Source of the DNA: Acinetobacter defluvii
GTDB lineage: Bacteria > Pseudomonadota > Gammaproteobacteria > Pseudomonadales > Moraxellaceae
DNA length: 64,000 nucleotides
Direction: 5' to 3'
NCBI RefSeq assembly: GCF_001704615.3
Contig: NZ_CP029397.2
Location: 682,001-746,000, forward strand
A model generated the notes under the pieces. The model worked only from the letters and a program-made list of their open reading frames with translations. It was not told the DNA's origin and searched no databases. This document shows, piece after piece, positions 1-64,000 of this stretch. Positions within the stretch are counted from its first letter, which is position 1; every line of letters starts with the position of its first letter. The position numbers and the translations under genes were made by a program.

Positions 1-993
1 GGTTATGATGGGCGTATTGAATTAGTACACAATCCTTTGGCGCAATGGGAAGGTGTATGGGGTGTACAAGCGAGCCAACAAAAACTGGATATTACTGGTG
101 AAGAAGCACTTTTTGCACCTAATAAAACCCAAAAATATAGTTTATTTGGTTTAGAACATCGTCAATTTGGCGATGTACATGTGGAGTTAGGTACTCGCTT
201 TGATCATCAAAAAATAGAGATTGATTCAACGCAAAAAGACTATGATGGCAATGCAGTCTCGGTATCGGGTGCTGCAAATTGGGAATTTATACCTGATTAC
301 ACCTTGTCATTGTCTGCATCACATCAGCAACGTCTGCCTTCAGCACAAGAGCTATATTCGCATGGTGGACATTTTGCGACCAATACTTATGAATTGGGCG
401 ATGAGAACTTAGATAAAGAAAAATCCAATAATGTCGAGTTAGGGCTGCATTATAAAGGTGATCAATTAAGCTATCATGTTCATTTGTATCATAATTGGTT
501 TGATAACTACATTTATGCACGTACTTTAGACCAGTATAAGAATTTCCGTTTGATCCAATATAGCCAAGATGAAGCAAAATTCTATGGTACCGAAGCGGCA
601 ATTGCGTATCAGTTCAATGATGTTTATAACGCAAGTCTATTTGGTGATTATGTCCGTGGCAAAATCGACAATAAAAATGCGCCACGCGTTCCAGCAGGGC
701 GTTTGGGTACCCGTGTGACAGCTAACTTTGATGATAATTGGTCTGGTTCGGCAGAATACTCTCATGTATTTAATCAAGATAAGTTTGCTGCATACGAAAA
801 AGAAACCAAAGGCTATAACATGGTCAATGTAGGGGTGGCTTATAGATACCCATTTGCATATAAACAAGAAGCCACAGTTTATTTAAATGCCAACAATTTA
901 CTGGACGAAACAGTCTATGAACATAGTTCATTCTTGTCGAGTATTCCACAAGTTGGACGTAACTTTGTGGTTGGGATTAATTATAAATTCTAA
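1..993 (+). CDS. znuD: TonB-dependent zinc receptor, ZnuD-like (C-terminal part)
   Basis: The frame is open to the window edge, so the N-terminus (signal peptide, TonB box, plug) lies outside. What remains is about 330 residues of an outer-membrane beta-barrel of alternating aromatic and polar strands, ending in the C-terminal Phe typical of barrels inserted by BAM. It resembles neisserial ZnuD as I recall it: 'AQELYSHG', 'ATNTYELG', 'FYGTEAA', 'NAPRVPAGRLG', 'HSSFLS.IPQVGRNF'. Known role of the family: TonB-powered uptake of zinc across the outer membrane when zinc is scarce, usually under Zur control; the promoter is not in this window. A strong terminator follows the stop. The family call is confident; the zinc substrate is inferred by homology. 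Confidence 0.85.
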   Translation, partial: GYDGRIELVHNPLAQWEGVWGVQASQQKLDITGEEALFAPNKTQKYSLFGLEHRQFGDVHVELGTRFDHQKIEIDSTQKDYDGNAVSVSGAANWEFIPDYTLSLSASHQQRLPSAQELYSHGGHFATNTYELGDENLDKEKSNNVELGLHYKGDQLSYHVHLYHNWFDNYIYARTLDQYKNFRLIQYSQDEAKFYGTEAAIAYQFNDVYNASLFGDYVRGKIDNKNAPRVPAGRLGTRVTANFDDNWSGSAEYSHVFNQDKFAAYEKETKGYNMVNVGVAYRYPFAYKQEATVYLNANNLLDETVYEHSSFLSSIPQVGRNFVVGINYKF

Positions 994-1040
994 AATTTTC
1001 AATCCTTCACCAAACCATCATTGAAAAATAAAGCAATTCA

Positions 1041-1072
1041 ACCTAGTCTGCTTATAACAGACTAGGTTTTTT
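1041..1072 (+). terminator. Rho-independent terminator after the znuD-like gene
   Basis: A perfect 10-bp stem (1041-1050 with 1058-1067) and a 7-nt loop are followed by a T-run. It ends only 3 nt before the ATG of the next gene, so its 3' arm occupies that gene's ribosome-binding region. Confidence 0.85.
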
Positions 1073-1075
1073 AAT

Positions 1076-2539
1076 ATGCGTATCTTCAATAAAATTCACA
1101 GTAAGTTGAATTGGTCTAAACGACGTTATTTAGGTTTAATTTGTGCAGTCTTGATCTTCGGATATTTATCTTCTGCGATCTATCATACAGTTAAACCTAT
1201 ACCAAGTGGACTGAACTTTACAGGTCCTTTACGCCATGCTGACGTGAAGTTTATTGCAGACCGAACCTATATGGATGCGCAAGGTAGACAACACTTAGAC
1301 CATTATATTTTTGATGAAATTTTAAATCTCATTAAACAAGCCAAAACCACGATTGTCGTAGATATGTTTTTATTTAACCAAGAAATTGGTGATTCAAAAC
1401 TTCAACATCGGGCATTGACGCATCAACTCACAGAAGCATTGATTAATCAAAAAGTGGTGAATCCAACCCTTGAAATTAAATTTATCACTGATCCAATCAA
1501 CTCCGTTTATGGTGGGGTTGCTCCTGAACAATATCGGAAATTACGTCAAGGGGGCATTGAGGTGATTGAAACCAATCTCACACCACTTCGTGCATCCAAT
1601 CCGACATGGTCAGGTTTTTGGTATTTATGTTGTCAAGACTTGGGAAATAATGCTGAAAAAGGCTGGTTGAATAATCCATTTGGCAAAGAGCCGATTACCA
1701 TTCGTAGTTATTTAAATTTATTTAATTTCAAAGCCAATCATCGTAAAACCATTGTGGTGGATACCAATGAGGGGTGGAAAACCATTGTCACTTCGGCAAA
1801 TCCACATGATGGGAGTTCTCGTCATTCTAATGTGGCATTGTTGGTGAATGGTGCTGTCGCAACTGATGTGTTGAAGTCTGAACAACCCGTAGCACAGATG
1901 TCAGGTGGAGATACACCTTTTGTGATCGTGGGCAAATTACCTGAAAATAGCAATAACCCACAAGTGCAAGTGCTGACGGAACAGGCGATTTATGATGCAG
2001 TTTTAAAAATGCTAAAAACTGCAAAAGCCAATGATCAGATCGACTTGGCAATGTTTTATTTATCTGAACGTAAGATCATAAAAGAATTAATCGCTGCAAA
2101 ACAACGTGGCGCAAAGTTACGCATTTTACTGGATCCGAATAAAGATGCTTTTGGACGTCAGAAAAATGGCATACCCAATCGTCAAGTTGCATCAGAGCTC
2201 AATGATGCGGGTATTGATGTGCGTTGGTGTAATACCCAAGGGGAGCAATGTCATAGTAAGATGTTGATTAAACACAATGCTCAATCGGCTGAAATGGTTT
2301 TAGGCTCAGCAAATTTCACGGCACGTAATTTAAAAAATTATAATTTAGAAACTGATTTACGTGTTGTAGGCACCCCACAACAGCAAGTTTTTATTGATGC
2401 AGAGCAGTATTTTAATACGGCTTGGTCAAATTTAAATGATCGCCATATGAGTGTGGATTATTCGAAATATGCGGATGAATCGAAACTGAAATACGGTGTG
2501 TATCGTTTTATGGAGTGGAGTGGACTTTCAACATTCTGA
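1076..2539 (+). CDS. Phospholipase D-like protein with a membrane anchor
   Basis: A 487-aa protein with a basic N-terminus and one hydrophobic segment (about residues 19-35), which suggests an inner-membrane anchor with the catalytic part outside. Two PLD half-domains follow. The first HKD motif is canonical (H222, K224, D229). The second has H393 and K395, but position 400, where Asp is expected, is His; the following 'GSANFT' is intact. PLD-superfamily enzymes of this type act on phospholipids (cardiolipin synthase, phosphatidyltransfer or hydrolysis). The exact substrate cannot be told. The start lies directly behind the terminator of the preceding gene and has only a weak AGG as a possible Shine-Dalgarno. 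Confidence 0.75.
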   Translation: MRIFNKIHSKLNWSKRRYLGLICAVLIFGYLSSAIYHTVKPIPSGLNFTGPLRHADVKFIADRTYMDAQGRQHLDHYIFDEILNLIKQAKTTIVVDMFLFNQEIGDSKLQHRALTHQLTEALINQKVVNPTLEIKFITDPINSVYGGVAPEQYRKLRQGGIEVIETNLTPLRASNPTWSGFWYLCCQDLGNNAEKGWLNNPFGKEPITIRSYLNLFNFKANHRKTIVVDTNEGWKTIVTSANPHDGSSRHSNVALLVNGAVATDVLKSEQPVAQMSGGDTPFVIVGKLPENSNNPQVQVLTEQAIYDAVLKMLKTAKANDQIDLAMFYLSERKIIKELIAAKQRGAKLRILLDPNKDAFGRQKNGIPNRQVASELNDAGIDVRWCNTQGEQCHSKMLIKHNAQSAEMVLGSANFTARNLKNYNLETDLRVVGTPQQQVFIDAEQYFNTAWSNLNDRHMSVDYSKYADESKLKYGVYRFMEWSGLSTF

Positions 2540-2635
2540 TTTAATTTATAAATTTGTAAATTATGTACTGAATGGTGAATGATTCAGTGCATAATTGCTG
2601 CTCAAAATAATTTAATTAAAAACTTGAGCTTAAAT

Positions 2636-4027
2636 ATGCAAAAAACTCTGCAAAAATATAAACTTTCGAAAAAATTTAAAGCACCATTTCTAAACCTAGT
2701 CCTTGCTGTTGCAATGTTGAGTTCAACTTCGGCTTTTGCGGAAAATCCTTTAGTCACGCAAGCGAAAGAGTTGCAAACAGGCAGTGAAAAAATCGGGATA
2801 GATCATCAAAAAGCCATTGCACTCCTCAAAAAAGCTTCAGATGAAGGGGATGCTGAGGCGATGTATTTGTTGAGTCAGTATTATCTTTCTACCAATGATT
2901 TTCGATATTTACCTGCAAATTATAAAATTAACAGAGATTTATTACTTAAGTCAGCAAAATTAGGCAATTGGGATGCGATTAGCCAATTAATGACTGAGGA
3001 GCGAGTTACGCAGGCATTCTCCATACCTGCACAGATGAAAAAAGAAATGAATGCGCTAAAACCTGTGATTGCGCGTGGTATTAAAAATAAAGATCCCAAA
3101 GCTTTTATTGCGATGGCAGATACTTTAGATGAGCCGTCAAATTATAGAGGTTTTAGTGCTGAACAATGTCAATGGTTATATCGAGGTTATCGTTTAGGGG
3201 ATATATGGGATGCAGGTTACCGCTTAAAAAGTTGTGATGATGATGATTTAAAGAAAATGAAAGCACCATCATCACAAGAGTTTAGTCAGATTTATGATAA
3301 TAATGTGCGTAAAGAAATTCAAAACTATAAACAGATAACCCAACCGACTTTAAAACAGAAAATGGCAGTTTTGGATAGAATTGGTTGGAATTTAACAGAG
3401 GAATTTACCGATTTTCCGACAAAAATTGAGAAGGAAATCAAAGATTTTTATATTCAGCAAGGTCAACGAGGCTATAGCGATGCTTATATACATCTTGTAA
3501 AAGATGACTATGATTTTAAAGTAAAAAAGCCTTGGTATGGAAAAGCTGCACAATTAAATAATCCCATTGCTTTAACTGAATTAGGCTATGCTTATTTATA
3601 CCCTGAAGATGAAAAGCAAAAGCCAAATACTAAGCTCGGTATTCAGTATTTAGAAAAAGCGATTCAGTTAAATGATGCGGAGGCAATGAACTATTTAGCA
3701 GTGTGGTACACAGATCAAAGTGATAAACAACAAGATCAAGATAAAGCCAAACAGCTATATTTACATGCGGCACAGTTAGGTTCCGTTGATGCAATGCAAA
3801 ACTTAGCTCGTGTTTTAGATGCGCCAGAAAGTTATAAATGGGCAAGCATCGCATTCCAGCATGGCGGTAAAGATGATGATATTTTACCGATGGCATATCA
3901 AGCATATGCTGAAGGTATTGGCGTAGAAAAAGATGCAAAAATTGCGGCTGAAGTACAGCAGCGCATAGATCGTATTGAAAATAATAGTCAAGCGATGAAA
4001 GAAGCGTGGGGACTTGGAGAAGAATAA
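2636..4027 (+). CDS. Secreted Sel1/TPR-like repeat protein
   Basis: I chose the ATG at 2636 because it gives a normal signal peptide: a basic start, a hydrophobic core, and 'AFA' before the likely cleavage site. The in-frame ATG at 2579 would add 19 residues and has no well-spaced ribosome-binding site. The mature protein has Sel1-like helical repeats near the start ('GDAEAMYLLSQYYLS') and in the C-terminal half ('AIQLNDAEAMNYLAVWY', 'AAQLGSVDAMQNLA'). Such repeats mediate protein-protein contacts; here they probably act in the periplasm. The specific function is unknown. The gene ends at a shared terminator with a convergent neighbour. Confidence 0.75.
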   Translation: MQKTLQKYKLSKKFKAPFLNLVLAVAMLSSTSAFAENPLVTQAKELQTGSEKIGIDHQKAIALLKKASDEGDAEAMYLLSQYYLSTNDFRYLPANYKINRDLLLKSAKLGNWDAISQLMTEERVTQAFSIPAQMKKEMNALKPVIARGIKNKDPKAFIAMADTLDEPSNYRGFSAEQCQWLYRGYRLGDIWDAGYRLKSCDDDDLKKMKAPSSQEFSQIYDNNVRKEIQNYKQITQPTLKQKMAVLDRIGWNLTEEFTDFPTKIEKEIKDFYIQQGQRGYSDAYIHLVKDDYDFKVKKPWYGKAAQLNNPIALTELGYAYLYPEDEKQKPNTKLGIQYLEKAIQLNDAEAMNYLAVWYTDQSDKQQDQDKAKQLYLHAAQLGSVDAMQNLARVLDAPESYKWASIAFQHGGKDDDILPMAYQAYAEGIGVEKDAKIAAEVQQRIDRIENNSQAMKEAWGLGEE

Positions 4028-4033
4028 TTGAAT

Positions 4034-4062
4034 AAAAAGCCAAAGTTTAACTTTGGCTTTTT
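4034..4062. terminator. Bidirectional Rho-independent terminator
   Basis: A 12-bp stem (4034-4045 with 4051-4062) with an A-run on the left and a T-run on the right. It sits between two convergent genes and can serve both strands. Confidence 0.85.
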
Positions 4063-4076
4063 ATTTGTATCGCTTG

Positions 4077-4529
4077 TTATGGTTGCGGATTTGGTGACAC
4101 CATTTTATCCAAATCTTTATCTGAGATTTTATCCAGTTCATGCAAATCAGTTTTAATTTTCCACTGACTTTCATCTTCAACAGGTTTTGGCAAACGCGCT
4201 TCTAACCAGTCACAGACCACATCGGGTGGAAAATCAGCATGATTACACTGAATCACCCATGCTAAAAATTGCTTCGCTTCACCATTCATATAAGGTGGTG
4301 GAGAAATAGGTAAAAACTGGGTGGGTAGACGCTCATTTTTAGAAATATAATTTAGCACATGTCCCAATTCTTGTACGGTTTGCCATGCAAGCGGATGATC
4401 GATATTAATCTGAAACTTAAACCACCACGCAGATTTACCATCTGTACCATAACTGTCGATAAAAGCTTTTTGCACACTGGGTACTTTACAAAAAAATTGA
4501 TGTAGACGGTCAAAACTTAGTTCAGCCAC
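4077..4529 (-). CDS. Hypothetical protein, 150 aa
   Basis: Not recognised. The protein is cytosolic by appearance, with no signal peptide or membrane segment. It is rich in Trp and Pro in the middle and charged at the C-terminus. It converges on the Sel1-repeat gene and shares its terminator. Codon usage and length make it a credible gene. Candidate roles cannot be given from sequence alone. Confidence 0.6.
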   Translation of the reverse strand: MAELSFDRLHQFFCKVPSVQKAFIDSYGTDGKSAWWFKFQINIDHPLAWQTVQELGHVLNYISKNERLPTQFLPISPPPYMNGEAKQFLAWVIQCNHADFPPDVVCDWLEARLPKPVEDESQWKIKTDLHELDKISDKDLDKMVSPNPQP

Positions 4530-4699
4530 AGCACAGCATCCATCAGACTAAAACAAATATCTTAGCAGATTGCAGTTAAAATGGTGTGTTTGAAAGATAG
4601 CGAATATTCAAATGAGATTTAACTTGTTTATAAAATATTCATTATTTATCTTTAATTTTATATTAAAATAACAACAACAGCATTTTGCTAGGGGGGGAG

Positions 4700-5182
4700 A
4701 TGAAACATTTACTGAGTCTGAATGTCATAGTCGGTATATTGGGGATGATGTCTACTTCTGTATTTGCTGATGCTAAAGATTGGGTAGGCTATGGGAGTGT
4801 AGAGCGCTATCAACATCGTGTTCCTACAACCACTTATCAATACACAGATCAAAATGGTCTGACTAAAACCAAACAAATCCCGGTGAGACCACCGCAAAAC
4901 TCAGGTCAATGGGGACATTATCCAAGTTATCCTCATTACCCAAATCGACCTTATCCAGTATATCCACAGCAAAATGGCGTTACCATTATTTATCGACAAC
5001 AACTGCCGACAACGAATATTTACCATTCTGAGAGTCATGGTTATGTAAATGGTAATGGAACAATAGAAAGTTCACAGTATATGTTAATCAGTGATTGGCG
5101 ACGTTATGGACTACCTGATCCTGAAGTAGGAATGCATTGGATATTTGAAAATGGACGATATCTACAAATACCCAATGATTAA
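4700..5182 (+). CDS. Small secreted protein, Pro/Tyr-rich
   Basis: The ATG at 4700 is preceded by a purine-rich GGGGGGGAG ribosome-binding site; an upstream TTG at 4685 would bury that site inside the gene. The 160-aa product has a clear signal peptide ending 'SVFA'. A repetitive Pro/Tyr/His segment follows, about 'YPSYPHYPNRPYPVYP' in the middle. The C-terminal 'DPEVGMHWIFENGRYLQIPND' block resembles the short RcnB-like/YcfJ-type periplasmic modules ('..GMRWVRxGxxYLLI..'). An RcnB-like fold is possible but not shown. It stands alone between two intergenic gaps. Confidence 0.65.
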   Translation: MKHLLSLNVIVGILGMMSTSVFADAKDWVGYGSVERYQHRVPTTTYQYTDQNGLTKTKQIPVRPPQNSGQWGHYPSYPHYPNRPYPVYPQQNGVTIIYRQQLPTTNIYHSESHGYVNGNGTIESSQYMLISDWRRYGLPDPEVGMHWIFENGRYLQIPND

Positions 5183-5688
5183 TCATATTTATTGTATTGT
5201 CTGATTTAGTAATTAAATCATGTGCCTATTAGCACTTTAAGCCAACTCATCATCTTCAGGTTTTGGCGTTTTACCATACGGTAATGGCTTATCACGATGT
5301 TTTTCCCGAATGACTGATGGGGGAATTTCCATGAAGCAAAACGAACCACTAAAATAGAAATCGCCAAAATTAAAATAGAATCTGTCAAAATCACCTGAAC
5401 CATATCTGCTTTGTGATCCATGTTGAATATTAGAGAGGAGCAGAAGAGTCAGTAGGGTAATGGCGATATAAATCAAAAAACGAACAGTTATGTAATTGTT
5501 TTTAAATTAGATTTCAACAGAAAATTTTAAAAATAATCTTTAGAAGGTTTTAGTAAAATGCTGAACTATAGGGTTCACTATTTTGCTAAAAATTGGACAT
5601 TTCTGTTTAAATTGAGTACAAAAATACAATGATTTAATTGTATAAATTACTGGAATATTATTTTAATTATCAAGATGCAGGGAAGAGT
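5183..5688. other. 506-bp gap holding at most one small gene
   Basis: AT-rich region between the secreted Pro/Tyr-rich protein and the thioesterase-like gene. It holds one possible small reverse-strand reading frame, listed separately. I see no convincing terminator or promoter. Confidence 0.5.
5237..5476 (-). CDS. Possible small secreted protein, 79 aa
   Basis: A reverse-strand frame from a TTG start. The first 15 or so residues are strongly hydrophobic, like a signal peptide or anchor. An aromatic, beta-like stretch follows ('FYFNFGDFYFSGSF'), then a hydrophilic Pro/Lys-rich tail ending 'PKPEDDELA'. The alternating aromatic/acidic pattern looks like selected protein rather than chance. However, there is no ATG and no clear Shine-Dalgarno, and the start could be wrong. 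Kept as a tentative gene. Confidence 0.4.
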   Translation of the reverse strand: MIYIAITLLTLLLLSNIQHGSQSRYGSGDFDRFYFNFGDFYFSGSFCFMEIPPSVIREKHRDKPLPYGKTPKPEDDELA

Positions 5689-6483
5689 ATGTCAAGCTAT
5701 TATCAATTATTAAATCGTACTGTAGATGAACAAGGTGTAGTCACAGCACATTATCAGTCGACCATACATGCACAAGGGGCTTGGAATGAACACGAGCAAC
5801 ACATGGCACCCGCTACAGGGATTATTTGTGCTGAATTAGAACGATTTTCTCCTCGAGATGATGTGCGGATTGGACGGATCAGTTTAGATATTTTTGGGTT
5901 GATTGCTGCGGGTGAGTTTAGCATCCGAACAAAAGTAATTCGTGGTGGTAAAACCATAGAACTACTTGAGTCCGAAATGATTGCACAAGGAAAAATTTGT
6001 ATCGTGGCAAGAACTTGGCGCATGATGACCAATAACAGTCAAAATGTCGCAGGCCTAGAAGATCAAAATATTGGCACACCTGAAAACTTGCCAATTTGGC
6101 AAGAAATTCGTCAGTGGCCAGGGGGATATATTCAATCTATAGAAGCACGTACAGAACAACGCCGCCAAGGTGCGGGTATTGTGTGGTTAAGCAATGCATT
6201 GGATATGGTTGAAGGTCAAAAAACCACAGACTTTGTCAAACTTATGGGCATGGTTGATACGGCGAATGGCATTGTGGCAAGACAAAAGCCACCTTTTAAA
6301 TGGGGTTTCCCAAACTTAGATTTACAGATTCATTTATATCGTTTACCACAAGGTAAATGGTTAGGTTTAGAAACAGTACAGCAATATGGTGAAGATGGCA
6401 TTGGCTTAACCAGTTCGGTATTACATGATGTGCATGGACCATTTGGACGCAGTGAGCAAATTTTAACGTTACGACCAATGTAA
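5689..6483 (+). CDS. Thioesterase-like (hot-dog fold) protein
   Basis: The start at 5689 is set by the AGGGAAGAG ribosome-binding site just upstream; an in-frame codon at 5638 lacks one. The 264-aa product has no signal peptide. The layout (an early 'WNEHEQHMAPATGIICAEL' block and a later 'RRQGAGIVWLSNALDMVEG' block) fits a double hot-dog TesB-like acyl-CoA thioesterase family. Such proteins hydrolyse or bind acyl-CoA in the cytosol. The specific acyl substrate is unknown, and I cannot point to a proven catalytic residue. Confidence 0.65.
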   Translation: MSSYYQLLNRTVDEQGVVTAHYQSTIHAQGAWNEHEQHMAPATGIICAELERFSPRDDVRIGRISLDIFGLIAAGEFSIRTKVIRGGKTIELLESEMIAQGKICIVARTWRMMTNNSQNVAGLEDQNIGTPENLPIWQEIRQWPGGYIQSIEARTEQRRQGAGIVWLSNALDMVEGQKTTDFVKLMGMVDTANGIVARQKPPFKWGFPNLDLQIHLYRLPQGKWLGLETVQQYGEDGIGLTSSVLHDVHGPFGRSEQILTLRPM

Positions 6484-6616
6484 ACAGGCTCTAAATGTTT
6501 AATAAATGGCGCAATAGTGTGAGTGAGTTTTAAACATTATTCTACAAATGATTACAAACCCTTAGTTTTGGTACAGTTTATACTGAGTTGAATAATTCTA
6601 ACAACAGGATCATGCG

Positions 6617-7184
6617 ATGAAATCACACTATTTACTCTATCTTATTTCTATAAGTTTGCTTGCTGCGTGTTCCTCACAACCTGTGATGCAACAAGGTAGC
6701 CAATGCTGAGCCTTATGCGCCTGCGCCAATACACAGCGCAAAAGCTTCAGCCATACAAGCAGAAAATATCAATCCTCATTTAGCATTATATCGTGATGGG
6801 AAAAACTATTTTCTTTCGGGAAATGATGGGTAAAGTTACTAGTTGCACTATAGCAACAGCAGCGCTCAAACCTTTGAAGTGGTGGCAAGTATCGATGGTT
6901 TGGATGTCCTCGATGGTCGCCAAGCTTCTCGTCAAAAAAGTGGATATGTACTCCGACCTTATAGTTCGATTTCGATTGAAGGATTTAGAAAAAGTCATGT
7001 TTCAGTTGCATCTTTTACATTTAGTTCACCACAACAATCTTATGCAGCCAATAGCAAACAGGGTTCGATTAAAAATACAGGGATTATTGGTACTGTGATT
7101 TATGAGTTAAAAGCACCGAAGGGTTATTCACCACAGCAGGATAAAGGATATGCAGCTGCACCAAATGCATTTCCAGCAGACTAA
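6617..7184 (+). pseudogene. Decayed lipoprotein gene, upstream copy of a tandem pair
   Basis: The reading frame starts with a lipoprotein signal ('SLLAAC', Cys18) and hits a stop at 6707. Shifting frame near 6700 restores homology to the intact downstream gene ('LYRDGKNYFLSGNDG' against 'LYRVGSNYYLAGREG'). In that frame a TAA at 6831 and a TAG at 6840 stand exactly where the intact copy has two glutamines ('GQSYQLHY'). The rest then runs on to 'NAFPAD' and a stop at 7184, as in the intact copy. The stretch between the lipobox and 'LYR' is also shorter than in the partner. So one frameshift, two C-to-T nonsense changes and a shortened N-terminal region inactivate it. Confidence 0.85.
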
Positions 7185-7359
7185 GTGATTTTTTAAGGAT
7201 TGTATTTACATAAATGCAAAAAATAGCAATTGCTAAACTGAAATATACACAGGTATGCTGAATCCGATAATAATCTAAATGCCTTAAAATGACTGTTCAA
7301 TTGAACTCAGCATCAATTTTGAAGCGTTGCTGAGTCGTATTTGAAAAAAGGTGATAAGA

Positions 7360-8121
7360 ATGAAAATTATAAATTATTTTATCTGCTTGTTATTGTGTGT
7401 ATTTCTTGCTGCTTGTAGTAAAAAACAATCACAAAATGATGTGTCCCATAATTCATCAACTACAGCCAGTGCGGATGTCGCTGCCGATGCTGCAAATAAT
7501 GAGGTGGCGAGTGATGAAAAATTGGGAACCAAGTGGGGCGATGAAATCGGCTCACAAGTGACCGAAGTGGATTTAAAACGTAAGTCAAATTCTCCATTTG
7601 CAGAAACCCAAGTCCAATATGCGGATAAGCAATATCAGGGTAAACCCATTCAAGGTATATCTGTCGCAGGTGGGAAAATTAGTTTTACGATTATTGATGA
7701 TCGTGGCGATACGATTCCTTTATATCGGGTCGGTTCAAACTATTATTTGGCTGGTCGGGAAGGACAAAGTTATCAACTGCATTATGAAAATAACACTAGT
7801 AAAACCTTTGAAATTGTGACCAGTGTAGATGGAATTGATGTCATTGATGGAAGTGCTGCTTCACGTAGTAACTCAGGTTATGTGCTACATGCGCATGACA
7901 CATTAACCATCGAAGGTTTCCGTAAAAGTGCTGATGCGGTGGCTTCATTTACTTTTGGTAAACCTGAGGAATCCTATGCTGCAAACTCAGATAATGGTTC
8001 AATCGATAATGCAGGAATTATCGGTACAGTTGTGTATGAACTTGAAGCACCTGAAGAAAACAAAAAACCAATCAATAAATATGCACCACCACCGAATGCT
8101 TTCCCAGCAGATAAAGATTAA
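7360..8121 (+). CDS. Lipoprotein of unknown function, intact copy of the pair
   Basis: The ATG at 7360 has an AAGGTGA ribosome-binding site at good spacing. The 253-aa product begins with a lipoprotein signal peptide (lipobox 'FLAAC', Cys19). A Ser/Ala/Asp-rich linker follows, then a compact C-terminal domain ('LYRVGSNYYLAGREG', 'SVDGIDVIDGSAAS', 'GYVLHAHDTLTIEGFR', 'AGIIGTVVYELEAP'). The domain is beta-rich by appearance. I do not recognise a named family. The upstream neighbour is a dead copy of the same gene, so this is the surviving member of a tandem duplication. A terminator follows. Confidence 0.75.
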   Translation: MKIINYFICLLLCVFLAACSKKQSQNDVSHNSSTTASADVAADAANNEVASDEKLGTKWGDEIGSQVTEVDLKRKSNSPFAETQVQYADKQYQGKPIQGISVAGGKISFTIIDDRGDTIPLYRVGSNYYLAGREGQSYQLHYENNTSKTFEIVTSVDGIDVIDGSAASRSNSGYVLHAHDTLTIEGFRKSADAVASFTFGKPEESYAANSDNGSIDNAGIIGTVVYELEAPEENKKPINKYAPPPNAFPADKD

Positions 8122-8134
8122 TCCAAAAATCCAT

Positions 8135-8167
8135 AAGGTATTTTTTAGTCAATGAAAATACCTTTTT
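8135..8167 (+). terminator. Terminator of the lipoprotein gene
   Basis: A 10-bp stem (8135-8144 with 8155-8164) runs into a T-run, 13 bp after the lipoprotein stop codon. Confidence 0.65.
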
Positions 8168-8205
8168 AATTCACTTAGATAAAAGAAAAATCTATGAAAA
8201 AAATA

Positions 8206-8239
8206 TTATAAAAGCAGATAGAAAACGCTGCTTTTATAA
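8206..8239. terminator. Hairpin between lipoprotein gene and sbcC (probable terminator)
   Basis: A perfect 12-bp inverted repeat (8206-8217 with 8228-8239) with A/T-rich outer arms lies just beyond the end of sbcC. It is best read as the sbcC terminator on the reverse strand and may work both ways. Confidence 0.65.
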
Positions 8240-8252
8240 CTTAAAGTATTTG

Positions 8253-11200
8253 TTAACTCACCACTTCAATGGTACTTGCACCCGCACCTAATGGTTTAAC
8301 CTGAATTTGCACAGGAATTCGCTCATGCATTTCCTGAATATGGGAAATCAGTACAACTTTACGTCCTTGATTTTGTAATTGATCCAGTGCATTCATGACC
8401 ATGTGTAAAGATGATGCATCCAAAGTACCAAAACCTTCATCAATAAACAGTGATTCAATTTTCATCGAACCTGATGCCATATTGGCAATTGCCAAAGAGA
8501 GGGCAAGCGCTGTGAGGAAAGATTCACCTCCCGAAAGTGAGGCGACTGAACGGGTTTCGCCATCCATATCATGGTCAATAATGGCTAAACTTAGAGAGTT
8601 TTCTAAACGTTTTAAAGTATAACGCTGTGACAACATCGTTAATTGTTGATTAGCATGTTCCAGTAAAATATCAAGGTTAAATTGTTGCGCATAGTCTCGG
8701 AATTTTTTACCTGTTGCATCTCCCATCAAGCCTGAAATCTTACTCCAACGGTGTTCTTCTTGCTGAATGTGCAAAATTTCATCTGCAAACTGTTTCTGCT
8801 TTTGTAAGTTACTTTGGTGTTTGGCAAGCTCAATTTTAATTTGATCACGAAGCTCAGATTGGGTTTTTAAGGATTCTGCATTCTCCAGCATCACGTGTTT
8901 TAATTGATTAAAATCAAGTTCAGGCTGTTGCAAAGCGTGTTCAGCCAATTGTGCTTGAATGGTTTTTAAAGCAGACTTTGCTTCATGTAGTAGACGTTCA
9001 ATATCTTGTAATTGCTGACGGATTTGTTGTTCTTGCGCGGGACTGACTTGAGCCAATTCTGCTAAATCAGAGGCTTGAAAATCAGTATGAGCGTCCAACC
9101 AATTTTGAATCACATTGTTAACTTGGTTTAAATTATGCTGACTTTGTCGTTGCTGCGCTTGTAACTGCTCTAAACGACTTTTTTGCTGTTCAAATTCGGT
9201 GCGAGATTGATCAAACTGTTGCTTGTGCTGTTGATATTGCGATTGAATTTGCTGACGTTTTGTATCATGTTTAGCCAACCATTCATTCGGTTTAACATCC
9301 CTTAATCCTGTCATGGCTAAAATTAATTGATTGGCTTTTTCTGTATTTTTTTGACCTTTCAGTTTAATGGTATTTAAATTTTCTTGTGTTTCAGCAATGT
9401 GTTTCGCTGCATTTTCTAAGTTTAATATGGCCGAATGTAATTGCTGCGAGGTTTGGTCGAGTTGCAACTTTAACTGTGCTAATTGCTCTAATTGTTGAAA
9501 TCGCTGCTCAAGTTGTTGATACAGATGTTGAGCTTGAAAGGTGGTTTTTTGTTGCCATTGCAATTTTTCAGCATCTGTTAAACAAGCAATAATATGTGAA
9601 ACATTTTGCTGTAGGTTTTGTGCATTTTGTAGTAAATGTTCAGCCTGCTGAATATCTTGTGTTAATTGCTGTTGTGCTTTTAGATGTAAAATGAATTGGT
9701 TAATTTGAGCTTCAAAATGCTGGCAGTCCATTTGATTTTGCTGACTGATTTGTTCAAATTGCTTTGAAATTTCAGTTTGTGTTTGGTCTAAATTTAAGTT
9801 TATTTGTTCAGTTTTGCATTGTTCTCGCAATATTTTTGCAATTGCTTTTGTTTTCTCCACACTATTTTTTAGTGCAGTTTTGAATTGTTCTAATTCCGTA
9901 TTGAGTTTGGTTTGTTGCTGTTGCTGTTGTTGCCAAATTTTTAAGGCTTCTTGTTCTTTGCTTAGTGCATGTTGCTGCTGCTGTTGTTGTAATTCAAATA
10001 GGGCTTTAGATACAACTGAATCATCCTTTTTATATGGGTGTGAAGTGCTACCACAAACCAGACAAGGTTCACCTTCTGTAAGTTCTGCACGTAAATTTTC
10101 TACATTTTCAGCATGTAAAAGTCTTTGTTGTTGCAAAACTTCTTGAAGTTTGAGACGTGCGTCTTTACTCGATTGAAATTCTTGTTCCGCAATTAAAGTA
10201 CTTTTTTCGGTTTGCTGTAACTGTGCTGTGAGATAGTCTAATTTTTCTTGAATGTGTAAAGATTCGCTTTGTAGCTCAAAGTATTGATTAAGCTTTTGTT
10301 GAATTACACCCAATTGATTGTGGTGATTAAGTTTTAATTCACGTTGTTGTCGTACTTGTTCTAGTTGTTTTTCTAGTTGATCAAGCGTTCCAACGTGTGC
10401 AATGCATTGCTGTAATTCTGCTTTTTGAAGATTAAGCTTATATTCAGCATCTAGGGTGCAGCCGATTTGATTTTCAATATTTTGATAATGCTGAATAAAT
10501 TTTGATAATTGTTGTAAATGAGCCGATAGTCCTTTATCTAAGTCTGTAAAGTGTTGTGTAGCTAAAAGCTCCGTATTGACATGTTCTTGTTTTCCTTGAA
10601 TCTGCTGAATCTGTTGGTCAAGTTGTTGCTTTTGCTGAGTTAAAGGTTGTTGAGCTTGTACTAAATCCAATAGTTTTTTCTTTACTTGATTAAATTCAAC
10701 GCCAATTCGTTCACGTTCTGAATTGCAATCTCGCACCTGATGAATAGCGCTAAGATTTTTATTTTCAAAATCTTGAATTTCAGTAAGTGCTGTTTCTGCT
10801 TGCAGATATTGAGTTTTTTGTGTTTCAAATACGGCAGCCAGATCATTAAAAACTTGTTGTTGCTGTTGAATCTGTGGTGCAAGGGCTTGTTCTGTTTTGA
10901 GAAATTGTTGTTGTTGAAACACGTTTGAACGAATTTCAGAGAATATTTCTAAACGATTTAGACGTTCGCGTTCAGAGGCTAATTTGTGTTGCTCATTTAA
11001 ATATTGATCAACACTGCTTTGTTTTAGAATAATCTCTTGATCAAACTTTTGTTTACGTTCAAACCATTGCTGTTGTTTTTCCAGTTGAGATTTTTTCGCT
11101 TCTAACTTTTTATAATCTGTATCGACATTTTGAAATTGTGTATGAAGTTCCGCTACTGCTTCATCGGAGAGCACTTCGACATGACCAAGTAAATTTTCAA

Positions 11201-11849
11201 GCTCTTTGCGTTTAAGGGCAACAGCTTTAGTGCGTTCAAAAGCCAATTGACCAATTTTGGCAAAAATAGAAGAATTGGTTAAATATTCAAGTAATTCACC
11301 CCGTTCATTGTCACGTGCTTTTAAAAATGCCGTGACTTCAGATTGCGCTAAAAGTACCGCACGTGTGAATTGCTCAAAACTCAATTGCGTGATTTTAAAA
11401 ATACTACTATCAACGGCTTTGGCTTTATCTGCAACGACCACGCCATCTGTAAGACATTTTAAATAGCGTTGTACGCTTTGTAATTTACCATCGGCTTTTT
11501 CACGTGAACGTTTCAACTCCCAACGAGCCAAATAATGTTTTTGATCTTGTGCAATAAAAGTCAGTTCCGAAAAACCATGTGCAGTGCCACGACGTAAAAC
11601 AGTTAAAGGTGAGTTGGTTAAAAGTTCTGAACCATCGATATCTTGTAGTTTGCCATCGCTATCTTTTAGGCGTGGAATTTTGTTGAAAAGAGCAAGGCAC
11701 ATCGCATCCAAAATAGTGGACTTGCCTGCACCTGTTTTTCCAACAATCGCCACTAAGCCTGCTGAAGCCAAAGGTTCAGATTCAAAATCAATAAAATGCT
11801 CACCCGAAAGAGATGCTAAGTTTTTTAAACGGATAGATAAAATTTTCAT
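8253..11849 (-). CDS. sbcC: SbcC, ATPase subunit of the SbcCD nuclease
   Basis: A 1198-aa SMC-like ATPase of the Rad50 family. It has an N-terminal Walker A (residues 37-45, GKTGAGKST) and long coiled coils extremely rich in Gln. A zinc-hook CxxC ('CLVCG', near residue 597) sits in the centre. The C-terminal half carries the ABC signature ('SLSGGES') and Walker B with D-loop ('LFIDEGFGTLD'). With SbcD it forms an ATP-dependent complex that opens and degrades DNA hairpins, palindromes and protein-blocked ends. The gene starts 9 bp after sbcD, so the two form one operon with SbcD first. Confidence 0.95.
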   Translation of the reverse strand: MKILSIRLKNLASLSGEHFIDFESEPLASAGLVAIVGKTGAGKSTILDAMCLALFNKIPRLKDSDGKLQDIDGSELLTNSPLTVLRRGTAHGFSELTFIAQDQKHYLARWELKRSREKADGKLQSVQRYLKCLTDGVVVADKAKAVDSSIFKITQLSFEQFTRAVLLAQSEVTAFLKARDNERGELLEYLTNSSIFAKIGQLAFERTKAVALKRKELENLLGHVEVLSDEAVAELHTQFQNVDTDYKKLEAKKSQLEKQQQWFERKQKFDQEIILKQSSVDQYLNEQHKLASERERLNRLEIFSEIRSNVFQQQQFLKTEQALAPQIQQQQQVFNDLAAVFETQKTQYLQAETALTEIQDFENKNLSAIHQVRDCNSERERIGVEFNQVKKKLLDLVQAQQPLTQQKQQLDQQIQQIQGKQEHVNTELLATQHFTDLDKGLSAHLQQLSKFIQHYQNIENQIGCTLDAEYKLNLQKAELQQCIAHVGTLDQLEKQLEQVRQQRELKLNHHNQLGVIQQKLNQYFELQSESLHIQEKLDYLTAQLQQTEKSTLIAEQEFQSSKDARLKLQEVLQQQRLLHAENVENLRAELTEGEPCLVCGSTSHPYKKDDSVVSKALFELQQQQQQHALSKEQEALKIWQQQQQQQTKLNTELEQFKTALKNSVEKTKAIAKILREQCKTEQINLNLDQTQTEISKQFEQISQQNQMDCQHFEAQINQFILHLKAQQQLTQDIQQAEHLLQNAQNLQQNVSHIIACLTDAEKLQWQQKTTFQAQHLYQQLEQRFQQLEQLAQLKLQLDQTSQQLHSAILNLENAAKHIAETQENLNTIKLKGQKNTEKANQLILAMTGLRDVKPNEWLAKHDTKRQQIQSQYQQHKQQFDQSRTEFEQQKSRLEQLQAQQRQSQHNLNQVNNVIQNWLDAHTDFQASDLAELAQVSPAQEQQIRQQLQDIERLLHEAKSALKTIQAQLAEHALQQPELDFNQLKHVMLENAESLKTQSELRDQIKIELAKHQSNLQKQKQFADEILHIQQEEHRWSKISGLMGDATGKKFRDYAQQFNLDILLEHANQQLTMLSQRYTLKRLENSLSLAIIDHDMDGETRSVASLSGGESFLTALALSLAIANMASGSMKIESLFIDEGFGTLDASSLHMVMNALDQLQNQGRKVVLISHIQEMHERIPVQIQVKPLGAGASTIEVVS

Positions 11850-11858
11850 GACAAATTC

Positions 11859-13112
11859 TTAACCTTTATGCTCATCTTCAAGTGATTTTTCGGCTTCATG
11901 AACCAAGCTTAAAAAGTCCTTCAGTACAGCATCATCATTGGCATAACCATTTTTCTCCCAAATTTGTTGGAAGAGTTTTTCAGGTGTTGGTGGTTCTAAA
12001 CTGACTTGAACTGTGTCATCTGCATCTTTTTCTATTGCGAAATACTGACGAGAAATACGCACTAAACGATAGCGATTTGTAGGCAATGCATCTTCGAATT
12101 GTTGTCTTAGATTAGGCTGTGGTGGGACATCGGTATGGTATTCAATATCGACATATTCACGTTGATCAATTTCGGTAATTTCACCGCTTTCTAAGCCTCT
12201 TAATTGGGTGAAAACCTCATTTAGTTCGCCTTTGATTTTATGCAGTTTGATACTGCGAGGAATGCTAATCGCTTCATATTGAAAACGTAATTCATCGTTT
12301 TTTGCTGGATCAATTGTCACTTCAACAATCTGATGTTTATAATTTATTTCACTAAATGACAAGGGAATCGGTGAACCACTATAACGAATATGTGTTTGTC
12401 CTACTTTTTGCGGTTTATGTAAATGACCAAGTGCCACATAGTCAATCACATCATCAAACAATGCAGTGGACAACGCTTCTTCATTACCAATAATGATAGG
12501 ACGTTCAGAGTCAGAGGTTTCTCCCCCCTGCATATGGGCATGTGACATTAAAATCAGTGCTTGATCATCTGTTTTGCGTTGTTTGGCTGCAGCAATAAGT
12601 TGTTGATGTAAATAGGCAATGGCATTTTGACTGTTGGTGGTTTGTTCATTAAACCCGGTAATTTCCGCAGGACGCAAAAAGGGCAGCGCTAAGCACCAAG
12701 CTACTATATTTTTATTTTCATCATAAATTGGAACAATTAAACGATCTAAATCAAAATCACCTTCAGCATTTTTATGAATCACACCGACTGTTTTTGCATT
12801 ATATTTTTCAAGTAAAGGTTCAACTTGTTCGATGCGATAACCAGAATCATGATTGCCTGCAATCATTAAGGTTTGCATGTGCGGTGCAAGTGCATGTGCA
12901 TCTGCGAGAAATTGATAAAGTTGTTTTTGGGCACTGGATGCAGGATTGATCACATCGAAGATATCTCCTGCGATCAGCAGGGCATGGGGTTGTTTGGCTT
13001 TAATTTGTTCAAGTAACCATGCGAGGAATTGTTCATGTTCGTACTGACGAGAATGGTGATAGAAAAATTGCCCTAAATGCCAATCCGAAGTATGAAAAAA
13101 ACGTACAGTCAT
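11859..13112 (-). CDS. sbcD: SbcD, nuclease subunit of SbcCD
   Basis: A 417-aa Mre11-family metallophosphoesterase. Metal-binding motifs appear in order: 'SDWHLG' (D10, H12), 'AGDIFD', 'GNHDS', 'SHAHMQGG' and 'GHLHKPQ'. The family cuts DNA with Mn2+ as 3'-5' exonuclease and hairpin endonuclease when driven by SbcC. The C-terminal part after about residue 280 is the capping domain. The length matches the family. It is the first gene of the sbcDC operon. Confidence 0.95.
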   Translation of the reverse strand: MTVRFFHTSDWHLGQFFYHHSRQYEHEQFLAWLLEQIKAKQPHALLIAGDIFDVINPASSAQKQLYQFLADAHALAPHMQTLMIAGNHDSGYRIEQVEPLLEKYNAKTVGVIHKNAEGDFDLDRLIVPIYDENKNIVAWCLALPFLRPAEITGFNEQTTNSQNAIAYLHQQLIAAAKQRKTDDQALILMSHAHMQGGETSDSERPIIIGNEEALSTALFDDVIDYVALGHLHKPQKVGQTHIRYSGSPIPLSFSEINYKHQIVEVTIDPAKNDELRFQYEAISIPRSIKLHKIKGELNEVFTQLRGLESGEITEIDQREYVDIEYHTDVPPQPNLRQQFEDALPTNRYRLVRISRQYFAIEKDADDTVQVSLEPPTPEKLFQQIWEKNGYANDDAVLKDFLSLVHEAEKSLEDEHKG

Positions 13113-13246
13113 GTGAACTCAAACAGGAAAAATAGCCATAATAACCTTAGCATATTTTAGAGTGAAACAATGCCTGAATTGCGCTTTACATATGATGAAG
13201 TGCATTCAACTTTTGAACAATCTGGATAAATGAGTACTTGATTGAT

Positions 13247-13891
13247 TTAACGATACTGAGATTTCATTTTCCTTAAAGCATTGAGAAGATAATATTGACG
13301 TTCATCGTTTAAAGACTCACCAAAGGTAATTGAACTTTTCCCTTCCATTACAATAGCTTCTTGGTCATAGCGTTGAAAGATTGGGCGTGTCGTACCACTG
13401 TGAATATTTGAAATATCACGCCATAGAAACTCTGTTTTACGTCCAATTGAGCCAACGCCTGTAAAAATAACTCCACCTTCACGATTAGCATGGATTTCCA
13501 CTTTCCCAAATACACTCATTAAGATCATTCTCAACATAAACAATGTTCCGATCAGAAAAGGAATACCAAAGAGGGAATCAGATAAACTGAATTCATGATT
13601 GGCAATTTGTGATCCATAAATTGAACCAAGTGAAAATCCTGCCCAAACACAAGTAAATGGAATCAAATATAAGGCAGCAGCACTGCGTGTGGTTGCACCT
13701 ACAATGACTTCATTGGGTTGGGGCTCATACCAAGCACCATGAGGAGGTTGATTAATTTGAAATTTTGAGTCAGACGTATCTAAGCCTTCAGATGCTTTAA
13801 ATACATTTTCGCAGCTTATACATTTTGCAATATTGTCTTGAATGTTGATATTTTCATTTAAAATGGATGAATTACATTTTGGGCATTTCAT
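13247..13891 (-). CDS. Zinc-ribbon membrane protein of unknown function
   Basis: A 214-aa protein starting with a four-Cys zinc ribbon (C3, C6, C24, C27). Two hydrophobic segments follow around residues 75-95 and 105-130. A soluble C-terminal part ('VEIHANREGGVIFTGVGSIGRK', 'FLWRDISNIHS') resembles the PH-like domains of small bacterial membrane proteins, where an 'I.W.DI..I' strand is common. Function unknown; a ribbon plus PH-like arrangement suggests a protein- or membrane-interaction role. The gene stands alone. Confidence 0.6.
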   Translation of the reverse strand: MKCPKCNSSILNENINIQDNIAKCISCENVFKASEGLDTSDSKFQINQPPHGAWYEPQPNEVIVGATTRSAAALYLIPFTCVWAGFSLGSIYGSQIANHEFSLSDSLFGIPFLIGTLFMLRMILMSVFGKVEIHANREGGVIFTGVGSIGRKTEFLWRDISNIHSGTTRPIFQRYDQEAIVMEGKSSITFGESLNDERQYYLLNALRKMKSQYR

Positions 13892-14356
13892 TATTCGGGA
13901 TTACCAATTTTATTTTAAGTTAATCAAATGATAAAAATACATTATTCTAGATTTTAGTGTGTGATTTTTCCTAAAAATATCACGCTTTATTTATTTTTCA
14001 GTCTTTGACCCAAATCGATAATTTTAAAAGAACAGGTAAATGTATTGATTTCCATAATACATCGCTAAAGTTTGATCAGCGTTGGAGTAAACTTCCGTAC
14101 ATATTAGTTATTTTGATTTGATGTATTCAGTTGGTAAGCCTTCGACTTCTGTAAATATCAACCAAAGACTTTACTATAAAATTTTATTTCTCGTTCAAGA
14201 GTTGCTTTAAAAAGTATGCTAGCTATTTTGCCTAAAACTTAAATCTGAGTAAGTATTGAAAATACTTTACTGATTTGTAAATTTTGTATTGGCAGAACGA
14301 TCTAGCATACAGTTTAGAATTAAACATGAGGTACTTACATTAATAAACCTAGAAAA
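13892..14356. other. 465-bp gap without a gene
   Basis: Strongly AT-rich. The only structure I see is an imperfect hairpin at about 14238-14276 (arms around AGTAAGTATT and AATACTTTACT with a bulge). It has no T-run and so is not a standard terminator. No credible reading frame. Confidence 0.5.
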
Positions 14357-14806
14357 TTATTCAACACGGATCCAGGTTTGACTACGCCCTAAAACCGCAG
14401 TACCTAAATAACCTCTTAATCTTAAAATTTTACCATTTTGATTTAATTTGGCTTTAAGGTTATACGTCTTACCAGTTAAAGGATCAAGGATTTTGCCCTG
14501 ATCATAGTCTTTATCCTTAATATGCTTAAGTCCCGTAATAATGTTTAGACCAAGCACAGGTTTGTTGGTATAAGGTGCAGGACAGTTTACACACAGCTCT
14601 TTGGGAGTATAACCTGGTCTTGGTGTGATTTTGATAATCGTACCTGTATATCTTCCAACACTATCTTTTTTAAAGGAAATTTGAGCCTTTGCCTCACCAG
14701 ATTGATCATCAATTTGTTGCCAAATACCTGAAATATCTTGTGCTAAAGCCAATGTACTTATACAAAAGCCCAGCAGGAATGTTGCGATTTTTATTTGAGT
14801 TTTCAT
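14357..14806 (-). CDS. DUF2147 secreted protein, copy 1
   Basis: The start at 14806 has a good AGGGAAAG ribosome-binding site; upstream in-frame codons would put 42 poor residues before the signal peptide. The 149-aa product has a signal peptide ending 'LALA'. The DUF2147 domain follows: 'GIWQQIDDQSGEAKA', the two-Cys block 'KELCVNCPAPYTNKP', 'GKILDPLTGKTYNLKA', and a C-terminal 'LGRSQTWIRVE'. DUF2147 proteins are small periplasmic beta proteins of unknown role. A close paralogue lies directly upstream. Confidence 0.8.
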   Translation of the reverse strand: MKTQIKIATFLLGFCISTLALAQDISGIWQQIDDQSGEAKAQISFKKDSVGRYTGTIIKITPRPGYTPKELCVNCPAPYTNKPVLGLNIITGLKHIKDKDYDQGKILDPLTGKTYNLKAKLNQNGKILRLRGYLGTAVLGRSQTWIRVE

Positions 14807-15111
14807 CTTACTTTCCCTGTGAATAAGATATGAGATTAAATGCAATGAGGCATTCATAAAACATGAAAAGTAGCTAATGGTCAAGCCATAGTTGTGAGTG
14901 CTGTAGTCGCTTATTTGTAATGAAAGTTTCAAATAAATTTGTTATTTGAACAATAAAATAATGTTTTAGAAGGCTGTTAAAAATGTGTTAACGATATTAA
15001 TTTTTAAAGTGTTATTATCTAAATTTGGACATCCTTGTCTATTTATTTAGATTCACTAACGACGCTTAAAATGCTACTTATAAAATAAAATCGGTCGTGT
15101 TCACACTCATT

Positions 15112-15561
15112 TTATTGAACTCTGATCCAAGTTTGGCTACGTCCAATAGTTGAAAATCCATAATAACCACGAATATTAAGTTTACTGCCATTTTGCGACA
15201 TTTTTGCTTTTAAACTATATAAACGTCCTGTGTTTGGATCTAAGATTTTGCCTTTATCATATTCAAAATCATTAACTTTTTGCAGATTTGTAATTGCTTT
15301 CATACCTATAATAGGCTTATTGGTATAAGGTGCGGGACAATTTACACATAATTCTTTCGGTTGATACCCGACCCGTGGTGTCACTTTGGTAATAATGCCG
15401 TAGTATGTACCGTTCGCATCTTTCTTAATCTCTACAATACCTTTCGGTGAGCCTGTTTTATCATCAATACTTTGCCAAGAGCCTATAATATCTTGTGCAC
15501 AAATTGCTGTACTTATACAGGTTAAAGTACCCACCGCAAGCATTTTAAATACATTTTTCAT
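15112..15561 (-). CDS. DUF2147 secreted protein, copy 2
   Basis: The same 149-aa length and domain plan as the next gene: signal peptide ending 'AICA', 'SWQSIDDKTGSPKG', the identical block 'PKELCVNCPAPYTNKP', 'GKILDPNTGRLYSLKA', and 'TIGRSQTWIRVQ'. An alternative start 5 codons upstream exists, but its own sequence contains the GAGAA likely to serve as ribosome-binding site for this start. The pair reflects a tandem duplication with clear divergence; both copies look intact. Function unknown; the two cysteines could form a disulfide. Confidence 0.8.
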   Translation of the reverse strand: MKNVFKMLAVGTLTCISTAICAQDIIGSWQSIDDKTGSPKGIVEIKKDANGTYYGIITKVTPRVGYQPKELCVNCPAPYTNKPIIGMKAITNLQKVNDFEYDKGKILDPNTGRLYSLKAKMSQNGSKLNIRGYYGFSTIGRSQTWIRVQ

Positions 15562-15740
15562 AGTACGTTTTCTCATTCACATTGCAATTTTTGATATTGT
15601 ACAAATGTTCATTAATTATGATGAGTTTGCCATATTATTTAAATCATGAGCAAACATTATTTTTATAGTGTGAATTACATCACGTATTTTTAACAATAGT
15701 GACATTTTTTGTTAGCAATATGGAATGCGTATTTGAAGAT

Positions 15741-15770
15741 AAAAAGATTGTTAGATCAACAACCTTTTTT
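15741..15770 (-). terminator. Terminator of the lrgAB-like operon
   Basis: On the reverse strand, an 8-bp stem (one G-T pair) with a short loop is followed by a T-run, 8 bp after the lrgB-like stop. Confidence 0.7.
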
Positions 15771-15777
15771 AAGTGAA

Positions 15778-16446
15778 TTATTGAATAAATAAAATAAAAC
15801 TAGGTAACCAAATTGCAGTAAATACAGCATTTACTGCCATACCAAAGGCAGCATAACGACCTGCAACAGCACCACGTTGCCATGCTTGTGCCGTTCCAAT
15901 GGCATGTGCCGCCAATCCCAAAGCCAACCCTGATGCACGTTCATCATTGATATTACGTAGAATAATTGAAGAAAATGCAGCACCAATTACTCCTGATAAA
16001 ATCACGATCAAAATCACTAACGATACAGGTGAGTGCAACAGTGTTGCAATATTAATGGCAATGGGTGTAGTCACTGCACGGGTTGCAAAAGCCATGATGG
16101 TCGGCTCAGACATATGTAATAGATAGGCTAAACCCATAGGCAGTGCTACAGCACTGATGCTAGCAAATACTAAAATTCCCACGACTGATTTAATGGGTAA
16201 ATCATCATAACGCATGGCTGCTAGAGGTATGGCAAGTGCTACTGTGACATAACCCAAAAGATGGCTAAAAATACCGTTCATTTGCGTATTATATTGTTCA
16301 TAAGGAATTTTAAATAACATTAAGATACCAATCACAAAGAACATCGCAATGACCAATAAAGGTACTTGAGGAAATCTTTTATTTACAGGTTTTGCAGCCA
16401 AATAAGCAATGAGAGTGATTAAAAAACCAGTTAACACACTGAGCAT
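15778..16446 (-). CDS. lrgB: LrgB/CidB-family membrane protein
   Basis: A 222-aa protein made almost wholly of hydrophobic segments. The LrgB-family features include 'ATRAVTTPIAINIA' near the middle and 'GLAAHAIGTAQA' in the C-terminal third. The family forms the larger partner of holin-like CidA/LrgA pairs, linked in other bacteria to murein hydrolase export, cell lysis and by-product transport. It starts 10 bp after the LrgA-like gene, so the two are co-transcribed. Confidence 0.85.
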   Translation of the reverse strand: MLSVLTGFLITLIAYLAAKPVNKRFPQVPLLVIAMFFVIGILMLFKIPYEQYNTQMNGIFSHLLGYVTVALAIPLAAMRYDDLPIKSVVGILVFASISAVALPMGLAYLLHMSEPTIMAFATRAVTTPIAINIATLLHSPVSLVILIVILSGVIGAAFSSIILRNINDERASGLALGLAAHAIGTAQAWQRGAVAGRYAAFGMAVNAVFTAIWLPSFILFIQ

Positions 16447-16456
16447 GATGATCTCC

Positions 16457-16828
16457 CTATAACCATTTTTTTGCCATTTTTGCGTAGACCCACAAAGGGA
16501 TCAGGGTACTGACAAACATCACTACTAAGAACAAAGGAATTTCTTTACCCATACTTACCAACATGAGCAGTGAGCCTGCACAAATGGGTAGAAAAGCAAA
16601 ACCACTTTCTTTCATTAATTTGTTGTTGGTGTCAACTAAGCGAGGTGGAATTTTTTTAAATCTACGCCAGATCACTAAAACAATGAGTAAGCTTAGTAAA
16701 CCAGTTAAATTTCCCAGTTCAGGATGGTGAAACAGACCCATGATCCATACTGAAGCTTCACGAAAGAAAATGATCAGTGCAATGGTGCAAATCCATGCCA
16801 GCCAATCAATGTTTTTGAACAAGTCCAT
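16457..16828 (-). CDS. lrgA: LrgA/CidA-like holin-type membrane protein
   Basis: A 123-aa protein with four hydrophobic segments and the family pattern 'LTGLLSLLIVLVI' followed later by 'FLPICAGSLL'. Small size, topology and the adjacent LrgB-like gene support the call. The pair is thought to form an inner-membrane pore or transporter. The N-terminus is less conserved than in classical LrgA, so the sub-type (LrgA, CidA or YohJ) cannot be settled. Confidence 0.75.
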   Translation of the reverse strand: MDLFKNIDWLAWICTIALIIFFREASVWIMGLFHHPELGNLTGLLSLLIVLVIWRRFKKIPPRLVDTNNKLMKESGFAFLPICAGSLLMLVSMGKEIPLFLVVMFVSTLIPLWVYAKMAKKWL

Positions 16829-16873
16829 GCTATTTTTTAATCAACTCAATTTATCTTTCACGTTTTAACTCAT

Positions 16874-18205
16874 TCAGCGCTGAATTTCAAACTCTTCTAA
16901 AGGTCTTGTAAATTGGTGTGCTTTTTCACCTAAAATTTGATCAATCGGTAAATGTGCTTGTTTGATCAGTTGCTCAAGTTTATACGGGGCGATATTTACC
17001 ACTAAAAGCAATTGTCCTTGTTCATCATAGCTTTCAGACTGAATCACATTTAGCGCATAAAGTTGTGTGCGTAATTTTCCATACTCAGGTTTAAGAACAA
17101 GTTGAAAACTTTGAATTTGCCCCATCAAACATTCTTGAACTGCTTGACGTAATAAGTCTAAACCTTGTCCTGTATGTGCAGATACATAAACACGCTCTGG
17201 TTGATGTGGACGTGCATAGATGATTTTAGGTTCTTCGCCAGATTGATCAATTTTATTATAAACCCGCAGTGTTGGGATATCGGCACCAATTTCTTTGAGG
17301 ACGTTTTCAACGGCTTCTATTTGCTCCAACATGTCTGGACTACTTGAGTCAATCACATGTAGCAATAAGCTGGCTTGTAATGTTTCTTCTAGTGTTGCTT
17401 TAAAGGATTCAACTAAAGAATGGGCAAGATTGCGCACAAAGCCGACAGTATCTGCAAGGACTAATCTACCGATACCATCCCAATCTAAGCGTCTTAAAGT
17501 GGGGTCTAGTGTGGCAAACAATTGATCTGCAGCATAAACGTCGCTATTGGCTAAGATATTAAATAATGTAGATTTTCCTGCATTGGTATAACCCACCAAA
17601 GACACAGTTGGAATATCCGCTTTTTGTCGAGCTGCACGACCTTGTAATCGTGTCTTACGCACTTTCTCTAAACGATCTTTGAGTTGATCCATGCGAATCC
17701 GCAATAAACGGCGGTCTGTTTCTAAGATTGTTTCACCAGGACCACGCAGTCCAATCCCACCTTTTTGGCTGTCTAAGTTACTGTGGCGGCGAACCAGGCG
17801 AGAAGAGAGGTGATCCAGTTGAGCCAATTCAACTTGTAATTTTCCTTCATGCGTGCGAGCACGTTGGGCGAAAATATCTAAGATTAAACCAGTACGGTCA
17901 ATCACACGACATTTTAAAATATTTTCTAAATTTCGTTCTTGTGCAGGGGATAACGCATGATCAAAAATAACCAATTCAATTTCTAGATCAGCTACATTTT
18001 GGGCGATTTCTTCGGCTTTGCCTGAACCTATAAAAAACTTTGGATCAGGTTTTATGCGTTGCACATGTAAATGTTCTAAAATTTCTGCACCTGCGGATTT
18101 GGCTAATAATCGAAACTCTTCTTGATCAATATCATCTAAAATTTGAACTGCAACACTGACTAAGATGGTACATTCATTGATTTGTTTTCGATTTACATAT
18201 TCCAC
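16874..18205 (-). CDS. hflX: HflX, ribosome-associated GTPase
   Basis: A 443-aa GTPase. The N-terminal HflX domain (1-190) carries 'PDPKFFIGSGKAEE' and the glycine-rich 'GGIGLRGPGETILETDRR' loop. The G domain carries G1 'GYTNAGKS' (205-212), G3 'DTVGF' and G4 'NKID'. The family splits or rescues stalled ribosomes under heat and other stress. The start is a GTG. In E. coli hflX sits with hfq and hflKC; here it stands alone. Confidence 0.93.
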   Translation of the reverse strand: MEYVNRKQINECTILVSVAVQILDDIDQEEFRLLAKSAGAEILEHLHVQRIKPDPKFFIGSGKAEEIAQNVADLEIELVIFDHALSPAQERNLENILKCRVIDRTGLILDIFAQRARTHEGKLQVELAQLDHLSSRLVRRHSNLDSQKGGIGLRGPGETILETDRRLLRIRMDQLKDRLEKVRKTRLQGRAARQKADIPTVSLVGYTNAGKSTLFNILANSDVYAADQLFATLDPTLRRLDWDGIGRLVLADTVGFVRNLAHSLVESFKATLEETLQASLLLHVIDSSSPDMLEQIEAVENVLKEIGADIPTLRVYNKIDQSGEEPKIIYARPHQPERVYVSAHTGQGLDLLRQAVQECLMGQIQSFQLVLKPEYGKLRTQLYALNVIQSESYDEQGQLLLVVNIAPYKLEQLIKQAHLPIDQILGEKAHQFTRPLEEFEIQR

Positions 18206-18596
18206 AGATATTTAGACTCTCAAATAGATTGATTAAATGCCATTCTAGAGTAATTTATGAGGAAAAGTGCAATTCTTGTCAAAGAAATGCAATAAATATT
18301 TTAGACATAAACACCAAGCTTCCGCAGTATAAAATGATATAACCTAAGAGCTTGTTAAATGGAATTTTAAAGTGAGAATACTGGGGAGTATGCACATGTT
18401 TACTTTGTGACATCATGCTTTTTGCTTCATTTTTACTCATGTGGTCAACAAACTTTAATACAATGTCGTGTATAGAAAAATGAGCTTAAGTTATGCAATT
18501 GTTGTGTTTATATGATCAATGCAACTTTCTGTATATCTGTATACAATATACTTAGATGTAAATGAATTTGACTAATATTCAGTTTAGTGAGTCCCC
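18206..18596. other. 391-bp divergent intergenic region
   Basis: Lies between the start of hflX (reverse) and the start of the acyltransferase (forward), so it must hold both promoters. TATA-rich repeats occur around 18530-18555, including GTATAC. I could not assign a convincing -35/-10 pair. No reading frame of note. Confidence 0.5.
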
Positions 18597-19415
18597 ATGC
18601 CTCAACCACAGACAAATGCCACAATACCGTCAAACGCAAAAAAGAAATTAAATCTATTTTCGAAAACGTTTTTATATACTAAAAAGCTGGTCAAAGGTAC
18701 CAGTGTCGTTTCAGAAGGCTTTTATCTGGTTTTCCGACATCAATTGTATAAAGACCCAAATAATTCAAATAACACACGTTATGTGCAGTATTTTTGTCGT
18801 CGTCTTGCTGACGTTTTTAATGTCGATGTACATGTTCATGGGGAAATTCCACGAGAACCCGCATTATGGGTGAGTAACCATATTTCATGGTTAGACATCG
18901 CAGTGTTGGGGTCGGGTGCACGTATTTTCTTTTTAGCAAAAGCAGAAATTGAAAAATGGCCAATTTTAGGAACTTTGGCAAAAGGTGGTGGGACTTTATT
19001 TATTCAACGAGGTTCGGGTGATTCGATTCGTATTCGTGAACAGATTGCTGAGTTTTTAAAGCACGATGTGCCCGTTTTATTTTTTCCTGAAGCCACCACA
19101 ACAGATGGTACCAAAGTTAAAAAAGTCCATGGTCGTATCTTAGGCGCTGCGATTGAAGCCAAAAAACCCGTACAAGCTTGTGTGATTTGCTATGTCAATC
19201 AAGAAGGTAAGCTAGATAGCGTTGTGCCATTTATTGGTGAAACTACGTTTGTGGATCATGTTCAGGCTGTTCTAGAAATGCCGAAAGTTACCGCACATTT
19301 AAAAGCCTTGCCTGCGATTTCTGTTGAAGGACATACAGTGGAATCATTAACCAAACTGGTACAGCAGCAAATGCAAGAAGGCTTAGCTGAATTACACAAA
19401 GAAGTTTTAGGCTGA
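18597..19415 (+). CDS. PlsC-type lysophospholipid acyltransferase
   Basis: A 272-aa protein with the acyltransferase HX4D motif (H95 to D100, 'NHISWLD'). Block II is 'GGGTLFIQRGSGDS' and block III is 'FFPEATTTDGTKV'. These enzymes transfer an acyl chain to lysophosphatidic acid or a related lysolipid at the inner membrane. It lacks the long hydrophobic N-terminus of E. coli PlsC. So it may be a secondary acyltransferase (for example for ornithine or other lipids). The gene converges on a PLD-family gene and shares a terminator with it. Confidence 0.8.
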   Translation: MPQPQTNATIPSNAKKKLNLFSKTFLYTKKLVKGTSVVSEGFYLVFRHQLYKDPNNSNNTRYVQYFCRRLADVFNVDVHVHGEIPREPALWVSNHISWLDIAVLGSGARIFFLAKAEIEKWPILGTLAKGGGTLFIQRGSGDSIRIREQIAEFLKHDVPVLFFPEATTTDGTKVKKVHGRILGAAIEAKKPVQACVICYVNQEGKLDSVVPFIGETTFVDHVQAVLEMPKVTAHLKALPAISVEGHTVESLTKLVQQQMQEGLAELHKEVLG

Positions 19416-19434
19416 TTTTAATTGTTCAGAAATG

Positions 19435-19468
19435 AAAAATCTGATTGAAAAACTCAATCAGATTTTTT
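19435..19468. terminator. Bidirectional terminator
   Basis: Stem formed by 19435-19447 and 19455-19467, with A- and T-runs at both outer ends, between convergent acyltransferase and PLD genes. Confidence 0.8.
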
Positions 19469-19472
19469 GTAT

Positions 19473-21104
19473 TTACATAAAACCTTCGATCGGCAACCAT
19501 GAAATAAATTTTACACCTGCTTTTTGCCACCACTTCATTTTGGGTTCTTTACGAATGGTACGAATTTCAGTCTGAGTAGTCCGAATCCAGTGAATTTTTT
19601 CTTGTGAATTTAATACCAACTTATACGCATATTTGGTCAGATTTTTATCCATTGTAGAGTGTACGGCTTGGGCTAATGGTGGACTATTTAAAATAACGCC
19701 AATTTCCGTATTTAAATTAGCAGAACGTGGGTCAAAGTTAAAAGAACCAATAAAAACTTGTTTGTCATCCAGCGCCATCAGCTTGGCATGTAAACTGGAA
19801 CGACTTAAACCTTTTAAACTAATTTTGGTTTCTTTCGAGAGTTTTTTAATATTCTCATCCAGTTCTTCTTCTGGAATTGCAGGCAAAAACTCATACAATT
19901 CCACACCATTTTTGAGTAGGCTTTCTCGGTACTTGGCATAAAATGCATGCACCAAAGCGACATCGTTGGCTTTAAATGAATTAGTCAAAACGCGTACTTG
20001 CACACCATTTTGTGCCAGTTCGATTAATCGTTTTTCACCCTCTTGTTCGGGTACAAAATATGCTGAAACGATATCCACACTCGTTTCAGGCTTTTCTAAA
20101 TACGTCAGCATTTGAAAGTTGAGGTGTTGTTCTTTTTTAGCTTTGGCTTTAATTTTTTCTGGTGAGTCCTTCACCACTTCAGCTTTGACCCAGTCGAGTT
20201 GGATATGATGATTTAACCAGTTTTCAAAATCATTAGAATGTGAACTTAAATTCATATAATTTTGTGTGGTAATTTCCTGATAATGTTCGGTTAATTGCTC
20301 TTTTAAACTCTCATAACGTAAAGTGTATTTTTGATGACTTACAATATCTCGAACAGGGAATGCGTATTCGTGGTTCCAATATTCATCAAAAGAATGGTTG
20401 ATATCATCGACTGCTTTGCCGACTAACATGACATCAACGTCAGAGAACTGATAGTTCTCGCTGATATTGTAATATTGGTTGCTCATATTACGTCCACCAA
20501 TCAAACTGATTTGTTGGTCTGCCGTAAAAGTTTTATTATGCATACGACGATTGATTCTTTTTAAATCAATCACCATTTCCAACGGGCGAAACGAGCGAAA
20601 ACGATAGGGGTTAAATAGTTTTACATCAATATTGGCATGTTGGTCTAAGGCTAAATAGACAGCTTCCATCTTTTGTGCATTGTTATCATCTATCAATAGA
20701 CGAACTTTGACGCCACGATCCGCTGCTTGGATAATTTTATAGAGTGCCAACGAACCGATTTTGTCATTGTCCCAGATATAATATTGTAAATCCAAAGTTT
20801 TTTCAGCTCGATCAATGAGATGAATACGTGCCGCAATCGCATCAAAAGGATCGTATAATACGTGAAAGCCAGTTAAATCTGGATTTTGTGCTTTTAAAGG
20901 CGTAATAATTTTAGCCAAAGAGGTTTGTTCTGTGTTGATATCTTTGGCATATACAGGTGTCGTGGGCTGTGGCTTAGGTAAAGTATTACAGGCAGGTAAA
21001 CCGAATACGATCACGGTGCAGAGAAACAAGTTTTTTGTATTAAAAACCTTGTGTTTGTTATGTGATTGGTGATGTTGTCGTATCGTATTGATGGTTTGCG
21101 TCAT
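19473..21104 (-). CDS. PLD-family lipoprotein, cardiolipin-synthase-like
   Basis: A 543-aa protein with two complete HKD motifs (H189/K191/D196 and H439/K441/D446), each followed by the GG.N or GSFN strand, as in ClsC-type cardiolipin synthases. The N-terminus has a hydrophobic stretch ending in a lipobox-like 'LPAC' (Cys39), so it is probably a lipoprotein rather than a membrane-spanning enzyme. Likely role: phosphatidyl transfer between phospholipids at a membrane surface facing the periplasm. It is distinct from the PLD-like protein at 1076-2539, whose second motif is altered. Confidence 0.8.
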   Translation of the reverse strand: MTQTINTIRQHHQSHNKHKVFNTKNLFLCTVIVFGLPACNTLPKPQPTTPVYAKDINTEQTSLAKIITPLKAQNPDLTGFHVLYDPFDAIAARIHLIDRAEKTLDLQYYIWDNDKIGSLALYKIIQAADRGVKVRLLIDDNNAQKMEAVYLALDQHANIDVKLFNPYRFRSFRPLEMVIDLKRINRRMHNKTFTADQQISLIGGRNMSNQYYNISENYQFSDVDVMLVGKAVDDINHSFDEYWNHEYAFPVRDIVSHQKYTLRYESLKEQLTEHYQEITTQNYMNLSSHSNDFENWLNHHIQLDWVKAEVVKDSPEKIKAKAKKEQHLNFQMLTYLEKPETSVDIVSAYFVPEQEGEKRLIELAQNGVQVRVLTNSFKANDVALVHAFYAKYRESLLKNGVELYEFLPAIPEEELDENIKKLSKETKISLKGLSRSSLHAKLMALDDKQVFIGSFNFDPRSANLNTEIGVILNSPPLAQAVHSTMDKNLTKYAYKLVLNSQEKIHWIRTTQTEIRTIRKEPKMKWWQKAGVKFISWLPIEGFM

Positions 21105-21201
21105 AATTTAATCTAAGAATTTACAGAGCTAGAGTATAATTGCCAAATTTCAAAAGATAAATAAAGTTAATCGGCGCTAGTCGCCTTTTTCGAGATTTCG
21201 T

Positions 21202-22212
21202 ATGTGGATGACAAATTCAATTATTTTTTACTTTTTTGTGTGCTTTGCCTTTGTTGCACTTTGGGGGATTGCACAAGCTTGGATTAGTCAATCGCGTACT
21301 GAAACCATTCATCCATTGAAGTCTTTTGTCCATTTGTTGGTATTCTACCTGTCTTATTTATTATTTCCGTTGTTCTTTTTTAGTTTATATGCGGGTTGGG
21401 TCGAATATTTTTCATTACATGAAAGTGTTTTTATTTTCTTATTGTCGTGTTTATTGATCTATGCTCGTTTTATTGAGCCACATTTGGTACGGGTAGATAC
21501 GCATCAGTATAAATTGAGTGCTGAGCAAGCATTTAAAAAGCCATTCAAAGTCGCTTTAATCGCTGATTTACATATTGGATTATTTTCAGGGCATGAACGT
21601 CAGTTAAAAATCATCGTGAAGAAAATTAATGCACAAAAGCCTGATATTGTGGTCGTAGCAGGTGATTGGACGTATGAACCTGAAAATAAATTGGCTGAAG
21701 AATTGGCTATGCTGAAAGATATAGAAGCACCGATTTATTCAGTCAACGGCAATCATGATGAGCAATATCCAGGTCCTCCGATTCAAGACTTATTGGCACA
21801 TGCTTTAAAGGTGAATAATGTTATCGACATCGAAGGGCAAATGCTTGAGTTTGAGGATTTCCGTTTAATTGGTGTTGGAGATCTGTGGGCAGGTAAAACG
21901 GATATGCGCAGCATGCCATTATTACCACAAGATAAACCTTGGCTGATTTTGTCGCACAACCCTGATACGGTTGATATGGTGCCTAAATTGGCATCTCGTC
22001 CCCTGATGTTGGCAGGGCATACCCATGGTGGGCAAGTCGAGTTGCCTTGGGTAACCAATTATGTCATGAAAAAAGTGTCTATTCTTGGGCATAAACGTGG
22101 TCTGTATCAGCATGAAAATGCCGATGTTTTTGTCAGTGTGGGTACAGGTATGGTGGGTGTACCCTTTCGTTTTAGAGTGCCGCCAACCATTGATATTATT
22201 GAGTTGAGTTGA
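21202..22212 (+). CDS. Membrane-anchored metallophosphoesterase (YaeI-like)
   Basis: A 336-aa protein with about three N-terminal hydrophobic segments (1-95). A calcineurin-like phosphoesterase domain follows: 'ADLHIG' (D.H), 'AGDWTYEP' (GD), 'NGNHDEQ' (GNHD), 'LSHNPD' and 'AGHTHGGQ' (GHTH). All metal ligands are present. The relatives YaeI and YpbG are phosphodiesterases associated with the membrane; the substrate here is not known. The start may be the ATG at 21202 or 21208. Confidence 0.82.
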   Translation: MWMTNSIIFYFFVCFAFVALWGIAQAWISQSRTETIHPLKSFVHLLVFYLSYLLFPLFFFSLYAGWVEYFSLHESVFIFLLSCLLIYARFIEPHLVRVDTHQYKLSAEQAFKKPFKVALIADLHIGLFSGHERQLKIIVKKINAQKPDIVVVAGDWTYEPENKLAEELAMLKDIEAPIYSVNGNHDEQYPGPPIQDLLAHALKVNNVIDIEGQMLEFEDFRLIGVGDLWAGKTDMRSMPLLPQDKPWLILSHNPDTVDMVPKLASRPLMLAGHTHGGQVELPWVTNYVMKKVSILGHKRGLYQHENADVFVSVGTGMVGVPFRFRVPPTIDIIELS

Positions 22213-22444
22213 TATTAAAATGTTAGAGCTTAAGGCTCTGATAAGGATGATCTTCTGAACTTTTTGCTACCAAATATGGCTATTTTGCAAATAGCAAAGA
22301 AAAGCAGCAACAACGCTGAAGTTAGGATCTTGAGTCTAGATCTAGATGGATTGTTGAAAAGGAAATACAGTATTTTTATACAAGATCGTGAAATTCGATA
22401 TTTTTTATGACTGTCTATTTGACTTAAAAATATTCAAAGTAAAT

Positions 22445-22473
22445 AAAAAGCCTGCAAATTTTGCAGGCTTTTT
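22445..22473. terminator. Bidirectional terminator
   Basis: A near-perfect inverted repeat of AAAAAGCCTGCAAA and its complement with a minimal loop, flanked by A- and T-runs, just beyond the MFS gene stop. Confidence 0.85.
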
Positions 22474-22489
22474 ATTTGTAATCACACCA

Positions 22490-23803
22490 TTAAATCTGAT
22501 TATTTACATCATCATTTTTGGTTTCACGAATGGCTAAAAACGCAAGTAGTGAAAGAATAGAGGCAGCAGTTAAATAATAACCCACCGCATATAAACCATA
22601 AGTGGTTGCCAGTTTAGTGGCAATCAAAGGTGCAAAAGATGCCCCAAAAATACCAGCAAGGTTAAAAGTCAAAGCTGAACCCGTATAGCGTACAGAGGTG
22701 GGGAAGATTTCTGACAGTACTGTACCGATTGGACCATAAGTTAAGCCCATAATCGCAAGACCTGTACATAGAAATAGGAATACGACAAAGGTATTTCCAG
22801 ACTCCAACATACTCGAGAAAACCAAACCGAATAATGCTGAAACGATACACACCCCAACAGATGTGGCTTTGCGTCCAAATTTCTCAGCTAAAATCGCAGA
22901 AAGAGGAATGAATGCTGCAAAACAAAGCGTTGCCAATAATTGAAGTTCTAAGAACTCAGAACGAGAATAACCAAGTTTTGTCGTTCCCCAGTTTAAGGCA
23001 AAGACAGTGGTTAAATAGAATACCACAAAAGTACAAATCGCTGCGATTGTTCCTAAAATCAGCATTCCCCAATGTTTAGTCAGCACTTCTTTAAAGGGGA
23101 TATTTACTTCTTTTTGTTTATTTAACACTTTTTGGAAGGCAGGGGTTTCATGAAGTTTTAAACGGATCCAGAGACCGACAATGACCAAGGCAGCACTGGC
23201 AATAAAGGGAATACGCCAGCCCCATTGCATAAAGTCCGCTTCAGACATGAATGCACTAAGAGTTAAGAATGAACCCGTAGCTAAAATAAAACCAATTGGT
23301 GCACCTAGTTGAGGGAACATACCATACCAAGCACGTTTGCCTTCAGGTGCATTTTCGGTCGCCAATAGCACTGCACCAGACCATTCACCACCCAACCCAA
23401 GCCCTTGGCCTAAACGACAAAGTGCCAGTAATAATGGGGCGATGATGCCAATTTGATGATAAGTCGGTAACAAACCGATACATACTGTCGATATTCCCAT
23501 GGTTAGCAGTGCTGCAACCAATGTGGCTTTACGACCGATACGATCACCTAAATGTCCAAATAAAGCAGCACCAATTGGGCGAGCGATAAAGGCAATGGCG
23601 AAAGTCGCTAAAGATTGAATCGTAGCAGTAGTTGGATCTGTGCTTGCAGGAAAGAACAAATGCGGAAAAATGATGACTGCTGCGGTTGCATAAATATAAA
23701 AGTCAAAAAACTCAATGGTTGTGCCTACAAGGCTTGCAAAAAGGACACGCGTTTTTGAATTCGGCTGAACTTGGTCAGTCGCAGTGATATTAGATGACGC
23801 CAT
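22490..23803 (-). CDS. MFS transporter, metabolite:H+ symporter (MHS) type
   Basis: A 437-aa, 12-segment transporter. The MHS signature includes 'LVGTTIEFFDFYIYATAA' at the start and 'GHLGDRIGRK' in loop 2-3. 'LGLGGEWSGAVLLATENAPEGKR' follows loop 4-5, and 'EKFGRK' lies in loop 8-9. The family includes ProP, ShiA and KgtP, proton symporters for osmolytes and organic acids. The substrate cannot be deduced, and no catabolic neighbour hints at one. Confidence 0.85.
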   Translation of the reverse strand: MASSNITATDQVQPNSKTRVLFASLVGTTIEFFDFYIYATAAVIIFPHLFFPASTDPTTATIQSLATFAIAFIARPIGAALFGHLGDRIGRKATLVAALLTMGISTVCIGLLPTYHQIGIIAPLLLALCRLGQGLGLGGEWSGAVLLATENAPEGKRAWYGMFPQLGAPIGFILATGSFLTLSAFMSEADFMQWGWRIPFIASAALVIVGLWIRLKLHETPAFQKVLNKQKEVNIPFKEVLTKHWGMLILGTIAAICTFVVFYLTTVFALNWGTTKLGYSRSEFLELQLLATLCFAAFIPLSAILAEKFGRKATSVGVCIVSALFGLVFSSMLESGNTFVVFLFLCTGLAIMGLTYGPIGTVLSEIFPTSVRYTGSALTFNLAGIFGASFAPLIATKLATTYGLYAVGYYLTAASILSLLAFLAIRETKNDDVNNQI

Positions 23804-23943
23804 GGTAGACCTTACACTTTTAAAAGTAAAAAATTAATTTTCTAAAGCGTAATCTTTTTAAAAAAGGCGTAATTTCTTAAAAAAACAACGAGATAAATCC
23901 ACACCAACTCGATCAGGGTCGCTGATATATGCGTAAGTGAAGA

Positions 23944-24585
23944 TTAGATAACGTAGAGATAGATTGCGAAGAATTGTAATCCCGCACCCATCAACACAAA
24001 GATGTGCCAAATAGCATGGGTATATCTTACTCTTTTTAAGGCATAAAACAATGCACCAATGGTGTAAGCAAGCCCACCTGCGACCAATAATTTGATGGCA
24101 CCGCTACTTAAAAACCGTTGCATATCGTCCATGACCAATACAGCAAGCCATCCCATAACCAAGTATGCAATGAGCGAAATTTTTTGAAAGCGATGAATGA
24201 AAACTAACTTGAATAATGTACCAATAGCAGCAATTACCCAGAGTGCAATTAATAAATAATGTGCTTTTGCTGTAGGAATTGCGATACCTAAAAACGGTGT
24301 ATATGTCCCTGCAATCAAATAATAAATAGCGGTATGATCTAATTTTTTATACCAATGGCGTTTTTTCTCATCGACAGAAAAATGATAAATTGCAGAACTT
24401 GAAAATAACAACACCATGCTTAAACCATAAACCACTAAACCAAAAAATTGCCAAGTAGGTAAATAGCTACCCTTGATTAGCATAAAAATCATAGCAATTG
24501 CAGCACAAACAGCACCGATCGCATGACTAATCGCATTTATACGTTCTTCTTGGGGGGCATAAACGTGAATAATATTTGAGGTCAT
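23944..24585 (-). CDS. HlyIII/PAQR-family membrane protein
   Basis: I use the ATG at 24585, giving a 213-aa protein. Starts further up would overlap the divergent methyltransferase gene and add a Cys-rich, non-conserved leader. It has seven hydrophobic segments. The conserved histidine motifs of the hemolysin III family are present: 'ISHAIGA', 'SAIYHFS', 'KLDHTAIYYLIAGTYTPF' and 'HAIWHIFV'. The His/Asp/Ser residues are proposed to bind metal in this superfamily. The 'hemolysin' name is historical; the physiological role is uncertain. Confidence 0.85.
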   Translation of the reverse strand: MTSNIIHVYAPQEERINAISHAIGAVCAAIAMIFMLIKGSYLPTWQFFGLVVYGLSMVLLFSSSAIYHFSVDEKKRHWYKKLDHTAIYYLIAGTYTPFLGIAIPTAKAHYLLIALWVIAAIGTLFKLVFIHRFQKISLIAYLVMGWLAVLVMDDMQRFLSSGAIKLLVAGGLAYTIGALFYALKRVRYTHAIWHIFVLMGAGLQFFAIYLYVI

Positions 24586-24685
24586 GATTGTAATTTTCTT
24601 AAAAATACATTTGTATAGTAATAGAGTTTTACCTTTAAAGTAAGAACATTTAAAATAGTAACTTGTATCAATATGAGTTTGCACT

Positions 24686-25900
24686 ATGTCACAGTTGGCT
24701 TCGATGTCCGAGCAAGAACAACAATTTATCAATGCTGTACAGCAAGCCATTGAAACACAAGCTTTTGAACGATTGATACTCAGTCAATATAAAGGAGCAT
24801 TAGAACATTTAGAAAAAATGACTTTTCGTATTATTTCACTACAAAATCAAGAGATGATGAGTTGTCTATATCGTTATAAAACCCAAGATGTCACCAAAAA
24901 CTATCCAATCAATGAAAGTTTAACTGTTATTCAGCAATATTTTGTCCAATGTAAACAAGCTAATTTATTTACGAATACACAAGAAATTCAACTGAAAAAA
25001 AATAAAAAGAAAGCCTTACTCAGCTATAGCAAAGCAGCACCGAAAAAATCCAATGTGAATGAACAACATGACCGAGCGAAACAGCGTTATGTTGAGCAAG
25101 AGAGTTATTTTTTACAGCCGTTGGGCATTACCGATGCCAAAGCGCAAATCATTCCAAGCATGGCAAGAAAATGGAAACAGATTAATAAATTTGTGGAAAT
25201 ATTTTCAGGTGCTTTAGAGAAAATTGAACAATCAGAACCTGCTTTACATGTGGTGGATTTTGGTTCAGGTAAAGGTTATTTAACTTTTGCACTATATGAT
25301 TATTTGCTGAAAAATCAAATAACACCTTATGTCACTGGGGTTGAGCTAAATCCTAAAATGGTTGAGTTTTGCCAAAACGTAGCTACAGCATCAGCCTTTA
25401 AGCATTTGGAGTTTTTCCAAGGCGATGTGCGCACCTATGCGCCTGAAAAATTGGATGTGATGATCGCACTACATGCCTGTGATGTCGCAACAGATTTTGC
25501 GATTCATACAGGAATTCGTTTAAATGCACAGATGATCATGTGTGCACCCTGTTGTCATAAAGAATTACGTCCGCAGTTAAAAAGTCCAACAGTACTTGCA
25601 CCAATGTTGCAGTTTGGTATTCATGCAGGGCAGCAAGCGGAAATGCTCACAGATACCATTCGGGCATTACTCTTAAATGCTTATGGCTATGACACCAAAG
25701 TTTTTGAATTTGTGGCTTTGGAACATACCAGTAAAAATAAAATGATTTTGGCGACCAAACGAAAGAACTTTACTAGACCTGATGAGCAAGTTTTGGCACA
25801 AATTGCAGAGTTGAAAAAAATGTATGGCATTCAAAAACACTCATTAGAACTGTTGTTGAATGATCAATGGGACCTGCAAGGTATAGGTTGTAAATGTTAA
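24686..25900 (+). CDS. SAM-dependent methyltransferase (Methyltransf_32 type)
   Basis: A 404-aa protein with a helical N-terminal region and a Rossmann methyltransferase core. Motif I is 'VVDFGSGKGYLTFALYDYL' near residue 190. An acidic strand ending 'GVELNPKMVEFC' and 'IALHACDVATDF' follow. The 'CAPCCHKELRPQL' block is typical of the family that includes rRNA/tRNA-associated enzymes of unknown target. It is followed by a GNAT gene whose start lies 20 bp after its stop, so the two are probably co-transcribed. Confidence 0.8.
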   Translation: MSQLASMSEQEQQFINAVQQAIETQAFERLILSQYKGALEHLEKMTFRIISLQNQEMMSCLYRYKTQDVTKNYPINESLTVIQQYFVQCKQANLFTNTQEIQLKKNKKKALLSYSKAAPKKSNVNEQHDRAKQRYVEQESYFLQPLGITDAKAQIIPSMARKWKQINKFVEIFSGALEKIEQSEPALHVVDFGSGKGYLTFALYDYLLKNQITPYVTGVELNPKMVEFCQNVATASAFKHLEFFQGDVRTYAPEKLDVMIALHACDVATDFAIHTGIRLNAQMIMCAPCCHKELRPQLKSPTVLAPMLQFGIHAGQQAEMLTDTIRALLLNAYGYDTKVFEFVALEHTSKNKMILATKRKNFTRPDEQVLAQIAELKKMYGIQKHSLELLLNDQWDLQGIGCKC

Positions 25901-25920
25901 TTAATCATGAAAGAGATATT

Positions 25921-26343
25921 ATGCCAGATTATGCAATTCATAACGGTTCTTGGGATGATCTAGCAATAGATGCTAAAAAAGTGCGTACAGTGGTATTTAT
26001 CCAAGAACAAAATATTGCTGAAAATGACGAATGGGATGCAGAAGATGAAAAATGTTTGCATTTCGTGATGTACGATAAAAATCAAGCCATTTCCACAGCA
26101 CGCTTACTGGAAAATAACAGTATTGGGCGCGTTGCTGTGCTAAAAAATTATCGAGGACAGGGCATTGGACAGCAATTGATGCAACATATTATTGCGGTTG
26201 CAGTGACGGAACAGAGAGATTTTTTAAAGTTATCGGCACAAGTTTATGCGATTGGATTTTATGAAAATTTGGGATTTAAACTGAGAGGAGATCCATACTT
26301 AGATTGTGGTATTCCACATGTTGATATGTATATGAACATTTAA
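25921..26343 (+). CDS. GNAT family N-acetyltransferase (ElaA/YjcF-like)
   Basis: A 140-aa protein from the ATG at 25921, behind a GAAAGAGA ribosome-binding site. The acetyl-CoA loop reads 'VLKNYRGQGIGQQLM' (R/QxxGxG/A). The terminal 'LSAQVYAIGFYENLGFKLRGDPYLDCGIPHVDMY' is typical of the YjcF/ElaA branch. The acceptor is unknown. It sits directly behind the methyltransferase gene. Confidence 0.8.
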   Translation: MPDYAIHNGSWDDLAIDAKKVRTVVFIQEQNIAENDEWDAEDEKCLHFVMYDKNQAISTARLLENNSIGRVAVLKNYRGQGIGQQLMQHIIAVAVTEQRDFLKLSAQVYAIGFYENLGFKLRGDPYLDCGIPHVDMYMNI

Positions 26344-26462
26344 GCAAAATAATTTTTTTGTAATGAGTAAGTAAAGTTACAACTTTATTATTTCTAAATA
26401 TGCAGATGCTAATTTACATCATTTTTCAGAATTTATGGCGATCTTGACTAAAATGATATAAG

Positions 26463-26506
26463 AGGTTTTATCACAAGCAATAGACAATAAAGAAGTGATA
26501 AAACCT
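26463..26506. repeat. 12-bp perfect inverted repeat with 20-nt loop
   Basis: AGGTTTTATCAC at 26463-26474 and its exact complement at 26495-26506, between the GNAT gene and a convergent small membrane-protein gene. There is no external T-run on either strand. It may be a poor bidirectional terminator or a protein site. Confidence 0.5.
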
Positions 26507-26516
26507 AATATTGATT

Positions 26517-26834
26517 TTAATGAGCGCTGTGTTCTGAGTGAGTTTCAGTTGCAGCCTGCTGCATATTTTTCATACCTGTATCAGCAGCTTGAGATTCTGT
26601 AGTTGCTAAACGTTGTTTTTCTGCTTCTGCCAAAGCTTCTTTTGACATTACAGGTGAGTTTTTAAAAGAAGTTTGATTGGTTTCTTGCTGCTTACTTGGC
26701 ATATAGTCAGGTTCATTTTCGATTGCTAAATAAAAAATAACCAAAAAAAGAACACTTAAAACTGCTGCAACTAAAAGACCTTTCCAACCTTTCTTTTCAT
26801 CAGCGACTTTTTGAGACTCAATAGCATTTGACAT
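26517..26834 (-). CDS. Small single-span membrane protein, hypothetical
   Basis: A 105-aa product from the ATG at 26834; the 17 in-frame residues upstream look non-coding. A short charged N-terminus is followed by one hydrophobic segment (about 20-38). A low-complexity periplasmic tail rich in Gln, Ala, Glu and Thr ends in 'SEHSAH'. This looks like a membrane-tethered flexible protein; I do not recognise a family. Confidence 0.6.
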   Translation of the reverse strand: MSNAIESQKVADEKKGWKGLLVAAVLSVLFLVIFYLAIENEPDYMPSKQQETNQTSFKNSPVMSKEALAEAEKQRLATTESQAADTGMKNMQQAATETHSEHSAH

Positions 26835-26969
26835 GGGAGTATTCCAAATTGAGAAAATGAGAATCCGTGTAATGTTATAACACAAAAAATGATGATCTCC
26901 GATTTTTTCAAAGAAAAGTCTTAATAAAATGATGGTTGTTTACACGAAAAATGAATACCTAGATAAAAG

Positions 26970-26993
26970 AAAAGAGGCTTATTTGCCTCTTTT
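26970..26993 (-). terminator. Terminator of the beta-oxidation operon
   Basis: A 9-bp stem (26970-26978 with 26985-26993) with T-rich sequence on the reverse strand, 23 bp after the fadB-like stop. Confidence 0.7.
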
Positions 26994-27016
26994 CATTCAC
27001 CCAACAGATTTAAAAA

Positions 27017-29149
27017 TCAGTCAATTTTTCCACTCGCCACTTTATCTTTGAGTAATTGTGGTGCTTTGAAACGCTCACCGTATTTAGCCTCAAGTTCATT
27101 GGCACGTGCTAAAGCTTTGTCTAAACCATATTGATTTAAGAACTGAATCGCACCCCCTGTCCACGGCGCAAAACCAATCCCGAAGATCGAACCAATGTTG
27201 GCATCGACCACAGATTCCAATACGTTTTCTTCATAGCAACGTAATGTGTCGAGTGATTGTACAAACAGAATACGATCAATCATTTCCTGCTCGGAAATAT
27301 CAACATCTTTCTTCCAATGGCTCAAGCCATCCCAAAGATGTTTTTTGCCACCTTCAGGATAATCATAGAAACCTGCACCTGCTGCTTTACCTTTACGTCC
27401 AAACTCATGAATCATGGTTTTTAGTACATCTTCAGATGGAGAATGTGGTAAGTCTTTACCTTCAGCTTGTAATGCTTTACGGGTTTCATTGGTGACGTGC
27501 TCAGACAATGTCAATGCAACCTCATCCTGAATCGCCAATGGTCCAACTGGCATACCTGCTTTTAACGCTGCCATTTCGATACGGGCAGGGTGTACGCCTT
27601 CAGCAAGTAAGCGTAAGCCTTCGTTAACGAAAGTACCAAATACACGACTAGTGAAGAAACCACGGCTGTCGTTGACTACGATTGGGGTTTTGCCGATTTG
27701 TTGAACATAGTCATACGCTTTCGCTAAAGTTTCAGCAGAGGTGTTTTGTCCTTTGATAATTTCAACTAAAGGCATTTTGTCAACAGGGCTAAAGAAGTGT
27801 AAACCGATGAAGTTTCTGTCATCTTTAGAGGCTTTTGCTAAACCTGTGATTGGCAATGTGGAGGTATTTGAGGCAAATACACCACCATCAGCAAGGAATG
27901 CTTCTGCTTCTTGGGTCACTTTGGCTTTGAGTTCCTGATTTTCAAATACCGCTTCGATAATCAAATCGCAGCCTTTTAAGTCTTCAGCATTGGCAGTTGC
28001 AGTGATTAAGTTTAAAACTTGGTCACGTTTTTCAGCCGTCATACGACCTTGAGAAACTTTTTTATCCAAGAGTTTTTGGCTATAGGCTTTGCCTTTTTCT
28101 GCATTTTCAACAGATACATCTTTCAGTACAACAGCGATGCCTTTAGTCGCAGTTGAGTAAGCAATACCTGCACCCATCATGCCTGCACCTAAGATACCAA
28201 CTTTGGTTGCTTGCCATTTCGCGACATCTTTCGGACGGCTTGCACCTGCTTTAATCGCATTCAAACCATGCCAGAATGTCCCGATCATGTTTTTCGCAAC
28301 TTGCCCTGTTGCAAGGTAAGTGAAATAGCGTGATTCAATGGTCAGTGCTGTATCAACATCGACCTGCGCACCTTCAACCGCAGCAGCCATGATCGCTTCA
28401 GGTGCAGGATAGCAACCTTTGGTTTTATCACGCAGCATTGCAGGCGCAATCGCAAGAATCTGAGCCACCGCAGGCGTTTTCGGATCACCACCTGGGATTT
28501 TATAACCTTTTACATCAAATGGTTGTTGTGATTTTGGATTGGCTTTGACCCAGGCAATTGATTTTTCCATCAATTCGTCAATTGAATCTGCCGTGTCATG
28601 GATTAGACCTAAAGATTTGGCTTTGTCGACACCAAACTGCTTGCCTTCCATCAGGAATGGGAATGCATTTTGTAAACCAAGTAGGCGTACCATACGCACG
28701 ATCCCACCACCACCTGGTAGCAAGCCTAAAGTCACTTCAGGTAAACCAAACTTAGACTTTGGATCATTTAAAGCAATACGTGCATGACAACCGAGTGCGA
28801 TTTCCCAACCACCGCCTAGTGCAGTACCATTCAGTGCTGCAACCACAGGAACACCTAAAGTTTCAATGTAGCGTAACTCTTTTTTCATGAGTTGAACCAC
28901 ATCAAAAAACTCTTTTGCATCTTCAGGGCGGGCCTGAATCAAATCATCCAGATCACCACCTGCAAAGAAGGTTTTTTTCGCTGAACGGAAAATAATCCCT
29001 GTAATACCTGCGTCTGCTTTTAATTTTTCAACAGTTTCATTCAATGCTTTTTGGAAATCTGCATTCATGGTGTTTGCAGATTGGTTTGGAGAATCCATGG
29101 TCAGAATAACAATACCATCCGCATTTTTTTCGTATTGAATTGCGCTCAT
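27017..29149 (-). CDS. Multifunctional enoyl-CoA hydratase / 3-hydroxyacyl-CoA dehydrogenase
   Basis: A 710-aa FadB/FadJ-type fusion. The N-terminal crotonase domain has 'AALNGTALGGGWEIALGCH' (oxyanion hole) and 'FGLPEVTLGLLPGGGG' with its catalytic Glu. The NAD-binding dehydrogenase domain starts at about residue 315 ('GILGAGMMGAGIA') and includes 'HFFSPVDKMPLVEII' with the catalytic His. The C-terminal 3HCDH domain follows. It performs two beta-oxidation steps: enoyl-CoA hydration and NAD+-dependent oxidation. A GGAGA ribosome-binding site precedes the ATG. It lies 11 bp after the thiolase gene and forms the alpha-subunit partner of that enzyme. Confidence 0.92.
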   Translation of the reverse strand: MSAIQYEKNADGIVILTMDSPNQSANTMNADFQKALNETVEKLKADAGITGIIFRSAKKTFFAGGDLDDLIQARPEDAKEFFDVVQLMKKELRYIETLGVPVVAALNGTALGGGWEIALGCHARIALNDPKSKFGLPEVTLGLLPGGGGIVRMVRLLGLQNAFPFLMEGKQFGVDKAKSLGLIHDTADSIDELMEKSIAWVKANPKSQQPFDVKGYKIPGGDPKTPAVAQILAIAPAMLRDKTKGCYPAPEAIMAAAVEGAQVDVDTALTIESRYFTYLATGQVAKNMIGTFWHGLNAIKAGASRPKDVAKWQATKVGILGAGMMGAGIAYSTATKGIAVVLKDVSVENAEKGKAYSQKLLDKKVSQGRMTAEKRDQVLNLITATANAEDLKGCDLIIEAVFENQELKAKVTQEAEAFLADGGVFASNTSTLPITGLAKASKDDRNFIGLHFFSPVDKMPLVEIIKGQNTSAETLAKAYDYVQQIGKTPIVVNDSRGFFTSRVFGTFVNEGLRLLAEGVHPARIEMAALKAGMPVGPLAIQDEVALTLSEHVTNETRKALQAEGKDLPHSPSEDVLKTMIHEFGRKGKAAGAGFYDYPEGGKKHLWDGLSHWKKDVDISEQEMIDRILFVQSLDTLRCYEENVLESVVDANIGSIFGIGFAPWTGGAIQFLNQYGLDKALARANELEAKYGERFKAPQLLKDKVASGKID

Positions 29150-29160
29150 TCTTATTCTCC

Positions 29161-30366
29161 TTATACCAACTCAATAATGGTTGCAATACCCATGCCACCA
29201 CCCACACATAATGTCGCTAAACCACGTTTTTTGCCTTGACGTTCAAGTTCATCCAGCAATGTCCCCAAAATCATCGCACCTGTAGCGCCCAATGGATGCC
29301 CCATGGCAATTGCACCACCATTCACATTGACTTTATCGCTTGGCACTTTGAGTTCTTTCATAAAACGCATAACGACTGACGCAAATGCTTCATTCACTTC
29401 AAATAAGTCAATATCATCAATGCTTAAGCCTGCTTTCGCCAAGGCTTTACGTGCAGCAGGCGCAGGACCTGTCAACATGATTGTTGGGTCTGTTCCTACA
29501 AGTGCTGTAGCTAACACTTTGGCACGCGGTTTTAAACCTTGTTCTTTGACTGCTTTTTCAGAGGCAATTAAAACCACCGCAGCACCATCCACGATCCCTG
29601 ATGAGTTACCTGCGTGATGTACGTGATTGATTTTTTGTGCTTCTGGATATTGCTGTAATGCTACCGCATCAAAGCCCATACTCCCCATCATTTCAAAACT
29701 TGGATTGAGTTTTGCTAACCCTTCAGCTGTGGTGGTTGGTTTAATAAACTCATCTTTATCTAAAATGGTCACACCAGCTTGATCTTTGATTGCTACAATC
29801 GACTTATCAAAATGCCCAGCAGCTTGTGCAGCTGCAGCTTTACGCTGTGAATTTGCCGCAAACTCATCAACATCAGAACGACTATAACCATCTAAAGTGG
29901 CAATCAAGTCTGCGCCAATCCCTTGCGGAACAAATTTAGATTTTAAATTGGTTTCAGGATCAAGTGCCCACGGTCCGCCATCTGAACCCATTGGAATACG
30001 TGACATTGACTCTACACCACCTGCAACAACGATATCTTCCCAACCCGAACGAACTTTTTGAGCTGCTAAGTTTACAGCTTCAAGACCAGATGCACAGAAA
30101 CGGTTGATTTGCACACCAGCGACATCATTGTCCCAACCTGCGGCAATCGCAGCAGTTTTGGCAATATCCCCACCTTGGTCTGCAATCGGTGTTACACAGC
30201 CCAACACGATGTCGTCTACTTTAGAGGTATCTAAGTGATGACGATCTTTTAATTCATTGAGTAATGTCGTGAGTAAAGTAATCGGTTTCACACTATACAG
30301 TGAACCATCTTTCTTTCCTTTTCCGCGTGGTGTGCGAATGGCATCAATGATATAAGCCTCGCTCAT
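29161..30366 (-). CDS. Acetyl-CoA C-acyltransferase (thiolase)
   Basis: A 401-aa thiolase. The nucleophilic Cys is in '[12 protein letters not shown]' (near residue 90). The second-site His is in '[16 protein letters not shown]', and the C-terminal Cys is in 'CVGGGMG'. It carries out the last beta-oxidation step, cleaving 3-ketoacyl-CoA with CoA. Being first in an operon with the FadB-like enzyme, it likely forms a complex with it. Biosynthetic (PhaA/AtoB) direction is possible, but the context favours degradation. Confidence 0.9.
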
Positions 30367-30585
30367 AGCTATTCCTTCTTATGACTTCTAAAATTGTTAT
30401 GTGACTTTGAGTGTACTTTATAAAAGGTGAAGTGCAATGACGAGAACGAAGCAGTTTAATGATATTTTTTGTCAATTCATGCACAAATTTATTTTTTTAT
30501 TTATAAAATAAATCAAAATCTTATGTGACTTATTTGAAATAATATGCGGTATAAATAGCAAATCACCCAGTTTCAATACAATATT

Positions 30586-31131
30586 TTAACGATTTTCAAA
30601 AATGTTTTTATGGGAGGGTAAAGTGAATTGCATTGCACAACGACTTTCACGTTCAAAACCTTGTGTAACTTCATGGTCTATTTTTTGTTTTAAATAAGGT
30701 TTTAAATTTTGCGGATTGAATCGTTTAAAGCCTAATTTTTCATAAAATGGACGATTCCAAGCCACATCTGTAAATGTGGCCAATGTCACTGCTTGAAAAC
30801 CTTGCTGTTTGGCAAAATCAATCATATATGTCATGAGCTGACGACCAATGCCTTGTTGTTGATATTCAGCAGCAACATCAAGTTCAATAATATAAAGATC
30901 ATTGCCTTGCTGTTCAGCATATAAAAACCCTAGCGCTTGATCATGTACGTTCACAGCGACAAAAGCATAATGCTTTTGAATGAGTTGTAAATGCTCATCA
31001 CTTGACATGACGGAGCTTTTAGCAAGCCATTTTAACTTTGGAATCTGGGCAAAGGCTTGATTGGCAGATTGTTCGATTTGAATCAGAAGTGAGATATCCG
31101 AAACTAATGCAGGTCGAATCGAATAGATCAT
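30586..31131 (-). CDS. GNAT family N-acetyltransferase
   Basis: A 181-aa protein from the ATG at 31131, which has an AAAGG ribosome-binding site; the longer frame would run across the neighbour's terminator. The acetyl-CoA loop is 'AEYQQQGIGRQLMTYMIDFA'. A 'YEKLGFKRF' motif follows, as usual. The acceptor is unknown. It is the only gene in its transcription unit. Confidence 0.8.
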   Translation of the reverse strand: MIYSIRPALVSDISLLIQIEQSANQAFAQIPKLKWLAKSSVMSSDEHLQLIQKHYAFVAVNVHDQALGFLYAEQQGNDLYIIELDVAAEYQQQGIGRQLMTYMIDFAKQQGFQAVTLATFTDVAWNRPFYEKLGFKRFNPQNLKPYLKQKIDHEVTQGFERESRCAMQFTLPSHKNIFENR

Positions 31132-31184
31132 ATTAGATACCTTTAAAATCAGTTTTATTTTTAAATCGCTATTAAATATTTGAA

Positions 31185-31212
31185 ATAAAAAAAGCCCAAG
31201 TCGAACTTGGGC
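31185..31212 (-). terminator. Terminator of the AraC-family gene
   Basis: On the reverse strand a 7-bp GC-rich stem (31206-31212 with 31194-31200), 5-nt loop and a run of seven or more T. Confidence 0.85.
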
Positions 31213-31235
31213 GGAGGTAAAGCAGGAAATAAAAA

Positions 31236-32246
31236 TCAGTGATAACCATGTAACTGACGATACAAACCAGGCGTTACACCTGTCCATTTTTTAAATGCAC
31301 GATGGAAAGTTGAGGTTTCACTAAAACCGACTTGTTGGGCAACATCTTCAAGTGTGAGATCTGGGTTTAGAAGCAAGTGAATTGCGGCATCACGACGTAA
31401 GGCATCTTTTACACCCTGATAACTTTTACCTTCAGCAGCCAAACGACGGCGCAATGTTTGTGGTGATAAATACAACATCGAGGCAACGTCATTTAATGTT
31501 GGCATTTCCTCACCAATTTGACTTTTCAGCACATCGCGAATACGCGAAGTTAAAGAGTTGGTATTTTTGAATTTTACCAAAAGCTGTGCAGGCGCTGCTT
31601 TTAAAAACTCTTCCAAACTCGCTTCATTCTGGCGAATGGGTAGGTCTAAATAATCTGCTGCAAAGGTAATTTCAGTGCGTGGCATATCAAACTGCATCAC
31701 AGGTGCAAAGAAGAGTGCGTCATACTCATCTGCATGATTTGGACGTGGATAACCAAAATGCACACGCTCTAGCGGAATACGACGCTCAATCAGCCATGAT
31801 GCTAAACCATGCCAAATCATTAACATACTTTCAGTAATGAAGTGATCAGGATCCATTGTTTTGGGAATGAGAGGCACTAAGCGTGCTTCATGCTTATCAC
31901 GTTCAACAGCAACCGACCATTCATCACCAAATAGTTTATAAAATTGGGAAGAAAGCTCTAAAGCATCCCCTAATGTCTTGGCATGGATAATCAACTGACA
32001 CATGATGGCAAAAGATCCCAAACGTCTTGGCTGAATGTCAAAACCGACATGCTCGTCTTGGGTGACCATCCACAACATTTTCACAAAACGTGTGTATTGC
32101 TCAGGTGAAATCCTCGCTTTGGGTTGGCGCAATAGTTCTGCCTCAATCCCGACATGCGAAAGCAAAGTTTCGACATCCATGCCTAGGCGTTTGACACCTG
32201 TAAGGGCTGCATTCACGAAATGGATACTGATCGTATCACGACTCAT
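31236..32246 (-). CDS. AraC-family transcriptional regulator (OruR/ArgR-like type)
   Basis: A 336-aa regulator from the ATG at 32246, behind AGAAGGA. The N-terminal arabinose-binding-like domain (PF12625 type) covers about 200 residues. The C-terminal double helix-turn-helix contains 'LYLSPQTLRRRLAAEGKSY' and 'VAQQVGFSETSTFHRAFKKWTG'. Regulators of this type often control fatty-acid, aromatic or amine catabolism. It is divergent from a CoA-transferase gene whose start lies 197 bp away, which makes that gene its most likely target, along with its own gene. Confidence 0.88.
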   Translation of the reverse strand: MSRDTISIHFVNAALTGVKRLGMDVETLLSHVGIEAELLRQPKARISPEQYTRFVKMLWMVTQDEHVGFDIQPRRLGSFAIMCQLIIHAKTLGDALELSSQFYKLFGDEWSVAVERDKHEARLVPLIPKTMDPDHFITESMLMIWHGLASWLIERRIPLERVHFGYPRPNHADEYDALFFAPVMQFDMPRTEITFAADYLDLPIRQNEASLEEFLKAAPAQLLVKFKNTNSLTSRIRDVLKSQIGEEMPTLNDVASMLYLSPQTLRRRLAAEGKSYQGVKDALRRDAAIHLLLNPDLTLEDVAQQVGFSETSTFHRAFKKWTGVTPGLYRQLHGYH

Positions 32247-32442
32247 GTTAAATCCTTCTGACTCTTTGATGTTCACTAGCGATTGACCTAATACACTCTA
32301 AAAAATGTTGGATTGGCGATTTACAACAATGCGAATCACCTTTTTACATCTTAAATTGCCGAAATGATCAAGGTAAATGGCTGAACATGACATTGTTATG
32401 TTAGTTTTATATTTCTAATATGGACTAAAAATCAACATAAGA

Positions 32443-33576
32443 ATGGTAAATATCATTATGACAAGTGCACTAAATGGATTGAAAGTACTCGATTTTTCAA
32501 CATTATTACCTGGACCATTTGCAACGATGTACTTAGCAGACATGGGGGCAGAAGTGATTCATGTTGAATCTCCAACACGTCCTGATTTAGTACGTTTGTT
32601 TCCTCCTTATGCCAATGGACAGGCAACCTCACATAGCTATTTAAACCGTAATAAACAATCTGTGGCACTTGATTTAAAAGACCCTCAAAATATTGAACTG
32701 ATTAAACAGAAAATTTCTGAATTTGACATTGTCGTTGAACAGTTTCGTCCTGGCGTCATGCAACGTCTCGGCTTGGACTATCAAACCCTTGCTGAAATTA
32801 ACCCAAAACTGATTTATTGTTCCATCACAGGTTATGGGCAAACAGGCGCTTATAAAGATAAAGCAGGGCATGACATTAACTATGTATCTTTGTCAGGTAT
32901 CGCTGGGCATAGTGGTCGTCAGGACAGTGGCCCACCACCGATGGGGATTCAAATTGCAGATGTTGCGGGTGGTTCGCTGCATGCTGTTATTGGTATTTTA
33001 GCTGCGGTGACTGAACGTCATCAAAGTGGTTTAGGGCAATATATTGATATTTCTATGACCGATTGTGTGGTCAGTATGAATAATATGGCGGCAGCGGCAA
33101 GTTTGGCGGGTGGACAGCATCAAAAAGCTGAAAATGAGCAACTTAATGGTGGAACATTCTATGATTATTATCGTACCCAAGATGGACGTTATATTTCAGT
33201 AGGAAGTTTAGAGCCGCAGTTTATGAGTGGTTTGGCTGCAACTTTAGATTTGCCTATAGTCTTACAAAAAGGCGCATCGTTTGATGCTGAAGATCGTCAA
33301 GCGGTGAAACATGCAATTCAAGAAAAAATTCTCAGTAAAACTTGGGCAGAGTGGAATGAAATCTTTGGGGAGTTGGATTTTTGTGTAGAGCCTGTATTGA
33401 GTCTTGAGGAAGCTTTGAGTTCACCATTGGCACAACAAAGAAATTGGGTGGTAGATGTTCCTTTAAAAGCTGACGCTGAGCAAAAAGAACAGCAGTTGGC
33501 ATGTCCAATTAAATTCTCTCGCTCACAAATGCGTTATGACTATATTGGTCAAGAGTTAGGTGAAGGACGTTGGTAA
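32443..33576 (+). CDS. CaiB/BaiF family CoA-transferase
   Basis: A 377-aa family III CoA-transferase. The N-terminal 'LKVLDFSTLLPGPFATMYLADMGAEVI', 'NRNKQSVALDLK' and 'GYGQTGAYKDKAGHDINY' are typical. The catalytic Asp is expected in 'QIADVAGGSLHA'. The family transfers CoA between carboxylic acids or racemises 2-methylacyl-CoA (AMACR branch). The start may be the ATG at 32443 or 32458; neither has a strong ribosome-binding site. It is divergent from the AraC gene and close to the beta-oxidation operon, which suggests branched-chain or bile-acid-like substrates (inference). Confidence 0.85.
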   Translation: MVNIIMTSALNGLKVLDFSTLLPGPFATMYLADMGAEVIHVESPTRPDLVRLFPPYANGQATSHSYLNRNKQSVALDLKDPQNIELIKQKISEFDIVVEQFRPGVMQRLGLDYQTLAEINPKLIYCSITGYGQTGAYKDKAGHDINYVSLSGIAGHSGRQDSGPPPMGIQIADVAGGSLHAVIGILAAVTERHQSGLGQYIDISMTDCVVSMNNMAAAASLAGGQHQKAENEQLNGGTFYDYYRTQDGRYISVGSLEPQFMSGLAATLDLPIVLQKGASFDAEDRQAVKHAIQEKILSKTWAEWNEIFGELDFCVEPVLSLEEALSSPLAQQRNWVVDVPLKADAEQKEQQLACPIKFSRSQMRYDYIGQELGEGRW

Positions 33577-33902
33577 ATGTCGTGCTAACTTTGTTTAGAG
33601 ATTTGCATAAAAATATGTGACTTCCTTAAATGTTTTAATTTATAAAGTAATCTTTTACCCAATAGAAGATTACTTTTTATTTGCCTATCTGCTGCGCCTA
33701 TTTTAAATACAAAAAATATCTAGCTTTATAGTTGAAAAGGGTGAGCTATGGTTATATCAAAAAATCTTTTTATTTAAACCATTTATCAGTTATTTGATGC
33801 GAGATCTAAGTCAAAAGGATTGTCTATTCACTTTAAAATAAGCAATAATCGGATGTGTAGACTAAAGTCTAAAGATTTTTTAAACGAAGGATTGGGTTAA
33901 AA
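33577..33902. other. 326-bp gap with one terminator
   Basis: Contains the CoA-transferase terminator (listed separately) and an AT-rich leader for the DUF2804 gene. No credible reading frame; no clear promoter assigned. Confidence 0.5.
33646..33679 (+). terminator. Terminator of the CoA-transferase gene
   Basis: A 9-bp stem (33646-33654 with 33666-33674) with an 11-nt loop and T-run. Confidence 0.75.
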
Positions 33903-34898
33903 ATGGATTTAATACAAACGAATGGATTACCTCGTTATGGACGCTTTACGACATTACCCAGTGCTATCAGTACAGATCGTTATATCTATAAAACGCCCTA
34001 TGGTAAAACCTTAAAAGGTTGGCGTAAGAGTTTAAAATATAAGAAATTTAAATTTTGTGGTATTCAGCATGAACATTATAGTATTGGTTTTGCCATTGTT
34101 GATATTGGTTGGGTTGGGCATGCTTTTATTTATATCTATGATCATGAAAGTGGAGATGTGTTGGAGTGGAATTCAAATAATATTTTAGCCCATCATACTT
34201 TTGTAGATGAGCAACCTCTCTATAATCAAAGCCGTTTTAACAAATCACCTTTTCAAATCGAAATGCAACATGCCAATGGCGTGCGCTATATCAGCATTAC
34301 CAAACATGGTGATGAAAAACTGAAAGCTCGTATTTTCTGTGCAGCAACAAACCCATTAAGTTTATGCAGTCCGACAGGGATTAATGGCTGGACTTATACT
34401 CAGAAATTGACAACTTTAGGTGTCGAAGGCTTTTTCGTTAATAAGAAAAATGAAACTATACATTTTAATGAAAAAAGTTTCGCTTCTTTAGATGATACTT
34501 GTGGATTTTTACGTCCTGAAACAGCATGGTTTTGGTTGTCTTGTAATTTTTGGGATGAGCAGGACAACCGTATAGGATTAAATCTAGCTTCTGGTGTAAA
34601 TGAAAGTTTTGGTAACGAAAACTGTCTCTGGATAAATGGTATTTTATACCCAATCAGTGATGTATTGTTTGAAAAATTAACTGATACTACATGGTCAATT
34701 CATTCACTTGATCAAAAATTAAATTTAACTGTAGAAACGGGCTGGCGTCGTTATGAAAACCTGAATTTACGCTTAATCGGTAGTCAGTTTAGTCAGTGGC
34801 AATCTAAAATCAGTGGTACAGTACAAGCTGAATCGGGAGAGTTAGTCACGTTAAATCAAGAATATGGCTTACTCGAACAGCATTACGCAAAATGGTAA
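33903..34898 (+). CDS. DUF2804 family protein
   Basis: A 331-aa protein with the DUF2804 layout: an N-terminal 'LPRYGRF', 'YGKTLKGWRKSLKYKKF' and 'GFAIVDIGWVGHAFIYIYD', with several Trp-rich beta strands. No signal peptide. This is a large beta-sandwich by appearance, similar to lipocalin-like carotenoid/lipid-binding folds (CrtC-like). The family is uncharacterised. Its position between a CoA-transferase and the PF10118 array hints at lipid metabolism, but this is only context. Confidence 0.75.
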   Translation: MDLIQTNGLPRYGRFTTLPSAISTDRYIYKTPYGKTLKGWRKSLKYKKFKFCGIQHEHYSIGFAIVDIGWVGHAFIYIYDHESGDVLEWNSNNILAHHTFVDEQPLYNQSRFNKSPFQIEMQHANGVRYISITKHGDEKLKARIFCAATNPLSLCSPTGINGWTYTQKLTTLGVEGFFVNKKNETIHFNEKSFASLDDTCGFLRPETAWFWLSCNFWDEQDNRIGLNLASGVNESFGNENCLWINGILYPISDVLFEKLTDTTWSIHSLDQKLNLTVETGWRRYENLNLRLIGSQFSQWQSKISGTVQAESGELVTLNQEYGLLEQHYAKW

Positions 34899-34927
34899 TG
34901 CTGTGAGCGAGATTTAGAAACTTATAC

Positions 34928-35803
34928 TTATAGGGCAGCATTCCAAAATGCATCGCCTGCTGCGATTGGGTCACCTGTTTCATTCAAGGTATCAACGAAA
35001 GTTTGATATTGTTGAATAATTTTATGTTGGCTTGGATGAAAGTCTGGTCTGTACCAGTCTAAGTACTCATGCTTCATTTTCGATAAAATACCTTGACGAC
35101 CAATAAACCACGGTAAACCTTTTGCCATCATGCTTAAGCGTTCTCGACGACTAAAACCATCGCATTTGAGTAAACCGTTGGTACGTTGCATGGTAAAACC
35201 AAACATCATTGCAGTAACCAAGATCAATGCCGTATAACGCACGGCATTCGGTGTATTGCCAATTTTACTCATCACATCAAAGGCGACATCACGATGTTCC
35301 ATTTCTTCAATCGAATGCCAAGCAAATAAAGCACGGATATAAGGATGTGCTTCTGCCATGGTTGATTTTTCAGTAAAAAAAGCATCTGCCATGAGTGCTG
35401 TTAAATGCTCACAGGCTGCAGTAATGGCGATATTTACTTGCTTTGGATAACGTTTCAGCGCATGTCCAAAACGACGATTAACATGACCAATAAATTTTTG
35501 AACAGGCATGCCTTGATTGATCAAAATTTTATTCATATTGTTATGTGCAATACCATGCTGTGCTTCTTGCATGATAAAGTTAGCAACACGTTGCTTTAGG
35601 TCGGAATCTTGAATTTGATCTTTAAATAAACGTACACATTGAATGAAATAACGTTCACCATCAGGAAAAGTCAAACTCAAGGCATCAAAAACACGGGTAC
35701 GAAAACGGTCATCGCCAAACCAAAAACGTGGAATTTCATCGAGTTTAAAATCGAGGTGCGTGCGAACAATCGGGTCGACTTGATATTGGACTAATGCATT
35801 CAT
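34928..35803 (-). CDS. PF10118 'metal-dependent hydrolase', copy 1 of an array
   Basis: A 291-aa cytosolic helical protein, the last gene of a tandem array. Candidate metal ligands are E50, E80 with H83 (QEAQH), E132, and E167 with H170 (EMEH). This spacing matches the E / ExxH / E / ExxH pattern of ferritin-like di-iron proteins. The family is named a predicted hydrolase, but an oxygen-activating di-iron role fits the residues better (inference). The C-terminus ends 'DFHPSQHKIIQQYQ...GDPIAAGDAFWNAAL'. It is the most diverged of the three intact copies. Confidence 0.82.
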   Translation of the reverse strand: MNALVQYQVDPIVRTHLDFKLDEIPRFWFGDDRFRTRVFDALSLTFPDGERYFIQCVRLFKDQIQDSDLKQRVANFIMQEAQHGIAHNNMNKILINQGMPVQKFIGHVNRRFGHALKRYPKQVNIAITAACEHLTALMADAFFTEKSTMAEAHPYIRALFAWHSIEEMEHRDVAFDVMSKIGNTPNAVRYTALILVTAMMFGFTMQRTNGLLKCDGFSRRERLSMMAKGLPWFIGRQGILSKMKHEYLDWYRPDFHPSQHKIIQQYQTFVDTLNETGDPIAAGDAFWNAAL

Positions 35804-35943
35804 TTTATTTTACTTCACATTGTCAAAAAACTTTTTGGCTCAGGCAATTATCGCAAAAAAGTAGAAAATATCCGTTGTCTTGTCATGCCAATTTAAAGGT
35901 AAAAGGTGACACATTTAGTCAGAATTGAATTAAAACAAGTTTT

Positions 35944-35974
35944 AAAACAGCACTGCCGTCAGTGCTGTTTTTTT
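35944..35974. terminator. Hairpin terminator inside the hydrolase array
   Basis: A perfect 12-bp stem (35944-35955 with 35960-35971) with a 4-nt loop, between copies 1 and 2. It would stop reverse-strand transcription after copy 2, so copy 1 may have its own promoter. Confidence 0.8.
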
Positions 35975-35993
35975 AATAGTTTGATTCACCACA

Positions 35994-36869
35994 CTACAAC
36001 GCTGCTTGCCAAAATGCCTCACCTGCAGCAATCGGATCATTGGTTTTGGCGAGTGTGTCAACCCAAGTTTGGTATTGACGAATAATAGGATGCTGACTTG
36101 GATGGAAATCTTTTTTATACCAGTCCATATAAGGTTTTTGCATCATGGAAAGTTTCCCTTTTTTTCCAAAAAACCAAGGTAAACCTTGCGCTGCCATTTT
36201 GGCACGCTGAAATGCTGAAAAACCATCATATTTCAACATGACGTTGGCACGATAAAAAGTAAATCCAAACATTTGCAAAGTAATAAAAGCTAAGGCGAAT
36301 TTACGTAGGGTTTCAGACACTTCACCCACGTGTTGCATGACATCATAAGCCACATCACGATGTTCCATTTCTTCAATTGCGTGCCACGCAAATAAGGCAC
36401 GTGCATACGGGTGAACATCTGCGAGAGTTTCTTTTTTACTATAAAAAGTTTCAGCCATCAGTGCAGTTAAGTGCTCGGCTGCTGCGGTCATCGCAATATT
36501 ATATTGCTTTGAACGATGCTTGAGTACGTATTGTAAATGTTGATCCAAAAAAGCAATAAACTGATCGACAGGCATGCCTTGCTTTTTCATTTCCTCATTC
36601 ATTTTGTCATGGGCAATGCCGTGTTGTGCTTCTTGTTTAATAAAGTCCGTGACTTTTTGTGCTAATTCAGGATCACTAATTTTATTACGTAAGGCACGCA
36701 CACTTTGAATGAAGTAACGTTCACCAATTGGAAAAGTTAAACTTAAAGCATCAAACATGCGTGTCTTAAATGGGTCTCCACCAAACCAAAAACGTGGAAT
36801 CTCATCAATTTTAAAGTCTAAATTACTACGTACAACAGGATCAACTTGGTGCTTGATATATGCATTCAT
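35994..36869 (-). CDS. PF10118 'metal-dependent hydrolase', copy 2
   Basis: A 291-aa paralogue of its neighbours with the same candidate ligands (E50, QEAQH, AEHLTALM, EEMEHR). It is closest to copy 3 ('MNAY.KHQVDPVVR', 'AHDKMNEEM.KQGMPVDQFI', 'YSKKETLAD.HPY'). It follows copy 3 with a 59-bp gap, probably on the same transcript. The substrate is unknown. Confidence 0.82.
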   Translation of the reverse strand: MNAYIKHQVDPVVRSNLDFKIDEIPRFWFGGDPFKTRMFDALSLTFPIGERYFIQSVRALRNKISDPELAQKVTDFIKQEAQHGIAHDKMNEEMKKQGMPVDQFIAFLDQHLQYVLKHRSKQYNIAMTAAAEHLTALMAETFYSKKETLADVHPYARALFAWHAIEEMEHRDVAYDVMQHVGEVSETLRKFALAFITLQMFGFTFYRANVMLKYDGFSAFQRAKMAAQGLPWFFGKKGKLSMMQKPYMDWYKKDFHPSQHPIIRQYQTWVDTLAKTNDPIAAGEAFWQAAL

Positions 36870-36928
36870 GATTATTTTTCTCGCAAAATAGGAAACACTT
36901 TATTTCCTTCTGTTTAAAATAAGGACTA

Positions 36929-37804
36929 TTATTCAGCTGCTTGCCAAAAAGCTTCTCCAGCAGCAATTGGATCATTGGTTTCGGCTAAAGTATCTACCCA
37001 AACTTGGTATTGGCGAATAATCGGATGTTGGCTTGGATGAAAGTCTGGCTTGTACCAGTCTAAATATTGACGTTTCATTCGACTCATGACGCCTCGTCGA
37101 CCGAAGAACCAAGGCAAGCCGCGATAAGCCAATTTCAAACGTTCAAGACGGCTAAAACCATCATGACTGAGCATGATGTTGGCGCGGTATGAAGTAAAAC
37201 CAAACATAGCGACTGTGGTCAGTGCAAGGGTAAACTTTCTTAGATACTCAGGTACTTCACCGACTTGTTGCATCACATCAAAGGCGACATCACGATGTTC
37301 CATTTCTTCAATCGAATGCCAAGCAAATAAAGCACGTACATAAGGATGTGCGTCAGCCAATGTTTCTTTTTTGCTATAAAAGGTTTCTGCCATCAATGCT
37401 GTGAGATGTTCTGCTGCTGCGGTCATGGCAATGTTGTATTGTGGTGAACGATTTTTCAGTTCTGATTTAAACAAACGCATTAAAAAGTTGATGAATTGGT
37501 CAACAGGCATGCCTTGTTTACGCATTTCTTCATTCATTTTGTCATGTGCAATGCCATGTTGCGCTTCTTGGCGAATAAAATCTGCAACACGTCGCTGCAA
37601 GTCAGGATCAGTAATTTTGTCACGAAACAAACGGACACACTCAATAAAGTAACGCTCACCATCAGGGAAAGTCAGGCTGAGTGCATCGAACATGCGTGTT
37701 TTAAAGGGATCGCCACCAAACCAAAAACGTGGAACTTCATCAAGCTTAAAGTTCAGTTTGGTACGAACAACAGGATCAACTTGATGTTTTACATAAGCAT
37801 TCAT
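36929..37804 (-). CDS. PF10118 'metal-dependent hydrolase', copy 3
   Basis: The ATG at 37804 is chosen because AGGTGA stands 5 nt upstream; a GTG three codons earlier lies within that ribosome-binding site. This start gives exactly 291 aa, like the other copies. Candidate ligands are conserved (GER, QEAQHGIAH, AEHLTALMAE, HSIEEMEHRDVAFD). The downstream order on the reverse strand is copy 3, copy 2, terminator, copy 1. Confidence 0.83.
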   Translation of the reverse strand: MNAYVKHQVDPVVRTKLNFKLDEVPRFWFGGDPFKTRMFDALSLTFPDGERYFIECVRLFRDKITDPDLQRRVADFIRQEAQHGIAHDKMNEEMRKQGMPVDQFINFLMRLFKSELKNRSPQYNIAMTAAAEHLTALMAETFYSKKETLADAHPYVRALFAWHSIEEMEHRDVAFDVMQQVGEVPEYLRKFTLALTTVAMFGFTSYRANIMLSHDGFSRLERLKLAYRGLPWFFGRRGVMSRMKRQYLDWYKPDFHPSQHPIIRQYQVWVDTLAETNDPIAAGEAFWQAAE

Positions 37805-37825
37805 TGAATTCACCTATAAAATTTT

Positions 37826-38017
37826 CTATTCATTTGGATAGGCTGCTTGCCAAAAAGCATTGCCTGCTGCGATAGGATCTGGGGTTTGTTGTAACACATC
37901 GAGCCAAGTTTGATATTGGCGAATAATTGGATGTTGACTAGGGTGGAAGTCATGTAATTTAAACTCTAAATTTGGACATACAACAGGTGTCACTTGAAAT
38001 TTGACTAAACTGTTCAT
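37826..38017 (-). pseudogene. Gutted copy 4 of the PF10118 array
   Basis: A 63-codon frame. The first 21 residues match the N-terminus of the intact copies ('MNSLVKFQVTPVVCPNLEFKL'-like). It then jumps straight to the C-terminal 'DFHPSQHPIIRQYQTW...DPIAAGNAFWQAA'. About 230 codons are missing in frame, including every candidate metal ligand. It is the first gene after the shared regulatory region, so it is probably still transcribed. It is either a dead remnant or a minimal peptide of unknown use. Confidence 0.8.
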
Positions 38018-38077
38018 TATTTTATTTCGTCAATAGCCAGTTATGTTTTCAGTATGCAATGAATAAAACAAATTGTT

Positions 38078-38106
38078 TTGACAGTTGTTGCCATTTTTTA
38101 TACATT
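38078..38106 (+). promoter_or_regulatory. Predicted sigma-70 promoter of the second AraC gene
   Basis: A perfect -35 (TTGACA, 38078-38083), 17-bp spacer and -10 TACATT (38101-38106), about 40 nt before the ATG at 38148. Confidence 0.5.
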
Positions 38107-38147
38107 TTACGACAAGTGACAATTTTTATTTTCAAAATGAGTTTGCC

Positions 38148-39179
38148 ATGGAACATCAATTAAAAATATCAAATGGCTATTTTCAACTCTTAAAAGTTTT
38201 TTTAAAGGAACAACATGTTGATCTAGCTGAGTTAGCTTTGAATGACGAACAACGCGTAGAATTAGAAAAAACGTTAGGTGCAGCGATTGACCAACAAAGC
38301 AGTTATGATTTTTTTATGGAGGTTGTTACTGCAATCCATCTTCGTATCGACTGTCCAGATCTTGCTTTTGCACTAGCGAAATGTATTACACCTGCAAACT
38401 TTGGGCTTTTAGGCTATATGGCATCTCGAAGTGAAAGTTTGGCACAGGCATTAGAATACGTTGTGCGGTTTAGTCCATTGGTGGTTGCTGGATTAAACGT
38501 GACGTATATGCGTTATGAAATCATCGATAACACGATTCGTCTTTTTTGTCCCTTGGGCGCAGATAAATATATTTTTCTACATGAAGTGACTTTTGCTGCA
38601 ATGATTTTTTTAGCAAAGCAATTCGTTGGCTCGCAGCACTTCCCCTTAATTCAAATGAGTTTTGTCAATGCGCCAACCATGCCTTTATATTTATATCAGC
38701 AGTTTTATCAATGTATTATAAAGTTTGAACAGCCAATGTATGAAATCATCATTTCTATAGACGCTTTACAAATGAAACATGAACAAGCTGATCCAAACTT
38801 GATTCAGCTTTTAGTCAAGCAGGCGGAAGAAAAGCTTGCACACACATCGCAACACACAACAGTTGTGCAACAAATTCGATTTATTGTGGCTGAGTATTTA
38901 AAGCTAGAACAACAAGCCCCAAAAATTGAAGATATTGCTCAAGAACTCTTTGTTTCTGGACGAACATTGCAGCGTCAGTTAAAGCAATATGACACATCGT
39001 TTAAGCAAATTTTGGAAGAGGAGCGTATGCAGCGTTGTGAAACGCTATTGATGCAAGATAAGGATTTGACAGATATAGCCTTACAACTTGGCTATAGCGA
39101 TCAGTCCGCTTTGGCACGTGCTTATAAAGCCTTTAGTGGGCAAACTTTGTTGCAAAAGAAACAACAGTTAAAAGAGTAA
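38148..39179 (+). CDS. AraC-family transcriptional regulator, divergent from the array
   Basis: A 343-aa regulator from the ATG at 38148; a longer frame from 38085 would include the predicted -10 region. The N-terminal arabinose-binding-like domain contains 'LAFALAKCITPANFGLLGYMASRSESLAQALEYVVRF'-type sequence. The C-terminal HTH is 'IAQELFVSGRTLQRQLKQYDTSF' and 'IALQLGYSDQSALARAYKAFSG'. It is transcribed away from the PF10118 array, with 130 bp between starts. So it most likely senses a small ligand and controls that array. Confidence 0.87.
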   Translation: MEHQLKISNGYFQLLKVFLKEQHVDLAELALNDEQRVELEKTLGAAIDQQSSYDFFMEVVTAIHLRIDCPDLAFALAKCITPANFGLLGYMASRSESLAQALEYVVRFSPLVVAGLNVTYMRYEIIDNTIRLFCPLGADKYIFLHEVTFAAMIFLAKQFVGSQHFPLIQMSFVNAPTMPLYLYQQFYQCIIKFEQPMYEIIISIDALQMKHEQADPNLIQLLVKQAEEKLAHTSQHTTVVQQIRFIVAEYLKLEQQAPKIEDIAQELFVSGRTLQRQLKQYDTSFKQILEEERMQRCETLLMQDKDLTDIALQLGYSDQSALARAYKAFSGQTLLQKKQQLKE

Positions 39180-39275
39180 GCGCTATAAAATCAATAAAAT
39201 AAGCAAGATATCACGCTATTTAAAAATTATAGCGAGAATGATGAATAGAAAAAATATGCTAAGTAAGCTGTTAAA

Positions 39276-39306
39276 AAAACCTCTTTACTTCCAATAAAGA
39301 GGTTTT
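39276..39306. terminator. Bidirectional terminator
   Basis: A 12-bp stem (39276-39287 with 39295-39306) with outer A- and T-runs, between the convergent AraC and NhaC-type genes. Confidence 0.8.
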
Positions 39307-39312
39307 ATTCCC

Positions 39313-40644
39313 TTAGCCAGTTTTTAACTTTGGAAATCTAAAAATGATCGCCAAGATAGCAAATATTGCCAAAATCCAACAATAATAAATCGACCCAATC
39401 AACTCGATCGGTGACATTTTTGCAATCGAACATGCCAATAAAAGCTGAGCACCATAAGGAATAATTCCTTGTACCACACAAGAAAAAATATCCATCAGTG
39501 CCGCAGCACGTTTCGGGTCAATGCCATATTCTTTGGCAACTTCACGTGCCATATCGCCCGACAAAATAATCGCAACGGTATTATTCGCCACAAAAAAGTT
39601 AGAGAAAATTACCAAAAAGCTGATCCCAATTTCGCCTGCACGTTGTGTACCCACTTTAAACGAACGTGTTACTGCATAAATACGTTGAATCAGCCAGTCT
39701 AGCCCACCTTCTTTTTGCATAATGGCAGACAAGCCACCTAACAACATGGACAGTAATGCCACTTCAAACATGCCAACAAAGCCATCATAAATGGCATTAT
39801 TAAGTTTTAAAATGTCAAAAGAGGGGTGTTCGAGTAAACCTATAGCCCCTGACAGCACGATGCCGATGCAGAGAACGGCAAGCACATGTAAACGGGTAAA
39901 TGCCAAAAAGAATACAGCTAAATACGGCAACATTAACCAAATGTCATAATCTTTATAGCTAATGTGTTGAGAGGCTTGCGTATTTAAAATATAAATAATA
40001 ATCGTGATCAGTGCTGCAGGCAGCGCAATCCAGACATTCACCCGAAATTTATCTTTGAGTTCAACATTTAAACTGCGCGTTGCGGCAATAGTAGTATCTG
40101 AAATCATCGACAAATTATCGCCAAACATCGCCCCACTCACCACTGCACCAATGGCATACACAGGTTGAATATCCGTTGCCTGAGAAAAGCCAAAGGCAAT
40201 CGGTGCACAGGCAGCAATGGTTCCCATGGACGTGCCCATTGCAGTGGCAATAAATGCCGAAATGACAAACAGCATCGGCAAGACAAATTCAGGTGCAATA
40301 ATGGATAAACCAAACTGTACGGTCGCATCAACACTACCGATGCTACTTGAAACGCTGGCAAATGCGCCTGCAAGCATAAACACCATAAACATCAAAATGA
40401 GATTTGGATGACTTGCACCTTTTAAGAAGGTATCGATTGCAGCATTGAGTTTGCCTCGATAGAGTAGGACAGCCAGTATAATGGCGGGTAAGGCTGCCAC
40501 AGGTGCTTTGATTTGATAAAAAGCAAATTCAGTGCCAATCATTGAGTGGTAAATACCACTGCCTAAAAAAATGGTTAAAAAGACAATAAGCGGCACAAGT
40601 GCAAGCGCCCGAGCTTGCACTGCTTCGGTGGGGAGAGTGGTCAT
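39313..40644 (-). CDS. NhaC-type Na+/H+ antiporter family protein
   Basis: A 443-aa membrane protein with about 11-12 hydrophobic segments. The Na_H_antiporter (NhaC) family features are 'GTSMGTIAACAPIAFGFS', 'GAVVSGAMFGDNLSMISDTTIAAT' and the late 'FFVANNTVAIILSGDMARE'. It probably exchanges cations or a carboxylate/amino acid for H+ or Na+. Several members of this family turn out to be malate/lactate or other organic-acid exchangers, so the ion is not certain. Confidence 0.83.
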   Translation of the reverse strand: MTTLPTEAVQARALALVPLIVFLTIFLGSGIYHSMIGTEFAFYQIKAPVAALPAIILAVLLYRGKLNAAIDTFLKGASHPNLILMFMVFMLAGAFASVSSSIGSVDATVQFGLSIIAPEFVLPMLFVISAFIATAMGTSMGTIAACAPIAFGFSQATDIQPVYAIGAVVSGAMFGDNLSMISDTTIAATRSLNVELKDKFRVNVWIALPAALITIIIYILNTQASQHISYKDYDIWLMLPYLAVFFLAFTRLHVLAVLCIGIVLSGAIGLLEHPSFDILKLNNAIYDGFVGMFEVALLSMLLGGLSAIMQKEGGLDWLIQRIYAVTRSFKVGTQRAGEIGISFLVIFSNFFVANNTVAIILSGDMAREVAKEYGIDPKRAAALMDIFSCVVQGIIPYGAQLLLACSIAKMSPIELIGSIYYCWILAIFAILAIIFRFPKLKTG

Positions 40645-41002
40645 AACACAAAAAATAAAAAGATAAGCCGCTATAGTATAAACAGCTTTTGCAATATCCC
40701 AAAAATTAAAATGTAATCACTAAATAACGTTTTTTTATCAGATTTTAGAATTTAATTTATATTTTTCTGATTTTTCATGATTTTTAAAAAAGCCAAAATT
40801 AGTAAGCTTTGATCATTGTCCATAAAATCAAAGTATAGCTAAATGTAGCACTTGGGTGGATATATAAATTTTGTAGGGATATAAGATAGTATTATGCGGT
40901 TGTATCGCTCTATCTATTGGATAAAAAATAGCGGTACAATGCAGTGTCTTGTATTTTTACATCAATTCCTCAAGTTTAAATAATCCAAGGAAAGTCAGCC
41001 CT
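40645..41002. other. 358-bp divergent intergenic region
   Basis: Between the start of the NhaC-type gene and trpA; must hold both promoters. A TACAAT box is visible near 40934, but I cannot pair it with a good -35. T-rich runs at 40730-40800. No reading frame. Confidence 0.45.
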
Positions 41003-41806
41003 ATGTCACGTTTAGCCACTCGATTTGCACAGCTTAAATCTCAACAGCGTAAAGCTTTGGTTTCTTATGTTATGGCGGGTGACCCACAACCACAGGTAAC
41101 AGTGCCATTGTTGCATCAAATGGTTGAAGCGGGCGTAGATGTTGTGGAACTTGGATTACCATTTTCCGATCCAATGGCAGATGGACCAGTAATTGCACTT
41201 GCAGCAGAACGTGCTTTAGCTGCGGGAACAAATACCCTTGATGCTTTGAATATGGTCAAAGAATTTCGTCAAAAAGATACTACAACACCAGTCGTTTTAA
41301 TGGGCTATTTAAATCCTGTTGAAGTGATTGGCTATGAAAAATTTGTGGCTTATGCGAATGACTGTGGGGTGGATGGTGTGCTTTTAGTGGATTTACCACC
41401 AGAAGAAGCAGCAGATTTTGATGCGGTATTACAAAAATACAGCATGGATCAGATTTTCTTGCTTGCACCCACAACCACCGACGAACGTATTCAGCGTGTA
41501 GTGAAACAAGCCAGTGGCTTTATTTACTACGTATCACTCAAAGGGGTGACTGGTGCTGCAACGCTCGATACCACAGAAGTGGCAAGTCGTATCGAAAAGA
41601 TCAAAAGCATGACTGATATTCCAGTGGGTGTCGGTTTTGGGATCAGTGATGCTGCTTCTGCACAAGCTGTTGGTCGTGTTGCCGATGCTGTCATTGTTGG
41701 AAGTGCATTTGTAAAACCATTTGCGAACTTAGCACCAGAACACGCTGCTGAACAAGCAGTGAATAAAGTCAAGGAGCTTCGAGCTGCGCTCGATGAGTTA
41801 GTATGA
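41003..41806 (+). CDS. trpA: TrpA, tryptophan synthase alpha chain
   Basis: The ATG at 41003 follows AAGGAAAG. The 267-aa product shows the family's catalytic E49 ('[10 protein letters not shown]') and D60 ('MADGP'), the 'TDERIQRV' strand, and 'GVGFGISDA' phosphate loop. It cleaves indole-3-glycerol phosphate to indole, passed to TrpB, in tryptophan synthesis. It heads a four-gene overlapping operon. trpB is not adjacent on the upstream side, so it must lie elsewhere. Confidence 0.95.
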
Positions 41807-42699
41807 ATCAAGAAGTGAAATCAGGGAAAATTCTCAGCCCAGCAACACCGTGGACTGAACGTTCGATTCCAGGCATTCATATGCCTGATCAACAGCAAAC
41901 ACTCAAAGCAACATTTACTGAACCAACCATTGAGTGCCCTGAGTGTCATGCTTTAGTGACTCGTACAGCGATGTCGTTCAATGCCTATGTTTGTCCATCA
42001 TGTGACGAACATTTGAAAATGAAAGCACGTGATCGTTTAAACTGGTTTTTTGATCATGTCACTGCTGAACTTGGTCAAGAGTTTGAAGCCAAAGATCCAT
42101 TACACTTTGTTGATAGCAGAGCCTATCCTGTGCGTATGAAAGAAGCACAAGATAAAACAGGTGAGTCAGAAGCACTTGTGGTGATGCAAGGGCAACTTAA
42201 AAACATTCCAATGGTGGCATGTGCATTTGAGTTTGACTTCATGGGCGGCTCAATGGGAACAGTAGTTGGTGACCGTTTTGTGCAAGCTGCGGAAAAAGCA
42301 ATTGCTTTGAAACAGCCTTTGATCTGTTTTGCGGCATCGGGTGGTGCACGTATGCAAGAAGGCATGTTGTCTTTGATGCAAATGGCACGTACCTCAGCAG
42401 CAATTCAAAAAATGAAAGAAGCGCATCTGCCTTATATCGTGGTGCTTACTCATCCAGTTTACGGTGGCGTAACTGCTTCATTGGCAATGCTTGGTGATGT
42501 ACATATTGCAGAGCCTAAAGCGATGATCGGTTTTGCGGGTAAACGTGTGATCGAACAAACTGTGCGTGAAAAGTTAGAAGAACCGTTCCAACGTGCAGAA
42601 TTCTTGCTTGATCATGGTGTAGTCGATCAAATTGTTCATCGTCATGCATTACGTGATACTGTATATCGTATCGTAGCGAAACTGATGAATCTGCCTTGA
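41803..42699 (+). CDS. accD: AccD, acetyl-CoA carboxylase carboxyltransferase beta subunit
   Basis: A 298-aa protein with the AccD zinc ribbon (C45, C48, C64, C67). The carboxyltransferase core has '[12 protein letters not shown]', '[19 protein letters not shown]' and '[16 protein letters not shown]'. With AccA it transfers CO2 from carboxybiotin to acetyl-CoA, the first step of fatty-acid synthesis. Its ATG overlaps the trpA stop by 4 bp (ATGA), so translation is probably coupled. Confidence 0.95.
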
Positions 42700-43982
42700 A
42701 TAACATTGCTCCATTAAATACTGATAGTTTACAAACATGGCTCGATTATTGGAGCCATGTTCACGTTACAGGGATTGATTTAGGTTTGGAACGGGTCATT
42801 CCTGTGGCTGAAGCTTTAGGCGTGACGAAACCTCAAGCCAAAGTTTTTACCGTTGCAGGAACCAATGGTAAAGGCTCAACCACGACCACATTGGCTGCGA
42901 TTTTAAATGCACAAGGTTTTAATGTCGGTTTGTACCAGTCCCCCCATATTTATCGTTTTAATGAGCGTGTGAAACTGGCAGGCAAAGAAGTTGATGATCA
43001 AACTTTGATTGATGCTTTTGTCTTGGTAGATCAAGCACGCCGTGAGTGTGAGCTGAGCTTATCTTTTTTTGAAGCAACCACTTTGGCTGCTTTTGTCATT
43101 TTTAAAAACATGCAATGTGATGTCTGGGTGCTTGAAGTGGGACTCGGCGGTCGTTTGGATGTCGTGAATGTTGTTGACCCTGATATTGCTGTGATTACGA
43201 ATATCGGACTCGACCATACTGATTGGTTGGGCGATAGCATTGAAAAAATTGCGTTTGAAAAAGCAGGCATTATTCGTCCAAATATTCCTGTGATTTTCGC
43301 TGGATTACAACCCTTACCGCAAGCCATTCAAAAAAAAGCACACGATTGTCAGGCTAAATTATACGTGGTGAATCAAGATTATTTCTATGAGGATGCTAAA
43401 GATGGGCAATCATGGAATTTTGCAAGCGCTGGTTTAACACTAAAATTTCCATTCGGTCAGCTTGCACTTGAAAATATTTCAACAGCAATAGCTGCGATTT
43501 TACTTAGTGGGTTGAACGTTACGCAAGATGCAATGACACAAGGCATTTTAAATGCACGGTTACAAGGTCGTTTTGAAATACAACAAATACGTGGCAAAAC
43601 AGTAATTTTCGATGCAGGGCATAACCCACATGGTGTTGAATTTTTGTTAAAGCAATTGCGAAAATTCTTAGAATACAATAAACAGTACACAGAAGTTGTT
43701 ACTGTTTTTTCAATGTTGGCTGATAAAGATATTGAATCTGTAATTGCCTTATTGAAAAACACTGTATTAAAGTGGAAAATTGCGCCATTGACTGTAGCTC
43801 GTGCAGCATCGATGGATCAATTAAGATCGGCTTTGCAGAATGAAACAGTTGAACAGTTTGAAAATGTACAAGCTGCTTTTTTATCAGCGCTTGAAGAAAC
43901 AAAAAATAATCAACTGATTTTGGTATGCGGTTCATTCCATACCTTAGAAGCGGTCTGGGAGTATTTAGAAGAATGTCAATGA
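42696..43982 (+). CDS. folC: FolC, dihydrofolate/folylpolyglutamate synthase
   Basis: A 428-aa Mur-ligase-family enzyme. The P-loop is 'GTNGKGST' (55-62), followed by 'LYQSPHIYRFNERV' and 'VGLGGRLDVVNVVDPDIAVITNIGLDH'. The late 'FDAGHNPHG' is also typical. It adds glutamates to dihydropteroate and folates. The start is a TTG overlapping the accD stop by 4 bp (TTGA), with no separate ribosome-binding site, so translation is probably coupled to accD. Confidence 0.93.
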   Translation: MNNIAPLNTDSLQTWLDYWSHVHVTGIDLGLERVIPVAEALGVTKPQAKVFTVAGTNGKGSTTTTLAAILNAQGFNVGLYQSPHIYRFNERVKLAGKEVDDQTLIDAFVLVDQARRECELSLSFFEATTLAAFVIFKNMQCDVWVLEVGLGGRLDVVNVVDPDIAVITNIGLDHTDWLGDSIEKIAFEKAGIIRPNIPVIFAGLQPLPQAIQKKAHDCQAKLYVVNQDYFYEDAKDGQSWNFASAGLTLKFPFGQLALENISTAIAAILLSGLNVTQDAMTQGILNARLQGRFEIQQIRGKTVIFDAGHNPHGVEFLLKQLRKFLEYNKQYTEVVTVFSMLADKDIESVIALLKNTVLKWKIAPLTVARAASMDQLRSALQNETVEQFENVQAAFLSALEETKNNQLILVCGSFHTLEAVWEYLEECQ

Positions 43983-44998
43983 ATAACAAACAACGCTGGA
44001 TGGGTGGCGTTGTTTTATTAGGTGGTGGTGTTTTATTAGCGGCATTACTTCTAAAAGGTAAAGAAGAAATTCATCAAAATCAGGTGACACCACCATCATC
44101 TGCTGCAACAGCTTCGCAACAAGGTAAAGCTACCCCTGTCGAAGAATCGGTACAACTACAACCGATGACGGTAGATGTGGCAACAGAAAAACGTTTGCTT
44201 GAAGAGCAGCGCCGAGCACGTGAAAAAGCAGTGGCTGAACAAGAAGCCAAAGCAGCCGAGTTCTTACGCATGCAACAACAAGCGGAAGCTGAGGCAGCAC
44301 GTAAAGCTGCTGAGGAATATGCTGCTGCCAATGCCCGTCGTAAGGCTGCACAAGAAAGCTCAGATAATATTCCACCTGAATTAAATGTAGACGATAAAAC
44401 CAAAGCACAGTTAAAAGCTGAAACTGATAAAAAGCAACAACAGCAAAAACAAGCACAACAAAAGGCGGAGGCTGAAAAAAAGCTCGCTGAGCAGAAGCGC
44501 CAAGCTACTGTAGATGCAGCAAAGAAAGCGGCTGACGAGAAAAAACGTCAAGCTGAAGAAGCCCAGAAAAAAGCCGAGGCGGATAAAAAAGCTGAAGCGG
44601 ATAAGAAAGCAGCCGAAGACAAGAAACGTAAGCTTGAAGAACAACGTAAAGCTGAAGAAAAGAAAGTTGCCGATGAGAAAAAACGTAAGGCTGACGAAGC
44701 AAAGAAAAAAGCGGAAGCAGACAAAGCGCGTGATCTCTTGGAAAATGGCGATAAACAATGGATGGTACAGGTGGCACTGGCGGCAAATGAAGCCAATGCG
44801 GATGCAGTGGCTGCAAAACTGCGTGCTAAAGGGTATAAAGTCACCAAGAGCCCAACCTCAAAAGGCATTCGCATCATGGTTGGACCAGCTAAAGATCGTG
44901 AAACTGCGGATGCAACACGTAAGAAGATCAACTCAGATGCAAGCTTAGGAATGAAGTCTGCGTGGGTGATTGATTGGGTACCTTTAGATAAGCGTTAA
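43979..44998 (+). CDS. SPOR-domain membrane protein (DedD-like)
   Basis: A 339-aa product from the ATG that overlaps the folC stop (ATGA). One hydrophobic segment (about 8-25) anchors it in the inner membrane. A long Lys/Ala/Glu-rich coiled-coil-like middle (about 60-250) follows, then a C-terminal SPOR domain ('WMVQVALAANEANADAVAAKL' through 'VIDWVPLDKR'). SPOR domains bind denuded peptidoglycan at the septum, so a role in cell division is likely. An in-frame ATG two codons earlier is an alternative start. Confidence 0.85.
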   Translation: MNNKQRWMGGVVLLGGGVLLAALLLKGKEEIHQNQVTPPSSAATASQQGKATPVEESVQLQPMTVDVATEKRLLEEQRRAREKAVAEQEAKAAEFLRMQQQAEAEAARKAAEEYAAANARRKAAQESSDNIPPELNVDDKTKAQLKAETDKKQQQQKQAQQKAEAEKKLAEQKRQATVDAAKKAADEKKRQAEEAQKKAEADKKAEADKKAAEDKKRKLEEQRKAEEKKVADEKKRKADEAKKKAEADKARDLLENGDKQWMVQVALAANEANADAVAAKLRAKGYKVTKSPTSKGIRIMVGPAKDRETADATRKKINSDASLGMKSAWVIDWVPLDKR

Positions 44999-45001
44999 GT
45001 T

Positions 45002-45598
45002 CTATTGTGATTCTGCTATGAAAGATGGATTTGTGAGTTGCTCACGAATCCATTTTATTTTCTCCGCTGTAAAATTTTTCTCGATATTGACCCAAATCGG
45101 GTGAAAACCATAGCCGCCATGCTTCATTTCTTTTAAGGCATCTTCGGTTGACCAATTTTCAAAAACAATTCGATACATGGCAATACTTGCACCCGTACGA
45201 TCAGAGCCATGATAACAATGTAATAAAACTTTTTGATTTTTCCGTTGTGCTTTTTGGATACTTTGCATCACTTTTAATAAATCATGTTCATCAATTGCCC
45301 ATGTATTGATGGGAATATGCACCAAATTCAAAGCTTGCCCTGCAAGTGTTGTGCGATCTTTATCTCGACTGCGTAAATTAATTACCACATCAATTTGATG
45401 CTTTTTCAGCAAGGGAATGAGTTGAGCAGTAGGTTGTTCGCTACGGAACATAGTATCACTCATTTGATAAAAATTAGAAGACTCTTGGATTAAATCTCCC
45501 CACTGTTGTGGTCGTTGTTCTTGTGGCAGCGTTGATGAAGTAATGCAGCCTGTCATTAGGCTAGAGCTGAGTAAAATTGCTAAAAAATGTAATTTCAT
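45002..45598 (-). CDS. Dual-specificity/tyrosine phosphatase-like lipoprotein
   Basis: A 198-aa protein with an N-terminal signal and a lipobox-like 'MTGC' (Cys18). A cysteine-phosphatase loop follows ('HCYHGSDRT': C128, R134) and an upstream 'INLRSRD' general-acid region. The substrate could be a phosphoprotein, phosphoinositide or sugar phosphate in the periplasm. It overlaps the MBL-fold gene by 4 bp, and its stop lies only 3 bp from the stop of the convergent SPOR gene. Confidence 0.8.
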   Translation of the reverse strand: MKLHFLAILLSSSLMTGCITSSTLPQEQRPQQWGDLIQESSNFYQMSDTMFRSEQPTAQLIPLLKKHQIDVVINLRSRDKDRTTLAGQALNLVHIPINTWAIDEHDLLKVMQSIQKAQRKNQKVLLHCYHGSDRTGASIAMYRIVFENWSTEDALKEMKHGGYGFHPIWVNIEKNFTAEKIKWIREQLTNPSFIAESQ

Positions 45599-46410
45599 AA
45601 AGAAGAATAACGCTGTAATTCAAAAGGATCATGCGCACAAATAATGTCAATGTGCGTTTGATTTTGGGCTAAAGTTTGGATGGCTTTTAAACTGTGTAGA
45701 CGTTGTTGATTATTAAATGCAAATAAACGCTCAATCAAATTTAACCCCAAAGACTTATACTTTGGATCAAGTTCAAGATGAGAGTAATAAGCATCACCGC
45801 AAAACAACAGCCATTGATCTTTTTGGCGAATGGCAATGCCACAATGTCCTGCAGTATGACCAAGCAAAGGAATCATCAGAATTTCATCTTTAAAAATATT
45901 AAAGCTTTGCACACGCTGAAAATTAAACCAAGGTTCACCCGCTTCATGTTCTAAAAAATGCCAATAGGTATGATTTTTAAACTGTTGTGGACGATAACGT
46001 AATTTATTTTTGCTAGAAAATGTTTGCGCTGCATTAAACTCATTCGACAAAATATGCACAGTTGCATGGGGAAAATCACTAATACCACCTGCATGATCAA
46101 AATCTAAATGACTCACCAAAATATGTTGAACATCGCTCGGTTTAAAACCAAGTTTTTGAATTTGATGAAACGCTGACAAATATGGATCAGACACAATTGC
46201 ACTCATTTTTGTCATGAGCTTACCTAAGCGTTGCTGTGGGCGTAAGTAGTCTTGTAAGCCTAAACCTGTATCGATCAAGACTAAACCTCGATCTGTTTCA
46301 ATCAGTAAACAATGACAGACCAAATTGGCTTTTAAACCCTTTTGCCCAAACAAAGGTGCGCACATGGGACACATGCTACCGCAGTGTAAATGGTGAATGT
46401 TATAGATCAT
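45595..46410 (-). CDS. MBL-fold hydrolase (AHL-lactonase-like family)
   Basis: A 271-aa metallo-beta-lactamase-fold protein. The metal motif reads H101-L-D-F-D-H106 ('SHLDFDHAGG'), with Asp where classical HxHxDH has the second His. The later ligands are 'GHTAGHCG' and 'CAHDPFEL'. Members include AHL lactonases and other esterases, but the family is broad and quorum quenching is not implied. The N-terminal 'HHLHCGSMCPMCAPLFG' is Cys/His rich. It is the first gene of a two-gene unit with the phosphatase lipoprotein. Confidence 0.78.
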   Translation of the reverse strand: MIYNIHHLHCGSMCPMCAPLFGQKGLKANLVCHCLLIETDRGLVLIDTGLGLQDYLRPQQRLGKLMTKMSAIVSDPYLSAFHQIQKLGFKPSDVQHILVSHLDFDHAGGISDFPHATVHILSNEFNAAQTFSSKNKLRYRPQQFKNHTYWHFLEHEAGEPWFNFQRVQSFNIFKDEILMIPLLGHTAGHCGIAIRQKDQWLLFCGDAYYSHLELDPKYKSLGLNLIERLFAFNNQQRLHSLKAIQTLAQNQTHIDIICAHDPFELQRYSSL

Positions 46411-46525
46411 CTTGTTCTGTTTTTAAATTTTCTAAAATATTTATACCTTATTTTTAAATAAGAACCAATGCTTAAAAAATCAGCAGTATAATCCTCGCAT
46501 TTCATATCTGATTTTTTGATATTAA

Positions 46526-46560
46526 ATTAAAAAAAGAACTCCAATTGTAATATTGGAGTT
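46526..46560 (-). terminator. Terminator of the peroxiredoxin gene
   Basis: A 9-bp stem (46537-46545 with 46552-46560) and a T-run of at least seven on the reverse strand. Confidence 0.75.
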
Positions 46561-46599
46561 GATGGAGAAAATGAATATTTTAATTTTATGTACTAAATA

Positions 46600-47241
46600 T
46601 TAATCTTTATTGGGTTGTGGCGTTAAACGCAGATATGGTTTAACCGCCGTATAACCTTTTGGGAAGCGTTCTTTTAGCTCAGCCTCATCCTTGATGGATG
46701 GCACGATCACTACATCCTCACCTTCTTGCCAGTTGGCAGGCGTTGCCACTTTGTAGTTGTCTGTCAGTTGTAAGGAATCAATCACGCGTAAAATCTCATT
46801 AAAATTACGCCCAGTCGATGCAGGATAAGTAATGATTAAACGGACTTTTTTATTTGGATCAATGATTACCAAAGAACGCACTGTTAAAGTTTCGATAGCA
46901 TTGGGATGAATAAATCCGTATAACGCAGATACTTTACGATCTTTATCCGCAATGATTGGAAAATTTACGGTTGTGTCTTGAGTTTCATTAATGTCTTGAA
47001 TCCAGCCTTGATGTGACTCTACGTCATCAACAGACAGGGCAATTGCTTTGACGCCACGTTTTGCAAATTCATCTTTAAGTTTTGCTGTATAACCTAGCTC
47101 AGTCGTACATACAGGCGTGTAATCTGCAGGATGTGAAAATAAAATCCCCCAATCATCACCTAAAAACTCATAAAAATGAATTTTACCTTCACTTGAGTCT
47201 TGTTCAAAATCTGGTGCAACATTACCTAAACGAATCGTCAT
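46600..47241 (-). CDS. 1-Cys peroxiredoxin (Prx6-type)
   Basis: A 213-aa thioredoxin-fold protein. The peroxidatic Cys45 is in 'HPADYTPVCTTELG', and the long C-terminal extension typical of Prx6 is present ('ATPANWQEGEDVVIVPSI', 'FPKGYTAVKPYLRLTPQP'). No resolving Cys is visible. It reduces peroxides in the cytosol with an external thiol. It is divergent from secA with 345 bp between. Confidence 0.93.
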   Translation of the reverse strand: MTIRLGNVAPDFEQDSSEGKIHFYEFLGDDWGILFSHPADYTPVCTTELGYTAKLKDEFAKRGVKAIALSVDDVESHQGWIQDINETQDTTVNFPIIADKDRKVSALYGFIHPNAIETLTVRSLVIIDPNKKVRLIITYPASTGRNFNEILRVIDSLQLTDNYKVATPANWQEGEDVVIVPSIKDEAELKERFPKGYTAVKPYLRLTPQPNKD

Positions 47242-47586
47242 TATTTTTACCTCAAAATTTAAAATGCTAAAAAGTTGTGTATTTGCTCGTCAAAAACACT
47301 ATCACCTAAATTTCTTATAATTAAAAATAGTGTTTTTGTATTTCTTTATGATTATTTTTCATAAAAAGACTGAATGATGCATAAAATTTGCAGATTTCTG
47401 TCGAATAATCTATCGGTCTATCGTGCAAATTTGCTACATTAGGTCGCCTAAACTCATACACGCAAAAATCGGTGTGCAGATTTTTTTAATTGGTTTTGTG
47501 TAAAAACCTTGTACTTGAAATTTCTAACACCATAATAACGTCTGAGAAAAATTTATTTTGATAAGCAAGTTTTAGAGAGTCTATAC
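47242..47586. other. 345-bp divergent intergenic region before secA
   Basis: Holds promoters for the peroxiredoxin gene and secA; a candidate for secA is listed separately. No secM-like or other reading frame upstream of secA is visible. Confidence 0.5.
47509..47536 (+). promoter_or_regulatory. Possible secA promoter
   Basis: TTGTAC (47509-47514), 16-bp spacer and CATAAT (47531-47536), about 50 nt before the secA ATG. Matches are partial. Confidence 0.35.
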
Positions 47587-50319
47587 ATGTTGGCAAGCCT
47601 GATCGGAGGAATCTTCGGTACTAAAAACGAGCGTGAACTGAAACGCATGCGTAAAATTGTCGATAAGATCAATGCGCTTGAGCCGACAATATCTGCTTTA
47701 AGTGATGCTGACTTATCTGTAAAAACCGAAGAATTTAAACAAAGATACAAAAAAGGTGAAAGCCTAGATCAGTTGATGCCAGAAGCATTCGCTGTCTGCC
47801 GTGAAGCAGGTAAGCGAGTGATGGGGATGCGTCATTATGATGTGCAGCTCATCGGGGGTATTACCTTACATGAAGGTAAAATCGCAGAGATGCGTACTGG
47901 TGAAGGTAAAACCCTGATGGGTACTTTGGCTGTCTATCTGAATGCTATTAGTGAACAAGGCGTACACGTTATTACTGTGAACGATTACTTGGCACAACGT
48001 GATGCGGAGTTAAACCGTCCGTTGTACGAATTCTTAGGCTTAACTGTTGGGGTGATTTACTCCATGCAAGCGCCTATGGAAAAGGCTGAAGCTTATCGTG
48101 CAGACATTACTTACGGTACCAATAACGAATTTGGCTTTGATTATCTACGTGACAACATGGTTTTCTCGATGTCCGAGAAAAAACAACGTGGACTGACCTA
48201 TGCCATTATCGATGAGGTCGACTCGATCCTAATTGATGAAGCACGTACACCATTGATTATTTCGGGTCAAAGTGAAGATTCATCACAGCTTTATCAGTTG
48301 ATGAATAATATTCCACCAAAACTCACTCCTCAGAAAGAAGAAAAAGTTCCTGACGGTGGGCATTTCTGGATTGACGAAAAACAGCGTTCTGTTGAAATGA
48401 CCGAAGTAGGTTATGAAACAGTAGAGCAAGAACTCATTCAAATGGGCTTGTTGGCTGAAGGCGAAAGTTTGTACTCAGCGGGTAACTTAAACCTTGTACA
48501 TCATGTTTCAGCAGCGATTCGTGCGCATTTCCTCTATCAACGTAATGTGCACTACATTGTCAATGAAGGCGAAGTAATCATTGTCGATGAAAACACTGGG
48601 CGTACCATGCCAGGTCGCCGTTGGTCAGAAGGTTTACATCAAGCAGTCGAAGCCAAAGAAGGTTTAGAAATCCAACCTGAAAACCAAACCTTAGCAACGA
48701 CGACATTCCAGAACTATTTCCGTTTATACAAAAAACTTTCGGGGATGACAGGTACGGCAGATACCGAAGCTGCAGAAATGAAAGAAATTTACGGTTTGGA
48801 TGTTGTGTTGATTCCAACCCATCGCCCAATGGTGCGTAAAGATTTAAACGATTTAATCTACTTAAATCGTAATGGTAAATACAATGCGATTATTGAAGAA
48901 ATTCAAAAAATCCATGCCGCTGGTGTTGCGCCTATTTTGATTGGTACAGCAACCATTGAAGCTTCAGAAATTTTATCGGATAAACTCAAAGAAGCAGGCA
49001 TTCACCATGAAGTTTTAAACGCAAAACAACATGAGCGTGAAGCGGATATTATTGCCCAAGCTGGTGCGCCAAATGCAGTCACGATTGCTACCAACATGGC
49101 AGGTCGTGGTACAGATATTTTGCTGGGTGGTAACTGGAAAGCCTTGCTTGCCAAAATCGAAAACCCAACGCCTGAAGATGAAGCACGCCTTCGTAGTGAA
49201 TGGGAAAAGAACAATGAAATGGTGTTAAGTTCTGGTGGTTTACATATCATTGGTTCAGAGCGCCATGAATCACGCCGTATTGATAACCAATTACGTGGTC
49301 GTTCAGGTCGTCAAGGTGACCCTGGTGTGTCACGCTTCTTCTTATCACTTGAAGACGATTTGATGCGTATATTCGCAGGTGACCGTGTTGTGGCAATGAT
49401 GCGTGCGATGGGCTTGCAGGAAAATGAAGCCATTGAGCATAAAATGGTGTCACGTTCAATCGAAAATGCACAACGTAAAGTCGAAGCACGTAACTTCGAT
49501 ATTCGTAAAAACTTATTGAAATACGACGATGTAAATAATGAACAACGTAAAATTATTTACTCACAACGTGATGAAATCTTAGAAGAAGCAACGCTTCAAG
49601 ATTATATTGAGGAAATGCATCACGAAGTCATGAAAGGCTTAATCGAAACTTATATTCCGCCTGAGTCGATCCATGACCAATGGGATATTGAAGGTTTGGA
49701 AAATGCTTTACGTGTCGACTTTGGGATCGAACTGCCTGTATCACAATGGCTTGAAGAAGATCGTCGTTTAGATGAAGAAGCATTAGTGGAACGCATCAGT
49801 GATGAAGTTGTAGAGCGCTATCGCCGACGTCGTGAAAGTATGGGTGAAGAGTCAGCTGCAACCTTAGAACGTCATTTCTTGTTAGGTTCACTAGACCGTC
49901 ATTGGAAAGACCATTTGGCTGCGATGGACTATTTACGCCAAGGGATTCATTTACGTGGCTATGCACAAAAGAATCCTGAGCAAGAATATAAAAAAGAAGC
50001 ATTTAACTTGTTTGTAAATATGTTGGGTGTGATCAAGTCGGATGTAGTGACTGATCTTTCTCGTGTACATATCCCAACGCCAGAAGAGTTAGCGGAAATG
50101 GAAGCGCAGCAACAAGCGCAAGCAGAAGCAATGCGTTTGAACTTTGCGCATGATGATGTAGATGGTTTGACAGGTGAAGTCAGTGCTAACTATCAAACAG
50201 AAGATGAGCAGTTGAATTTAGACAAACCACAAGCAAGCTTTACGCCGCCTGAAAGCCGTAATGCTCCTTGTCCATGTGGTTCAGGTTTAAAATACAAACA
50301 ATGTCATGGTAAATTGTAA
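47587..50319 (+). CDS. secA: SecA, preprotein translocase motor ATPase
   Basis: A 910-aa protein of normal length. Walker A is 'MRTGEGKTL' (G105-T109), and DEAD motif II is '[17 protein letters not shown]'. The '[13 protein letters not shown]' and '[10 protein letters not shown]' helicase motifs are present. The C-terminal zinc-binding tail is '[14 protein letters not shown]', which contacts SecB. It drives post-translational export through SecYEG at the inner membrane. No SecM-type regulator lies upstream. A strong terminator follows. Confidence 0.97.
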
Positions 50320-50334
50320 TTTACCGCTGATACT

Positions 50335-50367
50335 TTAAAAAAGCAGGACTTTGGTTCTGCTTTTTTT
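50335..50367 (+). terminator. Terminator of secA
   Basis: An A-rich/GCAG arm pairs with the CTGC/T-run arm at 50357-50367, about 16 bp after the secA stop. Confidence 0.75.
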
Positions 50368-50459
50368 ACAAGTTATTACAATGCGTGAATATTGATTGCG
50401 CCCAGTGTGATTAAATGGTATTTACTTTCTCGACCCGTTTGAAAGATTTAGGAATGATA

Positions 50460-50855
50460 ATGAAAAAACTATTCAAACCCTTATTTGTTGCAGTTTTAGC
50501 AATGCCCGTGCTTGCTTTTGCAGATACGCAACCACAAACCCAAACCACGACGGTTGCAAACTTACAAGCTGCGGCAGGCACAGTGAAAGCACAAGCAGAA
50601 GTAAAAAATGACTCAACTACAGTGATTAGCCCACGTACAGGCATTCGTTATACTTTGGGGAATACAGGTGGTCGTCCAATTATTTTAAAAACAGCAGCGA
50701 TTGCAGCAGTAACTCCTGCAACCATTAATCGTGTAGTTGCTTCAAATCCAGCACTGTCTGCTTCAAGCCAAGAAAAAGTAAAACAAGCACTTTTACCAAA
50801 TGAACAAACAGTTGCTCAAGCGCAAGTGCAGCCAACAACGACTGCACAGCAATAA
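50460..50855 (+). CDS. Small secreted protein, hypothetical
   Basis: The ATG at 50460 follows AGGA. The 131-aa product has a classical signal peptide ending 'LAFA' before 'DTQP'. The mature part is rich in Thr, Ala, Gln and Val, with 'ISPRTGIRYTLGNTGGRPIILKT'-like sequence in the centre and a Gln/Thr-rich tail. No Cys, no recognised domain. Likely periplasmic. Confidence 0.7.
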   Translation: MKKLFKPLFVAVLAMPVLAFADTQPQTQTTTVANLQAAAGTVKAQAEVKNDSTTVISPRTGIRYTLGNTGGRPIILKTAAIAAVTPATINRVVASNPALSASSQEKVKQALLPNEQTVAQAQVQPTTTAQQ

Positions 50856-50877
50856 TTTTTGTCACGATAAAACAAAT

Positions 50878-50910
50878 CAAACCAGTATTTAGAAAATGCT
50901 GGTTTATTTT
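50878..50910 (+). terminator. Terminator of the small secreted protein gene
   Basis: AAACCAG...CTGGTTT stem with one internal mismatch, then an AT-rich tail with T-run, 23 bp after the stop. Confidence 0.65.
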
Positions 50911-51089
50911 TATATGATTTTGAATATTTATATTCTATGAAAGGTTTTATTGCCAACATCTTAGAATGAAAAATTGGTTTAAAAGTCGCTTGAACATGAT
51001 AAAAAACAATTCACTGAGCAATAAACTCGATTTTTGATGCATTTTCTAATAAGCTGTTGTTTTCTTAATTTGATTCTGGACATTTAAAA

Positions 51090-52310
51090 ATGGCTGTAGG
51101 TGACGTAACTATGCCACATATGCATGTGGTGCAAGGGGTAAAAATTGGCTCTGCAGAGGCGTATGTACGTTATCCAAATCGACGTGATCTAGTCATTTTT
51201 GAATTTTCTAAAGGAACAAATGTTGCGGGTGTATTTACACAAAATGCATTCTGCGCAGCACCAGTGCATGTGTCTAAACTACATTTACAACAAGCTAATC
51301 CGCGTTATTTAGTGATTAATACAGGAAATGCCAATGCCGGTACAGGCAAGTTAGGTATGCAAAACGCACAATTCACCTGCTTAAAATTAGCCGAATTGGC
51401 ACAGGTTGAGGAGTTTGAGGTTTTACCATTTTCAACAGGTGTGATTGGTGAGCAACTTCCAATCGAGCGTTTAACCCAAGGTTTACAGCCTGCTTTAGAT
51501 TCACTAAGTGAAAGTGCTTGGCATGATGCTGCAACAGGGATTATGACCACAGACACCACGCCAAAAGGTGCATCTGAACAGTTTGAGCTAGATGGCATCA
51601 CATATACCATGACGGGTATTTCCAAAGGTGCGGGCATGATTCGTCCAAATATGGCAACGATGTTAAGCTTTGTCGCAACGGATGCACCCATTGCTCGCCC
51701 ATTGGTTCAGACAATGTTAAAAATTAGTGCTGATCAGTCATTTAACCGTATTACAGTGGATGGTGATACTTCGACCAATGATTCATGTATCTTTGCGGCA
51801 ACAGGATGTGCAGGTGGCGCAGAAATCCAGTCAATAAATGATCCACGCTATGCGGTGGTGTTAGATGTTTTATGTCGCGTGATGAAACGCTTAGCGCAGT
51901 TAATTATTCGTGATGGTGAAGGTGCAACCAAATTTATTACGGTTGCTGTTGAAGGTGGAAACGATACACAAGAGTGTTGTGACATTGCCTATAGTATTGC
52001 GCATTCACCTTTGGTTAAAACGGCAATTTTTGCCTCTGATCCAAACTGGGGGCGTATCCTTGCTGCAATTGGTTATGCTGGGGTGAAAGATTTAGATGTC
52101 GAAAAAATCCAAGTCTGGTTAGATGATGTACAAATCTGTAAAGATGGGGGCGCTGCTGCGGACTATATCGAAGAGGCAGGTGCACGAGTAATGTCACAAA
52201 CTGAAATGACCATTCGTGTTGATTTAGGACGTGGTACTGCAAAAGATACGGTTTATACCTGTGACTTGTCATATGACTATGTCAAAATCAATGCAGATTA
52301 TCGCTCTTAA
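51090..52310 (+). CDS. argJ: ArgJ, glutamate N-acetyltransferase/amino-acid acetyltransferase
   Basis: A 406-aa self-cleaving enzyme of the Ntn-like ArgJ family. The cleavage site is '[11 protein letters not shown]', with T190 as nucleophile. '[19 protein letters not shown]' and the C-terminal '[15 protein letters not shown]' end fit the family. It recycles the acetyl group from N-acetylornithine to glutamate in arginine synthesis, and may also use acetyl-CoA. It stands alone with its own terminator. Confidence 0.95.
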
Positions 52311-52320
52311 AATCAAAAAA

Positions 52321-52352
52321 TTGAAAAAAGCCTCCGTTGTGAGGTTTTTTTA
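52321..52352 (+). terminator. Terminator of argJ
   Basis: A GCCTC/GAGGT hairpin with an upstream A-run and a T7 tail, just after the argJ stop. Confidence 0.8.
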
Positions 52353-52459
52353 TAATTATATGTTTTTTAATAACTGGTCAAATAAGCCGACGCAAAATTG
52401 CCAGTGAATTATATGAAACGCTTGTTGATGAACAGGCATATGGATAGAGAATACGTTTT

Positions 52460-53527
52460 ATGAATGATGCGACCAATTTAATTGCCAATGAAGCAAAATC
52501 AATTGTACAAGCGCATTTAGATCGTTTGGGTGAACCTAAAAGTAACGCTTTGACTGAGGAAGCAAAACAAACGAAATTTGCTCAAATCAAAGCTGAGCTA
52601 GAAAAACGTGATGCGGTATTGGTTGCGCATTATTACTGCGATCCTGAAGTGCAAGAGTTGGCTGAACTCACAGGTGGTTGTGTGTCTGATTCGTTAGAAA
52701 TGGCACGTTTTGGGCGTGATCACTCTGCCTCAACTTTGGTGGTTGCAGGTGTCAAGTTTATGGGAGAAACTGCCAAGATTTTATCTCCTGAAAAAAAGGT
52801 TTTAATGCCAACACTAGAAGCAACTTGTTCACTTGATTTAGGCTGTCCAGTGGATGAGTTTACGGCATTCTGTGATGCACATCCTGATTATACTGTGGTG
52901 GTCTATGCCAATACTTCTGCCGCTGTAAAGGCACGTGCAGATTGGGTAGTTACCTCAAGTTGTGCTGTAGAAATTGTTGAGCATCTAGATAGTTTAGGTG
53001 AAAAAATTATATGGGCACCTGATCAACATCTTGGGCGTTATATTCAAAAGAAAACTGGCGCTGAAATGTTACTTTGGGATGGTTCATGTATTGTGCATGA
53101 GGAGTTCCGCGCTCGTGGTATTAGCAATATGAAAGCTTTATATCCACATGCAGCAGTACTGGTTCATCCAGAATCGCCTGAATCCGTGGTCGAAATCGCA
53201 GATGCGGTAGGAAGTACCTCGCAATTGATTAAAGCAGCACAAAATTTAACGCAAGACACCTTAATCGTGGCTACAGACCGTGGTATTTTTTATAAAATGC
53301 AACAAGCTGTACCAAATAAGACATTGATCGAAGCACCAACAGCAGGTGAAGGGGCGACGTGTCGCTCATGTGCACATTGCCCTTGGATGGCAATGAACGA
53401 ATTGGAAGGAATTTTGCAAGTTTTACAAAAAAATGATCAAGAAGTATTTGTGGATGCTGAATTAGCACAACGCGCTAAACTCCCTTTAGATCGTATGTTG
53501 AATTTTAGTGCGAGCTTAAAACGTTAA
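52460..53527 (+). CDS. nadA: NadA, quinolinate synthase
   Basis: A 355-aa enzyme with the [4Fe-4S] cysteines expected of NadA: C123 ('[11 protein letters not shown]'), the Cys in '[10 protein letters not shown]', and one in '[13 protein letters not shown]'. '[15 protein letters not shown]' and '[12 protein letters not shown]' bind substrate. It condenses iminoaspartate with dihydroxyacetone phosphate to quinolinate, in NAD synthesis. Confidence 0.95.
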
Positions 53528-53605
53528 TAATTGTATAAAAAACATTTGAAATGCTTGATTAATATACATTTGACGTGTTTTTTTCATTTTTTTTGAAGAT
53601 AGGTG

Positions 53606-53634
53606 TTGACGTCCAAGGGCGTCACGCCTAGAAT
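53606..53634 (+). promoter_or_regulatory. Promoter of the tRNA cluster
   Basis: TTGACG (53606-53611), 17-bp spacer, TAGAAT (53629-53634), then the discriminator GCACACC; 47 nt before the first tRNA. The -10/discriminator matches the upstream rRNA promoter at 56647. Confidence 0.65.
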
Positions 53635-53680
53635 GCACACCGTACCGCACGATGTGCGATACACTAAAGCTGAGATGAAT

Positions 53681-53757
53681 CGGAGCATAGCACAGCCTGG
53701 TAGTGCACCTGGTTTGGGACCAGGGGGTCGTAGGTTCGAATCCTACTGCTCCGACCA
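53681..53757 (+). tRNA. tRNA-Pro(TGG), copy 1
   Basis: A 77-nt cloverleaf; acceptor CGGAGCA pairs with TGCTCCG; anticodon loop TTTGGGA; CCA encoded. Identical to the copy at 54017. Confidence 0.95.
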
Positions 53758-53804
53758 ATTCTTCAAGGCAAAGGTTTATTGATAATGTTAAAGTTATCAG
53801 TCAT

Positions 53805-53881
53805 GCGCCTGTAGCTCAGTTGGATAGAGCATCCGCCTTCTAAGCGGATGGTCACAGGTTCGAATCCTGTCAGGCGCGCCA
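53805..53881 (+). tRNA. tRNA-Arg(TCT)
   Basis: A 77-nt cloverleaf; acceptor GCGCCTG/CAGGCGC; anticodon loop CTTCTAA; CCA encoded. Confidence 0.95.
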
Positions 53882-53922
53882 TTTGCGACTTGATATTGTA
53901 GAATCTGAAGCATGTTGTAACG

Positions 53923-53998
53923 GTGGATGTAGCTCAGTTGGTAGAGCCCCGGATTGTGATTCCGGTTGTCGTGGGTTCGAGCCCCATCATTCACCCCA
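53923..53998 (+). tRNA. tRNA-His(GTG)
   Basis: A 76-nt cloverleaf; anticodon loop TTGTGAT. A G at 53922 can be the extra G-1 that pairs with C73, as histidine tRNAs need; CCA encoded. Confidence 0.95.
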
Positions 53999-54016
53999 AT
54001 CTCTTGATGAGAAAAA

Positions 54017-54093
54017 CGGAGCATAGCACAGCCTGGTAGTGCACCTGGTTTGGGACCAGGGGGTCGTAGGTTCGAATCCTACTGCTCCGACCA
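54017..54093 (+). tRNA. tRNA-Pro(TGG), copy 2
   Basis: Identical 77-nt sequence to the first gene of the cluster; CCA encoded; followed by a terminator. Confidence 0.95.
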
Positions 54094-54124
54094 ATTTAAG
54101 TAATAAAACTTAAATATAAATTAT

Positions 54125-54145
54125 CCGCTATATAGCGGTTTTTTT
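54125..54145 (+). terminator. Terminator of the tRNA cluster
   Basis: CCGCTA-TA-TAGCGG hairpin and T7. Confidence 0.8.
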
Positions 54146-54163
54146 ATGCCTAAAATTTAATGC

Positions 54164-54190
54164 AATAAAAAAAGGTCTATTAAGACCTCT
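54164..54190 (-). terminator. Terminator of the yfiRNB operon
   Basis: AGGTCT (54173-54178) pairs with AGACCT (54183-54188); T-run on the reverse strand, just beyond the yfiB stop. Confidence 0.75.
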
Positions 54191-54205
54191 TTAGCTTGAA
54201 AGTGT

Positions 54206-54685
54206 TTATGGCACAATCGTTACAGTGACTCGACGATTTTCAGCGCGATGTTGTTCAGTATCATTTGCAGCAATAGGTTGTGCTGCACCTCGACCAATGA
54301 CATAGATATTTTGTGGGTTAAAATGTTCGGCAATAAAGATATCGGCAACACTTTGCGCACGTTTTTTTGAAAGTGCGAGATTGTACTCTGTGCTGCCGAC
54401 AGCGTCTGTATGTCCAACAATTTTAACTTTGGTGAGATTATACTTTTGTAGCTGTTGTGATAAGCGCACTAAGCCTTCTCGCTTTTGTGCATTAATTTCA
54501 GCTTGGTCAAACTCAAATAGTAGACGCTCAGGTAATCCCAAACTCCAGCCTTCTTCAGTTAATACAAAGCCTTCTTTTTTTAATGCACGTACCTGATTGT
54601 ATTTAAGACCACCAAGATTTAAACATCCAGTTAATGCAAGACACAGTAAAGCAAGTACAGAAAATTTAAAATGATTTGCAAACAT
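54206..54685 (-). CDS. yfiB: YfiB-like OmpA-domain lipoprotein
   Basis: A 159-aa lipoprotein from the ATG at 54685 (lipobox 'LTGC', Cys21). A short linker carries 'LKKEGFVLTEEGWSLGLPERLLFEFD', which matches YfiB ('LQEQGFELRDEGWEFGM..'). An OmpA-like peptidoglycan-binding domain follows ('VGHTDAVGSTEYNLALSKKRAQSVA', 'RAENRRVTVTIVP'). YfiB sits in the outer membrane, binds peptidoglycan and sequesters YfiR upon envelope stress. It is third in the yfiR-yfiN-yfiB unit. Confidence 0.88.
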   Translation of the reverse strand: MFANHFKFSVLALLCLALTGCLNLGGLKYNQVRALKKEGFVLTEEGWSLGLPERLLFEFDQAEINAQKREGLVRLSQQLQKYNLTKVKIVGHTDAVGSTEYNLALSKKRAQSVADIFIAEHFNPQNIYVIGRGAAQPIAANDTEQHRAENRRVTVTIVP

Positions 54686-54705
54686 GATGAACATTCCAAA
54701 ATAAA

Positions 54706-55923
54706 TTAATGATGGTAAATAAACCAATGGTGTGTCAGAGATTTTGCTTTATACATAGCTTGATCTGCTTGAGAAATTAAATCCTCGGGTGACATGGCTT
54801 GGTTTGAAAGTGCAATACCTAAACTAAAACTGAAATAAATACTTTGATCATTATAAAGCAAAGGCTCTTCAGAACTCTTAACCAGGTTTTCTGCAATCGA
54901 AATTAGGTGCTCGATATGTTGAATTGAGTTTAAAATAATTGCAAATTCATCGCCACTCAAACGAGCCACAAAATCATCTTGTCGGATATTTTTTTGCAAA
55001 CGGTGCGCCATTTCTTTAAGGACTGCATCGCCAGCTTGATGCCCATATTGGTCATTAATAGTTTTAAAGTTATTGGTATCAATAAAAAGTAAAGCTATTT
55101 GTTGTTTTTCTGAAGTACTGTTAAATGAATTTACTAAAACTTGATAAAAGTAATTGCGATTGGGTAAACCTGTTAAATGATCATGTTGAACTTGATAGGA
55201 CAACTGTTGATTTTCATTTTGTAAATGCGTGTGCCATGATTGAATTTCTTCAAGTAGTTGATTGAAAACGCTATTTAGATGATTGAACTCTTGAATATCA
55301 TTATTGGGGAAGCGTAAATTATAAGCGCTTTGGGTACTCACCAGTTGTGCTATTTGTACAATAGGCATCATGGATTGCATAATATGGCGATAGGTCAAAT
55401 TGATTGACCACCATAAAGCAAGTGTCATAAACAACATCCCTACGCCTAAACCAATAAAAATTTTGATGATAAACATCATAATTTCATTCGAGCTACCGTA
55501 TAAAATTATTTTTCCAACATAGTTACCATTGTGTGAAACAGCAACATGAATGGCATCTCGTAGAAAAATATGATCGAACAAATTTTGAAGCGCAGAATAA
55601 TGATCTACATTTTTAATACTTTCAGAAATCTTTTGATTTTGAACATTGTAAACCTCGATTAAGCGTACAGAATGTTGTTGAGTATATTCGTGTAAAATTT
55701 GTGATAAAGCAGATTTGTCTTGAAATACCAATGCGGGTTGAATACGTTCTGAAATAGTGCGACTAATCAGTTGTAGGTTTTGTTTTGCAAAAGACTCCAT
55801 CGTAAAGACTGAAATCGTGACAAAGGTGAAAGTACAAATTGCGAAAGTAATTGCAAATATAGTGAATTGAGATTTACGGAATAATGTTTGTAAGGATGTC
55901 GACTTATAGAGCTTATGGATCAT
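54706..55923 (-). CDS. yfiN: YfiN-like diguanylate cyclase
   Basis: A 405-aa inner-membrane protein. A TM helix spans about 21-43, followed by a periplasmic domain of about 110 residues (YfiN/CHASE8 type). A second TM helix (150-172), a HAMP-like linker and a GGDEF domain follow. The active-site motif is SGDEF (323-327), a variant of GGDEF found in active cyclases. An inhibitory I-site RxxD (R314 to D317) stands five residues before it. It makes c-di-GMP when YfiR no longer restrains it. It starts 5 bp after yfiR. Confidence 0.88.
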   Translation of the reverse strand: MIHKLYKSTSLQTLFRKSQFTIFAITFAICTFTFVTISVFTMESFAKQNLQLISRTISERIQPALVFQDKSALSQILHEYTQQHSVRLIEVYNVQNQKISESIKNVDHYSALQNLFDHIFLRDAIHVAVSHNGNYVGKIILYGSSNEIMMFIIKIFIGLGVGMLFMTLALWWSINLTYRHIMQSMMPIVQIAQLVSTQSAYNLRFPNNDIQEFNHLNSVFNQLLEEIQSWHTHLQNENQQLSYQVQHDHLTGLPNRNYFYQVLVNSFNSTSEKQQIALLFIDTNNFKTINDQYGHQAGDAVLKEMAHRLQKNIRQDDFVARLSGDEFAIILNSIQHIEHLISIAENLVKSSEEPLLYNDQSIYFSFSLGIALSNQAMSPEDLISQADQAMYKAKSLTHHWFIYHH

Positions 55924-55928
55924 CAGGG

Positions 55929-56432
55929 TTACTCCGAATTTTTGGCTAAGAGTAAAACACGAGGATCTACATGTACTTTTGAGCGTGCTAAGCTATCCAA
56001 GTTAACTTTAAAAATAGTATTGCCATTTTTTGTACTTTGTAAACAAAAAACGCTTCCGATTTCACAGGCATGATTATTTGAGCTAAAGGAAAGCACAGAC
56101 TGTTTCGCCGAGGAATTTAAGAGTTTCTGTTCGAGAGTCGGAGAAGTATTAGAAAAATAAACAGCATCACAGTTTTCTCCCTTTATCTCATCATAAGATA
56201 TATTTTTTACGCTAAAAGGTGAATTTTGTTGTTTTAAATAAAATAAAAATTGTTTAGCTGCATTCTGATTTTCTGTAACGCATAGCGTTGGAGTTGGATC
56301 ATTCCATTTTGCATAACTTAAAATAGAAAGTGTCATCATATATATATTGTGGGTAGAGTTTGCCTGAGAAATGTTGCTAAAAAAAAGCAAAACTCCCATA
56401 ACAAAAATAACTCTATACTTATTTAACGACAT
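55929..56432 (-). CDS. yfiR: YfiR-like periplasmic repressor of YfiN
   Basis: A 167-aa secreted protein with a signal peptide ending 'SQA' (about residue 24). The YfiR/DUF4154 domain carries four cysteines: C51, C88, C123 and C130. The last pair, 7 apart, matches the structural disulfide known from Pseudomonas YfiR. The family holds YfiN inactive in the periplasm and responds to redox and cell-wall stress through YfiB. First gene of the operon. Confidence 0.85.
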   Translation of the reverse strand: MSLNKYRVIFVMGVLLFFSNISQANSTHNIYMMTLSILSYAKWNDPTPTLCVTENQNAAKQFLFYLKQQNSPFSVKNISYDEIKGENCDAVYFSNTSPTLEQKLLNSSAKQSVLSFSSNNHACEIGSVFCLQSTKNGNTIFKVNLDSLARSKVHVDPRVLLLAKNSE

Positions 56433-56623
56433 ATTTATGATGATGGTGAAATAATAATGGGCTTATTCTAATAAAAAATGAGACATAGTTCAAAAAATCA
56501 ATGTAAAACTAATTTCTGAAAATATTTTTCTGTATTTTAAGTTGAAAAAATGAGCGAAATGACTTAATTGTGCTGAATAAACGTACAGTTGAATAAAAAA
56601 ATAAAAATAAACTAAAAAAAGGG

Positions 56624-56652
56624 GTTGCGTCAGTAATGAAATACTGTAGAAT
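56624..56652 (+). promoter_or_regulatory. rRNA operon promoter, upstream (P1)
   Basis: TTGCGT (56624-56629), 17-bp spacer, TAGAAT (56647-56652), then discriminator GCACATCC. The preceding A/T tracts look like an UP element. Confidence 0.6.
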
Positions 56653-56764
56653 GCACATCCATCGGCGGCGATGAAGATTAAAACTTCTGCTAAAACAGTG
56701 GCTTAGCATTAAGTGGTTAAGTTGGGTTTTAGGAAGAGGGGTTGAAAATAATTTTCATTACATG

Positions 56765-56792
56765 TTGACTTTCTGCTTTAAGAGAGTAATAT
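56765..56792 (+). promoter_or_regulatory. rRNA operon promoter, downstream (P2)
   Basis: TTGACT (56765-56770), 16-bp spacer, TAATAT (56787-56792), then the GC-rich AGCCGACC discriminator expected for growth-rate control. Confidence 0.65.
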
Positions 56793-56844
56793 AGCCGACC
56801 TAGCTTGATGCTGATGAAGCATCGAGAGGATCATTAAGAGTATA

Positions 56845-56879
56845 TGAAGAACAACTTGTGTGGATTTTTACTGGTTGAT
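56845..56879 (+). other. 5' arm of the 16S rRNA processing stem
   Basis: Nearly complementary to 58552-58586 beyond the 16S 3' end (shared TGAAGAACAACTTG and its complement, then GTGGATTxTTACxxxTxGAT-like pairing). This is the long duplex that RNase III cuts in pre-16S rRNA. Confidence 0.75.
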
Positions 56880-57001
56880 TGATCGAAATATTATCATTGA
56901 TTGATTGGTTTAAATTACTCGAAGTTTATTTGAGAGAATTTGTCAGAAAATTGATGAGCCAGAATTGGTGTCTTATTCTATAATAAAGGCACAAATGATT
57001 T

Positions 57002-58540
<1,539 letters not shown>

Positions 58541-58551
58541 ACGAAAGATTG

Positions 58552-58586
58552 ACGATTGGTAAGAATCCACAACAAGTTGTTCTTCA
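58552..58586 (+). other. 3' arm of the 16S rRNA processing stem
   Basis: Complementary to 56845-56879; see that entry. Confidence 0.75.
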
Positions 58587-58599
58587 TTGATGTATCTGA

Positions 58600-58676
<77 letters not shown>

Positions 58677-58749
58677 TTCTGACTAACAAAATATTTGAAT
58701 GAGAGTTTAAGTATTGAATGCAGGAAATTAGATATATTGGTCTTAAGCT

Positions 58750-58825
58750 GGGGACTTAGCTTAGTTGGTAGAGCGCCTGCTTTGCACGCAGGAGGTCAGG
58801 AGTTCGACTCTCCTAGTCTCCACCA
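58750..58825 (+). tRNA. tRNA-Ala(TGC) in the 16S-23S spacer
   Basis: A 76-nt cloverleaf; acceptor GGGGACT/AGTCTCC; anticodon loop TTTGCAC; CCA encoded. Confidence 0.96.
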
Positions 58826-59217
58826 AGTACTTTCAAGAGTACGAGCTAAAATAGATTATAGAAATTAATGAATTTGATGAAAATTGAATTGATTAATTTC
58901 TGTGATTTATCACAGTTTACTACGTGCTGACGAGGCAGTAGTTAATCATTAACAGAATATATTTGAGTTGAAATAAATTGTTCATACTCGTTTCAATTAA
59001 ACATAAGAATATGACACGCAAGTGACATGTTTGAATGTTTGAAAGAAATTGAGTTACTAGCGATAAAACTGAATCAAGCGTTTTGGTATATGAATTTAGA
59101 TTGAAGCTGTACAGTGCTTAAGTGCACAGACAACAAACTGTAGGTTTGATAAATATGAATATTTATTAAATTGTCTTAATCCTACTTGTAGGGATTAACG
59201 ACTGTTTGGGGTTGTAT
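58826..59217 (+). other. 392-bp spacer between tRNA-Ala and 23S
   Basis: Contains one arm of a long-range pairing with the region after 23S (58947-58970 with 62189-62212) and the 5' arm of the 23S processing stem (59202-59224). No other gene seen. Confidence 0.65.

Positions 59218-59224
<7 letters not shown>
59202..59224 (+). other. 5' arm of the 23S rRNA processing stem
   Basis: CTGTTTGGG-GTTGTATAGTCAAG pairs with 62102-62125 with a single bulged base, bringing together the 23S ends. Confidence 0.8.
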
Positions 59225-62101
<2,877 letters not shown>

Positions 62102-62110
<9 letters not shown>

Positions 62111-62125
62111 ACAACACCCAAACAG
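62102..62125 (+). other. 3' arm of the 23S rRNA processing stem
   Basis: Complementary to 59202-59224; see that entry. Confidence 0.8.
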
Positions 62126-62290
62126 TTGTATGTTTCGATAAATTCAATGCAAAATACTTGATTTAGTGAAAAAGCTAGTTAAAATATCCAACTCAAATAA
62201 ATTTCTGTTAATAACTCATTTGACCAAAGCTAGGCACATCGAAGCACAAAGCATCGTAATTAAGACCAAGTGATTAATCATAAACAGTTT

Positions 62291-62404
62291 GCTGGCGACA
62301 ATAGCAAGAGTGAACCACCTGATCCCTTCCCGAACTCAGAAGTGAAACCTCTTTGCGCTGATGGTAGTGTGGGGTTACCCATGTGAGAGTAAGTCATCGC
62401 CAGC
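62291..62404 (+). rRNA. rrf: 5S ribosomal RNA
   Basis: GCTGGCGA at the 5' end pairs with TCGCCAGC at the 3' end. The internal CCGAACTCAGAAGTGAAAC is the universal 5S loop. About 114 nt. Confidence 0.95.
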
Positions 62405-62415
62405 TTTTAAATTCA

Positions 62416-62449
62416 AACACCCTCTGTCAGAAGACAGAGGGTGTTTTTT
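62416..62449 (+). terminator. Terminator of the rRNA operon
   Basis: A perfect 13-bp stem (62416-62428 with 62433-62445), 4-nt loop, T-run. Confidence 0.9.
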
Positions 62450-62576
62450 ATGGGTGGGAAAATAATATAAAAGAATATAGAAATGAAAGCATTTACGGCA
62501 TGTAAAGCTGAATTGAGAAAGAGTAGACTTGTTTTTATTAGGAAAGCTATTTTAAAGATATTCCACAAATTTAGAA

Positions 62577-62602
62577 TATCCCTTAACGAAGGCTAAGGGA
62601 TA
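62577..62602 (-). terminator. Hairpin after gltL, probable terminator
   Basis: A perfect 9-bp stem (62577-62585 with 62594-62602), loop of 8; only a weak T-rich tail on the reverse strand. Confidence 0.5.
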
Positions 62603-62614
62603 AAGTTGAAGTGA

Positions 62615-63358
62615 TTAGACTACCATTGCAATTTTATTTAGGAAAAATTTAGTGCGCTCATGTCTTTCTTCAGGCTTATTAAAGAAATCATCAGTTTTAC
62701 AATCTTCTAAGATTTTTCCTTGATCCATAAAAATGACGCGGTCTGAAACTTTACGTGCAAAGCCCATTTCATGAGTCACGCACATCATGGTCATGCCTTC
62801 TTTAGCAAGTTGACTCATCACCTCTAGAACTTCCCCGACCATTTCAGGATCAAGTGCAGAAGTTGGTTCATCAAATAGCATACAAACTGGATCCATACAT
62901 AAGCCACGTGCAATGGCAACACGTTGCTGCTGTCCGCCAGAAAGTTGACCAGGGAATTTATCTTTATGTGCAGCAAGTCCTACACGGTCTAGATACTGTA
63001 AAGCTTTCTTTTTTGCTTCTTCTTTAGAGCGTTTTAAGACTTTAATTTGTCCAATGGTTAAATTATCTAAAACTGTCATATGTGGAAAAAGCTCAAAATG
63101 TTGGAACACCATGCCTACACGTGAGCGAAATTTAGCAAGATCTGTTTTTGGATTTTTTAATGCAGTACCATCAACAATGATATTACCTTCCTGAAAAGGT
63201 TCTAGTGCATTCACTGTTTTGATGAGTGTTGATTTTCCTGAACCAGAAGGACCACATACCACTACAACTTCACCTTTCTCAATTGAAGTTGTGCAATCAG
63301 TGAGAACTTGAAAATCTCCATACCATTTTGAGATATGTTGTATTTCTATCATCGGCAT
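62615..63358 (-). CDS. gltL: GltL, glutamate/aspartate ABC transporter ATPase
   Basis: A 247-aa ABC ATPase. Walker A is 'GPSGSGKST' (36-44), the Q-loop region is '[12 protein letters not shown]', the signature is 'LSGGQQQR', and Walker B is '[12 protein letters not shown]' with the switch His in 'VTHEMGFA'. It closely matches E. coli GltL ('[28 protein letters not shown]'). It powers uptake of acidic amino acids through GltJK. The start is the ATG at 63358, with a GGGAGA ribosome-binding site. It lies 12 bp after the permease gene. Confidence 0.9.
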
Positions 63359-63370
63359 ATTGATTCTCCC

Positions 63371-64000
63371 TTATCGTATGATTGCTATTTTTTGATGTAA
63401 ACGCTTCACTAAACGTGAGAGCGCAAAAGAAATACAGAAATAAATCACTGCAACAAGTAAATAGAATGTTGCTTTTGTTTCAGAGCCATAAGTGTTGGCT
63501 AATGTATTGGCATTCCCTACAAAATCTGGCGCACTAATTACATAAACTAATGAAACATCTTGGAACAGTACAATGGATTGTGTCAGCAAGACAGGTAACA
63601 TATTTCTAAAAGCTTGCGGCAAAATAACATTTGACATGGTTTGTCCATAAGTAAAACCTAAGGCATAACCAGCATTAACCTGACCTTTGGAAACTGATTG
63701 AATTCCTGAACGCACAATTTCTGAGAAAAATGCAGCTTCGAAAATAGCAAAAGTGACCACACTTGAAAAAAGTGGACCATAGTAGGTGTCATATTGAAAA
63801 TCGAAGTATTTAGGTAATAAAAAATAGAAAATGAAGATCACTTGGATAAGTGGAACACCACGAAAGAAATCAACATAAACTTTTGCAATATTACTTAGAG
63901 CTTTATTATTGGATAGGCGCATCATGGCAAGCGGTGTGCCAATTAAAATACCGCCAATAATTGAAAGTACGGTAACAGTAATAGTGAATTTAAAACCATA
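63371..64000 (-). CDS. gltK: GltK, amino-acid ABC transporter permease (N-terminus missing)
   Basis: The reverse-strand frame is open to the window edge, so only the first residues are missing. The 209 residues seen cover the transmembrane core, including the EAA loop ('EAAFFSEIVRSGIQSVSKGQ...ALG'). 'VILPQAFRNMLPVLLTQSIVLFQDVSLVYV' matches GltK of E. coli. It forms the inner-membrane channel with GltJ. An internal ATG pair at 63923 should not be taken as the start. Confidence 0.88.
   Translation of the reverse strand, partial: YGFKFTITVTVLSIIGGILIGTPLAMMRLSNNKALSNIAKVYVDFFRGVPLIQVIFIFYFLLPKYFDFQYDTYYGPLFSSVVTFAIFEAAFFSEIVRSGIQSVSKGQVNAGYALGFTYGQTMSNVILPQAFRNMLPVLLTQSIVLFQDVSLVYVISAPDFVGNANTLANTYGSETKATFYLLVAVIYFCISFALSRLVKRLHQKIAIIR

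Follow-up and report, generated by a model that had tools for sequence, protein, structure and literature searches.

A candidate AurF/CmlI-like di-iron site in the PF10118 gene array of Acinetobacter defluvii and in its protein family

Proteins of the Pfam family PF10118, among them the three intact products (c1, c2 and c3) of a gene array in Acinetobacter defluvii, are probably AurF/CmlI-like non-haem di-iron oxygenases, judging from their sequences and a predicted structure, and most likely hydroxylate a hydrophobic compound. Seven candidate ligands (E50, E80, H83, E132, H163, E167 and H170) are present in all three proteins and do not vary among the relatives collected. In an AlphaFold2 model of c1, read together with the alignments, the pattern E / ExxH / E / ExxH lies on four helices. 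The array was studied within a window of 64,000 nucleotides, the whole stretch of contig NZ_CP029397.2 that was analysed (Table 1). The family, which corresponds to COG3687, carries the name “Predicted metal-dependent hydrolase”.

Results

The PF10118 array

By sequence, c1, c2 and c3 are clear members of PF10118 (“Metal_hydrol”), with E-values of 3e-71 to 4.6e-76 and scores of 240.5 to 256.2 bits against a Pfam cut-off of 33.2 bits; NCBIfam supplied no name for any of them. The source genome holds 11 PF10118 genes. A fourth copy in the array is a relic, in which an internal deletion has joined approximately residues 1–23 to approximately residues 254–290, leaving 0/7 of the ligand positions. 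This relic is the first frame past the divergent promoter region, and position 38017, where the initial annotation ended the array, is its start. Searches of the A. piscicola locus and of ten further Moraxellaceae loci did not turn up the fused form.

At the same place, A. piscicola also has an array of three PF10118 copies. In a tree, c2 groups with copy 2 and c3 with copy 3 of that array (support 100/98 and 100/100), and c1 has no clear position. Thus, the three-copy array predates A. defluvii as a species. Other fetched Acinetobacter loci of the same group have a single PF10118 copy at the matching place.

Table 1. Features of the array, its neighbours and the candidate ligand codons (positions in the window)
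Feature	Position	Strand	Remark
PF10118 copy 1 (c1)	36929..37804	-	291 aa from ATG; tool ORF starts at GTG 37813; AlphaFold2 model made
PF10118 copy 2 (c2)	35994..36869	-	291 aa from ATG
PF10118 copy 3 (c3)	34928..35803	-	291 aa from ATG
Relic fourth PF10118 copy	37826..38017	-	63-aa ORF, N-terminus fused to C-terminus
AraC-type regulator, divergent, Arabinose_bd sensor domain	38085..39179	+	ORF from TTG
DUF2804 (PF10974) protein	33903..34898	+	predicted CrtC/AttH-like fold; convergent with array
E50 codon, c1	37655..37657	-	coordinates computed from residue numbering
E80–H83 codons, c1	37556..37567	-	
E132 codon, c1	37409..37411	-	
H163–H170 codons, c1	37295..37318	-	H163, E167, H170 candidate ligands; E166 invariant

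Conservation of the candidate ligands

The initial annotation had listed E50, E80, H83, E132, E167 and H170 in all three intact copies, and each was found where it had been placed; H163, present in c1, c2 and c3 as well, had been overlooked. Free variation of E50, H83, E132 or H170 had been named as a result that would speak against a di-iron site, and none of the four varies in the family alignment.

The seven candidate ligands showed zero variation over 161 distinct PF10118 domains, 92 of which came from loci found by the peptide pattern [WM]H[AS]xEEx[EG]H[KRC], a search that confirmed 587 relatives and kept the best 80; this pattern contains H163, E166, E167 and H170, and those 92 domains are therefore no proof for these four residues. 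The other 69 domains were gathered by profile HMM or tblastn and scored 69/69 at each of the seven sites, H163 included, an invariance that may be somewhat overstated because a search by family HMM tends to pick up those members in which the motifs are retained. Matches over fewer than 150 profile positions were excluded from the domain set. In the 69 domains, whose median pairwise identity is 29% (sample of 1500 pairs), ten residues and no others were invariant: E50, E80, H83, H87, E132, H133, H163, E166, E167 and H170. All ten are E or H, and E, D and H together make up 48/291 residues of c1. The ligand pattern exceeds chance. In the 34 profile-HMM sequences (the others being 20–77% identical to c1) the invariant positions were P47, E50, E80, H83, H87, E132, H133, H163, E166, E167, H170 and D176. 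A resemblance to “YFIEC” near E55, seen in c1 only, was dropped because that position varies across the family.

Predicted fold and nearest di-iron class

Foldseek matched the c1 model to known ferritin-like members, and the top match was CmlI; on fold alone, ribonucleotide reductase R2, R2lox and ADO were tied with CmlI or close to it. TenA/THI-4 entries filled three of the 50 rows listed (1rtw, and 4lqx twice), and every other row was a di-metal oxidase or oxygenase; there are hydrolases among the TenA proteins. The ferritin-like di-iron carboxylate pattern proposed in the initial annotation thus stands, on a matching fold, but the nearest class is AurF/CmlI rather than MiaE or the desaturases, because of the extra histidine, H163. 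To our knowledge, R2lox, R2, methane monooxygenase hydroxylase and aldehyde-deformylating oxygenase have no such histidine four residues before the last glutamate.

AurF, CmlI and DnfA (PF11583; PDB 3CHH, 5HYG) have in common with PF10118 the seven-ligand set E, ExxH, E, HxxxExxH and its spacing. The DnfA paper gives the ligands as E88, E123, H126, E182, H209, E213 and H216, a set identical in AurF and CmlI. AurF and CmlI also carry a histidine where PF10118 has H87, whereas the invariant H133 of PF10118 has no counterpart in either; PF10118 further differs from AurF-type proteins in its invariant E166 and in its gene neighbours. The extra histidine was present in 7 and absent from 11 of the 18 proteins that match the Pfam AurF model in the sampled genomes.

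The Pfam AurF model itself hit c1, c2 and c3 at E-values of 3.6e-5 to 1e-4 and 22.0 to 23.5 bits, below its cut-off of 29.6 bits; such sequence matches are weak but significant library-wide. Both Pfam labels, including the newer PF11583.15, appear on many of the 120 homologues listed. With hhalign, a close AurF set gave a local E-value of 4.6e-4 and a probability of 33%, with the first glutamate outside the alignment, compared with E-values of 0.7 for a reversed control and 0.63 for DUF2804; a set of only 4 AurF sequences gave a probability of 2.7%. Global hhalign was unsuccessful with the close set and gave a poor result with the wide set. The printed alignments pair E80, H83, E132, H163, E167 and H170 with the corresponding AurF-type residues, and E50 was assigned by its invariance and helix order alone. 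Searching solved structures by sequence yielded no convincing relative (best E-value 0.29 for c1 and 0.14 for the 34-sequence profile); the link to known structures came solely from the fold comparison and the Pfam AurF model. Since the ligands align and the histidine at the H87 position is shared while H133 is not, PF10118 seems to form a distant branch of its own with an AurF-type site.

Gene neighbours in the window

The context named in the initial annotation held only partly: some of the family retains the divergent AraC gene, but a CoA-transferase gene is absent beside the A. baumannii orthologue. For that reason CoA-transferase and thiolase genes, neither of which lies beside this orthologue (one locus compared), were set aside as partners. 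The A. baumannii orthologue is flanked by a DUF2804 gene. DUF2804 had no sequence match to any solved chain; its predicted fold matches those of CrtC carotenoid hydratase, kievitone hydratase, AttH and 25-phosphosteroid lyase. CrtC hydratases have a catalytic His/Trp/Tyr/Asp set; the likeness of DUF2804 to CrtC is one of predicted fold.

Another AraC regulator of the window, likewise with an Arabinose_bd domain, is encoded at 31236–32276 on the minus strand and resembles GliR, at 186 bits against a cut-off of 570. In P. aeruginosa, a DUF2804 gene belongs to the known GliR regulon.

Neighbourhoods elsewhere in the family

Of the eight actinobacterial loci fetched, five carry a gene for a PDR/VanB-type reductase immediately downstream of PF10118 on the same strand, and in Rhodococcus fascians the two frames overlap. 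NAD-binding and 2Fe-2S domains are both present in the Dietzia reductase; the NCBIfam model that it fits best is PaaE (phenylacetyl-CoA epoxidase reductase), with a score far under the cut-off. No reductase gene of this type was found beside the Acinetobacter copies. One paralogue in the source genome lies in a run of an epimerase/3-beta-HSD-like SDR, PF10118, an alpha/beta hydrolase and an FMO, another in a run of PF10118, SDR and FMO, and other paralogues stand beside housekeeping genes.

Enrichment was assessed in the 77 of 118 loci that remained once centres sharing 70% identity or more had been taken out, with genes 5–8 positions away in the same loci as controls. Counted with reference proteins, SDR genes were enriched near PF10118 (14 vs 3 genes, p 0.014) and FMO genes suggestively so (9 vs 2, p 0.069), near counts that are inflated, like those of hydrolases and reductases, because the references came from PF10118 neighbourhoods among the counted loci. 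In a Pfam scan free of this bias, comparing 118 immediate neighbours (120–560 aa) with 108 of 144 control genes, adh_short was found in 7/118 near and 3/108 control genes, and FMO-like domains in 4/118 and at most 1/108. Over the 77 loci there was no enrichment of acyl-CoA ligase or acyl-CoA dehydrogenase references, of alpha/beta hydrolases (4 near vs 2 far) or of PDR/VanB reductases (3 near vs 2 far). Wax-ester synthase, found in 59/60 genomes, was rejected as a context clue because it is nearly universal.

Several further settings were observed. One source-genome paralogue has a hemerythrin-domain gene on one side and a GTPase gene on the other (locus L145, 7552–10116), and in A. baumannii two tandem PF10118 genes follow rpsL-rpsG-fusA-tuf (locus L172, 5462–8849). 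Many Acinetobacter plasmids carry near-identical PF10118 genes; on pTol5, Tn3-type transposases enclose AraC, ferredoxin, P450 and FAD oxidoreductase genes, followed by an IS and then by PF10118 (locus L165, 4653–11550). A plasmid of Mycobacterium intracellulare carries PF10118 at most 7 kb from a gene for an R2-like ligand-binding oxidase (locus L170, 7974–15217).

Distribution and literature

PF10118 occurred in 29/200 genomes sampled from the phylum and in 49/60 sampled from the genus; among the matches listed, a single genome had as many as 15 copies. A co-occurrence count of at least 38 of 52 was drawn from part of these matches, and its p value takes no account of relatedness. In openly licensed PMC full text, a scope outside which most subscription papers and preprints fall, no paper characterising PF10118 was found, and the term was found in PMC8960859 alone, which counts the family as a protease group in a network and screen. 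The system had been called undescribed; this holds for the openly licensed PMC literature, but the Pfam AurF model already overlaps many members.

Discussion

How should the PF10118 proteins be read? That they are hydrolases as named, using zinc or iron for catalysis, is very improbable. Nothing found here supports the functional name, and the only points in favour are the Pfam/NCBI family name itself and the protease grouping in PMC8960859. The doubt that the initial annotation cast on the label is borne out by a ligand set and a fold that match oxygen-activating di-iron proteins; the TenA/THI-4 rows were the sole departures from di-metal oxidases and oxygenases in the fold listing, and a 2Fe-2S reductase partner would be unexpected for a hydrolase. 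Ferritin-like di-metal proteins that oxygenate no small substrate, such as a peroxidase, a ferroxidase, an R2lox-like oxidase or an iron-handling protein, would account for the tie of R2lox and R2 with CmlI on fold, and H163 and the AurF likeness alone do not demonstrate a reaction. This explanation is nevertheless quite unlikely: the extra histidine sets PF10118 apart from the majority of the AurF-model matches, which lack it, and the paralogues, up to 15 per genome, together with reductase or redox-enzyme neighbours fit substrate-specific enzymes better.

A further rival is a role as di-iron N-oxygenases like AurF, CmlI, AzoC and DnfA, which oxidise an amine, a hydroxylamine or an amino-acid derivative and not a lipid C-H bond. 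Their seven ligands are identical to those of PF10118, CmlI heads the fold matches, and in P. aeruginosa the divergent neighbour of PF10118 is annotated oruR, an ornithine-utilisation regulator. Even so, we consider such a role for PF10118 unlikely, since AurF is only remotely related by sequence, H133 is absent from AurF and CmlI, and many of the neighbours are SDR, FMO, P450 or CrtC-like genes, not amine genes.

More probably, PF10118 proteins are AurF/CmlI-like oxygenases, in which two irons would be held between the four helices by the seven candidate ligands. The reduced site would react with O2 to give a peroxo di-iron species, which would oxidise an organic substrate, most likely by hydroxylation of a fatty, isoprenoid or steroid-like compound. 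An NAD(P)H-dependent reductase would supply the electrons; in several actinobacteria it is putatively the product of the adjoining gene, and in Acinetobacter its gene presumably lies elsewhere in the genome. The divergent AraC regulator may sense substrate or product and switch the array on, and the DUF2804 protein may catalyse gain or loss of water, or of another leaving group, where the substrate has been oxidised. In other loci, the products of SDR, FMO and hydrolase genes could take the alcohol to ketone, ester and acid.

A bolder proposal, which we put forward tentatively and hold to be possible rather than probable, is that the divergent AraC gene, PF10118 and DUF2804 form an undescribed two-enzyme module of Moraxellaceae for hydrophobic compounds. 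A di-iron oxygenase of a new class, with seven AurF-type ligands and invariant H87, H133 and E166, might hydroxylate an unactivated carbon, at which the CrtC-like enzyme might then dehydrate, hydrate or eliminate. The whole of PF10118 might then represent an extensive radiation of C-H oxygenases that has gone unrecognised, feeding SDR, Baeyer-Villiger (FMO) and esterase steps elsewhere in a subterminal oxidation of hydrocarbons, terpenoids or steroids.

The hydrolase name in public records has already had an influence on at least one screen in the literature (PMC8960859). If the present reading is true, a common family carries the wrong name, and many genomes would gain a set of uncharacterised oxidation enzymes.
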